From: a virus
DNA: 21,381 nucleotides
Direction: 5' to 3' (one strand)
IMG/VR virus record: IMGVR_UViG_3300048011_000330
Span: 1 to 21,381 of that record
Shown here: in pieces, positions 1-21,381 of the stretch
How positions within the stretch are numbered: position 1 is the first letter of the stretch
Layout: every line of letters starts with the position of its first letter
Notes under the pieces: generated by a model
Seen by the model: the letters and a program-made list of their open reading frames with translations, nothing else
What the model was told of the DNA's origin: nothing
The model's database searches: none
Program-made: the position numbers and the translations under genes

Positions 1-701
1 GTACATATTTTAATCAAGAATGGGGTTCTGTATTGTATAGCAATAATGCAGATTTTACTTCTGATACTTATGACATATCAGTCCCTTTTGAACATCATAA
101 GTTTGAAAGGTTTTTAGGCACAACAGCACAATGGGGTTGGTCAGCAGATGACAAGCAAGAACCTTACTTAGGTAAACCGTTGTTATTTTATGCGCACAAA
201 GTTACCGATGGAACACCAATACAGTTTTCTGAAACAGTAGGTGGCACAACACATCAAATAGACGATTATTACATACCTGCTAACAACGTTGACCCAACAG
301 ATAACGATTCACAAAGTTTACATTTTGGTGGACAGAAGAATGAGTATACAGGTGTATATTCAGAAAACTCTTTATTTTACACTTATTATAGAAATTACAT
401 TGAAGAGGTGTTTGATATATCAAGAAGGCTTTTCACATTCAAGGCTTTTTTACCAGTCAGCATAATTAGTAACATAAAACTTAATGACAAGGTTGTAATA
501 TTTGACAATGCTTACAAAATAAATAAATTAACTACTAATTTCGAAACAGGTATATCAAATTTAGAGTTAATAAACGTAACGCAAGACTTAGAATACGACC
601 CAGCTGAAGTGCAAGAAGATTTAATAGTTACAATAGATACAGGTAGAGTAACAGCAGATACCACGAATAAAACAGCAGACGCAACAATAATAATATTCTA
701 A
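1..701 (+). CDS. Tail-associated structural protein, 5' end missing
   Basis: The reading frame is open to the left edge (codon phase starts at base 3), so this is the C-terminal part of a longer gene; the TTG at 33 is not a convincing start. The visible part is beta-rich. Near its end it has a segment of the form NIKLND-VVIFDNAYKIN-LTTNF-TG-LEL, which I associate with large tail or baseplate proteins of flavobacterial phages. It lies directly upstream of the tape measure gene, which supports a distal tail or baseplate role. The C-terminus is Thr/Ala/Asp-rich (TADTT, TADAT), a pattern that recurs in the small protein at 9426-9593. The exact role is uncertain; a receptor-binding or minor tail protein is equally possible. 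Confidence 0.6.
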   Translation, partial: TYFNQEWGSVLYSNNADFTSDTYDISVPFEHHKFERFLGTTAQWGWSADDKQEPYLGKPLLFYAHKVTDGTPIQFSETVGGTTHQIDDYYIPANNVDPTDNDSQSLHFGGQKNEYTGVYSENSLFYTYYRNYIEEVFDISRRLFTFKAFLPVSIISNIKLNDKVVIFDNAYKINKLTTNFETGISNLELINVTQDLEYDPAEVQEDLIVTIDTGRVTADTTNKTADATIIIF

Positions 702-704
702 GAA

Positions 705-851
705 ATGATAGGAAATATATTACAAATGCTTGAAATAGCAAAGCGAGAAAAGAAGATAGGAGAATACACCCATATAGCGTTAGGTAAGTACAAATACCCA
801 GAATCAATAAAAGAAGCGTACAAACAGTTTAAACAGGAGTTATGTCAATAA
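705..851 (+). CDS. Small hypothetical protein (48 aa) upstream of tape measure
   Basis: An ATG lies three bases after the stop of the upstream tail gene, and the frame runs 48 codons before overlapping the tape measure start by 10 bp. The product is basic and helical (MIGNILQMLEIAKREKK, then YKYPESIKEAYKQFKQ). No family is recognised. Tight packing between two tail genes suggests it is real and possibly a tail assembly factor, but nothing in the sequence proves this. Confidence 0.5.
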   Translation: MIGNILQMLEIAKREKKIGEYTHIALGKYKYPESIKEAYKQFKQELCQ

Positions 852-2635
852 AGAAAACAATAGAAATAGAAGCTAGAGTAGGTAAAGCTGAAAAAGATTT
901 AAAGGGGTTAGATAAAGGATTACAAAAGGTAGATAAAAGCGTTGAAGATATTGGTGAATCTTCTAAAGAAACCAATAAGGAAATGGGCGCTTTTGGTAGC
1001 GCAATGGATAAAGTTACAAGAGGTGGTTATAGCGGATTCACAAAAATGACTAGAGCTATAAGAACTGGCAACATAAGTTTAAAAGCTATGAAGGTTGCAT
1101 TAATAGCAACAGGGGTAGGTATTTTTGTCGCTGCTATCGGTGCTTTAGCTGCCAACTTTGGAAATAGCGAAAAAGGGGGTAATAAACTTAATAAAATGCT
1201 GGCACAAATTGGTGTAGTTTCAGGTAATGTAACTGACATTTTATACAGTCTTAGTCAAAGTGTAGTTTCTTTTTTTAGTGGCAATTTTGATGAGGCTGCT
1301 AAATCCTTTGAAGAAGCTACCAATAGAATGAAAAACTTTGGTGAAGAAACTAGACGTGAAATAGCATTACAAGGAGAGCTAGCAGATAAACAAGCAGACT
1401 TAGTAAAACTAGAAAGACAACTTGTAATAGATAGGGCAGAAGCTAATAAAAAACGTGCAGACCTTCTTGATAAATCAGCAAACAAAGAAGAATTTACTGC
1501 AAAGCAAAGGATAGCATTTTTAGAAGAAGCAGGTAGAATTGATGAGGAAATAACAAATAAAGAAATTGAAGCTGCCAAAACAAGACTTCTAATAAAAGAA
1601 CAAGAAAATACCTTGAGTGAAAGTTCAGCAGAAGATTTAGCGGAAGAAGCTAGATTGAAAGCAGAAGTTATTAACCTAGATACACAAAGATTAACTAAAG
1701 CTAAAACTGTTACTGCACAAATCATAGCAGCAAAAAGGGAAGAAGCAACAAGGTTAAAAGGTATTAGAGATGCAGAAGCAAAAGAAATAGCTGACAAAGA
1801 AAAAGAACAAGAAGCTTTAAACAAGGCTGAACAAGACGCTATTGATGCAGAAGAAAAACTTAAAGCTGAACAAGCCGCTAAAGCAGCAGATGAAGCAGCT
1901 AAAACCGAAACAGCTCGTCAGGACGCAATAGACGCCATACAAGATGCGTATAAACTAAAGCGTGAGGACAAGGCAGCGCAGGAGGCTGAAAATGCAGAGA
2001 TGGCTAAAATAGAGCTAGAAGAATCACGTGCTTTAGCAGAGTTAGATCGCTTAGATGCAACTGAAGCGCAAAAGGCAGATGTTATAGCTTTTTATGCAAA
2101 CAAAAAACAAGCAGTAAAAGACGACGAAGCTGAAAAAGAATTAGCACTTGACCAACAAGTAAAAGACGCCAAAAAGAAAATGGCAATGGACGGCCTTGCA
2201 TTACTGGGCCAAGTAGCAGGCGAAGGCAGTAAAGTAGGAAAAGCAGTAGCCTTAACCCAAACAATTATAAGCGGAATAGAAGGTGTGCAAAATGCTTATA
2301 AAACAGCACAAGATTCACCAATAACAACCGTGTTTCCAGCTTACCCAATTATTCAGGCAGGGTTAGCCGCAGGCTTTGCAGCTGCGCAAGTCTCAGCAAT
2401 TAAAAAAACACCAGCCACAGCAAAAGGCGGTGGAGGGGGTGGAGGCGTAAACGTACCACGTAGCACGCCAAGTGTTCCAAGTTTTAACGTCGTAGGGGCA
2501 GCACCAGAAAACCAGCTAGCACAGTCCTTAGGGCAGCAAGAAAAAGAGCCTGTAAAAGCTTACGTAGTCAGCAATGAAGTTACAAATGCGCAAGCCTTAG
2601 ATCGTAACATTGTAGAATCAGCTTCACTAGGATAA
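842..2635 (+). CDS. Tail tape measure protein
   Basis: This 597-residue protein sets tail length and is threaded through the tail tube. The N-terminus (residues 1-60) is charged and helical. A hydrophobic segment sits at about 83-107 (ALIATGVGIFVAAIGALAA), as is usual for tape measures. A very long Glu/Lys/Ala-rich coiled coil follows from about 150 to 445. A second Ala/Gly-rich stretch ends in a poly-Gly hinge near residue 530. Tape measure length usually scales at about 1.5 angstrom per residue, so a tail near 90 nm is inferred. It is short compared with lambda gpH. The ATG overlaps the upstream small gene by 10 bp, with an AGGAG unusually close to it. Confidence 0.88.
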   Translation: MSIKKTIEIEARVGKAEKDLKGLDKGLQKVDKSVEDIGESSKETNKEMGAFGSAMDKVTRGGYSGFTKMTRAIRTGNISLKAMKVALIATGVGIFVAAIGALAANFGNSEKGGNKLNKMLAQIGVVSGNVTDILYSLSQSVVSFFSGNFDEAAKSFEEATNRMKNFGEETRREIALQGELADKQADLVKLERQLVIDRAEANKKRADLLDKSANKEEFTAKQRIAFLEEAGRIDEEITNKEIEAAKTRLLIKEQENTLSESSAEDLAEEARLKAEVINLDTQRLTKAKTVTAQIIAAKREEATRLKGIRDAEAKEIADKEKEQEALNKAEQDAIDAEEKLKAEQAAKAADEAAKTETARQDAIDAIQDAYKLKREDKAAQEAENAEMAKIELEESRALAELDRLDATEAQKADVIAFYANKKQAVKDDEAEKELALDQQVKDAKKKMAMDGLALLGQVAGEGSKVGKAVALTQTIISGIEGVQNAYKTAQDSPITTVFPAYPIIQAGLAAGFAAAQVSAIKKTPATAKGGGGGGGVNVPRSTPSVPSFNVVGAAPENQLAQSLGQQEKEPVKAYVVSNEVTNAQALDRNIVESASLG

Positions 2636-2664
2636 CAAAACAGAATTAAAACTATTGTTAATAT

Positions 2665-3606
2665 ATGGATATCATAGAACTTTTCATTGACGAAAACGAC
2701 GAAGTTAGTGGGATTGAAGCAATTAGCGTTGTTGAAAATCCAGCTATTGAGTCAGACTTTATAGCATTAAAAAACCAAGAAATTAAACTAGCTGAAGTTG
2801 ATAAAGAAAAGCGCATCTTGATGGGTGCGGCTTTAATACCTAACAAACCAATTTACAGACTTAGCGGCGAAAACGAATATTACATTTATTTTAGCAGGGA
2901 CACGGTACGTAAAGCCAGTGAATTGTTTTTTATGAGAGGCAACCAAAATAATAGTACTTTAGAACACAACTTACCACTCACAGGACTAACCGCCGTAGAA
3001 AGCTGGATAGTGGAATCTGAACAAGATAAATCACGCCATTATGGGCTTGACGTTCCCGTTGGTACTTGGATGGTAAGTATGAAAGTGCATAACGATGAAG
3101 TATGGAATGACTTTGTTAAGACTGGCAGAGTGAAAGGCTTCAGCATCGAAGGCTATTTTGCGGACAAGCTTGAACGCCCTAATGAGCCAACTAATATGGA
3201 GGCAATGTATGCAATTGAAGAGGAAGAGGCTGCTTATTTATTAGGCCAAGTAAAAGCCATTATAAAAAAAGATAAACGCGTTAAGGGCGGCCAAAAGACC
3301 GAAATGGAATCTTACAGCGATTACCCTGACAGCGTAAAAAACAACGCTAAAAGAGGCCTTAAACTAAACGAGGCAGTTAATAACAAATGCGCAACACAAG
3401 TAGGAAAAATAAGAGCGCAACAATTAGCACAAGGAAAACCAGTCAGCGAGCAAACAATAAAAAGAATGTTTAGTTACCTAAGCCGTGCAGAAGTATATTA
3501 TGAACAAGGCGATAAGGAATCTTGCGGTTATATTTCATACCTATTGTGGGGCGGTAAGAGTGCTAAAAGCTGGTCAGAAAGTAAAATAAAGCAGTTTGAA
3601 AAATAG
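2665..3606 (+). CDS. Prohead maturation protease, XkdF-like, with extra C-terminal domain
   Basis: The 313-residue protein opens with IDEND-SGIEAISVVENPAIE, typical of XkdF-like (PBSX) head maturation proteases. It continues with an LMGAALIPNKPIYR strand, an EHN motif at about residue 111, and GTWMVSMKVHNDEVW...VKGFSIEGYF, which marks the protease core (about 50-175). The protease would trim scaffold and capsid precursors inside the prohead, consistent with the scaffold and capsid genes downstream. Residues about 213-313 form a separate domain (SYSDYPDSVKNNAKRGLKL..., KIRAQQLAQGKPVSEQTIKRM, YISYLLWGGKSAKSW) that I associate with other phage head proteins and that has no known function. Its stop overlaps the next gene. 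Confidence 0.8.
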   Translation: MDIIELFIDENDEVSGIEAISVVENPAIESDFIALKNQEIKLAEVDKEKRILMGAALIPNKPIYRLSGENEYYIYFSRDTVRKASELFFMRGNQNNSTLEHNLPLTGLTAVESWIVESEQDKSRHYGLDVPVGTWMVSMKVHNDEVWNDFVKTGRVKGFSIEGYFADKLERPNEPTNMEAMYAIEEEEAAYLLGQVKAIIKKDKRVKGGQKTEMESYSDYPDSVKNNAKRGLKLNEAVNNKCATQVGKIRAQQLAQGKPVSEQTIKRMFSYLSRAEVYYEQGDKESCGYISYLLWGGKSAKSWSESKIKQFEK

Positions 3607-3973
3607 ACAATACGACAAATACGCGCCCAGCCCAAAGAATGGGAAACGTGCCTGCTTATGCCCAGACGGTAAAACTTACAGCCGTAAATGCTGTGATGGT
3701 AGCTTTCAGGCCCAAGGCATTGGCAATATTACAGGAGAAAGCATTACGGGGGTTTGGTATGGATATTTAGTCACAGCTTGTTCAGATCAACATACTAGGC
3801 ACGTACATAACCACGATACAGAATTAACGGTTGGTAAAGTGTATTATCTTACTTTAGAAAACAATCACAACGAATGTTACACAATAACTTCAACACACCA
3901 TTCAGAAGGGATTCATATAAGTAATGCATCTGTTCAATACGATGACTGTGCAGAATGCCAAGCAGCAAATTAA
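3596..3973 (+). CDS. Cys-rich virion-associated hypothetical protein
   Basis: A 125-residue product starting at TTG, which overlaps the protease stop by 11 bp. An in-frame TAA at 3587-3589 and the lack of any nearby ATG or GTG make TTG 3596 the only plausible start. The N-terminus (GKRACLCPDGKTYSRKCCDG, residues 17-36) is rich in cysteines (C20, C22, C32, C33), and more occur at 62, 93, 117 and 120. A His-rich segment (HTRHVHNHD) is in the middle. The N-terminal motif recurs in my memory of flavobacterial phage proteins of unknown function. The spacing of Cys and His suggests metal binding or disulfides. Its position between protease and scaffold suggests a head or decoration role, but this is inference. 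Confidence 0.65.
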   Translation: MKNRQYDKYAPSPKNGKRACLCPDGKTYSRKCCDGSFQAQGIGNITGESITGVWYGYLVTACSDQHTRHVHNHDTELTVGKVYYLTLENNHNECYTITSTHHSEGIHISNASVQYDDCAECQAAN

Positions 3974-4011
3974 AAATATAACAACATATTAATTAAATTA
4001 TTGTATTAAAT

Positions 4012-4611
4012 ATGAAAGCAACAGAAATTTTAGACAAAGCGAAAGAACTTCTTTCTATTGAAACTCAGGTGGAAGAGGTCAAATTGGCACAAGCCACGTT
4101 AGAAAACGGCACTATTATTGAAGCTGAATCAATGGAAGCTGGTAAAGAAGTATTCATTGTAACAGAAGATGAAAAAGTTGCCCTCCCAATAGGCGAGTAC
4201 ACTTTAGAAGATGGCAAAATGTTAGTCATTGAAGAAGAAGGTATTATTGCAAGTATTGGAGAAGCAGAAGCAGAAGCTCCAGAAGAGGAAGTTGAAGCAG
4301 CTTTAGAAGATAATAAAGAAGAAATGGAATACGCAACAAAACAGGAACTATCTGAAATCCGTGAAATGGTTGAGGAAATTAAAGCAATGATTTCTGACAA
4401 AGAAGAAATGAGCGCTGATACCCAAGCAGAAGAAGCGGTAGAAAACATTGTTGAAGAAGTTAAGGAAGAACTTGCAGCTGAAACACCAGTTGAAAAAGTA
4501 AACCATAACCCTGAAGCAAGTGAGGAAAAAACATTAAACCTTTACTCACAAAAAAGAGCTAACACAACCTTAGATAGAGTGTTAGGTAAATTTGGAAATT
4601 TTAATAAATAA
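4012..4611 (+). CDS. Probable head scaffolding protein
   Basis: This 199-residue, very acidic protein sits 6 bp upstream of the major capsid gene, the classical place for a scaffold. Residues 25-85 are a small beta domain (ATLENGTIIEAES, VFIVTEDEKVALPIGEYTLE, MLVIEEEGIIASIG). Residues 85-160 are Glu-rich and helical, likely coiled coil (EIREMVEEIKAMI). A basic C-terminus (SQKRANTTLDRVLGKFG) would fit a capsid-binding tail. Known scaffolds are removed by the prohead protease, which is encoded two genes upstream. The acidic composition and context support the call; no catalytic motif is visible. Confidence 0.7.
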   Translation: MKATEILDKAKELLSIETQVEEVKLAQATLENGTIIEAESMEAGKEVFIVTEDEKVALPIGEYTLEDGKMLVIEEEGIIASIGEAEAEAPEEEVEAALEDNKEEMEYATKQELSEIREMVEEIKAMISDKEEMSADTQAEEAVENIVEEVKEELAAETPVEKVNHNPEASEEKTLNLYSQKRANTTLDRVLGKFGNFNK

Positions 4612-4617
4612 TAAAAA

Positions 4618-5571
4618 ATGGCAACAACAACTTCAATCAGTACTTCCTACGCAGGAGAAAGCGCAGGACAGTACATTTCAGCGGCTTTATTGAGCGGCGC
4701 TACCATTGAAAACGGTGGTGTTACTGTAAAGCCGAATGTAAAATTCAAAGAAGTAATTAAGAAATTATCTACTAACGACATCGTAAAAAATGCGTCTTGT
4801 GATTTTTCTGCTACTTCTACTATCACGCTAACAGAGCGTATCTTACAACCTGAGTTCCAACAAGTGAACTTACAGTTATGTAAGAATGATTTCATTAATG
4901 ACTGGGAAGCTATCTCTATGGGATATTCTGCTCATCACGATTTACCACCAGCATTTTCTGACTTCTTAATTGCACACGTAGCAGCTAAAGTAGCAGACCG
5001 CACAGAGCGCTCTCTATGGAGTGGTGATACTGCAAATGATGGACAGTTTAACGGGATTACTAAATTAGTTTCTGAAGATGCAGCTTTACCAGCGGCTCAA
5101 GAGATTGCAGGGACTACAGTGAATTCCGGGAACGTAATTACAGAATTAGGAAGCATTGTAGACGCTATTCCTTCTACACTATACGGCGAAGAAGATATGT
5201 TTATCTATGTTTCACAAAACATTGCACGTGCTTATGTAAGAGCTCTTGGAGGATTTGGTGCCTCTGGCCTTGGAGCTGCGGGAACAAACGCACAAGGAAC
5301 ACAATGGTGGAATAATGGTTCACTTTCTTTTGATGGTGTTAAATTATTTGTAGCAAACGGTCTTGGAGACAACGATGCAATCGCTACTACTAAAAGCAAC
5401 TTATTCTTCGGGACTGGCCTCTTAGCAGATCATAACGAGGTGAAAGTTTTAGATATGGCTGATCTTGATGGTTCTGATAATGTACGTGTTGTAATGAGGT
5501 TTACAGCGGGCGCACAGATAGGAGTTATTGAAGATGTAGTCACTTACGGTATTGCTAACTCAGCAAACTAA
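4618..5571 (+). CDS. Major capsid protein
   Basis: A 317-residue protein, a normal size for a phage capsid subunit. It begins with a Ser/Thr-rich N-arm (ATTTSISTSYAGESAGQYI), then VTVKPNVKFKEVIKKLS, LTERILQPEFQQVNLQLC, and FIAHVAAKVADRTERSLWSGD, and ends with VRVVMRFTAGAQIGVIEDVVTYG. That profile matches capsid proteins annotated in flavobacterial siphophages; an HK97-type fold is inferred, not shown. It follows the acidic scaffold and protease and is closed by a strong terminator, as expected for the most abundant structural gene. Codon use is smooth, and the start follows an A-rich leader with no Shine-Dalgarno sequence. Confidence 0.85.
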   Translation: MATTTSISTSYAGESAGQYISAALLSGATIENGGVTVKPNVKFKEVIKKLSTNDIVKNASCDFSATSTITLTERILQPEFQQVNLQLCKNDFINDWEAISMGYSAHHDLPPAFSDFLIAHVAAKVADRTERSLWSGDTANDGQFNGITKLVSEDAALPAAQEIAGTTVNSGNVITELGSIVDAIPSTLYGEEDMFIYVSQNIARAYVRALGGFGASGLGAAGTNAQGTQWWNNGSLSFDGVKLFVANGLGDNDAIATTKSNLFFGTGLLADHNEVKVLDMADLDGSDNVRVVMRFTAGAQIGVIEDVVTYGIANSAN

Positions 5572-5593
5572 GAACTAGATAATAATTAACCTA

Positions 5594-5631
5594 AAGGGGT
5601 GGGTGTGCCTAGAGCCTGCCTACCCTTTTTT
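5594..5631 (+). terminator. Intrinsic terminator after the capsid gene
   Basis: GGGTGGG (5597-5603) pairs with CCTACCC (5619-5625), with one G-T wobble, and is followed by a T-run. It ends the capsid transcript 23 bp after the stop codon and just before the next structural gene, so it may attenuate rather than fully stop transcription. Confidence 0.75.
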
Positions 5632-5645
5632 AATACCTTAGAACG

Positions 5646-6197
5646 ATGGCTTGTGACTTAACGAGAGGCAGAAAAGAACCGTGTAAAGACTCAGTAGGCG
5701 GCTTGCGAGCAGTTTACTTTACAGACTTCGGTGATTATGGTACAGTGACTCAGGATGCTGACGACCAAATTACAGATATGAGCGGTACTTTTACAGCCTA
5801 TAAATACGATTTAAAAGGGAGTAGCAGCTTTGAGCAGGCTATAACCGCATCCCGTGAAAACGGAACAACTTTCTTTGAGCAGACACTTAACCTTACTTTG
5901 AAAAAATTAAGCAAAGAAGATCACAAAGAAATTAAGCTTTTAGCTTATGGACGCCCCCACGTGGCGGTAGAGGACTACAATGGTAACGTCTTTGTAATGG
6001 GCTTAGAGCACGGAGCAGACGTATCAGGCGGAACTATTGTGACAGGTGGTGCAATGGGAGATCTTTCAGGATATACCCTTACAATGACAGCGCAGGAATT
6101 AAAACCTGCTAACTTTGTAGACACACCTACAGCATCAGATCCGTTTGCCGCTATGAGTAGCGCAACAGTAACAGTAACAGTTGGAACAAATAGTTAA
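5646..6197 (+). CDS. Probable major tail (tube) protein
   Basis: A 183-residue protein starting MACDLTRGRKEPCKDSVGGL, then VYFTDFGDYG, AYKYDLKGSSSFEQAI, ENGTTFFEQTLNLTLKKL, LLAYGRPHVAVEDYNGNVF and GGTIVTGGAMGDLSGYTLT. I recall this type from flavobacterial phages as an abundant structural protein. The beta-rich pattern and size fit tail tube proteins, and the threonine-rich C-terminus (ATVTVTVGTNS) is typical of surface-exposed virion ends. It lies between two intrinsic terminators, so it may be transcribed by read-through or as its own unit. An alternative is a head decoration protein. Confidence 0.65.
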   Translation: MACDLTRGRKEPCKDSVGGLRAVYFTDFGDYGTVTQDADDQITDMSGTFTAYKYDLKGSSSFEQAITASRENGTTFFEQTLNLTLKKLSKEDHKEIKLLAYGRPHVAVEDYNGNVFVMGLEHGADVSGGTIVTGGAMGDLSGYTLTMTAQELKPANFVDTPTASDPFAAMSSATVTVTVGTNS

Positions 6198-6216
6198 TAT
6201 TAGTTTCCTATTCTAT

Positions 6217-6248
6217 AAGGGGTAGCCGCAAGGTTGCCCTTTTTTTTT
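6217..6248 (+). terminator. Intrinsic terminator with GCAA tetraloop
   Basis: GGGTAGCC (6220-6227) pairs with GGTTGCCC (6232-6239), with two G-T wobbles, around a GNRA-type GCAA loop, followed by nine T residues. It ends the tail protein unit and lies immediately upstream of a promoter. Confidence 0.88.
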
Positions 6249-6267
6249 GCATTTTTTTTAAAAAAGC

Positions 6268-6298
6268 TTTGGTAGTTAATAAAAAGTTTATATGTTTG
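6268..6298 (+). promoter_or_regulatory. Bacteroidetes-type promoter
   Basis: TTTG (6268-6271) and TATGTTTG (6291-6298) are separated by 19 bases. This is a full match to the Bacteroidetes sigma consensus (-33 TTG, -7 TAnnTTTG, 19-20 bp apart). Transcription would start near 6305, right after a terminator, and would drive only the gene at 6431-6667. Confidence 0.75.
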
Positions 6299-6314
6299 TA
6301 CTGTCAATAACGAC

Positions 6315-6369
6315 AAACAATTAATAAAAGGTGTTAAGAGCATCAAGAAAATTTCGAAACAATTAATAA
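6315..6369 (+). repeat. 13-bp direct repeat in the leader
   Basis: AAACAATTAATAA occurs exactly at 6315-6327 and again at 6357-6369, with start points 42 bp apart. Both lie just downstream of the predicted transcription start, where a repressor or an RNA-binding regulator could act. It may also be chance in AT-rich DNA. Confidence 0.5.
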
Positions 6370-6430
6370 CTTACTTTCAGTACAAGAATTAGATGGATTA
6401 GTAGAAAAATTAGAAATTGTAGATTTCTTT

Positions 6431-6667
6431 GTGTCATTAGCTAATGAAGCGTATGAAGATGATTTTGTGGAAAGAGCAGAAGAATTAGAACACTTCATAG
6501 GATTAATGAAGCATCATTTTGACATTCCCAACTTTGTAAGCGATAAACAAGAAGATGACTTTAAACATCTACTAATAGAAAAAAGAAGAAGCCTAATACG
6601 AGAATACAAGACTAACGAACTTGTTATAGCAGCAGAAAAACTTAAAGAGGCTTTAAAAAAGTGTTAA
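6431..6667 (+). CDS. Small acidic helical protein in an isolated transcription unit
   Basis: GTG at 6431 is the only canonical start in this frame, giving 78 residues: SLANEAYEDDFVERAEELEHF, then FVSDKQEDDFKHLLIEKRR and LVIAAEKLKEALKKC, all helical. The frame stays open and protein-like upstream to 6338 (HQENFETINNLLSVQELDGL, VEKLEIVDFF), so the true N-terminus may lie there through an unusual ATT start, a frameshift or a sequencing error. The gene has its own promoter and terminator. No family is recognised. Its place after the tail tube gene would suit a tail assembly chaperone, but its autonomous transcription fits a moron better. Confidence 0.6.
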   Translation: MSLANEAYEDDFVERAEELEHFIGLMKHHFDIPNFVSDKQEDDFKHLLIEKRRSLIREYKTNELVIAAEKLKEALKKC

Positions 6668-6671
6668 AAAG

Positions 6672-6703
6672 AAGGGGTAGCAGAAATGTTACCCTTTTTT
6701 TTT
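6672..6703 (+). terminator. Intrinsic terminator after the isolated small gene
   Basis: GGGTA (6675-6679) pairs with TACCC (6690-6694), followed by nine T residues. The stem start resembles the terminator at 6217 (both contain GGGGTAGC), and the two bracket the small gene. Confidence 0.75.
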
Positions 6704-6738
6704 GCTTAACATTTTGCAACTTAATTTATTGTTATTAT

Positions 6739-7080
6739 ATGATCGTGTTAGAAGAGAGCTCTAGTGAGCAAACAATACAATTTATACCGCGCAGCTTTAC
6801 AAGTGGCGACAGCTATACAGTTAAGGTAGTAAACGAAACGACTGGCAAGACAGTACACAACGCAAGCAGTACAGGCGTGACTGAAAACCTGTATTATAAT
6901 GAATATACAGCCGTTTTTAGCCTGAAACAGAATAATTACTATACTATCACCATAACAGGAACAGAAGTAGTCTTTAAGGATAAACTATATTGCACAAACC
7001 AAGCTGACTTGACAAGTTACACCGTAAACAGCGGTCAATACACAACTAAAAGCAGCGATAACGAATTTATTACACTATAA
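6739..7080 (+). CDS. Virion-associated hypothetical protein (113 aa)
   Basis: The ATG at 6739 is chosen because the longer frame from 6661 would run through the terminator hairpin. The product starts MIVLEESSSEQTIQFIPRSF, followed by alternating beta strands (YTVKVVNETTGKTV, YTAVFSLKQNNYYTITITG, VVFKDKLYCTNQ), and ends in YTVNSGQYTTKSSDNEFITL. I recall similar proteins next to portal genes in flavobacterial phages with no assigned function. The stop overlaps the portal ATG by one base, suggesting translational coupling. A head or neck structural role is likely from context only. Confidence 0.65.
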   Translation: MIVLEESSSEQTIQFIPRSFTSGDSYTVKVVNETTGKTVHNASSTGVTENLYYNEYTAVFSLKQNNYYTITITGTEVVFKDKLYCTNQADLTSYTVNSGQYTTKSSDNEFITL

Positions 7081-8819
7081 TGGATAACTTACACATTGTT
7101 AATTTAAGCAGCTATAATAGACCCAAAATTGTTGAGGATAAAAAACGCCGCTGGATAGCATACGGAGAAGACAACAATTACTATCAATACTTGATTGAAC
7201 TTTACACTAACTCATCTACAAACAACGCTATAATTAATGGAGTTGGAAATATGATTTACGGTAAAGGTATTGACGCCTTAAACAGTAGCCAAAAGCCTGA
7301 CGAGTATGCAGCCCTTAAAAGTATATTTCACGACAAATGCTTACGCAAAATATCACTTGATTTAAAATTACTAGGCGAGGCCAGCTTTCAAGTTATTTAC
7401 CAAAACGGTAAAGTAAAGCAAGCTGAACACTTTCCACGTCAAACATTACGCGCTGAAAAATGCAATAAAGATGGATTTATTGAGGCGTATTATTATTCTA
7501 ATGACTGGGCTAACGTAAAACCTAACGACCGCCCTAAACGTATTGCAGCCTTTGGCTTTGGTAATGGCACAGAGCCAGAAATTAAAATTGTAAAACGCTA
7601 CGTGAGTGGGTACGATTATTATTGTCCTGTAGATTATCAAGGCGGTCTGGCATACGCTGAGCTAGAAAGCGAGATAAGCGATTATCTAATTAACGATGTA
7701 CAAAATGGCTTCAGCGGTACGAAGGTGGTGAACTTTAACAATGGCGTCCCTGATAGAGACAAACAACACAGCATCAAGAATGATGTAATGCAAAAGCTAA
7801 CAGGCGCAAGAGGTGAAAAGGTTATTATCGCTTTCAATAACAACGCTGAAAGTAAAACCACGATAGACGACGTACCTTTAGACAACGCCCCAGCGCATTA
7901 CCAATATTTATCTGACGAGTGCGCTCGTAAACTTATGGTAAGTCACAGAGTAACATCACCCCTTTTATTAGGTATTAGAGACAGCGGAAACGGCCTTGGA
8001 AACAATGCGGATGAAATTAAGACCGCCTCTCTGCTTTTTAGTAACATTACCATACGACCATACCAAGACCTTATTATTGAGGCAATAGATGACATCTTAG
8101 CGGTAAATTCGGTGAGTTTGAAACTTTACTTTAAAACATTACAACCGCTTGAATTCATAGAAACTGATAATGCTATTACTAACGAGGCACGTGAAGAAGA
8201 AACAGGTGTTAAACTTGCAAGTGATAAACTACCTGATGCGGTTGCTGATATGCTAATTGAAAAAGGCGAGGATGAAGACCTTGATGAGTGGGAGTTGGTT
8301 GACGAACGTGTTGTTGATTATGACCAAGAAGAAGCACTTGACAAAATGATAGGCCTAGCCAGTACAGGTTCAGCACGGCCAAACGCTAACAGCGAACAAG
8401 ATGGCCAAGTTGATGAAAAACGTTTTAAGGTTCGTTATCAATATGCGCCTTTAACAGTAAACAAAAATGACCAAGGTACGCCAACATCAAGCCGTGAATT
8501 TTGCGTTAAAATGGTACAAGCTACAAAGCTATACCGTAAGGAAGACATATTACAAATGGAACAGCAAGCCGTAAATGCTGGGTTTGGCCCTGATGGTAAT
8601 GCAACTTACAACATCTGGCTCTACAAAGGCGGTCCTAACTGCCATCATTATTGGATGCGTAAAACCTATATGGCTAAAGGTGCAAAGCCAGACCCTAATA
8701 ACCCAAACGCTGAAATTAGTGTAAACAAGGCAAAAGGCGAAGGCTTTAAACCACAAGTGAATCAGAAAGAAGTAGCAACTAGACCAGTTGATATGCCTAA
8801 CCAAGGATACAAAAATTAA
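7080..8819 (+). CDS. Portal protein with C-terminal accessory domain
   Basis: At 579 residues this is the likely portal, the dodecameric channel for DNA packaging. The first 400 residues fit: WIAYGEDNNYYQYLIELYTNS, NNAIINGVGNMIYGKGI, ISLDLKLLGEASFQVIY, then YLSDECARKLMVSHRVTSPLLLGI and TASLLFSNITIRPYQDLII. This profile is known from Bacteroidetes phage portals. Residues about 449-535 form a separate unit (FKVRYQYAPL, REFCVKMVQATKLYRKEDIL, AVNAGFGPDGNATYNIWLYK, GPNCHHYWMRKTYM) with conserved-looking Cys and His. It may be a remnant of a MuF-like partner or a head-maturation domain. The connector gene follows by 6 bp, supporting the portal call. Confidence 0.8.
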   Translation: MDNLHIVNLSSYNRPKIVEDKKRRWIAYGEDNNYYQYLIELYTNSSTNNAIINGVGNMIYGKGIDALNSSQKPDEYAALKSIFHDKCLRKISLDLKLLGEASFQVIYQNGKVKQAEHFPRQTLRAEKCNKDGFIEAYYYSNDWANVKPNDRPKRIAAFGFGNGTEPEIKIVKRYVSGYDYYCPVDYQGGLAYAELESEISDYLINDVQNGFSGTKVVNFNNGVPDRDKQHSIKNDVMQKLTGARGEKVIIAFNNNAESKTTIDDVPLDNAPAHYQYLSDECARKLMVSHRVTSPLLLGIRDSGNGLGNNADEIKTASLLFSNITIRPYQDLIIEAIDDILAVNSVSLKLYFKTLQPLEFIETDNAITNEAREEETGVKLASDKLPDAVADMLIEKGEDEDLDEWELVDERVVDYDQEEALDKMIGLASTGSARPNANSEQDGQVDEKRFKVRYQYAPLTVNKNDQGTPTSSREFCVKMVQATKLYRKEDILQMEQQAVNAGFGPDGNATYNIWLYKGGPNCHHYWMRKTYMAKGAKPDPNNPNAEISVNKAKGEGFKPQVNQKEVATRPVDMPNQGYKN

Positions 8820-8825
8820 AATATA

Positions 8826-9329
8826 ATGGCTGAATCATTACTAATAACCAGAAACGACCTTGTAAAGTTTACTAGCTTAAACGCGAACGTAGATACAGAC
8901 AAGTTTGTTCAGTATGTAAAAATAGCGCAGGACTTACACATACAAAATTATACAGGCTCTGACTTGTTAAATAAAATTAAAACAGACATAGGTAATGATG
9001 CCTTAACTGGTGATTATTTAAGCTTAGTAACTGACTACCTAAAACCAATGTTAATCCACTGGGCAATGGTAGAATATTTACCTTTTGCAGCTTATACAAT
9101 AGCAAACAAGGGTATTTTTAAACATAGTTCAGAAAATGCTACAAATGCTGACAAAGATGAGATTGATTTCATTATAGAAAAAGAACGTAATATAGCCCAG
9201 TTTTATACAGAACGCTTTGTTGAATATATGAGTTTTAATGCAAGTGCAAAGTTTCCTGAATATTATAGCAATAATAATGAGGATATGTATCCAGATAAAG
9301 ACGCTAATTTTGAGGGATGGGTACTGTAA
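8826..9329 (+). CDS. Head-tail connector (adaptor) protein
   Basis: A 167-residue, mostly helical protein (LLITRNDLVKFTSLNANVD, FVQYVKIAQDLHIQNYTGSD, LVTDYLKPMLIHWAMVEYLP, IIEKERNIAQFYTERFVEYM). The pattern of helices, ending in a Tyr/Asn-rich tail with YPDKDANFEGWVL, resembles gp6-like or DUF6712-like adaptors known from Bacteroidetes phages. Its place immediately after the portal is the normal adaptor position. The start ATG follows an AT-rich stretch and the next small gene overlaps its end by 13 bp. Confidence 0.7.
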   Translation: MAESLLITRNDLVKFTSLNANVDTDKFVQYVKIAQDLHIQNYTGSDLLNKIKTDIGNDALTGDYLSLVTDYLKPMLIHWAMVEYLPFAAYTIANKGIFKHSSENATNADKDEIDFIIEKERNIAQFYTERFVEYMSFNASAKFPEYYSNNNEDMYPDKDANFEGWVL

Positions 9330-9424
9330 GAAAGAAATATAAACCTAAAGCAGCAAACGTTAAGAAACTATCGCAGTACCTTAACAAGGCTAATAACAAA
9401 AGAATAAAAAAAGTATTGTATTAA
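9317..9424 (+). CDS. Very small basic protein (35 aa)
   Basis: The ATG lies inside the end of the connector gene in another frame. The product is MGTVRKKYKPKAANVKKLSQ followed by YLNKANNKRIKKVLY, with roughly a third Lys/Arg. The stop is one base before the next ATG. It is too short to match a family. Tight packing on both sides argues that it is real; RNA or DNA contact is possible given the charge but unproven. Confidence 0.5.
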   Translation: MGTVRKKYKPKAANVKKLSQYLNKANNKRIKKVLY

Positions 9425-9425
9425 T

Positions 9426-9593
9426 ATGAGTTGGGGAAGTATATATGGTGTAAGTTGGTTTGGTAACACAAACGAAAGTAATGGATGGGGTATTGTTTAT
9501 CCTTTTGATGCAGACGGTTCTTACTTAACATCAGACGTGAACACAATAAAAGCAGACACAACAGCATATAGAGCAGATGCAACAGAATATTAA
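9426..9593 (+). CDS. Small virion-associated protein (55 aa)
   Basis: It starts one base after the previous stop. The product begins MSWGSIYGVSWFGNTNESNG, then WGIVYPFDADGS, and ends with a Thr/Ala/Asp repeat (IKADTTAYRADATEY). I recall small proteins of this shape in flavobacterial phages near tail genes. The terminal repeat is similar in composition to the C-terminus of the partial tail protein at 1-701. Function is unknown; a fibre-linked or tail-tip component is the best guess. Confidence 0.6.
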   Translation: MSWGSIYGVSWFGNTNESNGWGIVYPFDADGSYLTSDVNTIKADTTAYRADATEY

Positions 9594-9603
9594 AAATTAA
9601 AAA

Positions 9604-10119
9604 ATGGCAAAACAAACAGTAAATTTAGGAACTACAGCAAATGACGGGACAGGTGACCCATTAAGGTCTGCATTTGAAAAATTGAACAACAACTTTGATG
9701 AAGTGTATGGTAACAATTTTGTAACTAACGATATGTTAAGTGATGACATTGTAGACCACGCAGAGTTAGCAGACAGATACACATCAAAAGTAACAAGTTC
9801 TTCAACAGGAACGCAAAACTTAGATGCTTCTACCGCAAGTGTTTTTTTAATGACAGGTGCTATGTCTACAGCTACTTTAACAATACAAAACATAAAATTA
9901 GGACAAACAATAGATATTGTATTTATGGGTTCAATGGCAAGTGCGGTTCTAACCTTAAATTCAAACTTTACAAATGATGTATTTTTCAGAGTAGGTGATA
10001 CAGAATTAGACCAAGCAGAGCCTAATATTTTACAAATCACTTGTGTAGATGATACAGATAGTAGCGCAAGACTAGCATATTCTATTAATAAATTCACATC
10101 AGGAGACGATACACCATAA
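9604..10119 (+). CDS. Tail fibre or collar-like protein
   Basis: The N-terminus MAKQTVNLGTTANDGTGDPL, followed by RSAFEKLNNNFDEVY, is a motif shared by many phage tail fibre, collar and neck-whisker type proteins and is likely the virion attachment part. The rest (residues 60-171) is a Ser/Thr-rich beta region (SVFLMTGAMSTATLTIQNI, IDIVFMGSMASAVLTLNSNF, LQITCVDDTDSSARLAYSI), suggestive of a trimeric shaft or beta-helix. With 171 residues it is too short for a full fibre and probably acts as an adaptor to the adhesin encoded two genes downstream. Confidence 0.68.
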   Translation: MAKQTVNLGTTANDGTGDPLRSAFEKLNNNFDEVYGNNFVTNDMLSDDIVDHAELADRYTSKVTSSSTGTQNLDASTASVFLMTGAMSTATLTIQNIKLGQTIDIVFMGSMASAVLTLNSNFTNDVFFRVGDTELDQAEPNILQITCVDDTDSSARLAYSINKFTSGDDTP

Positions 10120-10122
10120 ATT

Positions 10123-10593
10123 ATGAAAGCAAAAGATTACAACGGAACGATTAAAATTTATAATACAGTACCTAAATCATACGGTAATATTATAGCGGGA
10201 TTTGATTTACTATCAGATAGTGATTTAGAGGGACACGGTTTTTACGATGTTGTTATTCCTACCTATGATAGTAGAATAAAAGAACTGGGTGATATATACT
10301 TTGATTCAGACAACAGTCAATTTACATACCCTGTGAGCAACAAAACTTGGGCTGAAAGTTTAGCAGATTTAAAGGCTGAAAAAATAAAACAGTTAAAAGG
10401 TATATATAATTCTAAGTTAACTAAGTCAGATTGGTATGTTACTAGAAAAAGCGAAAAAGGTACTGCTATTCCTAGCGAAATTCAAACAGAGAGAGATGGT
10501 TTGAGAGAGGAATGCAATGACCACGAAACAGCTATAAACGCAAAGACTACAAAAGCGCAAGTAGCGTCTTACGATTTACCATCAATTATTTAG
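10123..10593 (+). CDS. Tail fibre assembly / chaperone-like protein
   Basis: A 156-residue protein whose C-terminal half (LADLKAEKIKQLKGIYNSKL, DWYVTRKSEKGTAIPSEIQT, ERDGLREECNDHETAI) follows the pattern of Phage_tail_APC/XkdW-like proteins, with the W-Y-RK-E-G-IP arrangement. The N-terminal half is beta-rich (NGTIKIYNTVPKSYGNIIAG). It sits between two fibre-type genes, where assembly chaperones are usually found. It could itself be a virion component; the similarity is recalled rather than searched. Confidence 0.55.
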   Translation: MKAKDYNGTIKIYNTVPKSYGNIIAGFDLLSDSDLEGHGFYDVVIPTYDSRIKELGDIYFDSDNSQFTYPVSNKTWAESLADLKAEKIKQLKGIYNSKLTKSDWYVTRKSEKGTAIPSEIQTERDGLREECNDHETAINAKTTKAQVASYDLPSII

Positions 10594-10594
10594 T

Positions 10595-11314
10595 ATGAGT
10601 TTAAAGAAAAGACTTTTTACGTCATCAGGAGCGGCAGGATCAGATGGATATACAGATAACCTTACTAGTTGGGTACAAGTAGGAACAGGAAAGTCTTGGG
10701 AAGGGAGTGGAACCTCGATGACTGATTTAAGTTCTAACACTAATAACTTTACACTACAAGGCGGCTACAGTTATAGCTCAGGAAATAATTATGTAAGCCT
10801 CACAGCAAACTCTGGAAATATGGTGTCCTCTGTGAACTTGCCTAAAAACACAAACTACTCAGTTTTAATTTGGTATAATTTATCAATGAGTTCATCGTAC
10901 AGCTTTCTTTTAGGCGGCAATAATACATCTTATATCAATTACATAACACTCGGTAATGTAACAAGCGCTAGGTCAAATGAATCTATTGGTACTTATACTG
11001 ATTACGGTGGTACGGATTTTGATTACGCCCCTTTAAATGGACATTACGCTTATGCAGATGGAACGTGGAGAATGTTTGTTCTTACAAATGCCGCAAGTTC
11101 AGATTTACGTTTTTATATGAATGGTGGTTCTACACATATTTCTTCTTTAACAAATTCATTTTGGAGTACCTCATCGCTGTCGGTTGGTAGATACTCATCT
11201 GGAATTGTTCACAATGGGCTAGCAATAGGACAAATAAGAGCATATAGTGTAGTTTTAACTGTACAGCAAGTAATAGATACTTATAATGCAACAAAAGGAT
11301 TATACGGACTATAA
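10595..11314 (+). CDS. LamG/concanavalin-like tail adhesin
   Basis: This 239-residue, Ser/Tyr/Asn-rich protein carries a laminin-G/jelly-roll fold of about 200 residues (NFTLQGGYSYSSGNNYVSLT, TNYSVLIWYNLS, WRMFVLTNAASSDLRFYMNG, HNGLAIGQIRAYSVVLTVQQ, VIDTYNATKGLYGL). The closing motif IG-IR-YS-VLT-QQV-YNATKG-YGL is typical of LamG domains at the ends of phage fibres. The lectin fold suggests binding to host surface sugar or protein, so this gene may be the host-range determinant. The first residues (KKRLFTSSGAAGSDGYTDNL) look like a virion attachment tail. Confidence 0.7.
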   Translation: MSLKKRLFTSSGAAGSDGYTDNLTSWVQVGTGKSWEGSGTSMTDLSSNTNNFTLQGGYSYSSGNNYVSLTANSGNMVSSVNLPKNTNYSVLIWYNLSMSSSYSFLLGGNNTSYINYITLGNVTSARSNESIGTYTDYGGTDFDYAPLNGHYAYADGTWRMFVLTNAASSDLRFYMNGGSTHISSLTNSFWSTSSLSVGRYSSGIVHNGLAIGQIRAYSVVLTVQQVIDTYNATKGLYGL

Positions 11315-11323
11315 TATAAAACA

Positions 11324-11467
11324 ATGCAAGACTTGAGAATATACGGACTTAACTTAGGTGCTATAATATTTAGTACAATGCCTCACATAAATACACAGCT
11401 ACAGACAGTTGTGTTGATACTTACCATAATCTATACATTAACTAAAATCTACAAACAGATAAAATGA
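11324..11467 (+). CDS. Small membrane protein (47 aa), holin-like
   Basis: The ATG follows the adhesin stop by 9 bp and the stop overlaps the next ATG (ATGA). The product has a weakly hydrophobic stretch near residues 8-20 (GLNLGAIIFSTM) and one clear transmembrane helix at about 28-41 (QTVVLILTIIYTLT), with a basic tail (KIYKQIK). Size, topology and position in front of the lysis genes are compatible with a small holin or antiholin, but no family is recognised. Confidence 0.55.
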   Translation: MQDLRIYGLNLGAIIFSTMPHINTQLQTVVLILTIIYTLTKIYKQIK

Positions 11468-11865
11468 AAATGCCTAGAAATGGAGTAGCGAAAGAGATAA
11501 GACACTACGCTGGTAGCTTGTTTATATTTTTGTTTGTTGTGGGTATTATTGTTACTTTGTTACAGTTTCCTGTATTAGATTCTAATAAAGAGGTTGTAAT
11601 GATGTTGATCGGTACTATTGCAGCAAGTATTCCTATTATAATATCTAGCATTACTGGCACAAAACCCGATGACGTTACAGCACTTAAATCAGCATTAGAT
11701 AAAAAAGAACATCAAATAGAACTTTTAGTACAAGCTAAAGATAATTTAGAAGGTATGGTGATTGAGTTACAAAGACAAATGCTTGAAAATCAAGAAAACG
11801 TTATGGACAAAATTATACTAAAAGCAGCAATGGACTTTGACGATAAAAGAAACCCACCTAAATAA
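11464..11865 (+). CDS. Two-transmembrane coiled-coil protein, possible lysis accessory
   Basis: The 133-residue product has two helices in the membrane (residues 18-36, SLFIFLFVVGIIVTLLQF; residues 44-63, VVMMLIGTIAASIPIIISSI), then a soluble coiled coil (SALDKKEHQIELLVQAKDNL, VIELQRQMLENQENVMDKI). It lies between a small membrane protein and the endopeptidase. It could be a holin or a spanin-like partner; there is no signal peptide or lipobox, so a classical spanin is unlikely. Confidence 0.6.
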   Translation: MKMPRNGVAKEIRHYAGSLFIFLFVVGIIVTLLQFPVLDSNKEVVMMLIGTIAASIPIIISSITGTKPDDVTALKSALDKKEHQIELLVQAKDNLEGMVIELQRQMLENQENVMDKIILKAAMDFDDKRNPPK

Positions 11866-11866
11866 T

Positions 11867-12220
11867 ATGTTACATTTTGAAATTAGTGAATTTGATTCCC
11901 CAGACGAAATTGGTTCTGGTAAGTATATGCAGTCTTCTACTCTTCAAATGCTCGATGATGCGCGTTCAATTGCAGGGATACCCTTTAAAGTCAATAGTGG
12001 CTTTAGAACAAAAAGTCATAATGCCTACGTTGGAGGAAAAGAAAACAGCAGTCATCTTTATGGATACGCTATTGATATTGCCGTTGGAAGTTCGCATCAA
12101 AGAGCCACAGTACTCAATGCCCTTATTAAGGCAGGATTCCGTAGAATTGGAATTGCTAATACCTTTATCCACGCAGATAATGACCCTGAAAAATCACAAG
12201 ACGTTTACTGGGTGTACTAA
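11867..12220 (+). CDS. Peptidoglycan endopeptidase, M15 family (endolysin)
   Basis: With the start at ATG 11867 the protein has 117 residues: FEISEFDSPDEIGSGKYMQS, then PFKVNSGFRTKSHNAYVGG, SSHLYGYAIDIAVGSS and NTFIHADND. H63, D70 and H102 are in the positions of the zinc ligands of M15 D-Ala-D-Ala carboxypeptidase/endopeptidases, and SGFRT is a typical family motif. A longer frame from a TTG at 11837 exists but would overlap the upstream gene. It probably cuts host peptidoglycan at the end of infection. It has no signal peptide, so a holin is needed for its export. Confidence 0.85.
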   Translation: MLHFEISEFDSPDEIGSGKYMQSSTLQMLDDARSIAGIPFKVNSGFRTKSHNAYVGGKENSSHLYGYAIDIAVGSSHQRATVLNALIKAGFRRIGIANTFIHADNDPEKSQDVYWVY

Positions 12221-12240
12221 TACAGTAGGAAATACTTTAA

Positions 12241-12660
12241 ATGAGTGATAAGAAAAAATTTAAAGATACAAAAGTCGGTCAATTTTTACTTTCTAAAATT
12301 CCTTCAGTTGTTGGCAGCCTTGCTAATGATACCCCTATTGGTAATGTCGTTCGTACCCTTATTGGTGGTAGTGAAATGTCAGACGATGATAAACAAATCG
12401 CCTTACGAAAACTAGATCAAGAAATACACGAGTTTGACGGTATTACTAAAAGATGGGTTGCAGACTCTAAATCACAATCTTGGTTAGCGCAAAACGTAAG
12501 ACCACTAACATTGGTTTTTCTTACAGTTGCTTTTGTAGCAGGTTGGGTTATGCAGCTAGAAGAACTTGATACAGTTAAGGAATTATTAACAATAGTATTT
12601 ATTGGTTATTTTGGAAGCAGGGGTGCTGAAAAGATAATTGGAAATAAGCATCACAGATAA
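12241..12660 (+). CDS. Holin-like membrane protein
   Basis: 139 residues. The N-terminal 80 are soluble and amphipathic (FLLSKIPSVVGSLANDTPIG, NVVRTLIGGSEMSDDDKQIA, LRKLDQEIHEFDGITKRWVA). Two hydrophobic helices follow (about 87-104, VRPLTLVFLTVAFVAGWV; 112-124, VKELLTIVFIGYF), ending in a charged tail (GAEKIIGNKHHR). This layout, with WLAQNVRPLT before the helix, is that of the Holin_3TM type family found next to endolysins. It is the last gene before a hairpin that closes the late region. It would form membrane lesions that release the M15 enzyme encoded just upstream. Confidence 0.72.
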   Translation: MSDKKKFKDTKVGQFLLSKIPSVVGSLANDTPIGNVVRTLIGGSEMSDDDKQIALRKLDQEIHEFDGITKRWVADSKSQSWLAQNVRPLTLVFLTVAFVAGWVMQLEELDTVKELLTIVFIGYFGSRGAEKIIGNKHHR

Positions 12661-12690
12661 CACCTAGTTAATAACTAGGCTTTACTTTTT
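12661..12690 (+). terminator. Hairpin closing the late region
   Basis: CCTAGTT (12663-12669), loop AAT, AACTAGG (12673-12679), then CTTTACTTTTT. The stem is perfect but AT-rich and the T-run is interrupted, so this is a weaker terminator, placed directly after the holin stop and before a possible promoter. Confidence 0.6.
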
Positions 12691-12707
12691 AAAAAAATTT
12701 AACGAAC

Positions 12708-12737
12708 TTTGGTGGGTGGAGGCTAATTATATGTATC
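12708..12737 (+). promoter_or_regulatory. Possible promoter for the ninG unit
   Basis: TTTG (12708-12711) is followed after 18 bases by TATGTATC (12730-12737), a partial match to TAnnTTTG. It shares CTTTGGT and TTATATGT, at near-equal spacing, with the strong promoter at 6268. It lies right after a terminator. If real, its -7 element covers the ATG of the small frame at 12731. Confidence 0.4.
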
Positions 12738-12853
12738 TTAAACATAATAAAAGCGTTATTGATTACGCTAAAGACTTCTACAAACAGTTAAATGAAAAGC
12801 AAAAAAACGATGCCAAAAACAGCAAAGAAGCCAACAAGAAGCAAACTAGTTAA
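12731..12853 (+). CDS. Doubtful small basic protein (40 aa)
   Basis: A 40-codon frame (MYLKHNKSVIDYAKDFYKQL, then NEKQKNDAKNSKEANKKQTS) that overlaps the ninG start by 62 bp. Its C-terminal half mirrors the Lys-rich start of NinG in another frame, so it may be a shadow. Its ATG also falls in a possible promoter -7 element. The first 20 residues look protein-like, which is the only support. Confidence 0.3.
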   Translation: MYLKHNKSVIDYAKDFYKQLNEKQKNDAKNSKEANKKQTS

Positions 12854-13208
12854 AAAGCTTGATATAATTTTTAGCCAGTGGGTAAGATTAAGTAAAGCAG
12901 ATAGTAGAGGCTTTTGCACTTGTGTTACTTGTGGCAAGCAAGGGCATTGGAAAACAGGAGGCATCCAAGCAGGTCACTTTATGAGCCGTAAGCACTACTC
13001 AACAAGGTGGGATGAAAACAACGTACACCCTCAATGCGTAGCGTGTAATGTCTACAGAGCTGGTGAGCAATATAAATACAGTTTATATCTTGGTAAAAAC
13101 TTAGCTGACACATTATACGAAGCAAGCAGAAAAACCATTAAATTTACCAACATAGAGATAGAAGAAATGATAACTCATTATTCTACTCTTGTTAAGAAAC
13201 TTACTTAA
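12792..13208 (+). CDS. ninG: NinG/Rap-like recombination protein
   Basis: The 138-residue protein has a basic start, then KLDIIFSQWVRLSKADSRGF, CTCVTCGK (C44, C47), IQAGHFMSRKHYSTRWDENN, VHPQCVACN (C82, C85), and a helical end. This matches lambda NinG (Rap), which acts on recombination intermediates and is related to HNH nucleases. The CxxC...H...CxxC pattern implies zinc. The ERF annealing protein encoded downstream supports a recombination role. The start could also be the ATG at 12810. A strong terminator follows, so it may be transcribed alone. Confidence 0.82.
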   Translation: MKSKKTMPKTAKKPTRSKLVKKLDIIFSQWVRLSKADSRGFCTCVTCGKQGHWKTGGIQAGHFMSRKHYSTRWDENNVHPQCVACNVYRAGEQYKYSLYLGKNLADTLYEASRKTIKFTNIEIEEMITHYSTLVKKLT

Positions 13209-13236
13209 CAGTATTGTTTTTTTAGTTGTTTGTATA

Positions 13237-13266
13237 AGAGAGGGGGTTGTTCCCCTCTTTTTTTTT
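13237..13266 (+). terminator. Strong intrinsic terminator after ninG
   Basis: AGAGGGG (13239-13245) pairs with CCCCTCT (13252-13258) around a six-base loop, followed by a run of nine T residues. It separates ninG from the recombination and replication genes. Confidence 0.88.
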
Positions 13267-13294
13267 GTTTAAGTGAAAAAAATTTTATAACTTG
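13265..13294 (+). promoter_or_regulatory. Possible promoter for the ERF unit
   Basis: TTG (13265-13267) sits 20 bases upstream of TAACTTG (13288-13294), a loose match to TAnnTTTG. The position, after a terminator and 30 bp before the ERF start, is more persuasive than the sequence. Confidence 0.35.
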
Positions 13295-13323
13295 CAAATG
13301 TTTAACAATTAAAAAAGCAATTT

Positions 13324-13869
13324 ATGGCAGAAAAAAAACCATTATCACTAGGAATGAAACTGTTCCAAGTGCAACAAGAAATCGGTGCAATTAGCAAAGA
13401 TGCTAAGAACCCATTCTTCAAGTCAAGTTACTTTGACATCAATTCACTTATTAAAAACCTGCGCCCATTACTAGGCAAGTACAAATTGACTTTATTTCAA
13501 CCAGTAAAGTTTGATGCTGAAACAGGTATTGAGTATGTAAAGACTTATCTTGAATGCGCTGAAACTTCGCAACGTACTGACACAAGTGAGGAACAGTTAC
13601 CAAAGACAAACAACCCACAAGAAAAGGGTTCAGCAATTACTTACGCTCGTCGTTATACACTTGTCGCATTATTAGGCTTAGAAGCCGAAGATGATGACGG
13701 TAATGCAGCGAGTGGTACAGCACCAGAAGAAAAACCTTGGCTCAACAAAGGCACTGATGAATACAGTAAAGTAATTGCTTTTATGAAAGGCAAAGATGCA
13801 GACATTAAAAAAGTAGAAGCAAAATTTAAACTCAGTGGACAAACTAAAAAAGACCTTATTAGCCTGTAA
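13324..13869 (+). CDS. ERF-family single-strand annealing protein
   Basis: 181 residues. The N-terminal core (SLGMKLFQVQQEIGAISKDA, NPFFKSSYFDINSLIKNLRP, LLGKYKLTLFQP) and the ERF signature around residues 103-125 (SAITYARRYTLVALLGLEAE, then DDDGN) match Erf of phage P22. Such proteins anneal complementary single strands during phage recombination and DNA repair. The C-terminal 50 residues are Lys-rich and helical. The SSB-like gene follows by 62 bp and a RecE-like exonuclease lies 4 kb downstream; together they could form a two-component annealing recombination system. Confidence 0.85.
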   Translation: MAEKKPLSLGMKLFQVQQEIGAISKDAKNPFFKSSYFDINSLIKNLRPLLGKYKLTLFQPVKFDAETGIEYVKTYLECAETSQRTDTSEEQLPKTNNPQEKGSAITYARRYTLVALLGLEAEDDDGNAASGTAPEEKPWLNKGTDEYSKVIAFMKGKDADIKKVEAKFKLSGQTKKDLISL

Positions 13870-13931
13870 GGTTAAAAGAGTATATTATTTAACAACGTAT
13901 AAAAATAAAATAGCAAAAATTTATAGAATTT

Positions 13932-14264
13932 ATGGAAAATCCAAAAACAACAATGATTGCAGCTGGTAGTATTGAACTAACTAGCGTTGACGAAAACAAA
14001 ATATTTACAGCAAAGAACGGGAAAAAGTATTTACCCGTAACATTATTCGCAAAAGATGTTTCTAAATTTGGTAATAATATTTCAATGCAAATTACACAAA
14101 CAAAAGAAGAGCAAGAAGACCCTACTAAAAAACCTGTTTACGTTGGTAACTTAGGGGTTAGGTGGCTTAACGAAAAAGCGCCAGTTGTACTAGCAGTAAA
14201 AGAAGAGGTAACAAATACCCAGCAAAATGTAAATAGAGAAGATAACGATAAATTATTTTTTTAA
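13932..14264 (+). CDS. Single-stranded DNA-binding-like protein
   Basis: The 110-residue product is beta-rich in residues 8-85 (IAAGSIELTSVDENKIFTAK, KYLPVTLFAKDVSKFGNNIS, VYVGNLGVRWL). It ends in a disordered acidic tail with hydrophobic last residues (REDNDKLFF), like the DDDIPF tail with which bacterial SSB recruits partner proteins. Its place between ERF and helicase fits. It lacks a recognisable full OB-fold signature, so the call rests on size, tail and context. It closes with a terminator. Confidence 0.6.
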   Translation: MENPKTTMIAAGSIELTSVDENKIFTAKNGKKYLPVTLFAKDVSKFGNNISMQITQTKEEQEDPTKKPVYVGNLGVRWLNEKAPVVLAVKEEVTNTQQNVNREDNDKLFF

Positions 14265-14271
14265 TTAAATA

Positions 14272-14296
14272 GGGGGCTTAATTGCCCCTTTTTTTT
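14272..14296 (+). terminator. Intrinsic terminator after the SSB-like gene
   Basis: GGGGC (14273-14277), loop TTAATT, GCCCC (14284-14288), then eight T residues. It separates the recombination pair from the helicase genes. Confidence 0.85.
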
Positions 14297-14302
14297 ATAT
14301 TA

Positions 14303-14464
14303 ATGAGAAAGTTAAAAGAACTTAAACAAGGCGAACAAATGCCTTATGATTTTTGGAATTATGATGTTAACCCTATATTAGGGTACAAGTTTGAAAAGTA
14401 TCGCAAAAATTCAGCAAAAGAAATTAACAAATATGGAATGATTCCAATAAGCAAAAAACTATGA
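14303..14464 (+). CDS. Small hypothetical protein (53 aa)
   Basis: The ATG at 14303 is preferred over a TTG at 14282, which lies in the terminator. The product is MRKLKELKQGEQMPYDFWNY, then DVNPILGYKFEKYRKNSAKE, and ends in MIPISKKL. The stop overlaps the helicase ATG (ATGA). It is basic with several aromatic residues; no family is recognised. Coupling to the helicase suggests a replication link. Confidence 0.55.
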   Translation: MRKLKELKQGEQMPYDFWNYDVNPILGYKFEKYRKNSAKEINKYGMIPISKKL

Positions 14465-15375
14465 TAGCAAGAGCTCAAACACTAAAAGACAAAATATTAG
14501 ATGTAAAGTATGGCCGCATACAAGAAGGCCTTAGAATAGAAATACCAGAGATAGACGAGTATCTGCGCTATAAGCAGGGCAATTTTAACGTTCTAATTGG
14601 CCACGCGAACGTTGGGAAGACTACCGTTCTAATTTACCTTTTTACTTTGTGGGCTATAAAGCACAATTTAAAGTTCTTAATTTGGTCAAGCGAAAACACG
14701 CCTCAAAGCATTGTTAGGAAGATAATAGAGTTTAAAATGCGCCAGCCAATAAACACTGCGAGTGATGAAGACATTGCTAAAGCTGTAAACTGGTGCGATG
14801 AACATTTTAAAATAATAAATGTTGAAAACCTTTATACATACAGAGAGTTATTACAAGAGGCTGAATCAATTAAAAAGGCTTGGAATTATGATGCGCTAAT
14901 GGTTGACCCTTATAACAGTTTAGCTAGGGATTCAAAACTACTTAGAAACGTAGGTGGCCACGAGTACGACTATCAAGTAGCTAGCGAGTTGAGGTTGTTT
15001 GCAAAGCAGAATAATATAACTATTTACTTAAATGCCCACGGAGTGACTGAGGCGTTACGTAGAACGCACCAAAAAGGCCACGAGTATGAAGGCCTCCCAA
15101 TGCCACTAGGTTTAGCACACGTTGAAGGGGGAGGTAAATGGAGTAACCGCGCTGATGATGTGCTTTGTGTTCATAGATACGTTGGCTCGCCAACTCATTG
15201 GATGTGGTCGCATTTACATATATTGAAGGTAAAAGAGAATGAAACTGGGGGCCGTTGTACGCCTTATGAACAGCCTATTGAATTACGAATGAGCCTCAAC
15301 AATGTAGGCTTTGAGTTTTTAGGTAAAGACATTTTAGATGACAAAAAAACTGACATTAATAAATTAATTTTTTAA
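14461..15375 (+). CDS. DnaB-like helicase / RecA-fold ATPase
   Basis: 304 residues covering only the RecA-like motor: Walker A GHANVGKT at 47-54, a glutamate at E78 in the SSENT loop (the DnaB catalytic position), Walker B ALMVD ending at D149, then YLNAHGVTEALRRT (sensor strand) and GGGKWSNRADDVLCVHRY, as in DnaB C-terminal domains. A DnaB N-terminal primase-binding domain is missing, so it may be a motor-only phage helicase or a related RecA-like ATPase. Residues around 160-176 (KLLRNVGGHEYDYQVASELR) also fit the DnaB family. It would unwind phage DNA at replication forks. No primase gene was found in the window. Confidence 0.8.
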   Translation: MIARAQTLKDKILDVKYGRIQEGLRIEIPEIDEYLRYKQGNFNVLIGHANVGKTTVLIYLFTLWAIKHNLKFLIWSSENTPQSIVRKIIEFKMRQPINTASDEDIAKAVNWCDEHFKIINVENLYTYRELLQEAESIKKAWNYDALMVDPYNSLARDSKLLRNVGGHEYDYQVASELRLFAKQNNITIYLNAHGVTEALRRTHQKGHEYEGLPMPLGLAHVEGGGKWSNRADDVLCVHRYVGSPTHWMWSHLHILKVKENETGGRCTPYEQPIELRMSLNNVGFEFLGKDILDDKKTDINKLIF

Positions 15376-15376
15376 T

Positions 15377-15589
15377 ATGATTTACATTATACCAATACTA
15401 CTCGCTTCTATTTTGACGTGGTTTGTGTTTTTAGTAGGTGCATCAGTTACGCTATCACCTATTATTGGTGTAATGATAGGGAGTTTAATAAGTAAAACAG
15501 AATATGAAGATGGTATTGAATGGACACTTCAATTTTGTTTTGGAATAATATGTTTGACAATAATATGGGAAGAACCGCTGGATGGTTAG
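15377..15589 (+). CDS. Small integral membrane protein (70 aa)
   Basis: Starts two bases after the helicase stop. Hydrophobic segments at about residues 2-21 (IYIIPILLASILTWFVFLVG), 26-40 (LSPIIGVMIGSLIS) and 50-64 (LQFCFGIICLTIIWE) suggest two or three membrane helices. No family is recognised. Its end overlaps the next gene. A membrane protein among replication genes could act in superinfection exclusion or in anchoring the replisome, but this is speculation. Confidence 0.6.
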   Translation: MIYIIPILLASILTWFVFLVGASVTLSPIIGVMIGSLISKTEYEDGIEWTLQFCFGIICLTIIWEEPLDG

Positions 15590-16113
15590 AACTTGTGGCA
15601 AAGCAGCACAAGGAATGGATTCGTGTAGTTAATAGCTTTGGTGAATATGACTATGCTGAAGATGTTGTTCAGGAGGCTTACATTGCATTATATAAATACG
15701 CAGATGAAACTAAAATTATCAAAGAAGGTAAGGTTGTACGCGGCTATATTTTTTTTACCCTTCGGTCTATTTATTATCAGTATTATAACGCTAAAAAAAA
15801 GATTAATAAGGTTAGTCTTGATGATGAAGAGCTTAAAATACAAATTCCGCACAATACGCAAATGGATGAACAAGTAGCTTTTAACAAAATATGCAATATG
15901 ATTGATCAGGAACTTGACGGTTGGCATTGGTACGACGCAAAACTGTTTAAGTTATACCGCGATACAGACCTAAGCATTAGAAAAATAGCAAGGGAAACTA
16001 ACATCAGCTGGGTGAGTATATTTAATACTTTAAAAAACGCTAAAACAATAATTAGAGATAAGTTTGGCGAGGACTATTTAGATTACAAACACGAAGATTA
16101 TGACAGAATTTAA
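15520..16113 (+). CDS. RNA polymerase sigma-70-like factor
   Basis: 197 residues from the longest ATG. Residues 42-95 match sigma region 2 (EYDYAEDVVQEAYIALYKYA, then VVRGYIFFTLRSIYYQYYNA). Residues 130-182 match region 4, with a helix-turn-helix (LSIRKIARETNISWVSIFNT, LKNAKTIIRDKFGE). The protein is short and ECF-like, and the linker between the regions is acidic. The start is uncertain: ATGs at 15550 or 15565 would give a start closer to the conserved GWLELVAKQHKEW and shorten the 70-bp overlap with the upstream gene. It likely redirects host RNA polymerase to a subset of phage promoters, but the promoter it reads is not known. Confidence 0.72.
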   Translation: MDTSILFWNNMFDNNMGRTAGWLELVAKQHKEWIRVVNSFGEYDYAEDVVQEAYIALYKYADETKIIKEGKVVRGYIFFTLRSIYYQYYNAKKKINKVSLDDEELKIQIPHNTQMDEQVAFNKICNMIDQELDGWHWYDAKLFKLYRDTDLSIRKIARETNISWVSIFNTLKNAKTIIRDKFGEDYLDYKHEDYDRI

Positions 16114-16516
16114 AGGCGACAAAAGAACAAAAGCCTACAAAGAATGGAAAGCCAAATACGAGAAACAGAGTAAAGGGTTTGGCGATACCGTTGAGAAAAT
16201 TACAGAAGCAACAGGTATTAAGAAAGCAGTTAAATTTTTAGCTGGTGAAGACTGCGGTTGTGATGAGCGTAAAGACAAATTGAATTACCTTTTTCCTTAT
16301 CAAAAACCAAACTGTTTTACTGAGCAAGAGTTCAATTATTTAATAGACTACTTTGCCAGCAAACCAAATAAGCTTACAGTTGAAAAACAAACTGAAGTAT
16401 TAGAAATTTATAATAGGGTATTCAACGATAAAAGAGAGCTTTCAAGTTGCAGCACTTGTTTTTTAAATGGTGTACATAAAAAGCTTGAACGTTTATTTAA
16501 GGAATACCAAGATTGA
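16100..16516 (+). CDS. Cys-rich hypothetical protein of Bacteroidetes phages
   Basis: 138 residues overlapping the sigma gene by 14 bp. The conserved core (GFGDTVEKITEATGIKKAVK, FLAGEDCGCDERKDKLNYLF) is followed by a Cys pair at 117/120 (SCSTCFLNGVHKKLERLF), with C52, C54 and C72 also present. I recall this family from flavobacterial phages and prophages with no function assigned. Cysteine spacing suggests a zinc site. Its position between a sigma factor and a nuclease points to DNA or RNA metabolism; it might be an anti-sigma or a polymerase-binding protein. Confidence 0.6.
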   Translation: MTEFKGDKRTKAYKEWKAKYEKQSKGFGDTVEKITEATGIKKAVKFLAGEDCGCDERKDKLNYLFPYQKPNCFTEQEFNYLIDYFASKPNKLTVEKQTEVLEIYNRVFNDKRELSSCSTCFLNGVHKKLERLFKEYQD

Positions 16517-16893
16517 AAGAAAAAGATCTTTATGAATATCTACAGCGGTGTTGTTATACTGACCTTGTTATGGCAAAAAACCCAGTTAGTAAATGGGATT
16601 GCTATAGCCCAAATGCAAGGCATAGAATAGAGCTGAAGTGCAGAGCAAAGCATTATGATACTTTAATAATTGAAAAAATTAAGTACGATGCTTTACTTAA
16701 AAAAGCCCTTGACAATGATGATCAGCCTATTTACATAAATAGCACACCGCAGGGGGTTTACAGGTTTAACCTTTTTTTAGTTACTCCAGTTTGGCAGGTG
16801 AAGTATTTAAAAAAAACAACTACATTTACAAACACAAACAAAGTAGCTAAGCAGATTGCAATGTTACCAGTAATAGACGCTGAAATATTATGA
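16513..16893 (+). CDS. PD-(D/E)XK nuclease-like protein
   Basis: Starts at TTG in a TTGA overlap with the previous stop; no ATG occurs until residue 20. The 126-residue product has D29 in KWDCYSPNARHRIELKCRAK, with E40-x-K42 following, which is the D...ExK arrangement of the restriction-endonuclease fold, then KIKYDALLKKALDNDDQPIY and YRFNLFLVTPVWQVKYL. It may resolve recombination junctions or trim DNA ends. Its small size, one conserved active-site cluster and lack of other domains leave the substrate open. Confidence 0.6.
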   Translation: MKEKDLYEYLQRCCYTDLVMAKNPVSKWDCYSPNARHRIELKCRAKHYDTLIIEKIKYDALLKKALDNDDQPIYINSTPQGVYRFNLFLVTPVWQVKYLKKTTTFTNTNKVAKQIAMLPVIDAEIL

Positions 16894-17222
16894 CTGAAAA
16901 ATACAATTACCAAAAGAAGCTAGAAAACCTTGAGGACTTACAGCTAACAACAAACTTACTTATTTTACAAGAACAGATTGCTGAGTGGTGCAACAAACAC
17001 CCAAAGAATGAAAACCTGTCATCGGTACGTGAAGCCCTGTTGAATGTTACTTTTATTGTAAATAAATATCAAGTTGAACGCGGTACTTACCACCTAGCGC
17101 TTGAGGATTATAGAACACGTGAACTTAGGGCTATATCAAGAGCGCGTGAAGCTGACAAGCGTATAGAGTGGCTAGAAACAGAATTAGAAATACATAACAA
17201 GAAAAAAGAATTAGGCTTATGA
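16890..17222 (+). CDS. Coiled-coil hypothetical protein (110 aa)
   Basis: ATGA overlap with the upstream nuclease. The product is helical throughout, with an N-terminal Lys/Glu-rich helix (YNYQKKLENLEDLQLTTNLL) and a long charged C-terminal helix (ALEDYRTRELRAISRAREAD, KRIEWLETELEIHNKKKEL). I recall similar proteins in flavobacterial phages without function. It may bridge other replication proteins. The next gene overlaps its stop. Confidence 0.6.
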   Translation: MTEKYNYQKKLENLEDLQLTTNLLILQEQIAEWCNKHPKNENLSSVREALLNVTFIVNKYQVERGTYHLALEDYRTRELRAISRAREADKRIEWLETELEIHNKKKELGL

Positions 17223-17458
17223 GCGATAGTGTAACAAAGTATTTTGAGAATGTAGACAGCACTATACCTATCAAGAAAACAGACAAGATAGTAGATGATG
17301 TAATAAGCAAATACAGACAACGTAGTGAACTAGGAATACAAAAGTATAACACAACATTACAAGACAACCCAGACGGCTTCTATGCGTTTTTAAACCACCT
17401 CCAGGAGGAACTAATGGATGCCACTTTATATATACAAAAACTAAAAAACCAACAATGA
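17219..17458 (+). CDS. Small helical protein with a MazG-like motif
   Basis: 79 residues: SDSVTKYFENVDSTIPIKKT, then IVDDVISKYRQRSELGIQKY, NPDGFYAFLNHLQEELMDAT, LYIQKL. The C-terminal EELMDATLY resembles the EExxD metal-binding helix of all-alpha NTP pyrophosphohydrolases (MazG), and the Arg-rich helix before it is also seen in such families. Only one half of the usual metal site is visible, so catalytic activity is uncertain. A nucleotide-pool role would fit base modification in the same genome. Confidence 0.5.
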   Translation: MSDSVTKYFENVDSTIPIKKTDKIVDDVISKYRQRSELGIQKYNTTLQDNPDGFYAFLNHLQEELMDATLYIQKLKNQQ

Positions 17459-17574
17459 GAGAAAAAACATTAATTGAAATGCGTAATAGGATATTGAACC
17501 TTGAAAAAGTTGTAACGGTTGCGCTGGTTAGGGTTGAGGCATTAGAAAAAAACTTTGAAAAAAAAGATGAATAG
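17455..17574 (+). CDS. Very small hypothetical protein (39 aa)
   Basis: ATGA overlap with the upstream gene and a stop just before a candidate promoter. The product is MREKTLIEMRNRILNLEKVV, then TVALVRVEALEKNFEKKDE, a single amphipathic helix that might form a short coiled coil. No family is recognised; continuous coupling with its neighbour is the support for it. Confidence 0.5.
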   Translation: MREKTLIEMRNRILNLEKVVTVALVRVEALEKNFEKKDE

Positions 17575-17575
17575 T

Positions 17576-17607
17576 TTTGTTTGTTCTTAAAATGTTAATT
17601 ACATTAG
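17576..17607 (+). promoter_or_regulatory. Candidate Bacteroidetes promoter
   Basis: TTTG (17576-17579) and TACATTAG (17600-17607) are 20 bases apart. The second element matches TAnnTTTG with one mismatch. It starts two bases after the stop of the small gene and would drive the gene at 17636. Confidence 0.5.
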
Positions 17608-17635
17608 CATCAAATAACAATAAAAAACAACTATT

Positions 17636-17851
17636 ATGACAACACAAGATTTAATTACGAAAGCTGAAATCAGCGACACAATTTTCGAAGCGCTTTCACC
17701 TGCTTACAAACACACAAACAAGTATCAATATGATTCTGACTTACGTTACAGGTATTTATTAGCAGAAGCAGTGCTTCAAATAGACAAAAAATTAATTCCA
17801 AACACAGTTACGCCAACAGAAGCAGTAAAAGAATTTTTTAACAGACTGTAA
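17636..17851 (+). CDS. Hypothetical protein (71 aa)
   Basis: Has its own candidate promoter upstream and a strong terminator downstream, so it forms a short transcription unit. The product is MTTQDLITKAEISDTIFEAL, then SPAYKHTNKYQYDSDLRYRY, LLAEAVLQIDKKLIPNTVTP and a helical end. Helical with several Tyr; no family is recognised. Confidence 0.6.
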   Translation: MTTQDLITKAEISDTIFEALSPAYKHTNKYQYDSDLRYRYLLAEAVLQIDKKLIPNTVTPTEAVKEFFNRL

Positions 17852-17858
17852 AACCACA

Positions 17859-17880
17859 GGGGGCTTCGGCCCCCCTTTTT
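17859..17880 (+). terminator. Strong intrinsic terminator with TTCG tetraloop
   Basis: GGGGGC (17859-17864), loop TTCG, GCCCCC (17869-17874), then five T residues. UUCG loops are very stable. It closes the 71-residue gene upstream. Confidence 0.93.
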
Positions 17881-17893
17881 AAACAACAACAAT

Positions 17894-18109
17894 ATGAGTT
17901 ACAAAGTTCCTTACGACGTACAAAATATGACCGATGAACGGTTACAGTACGTTATTGACAATGCAGAGTATTATCTATACGGTTACAGCCGTGATTGCCG
18001 TTATGAGTTAAACCGCAGGCGCAAGATTGCTGAAGCTTATGAGTACGAACAAATGATAGCCGAATGGCAAATAACTAAACAAAACGAGCTCTATGATTAC
18101 TTTACTTAA
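17894..18109 (+). CDS. Hypothetical protein (71 aa)
   Basis: Product MSYKVPYDVQNMTDERLQYV, then IDNAEYYLYGYSRDCRYELN, RRRKIAEAYEYEQMIAEWQI and a Tyr-rich end. Charged and helical; no family is recognised. It overlaps the exonuclease start by 17 bp, suggesting co-translation with it. Confidence 0.6.
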   Translation: MSYKVPYDVQNMTDERLQYVIDNAEYYLYGYSRDCRYELNRRRKIAEAYEYEQMIAEWQITKQNELYDYFT

Positions 18110-18899
18110 TGGCGAACATTGGATGCCAGATGAACTTACTGCGGAAATGCACGATGATGGTTTTTATTATAACGAACTAAGCACAACAAAGGTATTAAGC
18201 ACAAGCAGCCTTAGCCAAATACTAAGCAACCCAGAAGAGTTCTATAAAGAATTAAAAGGCCGTGAACGTAAACCAAGCGACGCGCTACGTATGGGCAACC
18301 TTGTTCATTGGGGTTACCTTGAGCCAGAAAAGTTTTATAAATTAACTTTTGTAGATGCAGAGCGTACAAACGCAAAAGAGTTTACTACGGCAGTTGCAGA
18401 ACACGGTGTTAGAAACGTTTACAAGGCGAAAGAGCAACGTATAGCCGAAAGCTATGTTGACGTACTAAACAACAAAGAGCCGTTAATTAATATACGTAAG
18501 AATGCAGAATTAGAAGTACCAGCTATTAAGATGCTGCTTGACATACCAATTAGGGGCAAAGCAGATATGATTAGCGGTGATACCATTTATGATTTAAAGA
18601 CTACACGTGTAAACCCTAGCGACTTTAACTGGTGGAAAGTACGTTCAATGAATTACGATTTACAGGCCTTTATTTATTGCCAGCTTTTTGAGAAGGATTA
18701 TTTTAGCTTTATACCAATTAACAAAATGAATCACCGTGTAGGAATTGTACATTGCAGCAAGGACATACTTGAAAGCGGTGAGGAAAAGTTTTACAAAGCT
18801 ATTGAAATTTACAAGCGCGATTTTATGGGCAAGGAACTTGACGAAATAGCTGACAGCCTTAGCCGCACAATAGAGGAAACAATAATTACTAAACCGTAA
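18093..18899 (+). CDS. RecE-like PD-(D/E)XK exonuclease
   Basis: 268 residues with the layout of RecE-type (exodeoxyribonuclease VIII C-terminal, DUF3799) nucleases: a short N-terminal lead (FYYNELSTTKVLSTSSLSQI), MGNLVHWGYLEPEKF with H72, E141, RGKADMISGDTIYDLKTTRV with D158, D167 and K169, and NYDLQAFIYCQLFEKDYF with the Q191-xxx-Y195 motif. These residues are the metal-binding and QxxxY features of 5'-3' exonucleases that make single strands for annealing. It probably partners with the ERF protein, though the genes are about 4 kb apart, in different transcription units. A C-terminal helix bundle ends the protein. Confidence 0.82.
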   Translation: MITLLNGEHWMPDELTAEMHDDGFYYNELSTTKVLSTSSLSQILSNPEEFYKELKGRERKPSDALRMGNLVHWGYLEPEKFYKLTFVDAERTNAKEFTTAVAEHGVRNVYKAKEQRIAESYVDVLNNKEPLINIRKNAELEVPAIKMLLDIPIRGKADMISGDTIYDLKTTRVNPSDFNWWKVRSMNYDLQAFIYCQLFEKDYFSFIPINKMNHRVGIVHCSKDILESGEEKFYKAIEIYKRDFMGKELDEIADSLSRTIEETIITKP

Positions 18900-18900
18900 A

Positions 18901-19110
18901 TTGTTTAAAGAGGATATATTACTTTTTTATAAACTAGCGCTCTTAGATTTACGTGAAGGCACACCAGTAAGAGAACTTGAAAGTGCTATTGATTTTTATG
19001 AGAGCATAGAAAATTATGAGGCTTGTGCTGGTATATTACAAGCAATAAATGACGCACAATATTTAACAATAAAAGGAATAAAACAATTAATAAATGATAC
19101 AGACGATTAA
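18901..19110 (+). CDS. Small acidic hypothetical protein (69 aa)
   Basis: Starts with TTG two bases after the exonuclease TAA; an in-frame TAA at 18883-18885 excludes an earlier start. The product is FKEDILLFYKLALLDLREGT, then PVRELESAIDFYESIENYEA, CAGILQAINDAQYLTIKGI and a short acidic end (DTDD). It resembles helical adaptor proteins and has no clear family. The next gene overlaps it by 17 bp. Confidence 0.55.
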   Translation: MFKEDILLFYKLALLDLREGTPVRELESAIDFYESIENYEACAGILQAINDAQYLTIKGIKQLINDTDD

Positions 19111-19528
19111 ACAATTAGTAGAAGTAGAATCAGGATTACCTGATATAAGTTTACGAAATAGAAAACAAGTAACAGTAGATGCACGAATAATATATGCCGT
19201 GCTATGTTTAAAACATACTAAAGGCATTTCTTATGAACGTATTGCCAAGGAGGTAAATAGAGATCATAGTTCAGTTGTTCATTACAAAAAACTGTTTGAA
19301 AGTTGGCAACAGTTCCCTCGCCTTTACAGTGACAAACTAGATGCGTATAAGCGAGTAAATGATATACTAGAACGCGAACGTGATGAAATAGATGATTCAA
19401 CTGATTTGTACTTAATGTATAAAAAAGAAAACATTATATTGCGGAAAGAAAATGCCGCTTTGCAAGCTACATTGAAAAAGCTTGAGGAACGAATAAAACA
19501 ATTACAAAAATACGAACCAATATGGTAG
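19094..19528 (+). CDS. DnaA domain IV-like DNA-binding protein with coiled coil
   Basis: 144 residues. Residues 24-65 (KQVTVDARIIYAVLCLKHTK, GISYERIAKEVNRDHSSVVH, YKKLF) match the helix-turn-helix and RDHSSVxH signature of DnaA domain IV, which reads DnaA boxes. There is no ATPase domain. Residues about 108-139 are a coiled coil (ENIILRKENAALQATLKKLE, ERIKQLQKY) likely used for dimerisation. It may mark the phage replication origin or compete with host DnaA. Known phages carry similar truncated DnaA-like proteins. No convincing cluster of DnaA boxes was seen in the window. Confidence 0.72.
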   Translation: MIQTIKQLVEVESGLPDISLRNRKQVTVDARIIYAVLCLKHTKGISYERIAKEVNRDHSSVVHYKKLFESWQQFPRLYSDKLDAYKRVNDILERERDEIDDSTDLYLMYKKENIILRKENAALQATLKKLEERIKQLQKYEPIW

Positions 19529-19617
19529 CTTCTAAACTTTTATTATTGATTTTGTTTTGGATTATATTGTTGGCATCAATATGGACATACTTTGAAGATA
19601 AAATGAAAGGGAAATGA
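19522..19617 (+). CDS. Tiny single-pass membrane protein (31 aa)
   Basis: ATG overlaps the end of the DnaA-like gene and the stop is in an ATGA overlap with the next start. Product MVASKLLLLILFWIILLASI, then WTYFEDKMKGK: one transmembrane helix and a charged end. The double overlap and the clean hydrophobic segment support reality; function is unknown. Confidence 0.5.
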   Translation: MVASKLLLLILFWIILLASIWTYFEDKMKGK

Positions 19618-19832
19618 AATTATTTGAAGATGAATGGGGTGTTGATAAGAGCCCCCAAGATGACACAGAAATAACTACTACATTACTTTACTTCAGTAAA
19701 GATGAGTTGAAAGAATTTAAAAGGCTTTGCAAGGCTGGTATAAAAAAAGAGTTCGGCCAAGAGTTCCAACAAAAGGGGAACCTCAGCGACTTCTTATTAA
19801 TATTATTACGCAAGCATTATGAAAACATATAA
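19614..19832 (+). CDS. Hypothetical protein (72 aa)
   Basis: ATGA overlap with the previous gene. Product MKLFEDEWGVDKSPQDDTEI, then TTTLLYFSKDELKEFKRLCK, AGIKKEFG, GNLSDFLLILLRKHYENI. A strand (TTLLYFS) before two helices could be a small ribbon-helix-helix regulator, but no hallmark basic motif is visible. It overlaps the dioxygenase start by 14 bp, so a link to that gene is likely. Confidence 0.55.
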   Translation: MKLFEDEWGVDKSPQDDTEITTTLLYFSKDELKEFKRLCKAGIKKEFGQEFQQKGNLSDFLLILLRKHYENI

Positions 19833-20688
19833 GTTAAATCGCAAGCTTGATGATAAACAAGCAGCCAAATTAAAAACAAAATACCTTGACAAAAGGCATT
19901 ATGACATCTTAATAACTAATGATGCAGATGGTTATGACGCCAATACTGGTCAATTACTTTTTAGGTTTAGGAAAAACGCTATACCTTTTGAAACACTCAA
20001 ACAAGGTTATGAGTCCTTTAAAGGCAGTATTGAACTAACTGAAAGCCGTGGCGCAGCAAGTGGAAGCAGTCACAAGCGTATCCGTAAAGACGGCAGCGTG
20101 AGTAACATTACTGTCGGCAATAAGGTTGAGTCTGGTAGCGTTGGTTATATGGACAAAAATGCGATGGTCCATTACTGTCGTAAAACCGCATTCGCTAAAA
20201 AGTACTTTGATGACTTTAAAGCTGGGGTTCCTTTTGTGCAATATGTTGACAAATTATATAATGAACTATGCCCTGAGCATTATGCAAAACAAAAAGCGAT
20301 AGCGCTAGGCACGAATCAAAACTACGTTATTGACGGAACTTCATTTACAACCGTAACAGTAAATAAAAACTTTCGTACAGCGGTTCATAAAGATGCTGGC
20401 GATTACCAAGAAGGCTTTGGGAACTTAATTGTTTACCGTGAGGGCGATTATAGTGGCGGTTATTTTGTGCTCCCTGAATACGGTGTAGCAGTTGACTTAC
20501 ACAATACAGATATATTATTTGTAGATGTACACAAGTGGCACGGCAATACAGAATATACAAACTGTTCAGATGACTGGTTACGTATTAGCTTTGTAATGTA
20601 TTACCGCGAATATATGTATAAATGCAAACAACCAGCTGAAGAGCTGCATCAAGTAAAAATAGATAAAACAGGATTCTTAACTTTATAA
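19819..20688 (+). CDS. Tet/JBP-type Fe(II)/2-oxoglutarate dioxygenase
   Basis: The 289-residue protein has a 2OG-Fe(II) oxygenase core in its C-terminal half: VTVNKNFRTAVHKDAGDYQE (H190, D192), FGNLIVYREGDYSGGYFVLP, EYGVAVDLHNTDILFVDVHK, HGNT (H241) and WLRISFVMYYRE (R255, 2-oxoglutarate binding). This is the pattern of the phage Tet/JBP family, which hydroxylates thymine or 5-methylcytosine in DNA. Residues 76-115 are a Gly/Ser/Lys-rich insert of unknown role. The neighbouring PD-(D/E)XK-like and aGPT-Pplase-like genes make DNA base modification the best guess; a protein substrate cannot be excluded. Confidence 0.78.
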   Translation: MKTYKLNRKLDDKQAAKLKTKYLDKRHYDILITNDADGYDANTGQLLFRFRKNAIPFETLKQGYESFKGSIELTESRGAASGSSHKRIRKDGSVSNITVGNKVESGSVGYMDKNAMVHYCRKTAFAKKYFDDFKAGVPFVQYVDKLYNELCPEHYAKQKAIALGTNQNYVIDGTSFTTVTVNKNFRTAVHKDAGDYQEGFGNLIVYREGDYSGGYFVLPEYGVAVDLHNTDILFVDVHKWHGNTEYTNCSDDWLRISFVMYYREYMYKCKQPAEELHQVKIDKTGFLTL

Positions 20689-20691
20689 ACT

Positions 20692-21156
20692 ATGGACAGC
20701 AACAAAAAAAAACAAGCTAATGCATTTGAGGGGTTTGCATATAACCACCTCATTAACGAATTAAAGTGGACATTAACACATTACGTAACAGAAGAAGATC
20801 AACGGATTAAAGGTGAGAACCACCAAGGAATTGAAATAAAGAATGATCAATCTTATAATAATACTGGCAACCTTTATATCAGTGTGAAACGTGTTTACAA
20901 TGGCTTTGAGTATGGCAGCGGCATTTATCGTGATACTGAAACAAAACAACTATTTTACCTAATAGGCGATGAGAACAATTTTTGGCTAATAGCTACTAAG
21001 CATTTAAAAGCGTACTATGAGCAAAACAATTTAAAACTAATACCAGGATTTAGAACACATACAGGCGGTCAGGAATACGGTTTTTTGCTACCTATTGAAA
21101 AGGCTGAAAAGCTTTCTGCTTATAGTTACACAAACCAACAGGTTTTAGATTTATGA
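20692..21156 (+). CDS. PD-(D/E)XK nuclease-like protein
   Basis: 154 residues. N-terminal helix FEGFAYNHLINELKWTLTHY, then HQGIEIKNDQSYNNTGNLYI with E48-x-K50 and D52, YGSGIYRDTETKQLFYLIGD, FWLIATKHLKAYYEQNN and a C-terminal EYGFLLPIEKAEKLSAYSY. The E-x-K and the preceding helix with a glutamate are consistent with a restriction-endonuclease fold, and the G-EIK-D...TGNLYI pattern is shared with phage nuclease-like proteins I recall. It is encoded 3 bp after the dioxygenase stop, so it may act on modified or unmodified DNA. Whether it cuts DNA is unknown. Confidence 0.62.
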   Translation: MDSNKKKQANAFEGFAYNHLINELKWTLTHYVTEEDQRIKGENHQGIEIKNDQSYNNTGNLYISVKRVYNGFEYGSGIYRDTETKQLFYLIGDENNFWLIATKHLKAYYEQNNLKLIPGFRTHTGGQEYGFLLPIEKAEKLSAYSYTNQQVLDL

Positions 21157-21381
21157 TAGGCAGATACTGCGAACTTAATAACCTGCAAGAAGTAAAAGAC
21201 CTTACAGCTGGGTTAGACTTTAGGCAGCCTCAATACAGGCGCGAAGTATTCTTACGGTTTTATGAATATCACATAAAATACAAGGGCCACGCTGGGGCGG
21301 TTTATTATGCCTTTCCTTACATATTTGAACAAATGAATATGACAACAGAGGAAAAGTATTGGTTTTGCTTTATAAATGGGT
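21153..21381 (+). CDS. aGPT-Pplase / 5-hmU DNA kinase helical-domain-like protein, 3' end cut off
   Basis: ATGA overlap with the previous gene; 76 residues are visible before the window ends: GRYCELNNLQEVKDLTAGLD, then FRQPQYRREVFLRFYEYHIK, YKGHAGAVYYAFPYIFEQM and KYWFCFING. The RFYE-H-KY-HAG-VYY and WFxFING pattern resembles the alpha-glutamyl/putrescinyl-thymine pyrophosphorylase (clade 3) or 5-hmU DNA kinase helical-domain family, which turns hydroxymethyl-pyrimidines in phage DNA into hypermodified bases. The dioxygenase encoded upstream supports this. The domain boundaries and the usual TQNP motif lie beyond the window, so this call is tentative. Confidence 0.55.
   Translation, partial: MIGRYCELNNLQEVKDLTAGLDFRQPQYRREVFLRFYEYHIKYKGHAGAVYYAFPYIFEQMNMTTEEKYWFCFING

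Follow-up and report, generated by a model that had tools for sequence, protein, structure and literature searches.

Morons of lambdoid phages are single genes, equipped with their own promoter and terminator, that lie between conserved structural genes and are absent from most relatives, with different genes occupying the same site in other relatives. The products of morons often act on the host or on other phages. In Shine-Dalgarno initiation, a duplex of RNA roughly 6 bp long lies a few nucleotides upstream of the start, and the intergenic-region IRES of dicistroviruses, about 190 nt long and with three pseudoknots, is a structured RNA that directs initiation at a non-AUG codon. According to PMC9976891, Bacteroidia ribosomes do not use Shine-Dalgarno sequences, the 16S tail being held by bS21, bS18 and bS6. 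In a purified Escherichia coli system, a proper initiation complex formed on UUC when IF3 was left out but not with the full set of factors (PMC7907450); this control experiment was the only account of UUC or TTC initiation in the portions of the open-licence literature that were available. Among titles and abstracts of the same literature, nothing on the hairpin described below appeared under non-AUG starts or morons of Bacteroidetes phages, IRES-like RNA of phages, Flavobacterium phage leaders or DUF805b.

The cassette analyzed here lies in a stretch of viral DNA of 21,381 bases and 36% G+C, a whole IMG/VR virus record that we call the window. Like a lambdoid moron, it is a single gene with a predicted promoter and terminator of its own between conserved structural genes, missing from most relatives and replaced by other genes in some; unlike one, it has a leader with two hairpins (H1 and H2), no canonical start codon and a second site among recombination genes. 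Comparative evidence suggests that a structured RNA may direct non-AUG initiation here, which would recall the dicistrovirus IRES; the cassette leader is only about 54 nt long (<60 nt from promoter to UUC), has two simple hairpins and no demonstrated pseudoknot, belongs to a bacterial virus and includes an element, H2, that serves AUG starts too. The H2 duplex resembles a Shine-Dalgarno helix in length and placement, but is an intramolecular hairpin with only scattered 16S matches. DUF805b RNA (RF02914), another structured RNA, immediately precedes H2 in a number of phage leaders, but is absent from that of the window, where H1 takes its place. The cassette itself is apparently a moron of a known kind, and the surprise is its leader with an apparent UUC start.

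A mobile cassette among structural genes

The window encodes a tape measure protein, head protease-like, capsid-like and portal proteins, NinG, and Erf-like, helicase-like and exonuclease-like proteins. Among isolates, its portal protein is closest to those of Nonlabens phages P12024S and P12024L (35.6% identity), which points to a member of the Flavobacteriia as the likely host. The cassette had been placed amid head and tail genes by the original prediction, and it does follow a capsid-like gene and the gene that we labelled 'tube' for this analysis (encoding a 183-aa protein of phrog_19091) and precede a 113-aa gene and the portal gene (Table 1).

Table 1. Positions of the cassette, its parts and its surroundings in the window
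Feature	Position	Strand	Basis or remark
Left flanking gene 'tube', 183 aa, phrog_19091 (function-unknown family)	5646..6197	+	left border of insertion site
Terminator of left flanking gene	6217..6242	+	terminator scanner; fold z -3.65; kept in empty sites too
Bacteroidetes-type promoter TTTG-N19-TATGTTTG	6268..6298	+	zero mismatches to pattern TTTG-N19-TAnnTTTG
Leader hairpin H1 (UGUC-AAUAAC-GACA)	6302..6315	+	covariation
Leader hairpin H2 (GGUGUU-AAG-AGCAUC), containing in-frame UAA 6335-6337	6330..6344	+	covariation, folding
A-rich spacer, 8 nt, from H2 to proposed start	6345..6352	+	alignment
UUC, proposed start codon, invariant	6353..6355	+	family codon table, alignment, locus selection
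Moron ORF, 104 codons plus stop, all-helical protein	6353..6667	+	conserved frame, family comparison
Cassette terminator	6672..6697	+	-17.8 kcal/mol, z -4.83; same place in homologues
Right flanking gene, 113 aa	6739..7080	+	right border of insertion site
Portal gene	7080-8819		after 113-aa right flanking gene
Second insertion site (NinG / Erf-like)	13209..13323	.	empty in window; holds cassette in other phages

The full promoter match and both terminators had been predicted from the same letters, and all three were recovered, the promoter without a mismatch and the terminators folding beyond shuffled sequence. The terminator at 6672 is missing from the scanner's list; its fold energy and its homologues back it as real. 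On both strands of the window there are four full matches to the promoter motif, compared with 0.73 expected in shuffles (none of 100 shuffles reached four). The other three fall within genes on the minus strand, and a lone match is therefore weak evidence. The full motif is, in addition, found upstream in 25 of 30 loci that combine the H2 hairpin with an ATG-less ORF, and such conservation of the predicted promoter is stronger evidence than a single match. Transcription would start near 6305. In these phages, terminators, including that of the cassette and those at many of the loci, often have a common loop, CAGAAATG, so that neighbouring terminators would be alike enough to act as recombination points.

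The distribution of the cassette was examined in 80 relatives gathered by their portal protein, in which the gap between the left and right flanking genes was measured. This gap was readable in 69 relatives and was empty in 57, where it measured 79–147 bp (median 94) and, in 56 cases, contained one terminator; it was longer in 12. A homologous cassette occupies the site in one relative (L043) and unrelated inserts occupy it in seven (L020, L029, L040, L061, L062, L066 and L075), while L078 and L086 have a second tube-like gene in the gap. The long gaps of L071 and L079 are uninformative, the 113-aa gene being undetected there. Outside the portal sample, an ORF-based search retrieved L005 (98%) and L006 (51%). 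Loci found by their leader include cassettes of the same type at the window's site (for example, L099, L117, L127, L131, L144 and L155) and at a second site between NinG-like and Erf-like genes (for example, L091, L100, L109, L113, L120, L178 and L303), which in the window is empty and holds a terminator at 13236. The presence of one cassette family at two sites argues for a portable unit. A simple finder placed a terminator-like hairpin upstream of the cassette in 29 of 33 rows and downstream in 18 of 33, counts in which L285 is an ATG-start comparison gene rather than a cassette and at least two rows can share one contig. The cassette is, on this comparative evidence, portable, usually framed by terminators and provided with its own predicted promoter. 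The moron interpretation of the original prediction is supported by the empty gaps, the unrelated inserts and the two sites: far from being shared by every relative that has these flanking genes, the block is absent from most of them between the same two genes, carries a promoter and terminator recognized by sequence, and moves as a unit.

Some of the other inserts at this hotspot were inspected individually. In that of L040 (1660-2086), a promoter of Bacteroidetes type and a terminator were seen, but no obvious ORF and no Rfam match near threshold; it may represent a non-coding phage RNA that travels as a moron. L029 (5977-6742) has two stacked terminator-promoter-gene-terminator units, both with an ordinary ATG, and the insert of L020 (2460-2982) is apparently coded on the minus strand, with a gene of GIY-YIG type by eye.

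Leader hairpins of the cassette and of other phage genes

Both H1 and H2 were predicted from the family alignment and both covary; the family leaders contain 18 double-changed cells, compared with 6.4 in shuffles, a value reached by none of 500 shuffles. H1 occurs in the family as GUC-AAUAAU-GAC and also as AGC..GCU and GAC..GUC. The consensus of H2 is GGNGUU-ARG-AGCN'UCA, in which N-N' is U-A, G-C or G-U in the cassette family and C-G in two other phages, and three of the four counted pairs of the stem are invariant in the family. H2 alone folds beyond shuffles (z -3.69), and the leader of the window as a whole folds no better than shuffles (z -0.75). In the widest scan, N-N' was paired in all 15 distinct H2 matches with ATG at +17 (GC 7, TA 6, CG 2) and in 9 of 25 matches belonging to neither class, where L097, L101, L303 and L310 look like true leaders with another spacing.

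In other phages, H2 usually lies 6 nt before an ordinary ATG, which is usually 17 nt past the U of the UAR in the loop. The genes that follow differ: a major capsid protein gene in L103 (PF05065), and ParB-like genes in L106 and L107 (below the Pfam cut-off, with PHROG matches down to E 4e-12). The occurrence of H2 before different genes in different phages, with ATG at a near-fixed spacing, indicates that it marks translation starts. On one contig (L137:4443-5100), three consecutive small ORFs each have their own H2 and an ATG at +17. The 132-aa proteins of L290 and L310, which by eye seem homologous, are likewise encoded behind H2; their ATG lies at +17 and +18, respectively.

DUF805b RNA was found directly upstream of the H2 leader in 8 of 15 records tested. 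An Rfam search of the window gave no family at gathering score and no match to the DUF805b covariance model, and among weak matches (up to E 10) within 6240-6760 none fell on H1 or H2. We also scored H2 against one 16S sequence (L321), from the family of MAG G021: the best pairings, of 8-9 bp, were scattered and none lay at the 3' end, so that H2 as a Shine-Dalgarno leader complementary to the 16S 3' end was rejected for this one 16S. A tRNA in the same contigs was looked for with ARAGORN, which called none in 23 loci. A tRNA-like sequence (T-arm and acceptor ends) was recognized by eye in L098 (1218-1336), uncalled by ARAGORN and with DUF805b RNA directly after it. The reverse complement of H2 may resemble rrn boxA.

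The element is nearly absent from host genomes, which argues against a host origin. The exact H2 pattern was found in 4 of 299 genomes of the host group; only the match on the phage contig of MAG G021 is a true leader, two others having unpaired stems and one (L216) no fitting start. An H2 covariance model matched in 3 of 397 genomes, twice weakly and once strongly. In records of isolate phages, BLAST retrieved no protein match and only DNA matches at chance level, a search that is weak for so short an element.

A conserved frame and its invariant UUC

The prediction of one short gene stood in that an ORF is present and ends at the stop codon 6665-6667, while the ORF originally listed for it, 78 aa from GTG 6431, is too short. 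The conserved frame (frame 1) extends over 6338-6667, with the UAA of the H2 loop as its upstream limit; throughout the family, TAA or TAG adjoins codon 1 as part of this loop. The 29 distinct family coding sequences share no ATG, GTG or TTG within their first 40 codons, and all 109 codons of L159 and of the near-identical L179, on a contig of a Flavobacteriaceae MAG, are free of them. In the hairpin of L159, UAG replaces UAA; this locus was the only one of 19 found in a protein-based search for relatives that was not already known through its leader. An ordinary start is unlikely to have been missed: upstream of UUC, the leader of the window has no ATG in any frame, and the first in-frame ATG is codon 57. 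GTG 6431 (codon 32 in the window) is not conserved in the family, and an upstream start followed by frameshift or readthrough was rejected on inspection by hand, stops lying just upstream of H2 in every frame in at least some family members. The median dN/dS in the family is 0.53 (247 pairs), which indicates moderate selection on the protein. The 29 distinct frames are free of internal stops down to about 30% identity (three are cut by contig ends within 57 codons), and the family has a synonymous excess at conserved columns.

The protein would be 104 aa long if read from UUC, and AlphaFold2 predicts it to be all-helical (mean pLDDT 92.6, pTM 0.71). Searches of Pfam, PHROG, PADLOC and NCBIfam with the cassette proteins gave no convincing match, the lowest E-values being 0.0018 (phrog_11363, a family of unknown function, 10 of 22 members) and 0.0019 (JetA, 1 of 28 members), and Foldseek with the protein model gave nothing under E 0.001. 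A Rop-like fold was considered and set aside; the best VIA Z, 6.1, is ordinary for helical bundles, and the Rop-like matches are not evidence. The product would be a small helical bundle, most likely one directed at the host or at competing phages, as is common among moron products.

Codon 6 of the frame is TTC in all 29 family sequences, at +18 after the loop U, where ATG would stand. This is not explained by codon usage, since Phe is mostly encoded by TTT further on (TTT 197 and TTC 18 of 215 later Phe codons). Codon 5 (6350-6352), just before it, takes the form of 8 codons for 7 amino acids in the same 29 sequences. The codon table left out L098, L119 and L127, which have TTC too, and alignment A3 left out L180 and L185. 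With the hairpin and an ATG-less ORF of at least 80 codons as sole criteria, 30 loci were obtained, 29 of them with TTC; these include the window itself (L001) and close copies, the loci being redundant (several ids per contig) and their distinctness judged by sequence. Some search patterns required TTC, and the two that did not supply nearly all 30 rows. The exception, L300, has an unpaired hairpin on a contig of 51% G+C and is probably a chance match. In a 28-row alignment with the distant relatives L119, L127 and L303, Phe1 is the sole invariant column.

A DUF3846 protein (PF12957) is encoded behind H2 twice, in L285 with ATG and in L098 with TTC (Pfam scores 38.2 and 32.3 bits, respectively; gathering cut-off 27.5). 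The two proteins are 33% identical, and Tyr4 of the former aligns with Tyr9 of the latter, which places Met1 on codon 6, the TTC; this equivalence of ATG and TTC comes from one homologous pair, in which L098 is one contig. The L098 gene has no ATG there, and around TTC its DNA hardly differs from that of the moron family, so its leader may be a captured one.

Synonymous change in the family is low just after UUC (pS 0.215 in alignment codons 11-30, about 6356-6400 in the window, compared with about 0.5 later), which suggests that the RNA element reaches into the coding sequence. Taking the codon table and alignments together, we infer that UUC is the first codon read.

Proposed initiation at UUC and its alternatives

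We consider it probable that the cassette is a mobile one-gene moron in which H2 is a translation-start element that fixes the start site, at AUG in most genes and at UUC in this family. The broader proposition, that Bacteroidetes phages carry a portable hairpin start signal that replaces the Shine-Dalgarno helix on ribosomes blind to it and is strong enough for a start at UUC, with which initiator tRNA does not pair properly, we favour only slightly. Measured from the proposed start, H2 would be about 9 to 23 nt upstream, approximately where a Shine-Dalgarno helix lies. In the proposed mechanism, a short mRNA made from the predicted promoter would form H1 and H2 in its leader; H2 would occupy the position of the Shine-Dalgarno helix on the 30S subunit, as its intramolecular stand-in, and fix the start about 7–8 nt downstream of the stem, a placement that could let the ribosome accept UUC. 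The partner of H2 may be the ribosome itself, or else a phage factor by which the ribosome is recruited. The failure of UUC with all factors in the E. coli system implies that an unusual step is needed, for which evasion of IF3 is a candidate, and a UUC start would be expected to give low or conditional expression.

Alternatively, the chief role of H2 could be that of an operator bound by a phage translational repressor or activator, in which case UUC would keep basal expression close to nil before the factor acts. Such an operator might look like H2, a small hairpin whose loop hardly varies, whose distance from the start is nearly fixed and which each phage has in one or few copies; H2 also recalls operator hairpins such as that in RNA for the MS2 coat protein. 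No common candidate regulator was found, however, and the genes behind H2 differ among phages (capsid, ParB-like, DUF3846, small ORFs), which makes this reading rather unlikely. The invariance of both UUC and the loop GAG would also fit an IRES-like arrangement in which the two pair, forming a compact pseudoknot (a 4-bp stem, a 3-bp second stem and an 8-nt A-rich loop) that mimics codon-anticodon pairing, so that codon 7 would be the first codon read. By eye the H-type geometry is possible, and codon 7 varies freely (GAA, GAG, AAT, ACA), but the pairing needs a G-U pair while the better-pairing CUC never occurs, and H2 leaders with an ATG start keep the same loop without UUC; we hold this to be unlikely.

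A start at a varying AUA or AUU, or at GTG 6431, with the conservation upstream acting at the RNA level only, appears distinctly improbable. ATA is the second codon after TTC in 23 of 29 sequences, and the depressed pS of the early codons, like the GTG at codon 32, would suit it. Against it, the window has ACA at that second codon, no near-cognate codon is common to all, and L159 and L179 are devoid of ATG, GTG and TTG; moreover, the codons after TTC vary in ways that preserve amino acids, and the DUF3846 alignment reaches back to three codons from TTC. That the start has been lost altogether, leaving a decayed gene or a non-coding RNA whose ORF is untranslated, is barely credible: the missing start codon and the dN/dS value might be read in this way, but the uninterrupted frames, the synonymous excess at conserved columns and the confident AlphaFold2 model speak for a maintained protein.

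If initiation at UUC were proved in a bacterial virus, it would to our knowledge have no described bacterial counterpart. How ribosomes of Bacteroidetes find their start sites when Shine-Dalgarno pairing is not used is a standing problem, and a 15-nt phage hairpin offers a direct handle on it. Should the UUC starts be true, gene callers limited to ATG, GTG and TTG would miss or truncate such genes, some phage proteins would be coded wholly without AUG, GUG or UUG and escape current gene-finding programs, and the hairpin would supply a compact, portable means of initiating translation in Bacteroidetes. Anti-host and anti-phage genes can in turn be sought at the hotspot where the morons insert.

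Follow-up and report, generated by a model that had tools for sequence, protein, structure and literature searches.

The locus at the right edge of the window is likely (at a probability of about 0.68, with no biochemistry behind it) to encode a thymine hypermodification pathway composed of a TET/JBP-type dioxygenase, a P-loop kinase and an amino acid:DNA transferase (AADT), with second-step enzymes tethered to the sliding clamp of the host. The window is the whole stretch of DNA analyzed, IMG/VR virus record IMGVR_UViG_3300048011_000330 (21,381 bp). In this view, the TET would hydroxylate thymine of the phage DNA at its methyl group, giving 5-hydroxymethyluracil (5hmU), the kinase would phosphorylate the hydroxymethyl group of 5hmU, and the AADT would let an amino acid displace the (pyro)phosphate to yield an aminoacyl-type thymine. 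The second-step enzymes would be held on the host clamp via a convergent C-terminal QxxLF motif and, held there, would modify DNA during or just after replication; the modification would most likely shield phage DNA from host nucleases. The TET-AADT-kinase pathway itself is already known from actinophages. What is new is a cassette slot behind TET, a kinase-without-transferase version of it, and QxxLF tails across unrelated families of slot enzymes. If true, phages would be modifying DNA while copying it in a manner that has apparently not been described before, and it becomes testable how small phages that lack a sliding clamp of their own have new DNA modified early enough.

Genes of the locus and the phage that carries them

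A second public contig, IMGVR_UViG_3300048033_000671 (16,065 bp; L005/L083), overlaps positions 16230-21381 of the window with 99.96% identity over 5,152 bp and extends beyond its right edge, while its opposite end is 99.2% identical to window positions 1-1111. Because both ends of this contig match window ends, the two are inferred to join into a circular or permuted genome of, by arithmetic, about 31.2 kb. The only matches of the portal protein were the Nonlabens phages P12024S/L (35.6% identity), and the terminase is 50% identical to those of Flavobacterium phages. A scan of cellular genomes for the TET returned nothing but distant TETs in MAGs, and the host was therefore inferred via phage relatives: the source appears to be a marine phage of Bacteroidota, with Flavobacteriaceae hosts indicated.

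The TET gene (19819-20688, forward strand, 289 aa) encodes a TET/JBP-type 2-oxoglutarate/Fe(II) dioxygenase, a predicted DNA-base hydroxylase, 75% identical to gp26 of Nonlabens phage P12024L. It matched Pfam PF12851 (Tet_JBP) with 103.2 bits (cut-off 34.9, E=1.1e-29), and the metal/2OG residues H190-K-D192, H241 and R255 were invariant in a 16-sequence alignment that takes in a Coopervirus gp2 and Caulobacter phage Cr30, the HKD...H...R residues being constant from Bacteroidota to Mycobacterium and Caulobacter phage TETs. A preliminary description of the window had proposed a Tet/JBP-type dioxygenase; this claim held, both through the Tet_JBP profile and with H190, D192, H241 and R255 exactly as positioned there. 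PDB sequence searches with the TET and with the AADT gave no useful match. Hydroxylation of 5-methylcytosine (5mC) or T in DNA is a prediction, the substrate being inferred from gene context. The TET C-terminus, K-T-G-[YF]-L-x-L (window 20650-20685), is strongly conserved within the clade and is not QxxLF.

Upstream, a 72-aa protein with no assigned function (19614-19832, forward strand) overlaps the TET start by 14 bp. It had no Pfam family above cut-off, and its family (c2) lies beside TET in 63 of the 86 neighbourhoods. Window positions 19094-19528 encode a 144-aa protein in which PF08299 (36 bits) marks a helix-turn-helix of the DnaA C-terminal (domain IV) type; the protein also has a tail that resembles a coiled coil. 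Members of its family lie close to TET in 55/86 neighbourhoods, and the protein could possibly be a replication or regulatory factor.

Between TET and AADT lies N154 (20692-21156, forward strand), a 154-aa protein with no assigned function that is conserved beside TET, its family being present in 48/86 TET neighbourhoods. Its relatives are exclusively uncharacterised phage proteins. The alignment showed an invariant G-x-E-x-K (G46, E48, K50) and the AlphaFold model reached a pLDDT of 84; Foldseek against the PDB gave nothing at E<=0.001, and there was no Pfam family. The gene had been labelled PD-(D/E)XK-like in the preliminary description. It exists and is conserved next to TET, but the label was not confirmed: a PD-(D/E)XK nuclease is unsupported by Pfam or Foldseek/PDB, and the G-x-E-x-K motif is the sole hint.

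The following gene, cut by the window edge (21153-21381, forward strand, first 76 residues), encodes an AADT/ADDT (aGPT-Pplase2). The 76-residue fragment matched the aGPT-Pplase2 of Glutamicibacter phage Montesquieu (E=2e-10). The complete gene (L083:4924-6030) specifies 368 aa ending in KQQTKLF, and the full-length protein matched PF18724 'Amino acid:DNA transferase' with 73.5 bits (cut-off 26.2). An alignment including the SFP10 (Kuttervirus) and Hydro homologues retained 28 invariant columns over the whole set, with 28% identity to the Kuttervirus homologue. Of the earlier claim that the truncated protein was of aGPT-Pplase/5-hmU DNA kinase type, the aGPT-Pplase2 part held and the kinase part failed, since the PF18724 match rules out a kinase and the kinase is encoded directly after it, past the right end of the window. 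On contigs L092 and L093 (142 kb and 48 kb), the frame of the AADT homologue contains two in-frame TAG codons, and the phage perhaps decodes TAG as an amino acid.

The P-loop kinase (L083:6032-6607, outside the window, 191 aa, C-terminus AQSSLF) was recognised by its Walker A motif, G-x4-G-K-T, invariant in the alignment, and by its model fold (pLDDT 87), which was closest to shikimate and uridine-cytidine kinases, at E>0.001. It is homologous to Coopervirus gp4 (Mycobacterium phage Hydro gp4; hhalign 97%, E 3e-11), and a relative was also found in Montesquieu (gp39). No homology was detectable to the SFP10 'guanylate kinase', which may be the wrong gene for comparison. A weak PHROG label of terminase small subunit was ruled out by the small-molecule-kinase model match and by fusions with AADT. 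Searching viral contigs with the kinase gave 538 relatives, and most of the best 80 contigs had an adjacent TET and/or AADT. AADT-kinase fusion proteins of about 500 aa were encoded on L090, L091, L159, L175, L187, L192 and L197. Because the genes are fused in several contigs, the two enzymes are inferred to act in sequence, for which we regard the fusions as strong evidence. On the same seven contigs, a 310-312-aa gene precedes the fusion. Its relative in L088 (c49) resembles a PLP-dependent (ACC-deaminase-like) enzyme, and the product might be a tailoring decarboxylase.

Completeness of the pathway and identity of the base

A search to the right of position 21381, proposed in the preliminary description, was run via the overlapping contig and gave the full AADT, then the kinase, then terminase; the row thus reads TET, AADT, P-loop kinase and terminase genes. 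The proposal that a complete system of oxidation followed by activation or conjugation exists in a Bacteroidota phage is therefore supported at the level of gene content, which is shown, while a modified base in virion DNA is inferred. No tailoring gene, PLP or radical-SAM included, was recognised in the ~31 kb genome, and for this reason the aminoacyl-type thymine is the predicted end product.

As to the substrate of the TET, a thymidylate-synthase-type gene accompanies AADT in phages where no TET is detectable (Montesquieu, L087), and none is present in the TET records; in the long AADT contigs L088/L089 neither TET nor a thymidylate-synthase-type gene was seen. The TET would take the place of a nucleotide-level hydroxymethylase as the source of 5hmU, and thymine is therefore favoured over 5mC. 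This is an inference from gene context that rests on few cases, and the sequence leaves it undecided. It remains possible that in the same cassette the TET acts on 5mC, supplied by a host or phage C5-methyltransferase, to give a hypermodified cytosine. In support of this alternative, phage TETs with C5-methyltransferases and glycosyltransferases reportedly yield glycosylated cytosine (Burke 2021, via PMC12730594), and PF00145 (C5-methyltransferase) was found in 7/50 records, including the AADT and kinase carriers L057 and L070, where it lies close downstream of TET-AADT-kinase. Against it, there was no C5-methyltransferase match in either contig of the source phage, in the complete P12024L or in most longer TET contigs, and the substrate of the AADT/kinase pathway is described as 5hmdU (PMC6449724).

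A further alternative, that there is no working DNA-modification pathway and that the genes are decaying or target RNA or nucleotides, appears very unlikely. It draws on the fact that the evidence comes from sequence alone and on the unexplained N154. However, the catalytic residues are conserved across wide divergence, the module, fusions included, recurs in dozens of viral contigs, and DNA bases are the target of characterised relatives.

Several known systems are close to this pathway. In Rhodococcus phage Tonitrus, TET occurs together with aGPT-Pplase2 and a 5hmU kinase, a set reported as possibly serving thymidine hypermodification (PMC11955845), and the gene order of Mycobacterium phage Hydro is ParB-TET-AADT-kinase-terminase. 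This actinophage set (Tonitrus, Coopervirus such as Hydro) thus shares with the source phage the same three families, in nearly the same order and ending at terminase. The source phage differs by its inferred Bacteroidota host, by the 72-aa protein that replaces the ParB-like gene, by the insertion of N154, by the swapping of the slot with glycosyltransferases in sister phages and by the C-terminal QxxLF, absent from Hydro proteins. Salmonella phage ViI and Pseudomonas phage M6 (PMC6449724) have in common with it the kinase-then-transferase logic and a homologous AADT. In these phages, however, 5hmU is made at the nucleotide level and then incorporated, whereas in the source phage TET would make it in DNA; moreover, no PLP or radical-SAM tailoring gene was recognised here, and the SFP10 kinase tested had no detectable homology. 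In the TET-C5-methyltransferase-glycosyltransferase systems (Burke 2021; PF20691), as here, TET comes first and a second enzyme acts on the hydroxymethyl group, but the source phage has kinase and AADT instead of the TET-associated glycosyltransferase (TAGT), and no C5-methyltransferase match. In sister phages, TAGT (PF20691) sits in the same slot as the kinase and AADT of the source phage.

A swappable slot behind TET

In the favoured reading, small Flavobacteriia phages share a DNA-hypermodification cassette with a swappable slot behind TET, and this locus represents one of its alleles. Cassette swapping, like the clamp-motif pattern described below, was beyond what could be seen in the preliminary description. 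Among 86 collected TET-family genes, 64 had a gene of the TAGT family (PF20691) nearby, and other neighbourhoods contained AADT with kinase, kinase only, or further genes. The second-step enzyme thus depends on the phage, being kinase plus AADT in the source phage and a glycosyltransferase or methyltransferase in sister phages. The swap itself was observed when L033 was compared with L080 and L030: between flanks that are 87-95.5% identical, the slot holds a kinase in L033 and a TAGT in the other two. How phages change their DNA chemistry thereby becomes testable, one cassette being exchanged between ~90% identical flanks.

TET-N154-kinase loci without AADT on the contig were found in L026, L028, L029, L033, L038 and L143-L148. 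AADT was absent from 17/17 kinase-only records, and the AADT query used on these contigs does match in AADT contigs; the records are mostly fragments, the largest of 64.8 kb, so that the absence is unproven. The kinase-only allele would be expected to stop at a phosphorylated hydroxymethyl base. In L071 (10861-12739), two genes come after TET, one for a radical-SAM/SPASM protein and one for a 309-aa protein of unknown kind. Both products end in QxxLF, and the pair could possibly represent another base-modification chemistry.

A C-terminal QxxLF motif on slot enzymes

On aligning the slot proteins, the QxxLF pattern was spotted by eye and was counted afterwards in the same data, over distinct C-termini of TET/N154/TAGT-type loci and without correction for shared ancestry; the case for independent gains of the motif rests on how many unrelated protein families show it and on later checks. 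The strict C-terminal motif Q-x-x-[L/M]-F was present in 41/43 TAGT, 20/21 kinase and 16/36 N154 C-termini, in 2/8 AADT (source phage and L007) and in 2/7 C5-methyltransferases. It was found in none of 57 TETs and in only 7 of 1103 other forward ORFs, and six of these seven exceptions are modification-like or cassette genes. By Pfam, three are N6/N4-methyltransferases and one is a radical-SAM/SPASM protein; the others are the neighbour of the radical-SAM gene in the TET cassette, L184, which is methyltransferase-like by eye without a Pfam hit, and a 91-aa unknown. N154 of the source phage ends in QQVLDL (21136-21153, forward strand), a loose hexapeptide-type clamp-binding-like motif, and the broad pattern Q-x-x-[LMI]-(x)-[FLIV] fitted 33/36 distinct N154 C-termini versus 32/1552 other ORFs.

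Within single genomes, the match was confined to gp27 (TAGT) and gp28 (methyltransferase) among the 58 genes of P12024L, and to AADT and kinase among the 51 forward ORFs of the source phage. The AADT tail QTKLF and the kinase tail QSSLF fit the motif, position 2 not being aliphatic, and the last 10 residues of the kinase were modelled at a pLDDT of about 50; clamp-binding motifs frequently sit on disordered C-termini. Q, L and F are retained, whereas the residues between them and the choice among synonymous codons differ. An artefact of codon use or of gene junctions was ruled out, as synonymous codons, stop codons and downstream sequence all vary.

According to reviews, the clamp-binding motif is QL(S/D)LF or Q-phi-x-[L/M]-(x)-[F/L]. 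Flavobacteriaceae DinB C-termini carried QLx[F/L]xF in 20/20 examined, with one UmuC-like protein bearing QLNLF, and no recognisable phage beta clamp was found in 37 phage records. That DNA is modified at the replication fork through the host clamp is thus an inference, as are clamp binding and the base made, and there are no binding data. T4 offers a likeness, its alpha-glucosyltransferase being a DNA-modifying enzyme that docks on the sliding clamp gp45, although this binding was reported not to be what mainly sets the enzyme's share of glucosylation (PMC13216743). T4 has its own clamp and one such enzyme, whereas here the motif occurs on enzymes of unrelated families and suits the beta clamp of the host, no phage clamp having been found. 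The literature searched, not exhaustively, did not describe host-clamp motifs in modification enzymes of phages.

It remains possible that the pathway is as described but that QxxLF binds some other partner, from the host or the phage, or is a functionless lineage-specific tail. In its favour, binding data are lacking, the residues between Q and LF frequently deviate from QLxLF, the strongest consensus, with T, S or Q at position 2 of many motifs versus the preferred aliphatic residue, and a tail inherited within a family inflates the significance of the counts. Weighing on the clamp part of the main reading, 8/10 AADT relatives lack a clamp motif. QxxLF is absent in most kinases of other clades and in the actinophage enzymes examined. 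Against a tail unrelated to the clamp, the motif is common to the unrelated families TAGT, kinase, N154, methyltransferases, radical SAM and P-loop/GNAT, hardly any other gene of these genomes has it, its synonymous codons vary, and the host DinB C-terminus bears the same motif class.

The clamp-tether reading was then confronted with isolate-phage methyltransferases and P12024S, examined after the pattern had been noticed. Methyltransferase C-termini read QQKLF in Flavobacterium phage snork6-2, QLRLF in hemulen9-1 and QLKLF in Streptococcus phage IPP21; in Tetrasphaera phage TJE1, QAVLF lies about 20 residues before the end, and Bacteroides and Staphylococcus phage examples did not fit the strict motif. 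A bolder reading, towards which we lean by a narrow margin, is that unrelated DNA-modifying families (kinase, glycosyltransferase, amino acid transferase, N6/N4- and C5-methyltransferases, GNAT/P-loop protein, radical SAM) independently gained C-terminal tethers to the host beta clamp, coupling (hyper)modification to host-clamp-driven replication in phages of Bacteroidota and some other phages, and that the kinase-only allele ends at the phosphorylated hydroxymethyl base. The exchanged cassettes (sugar, amino acid/phosphate, GNAT or methyl) would have the clamp-type tag in common, and QxxLF could help to find DNA-modifying enzymes of phages that are as yet unknown.

P12024S and P12024L form a ready natural pair, with the same host, 96-99% identity around the slot and different cassettes. 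In P12024S (L218:6314-7632, gp24-gp25), TET-TAGT-methyltransferase gives way to a fusion of P-loop ATPase and GNAT and to a 59-aa protein, each with NQISLF at its C-terminus. Because the C-terminal motif rule points there, gp24 is inferred to be a candidate for an unknown DNA-modifying enzyme. Mom of phage Mu is a GNAT-fold enzyme, and gp24 is perhaps, by analogy, its counterpart.
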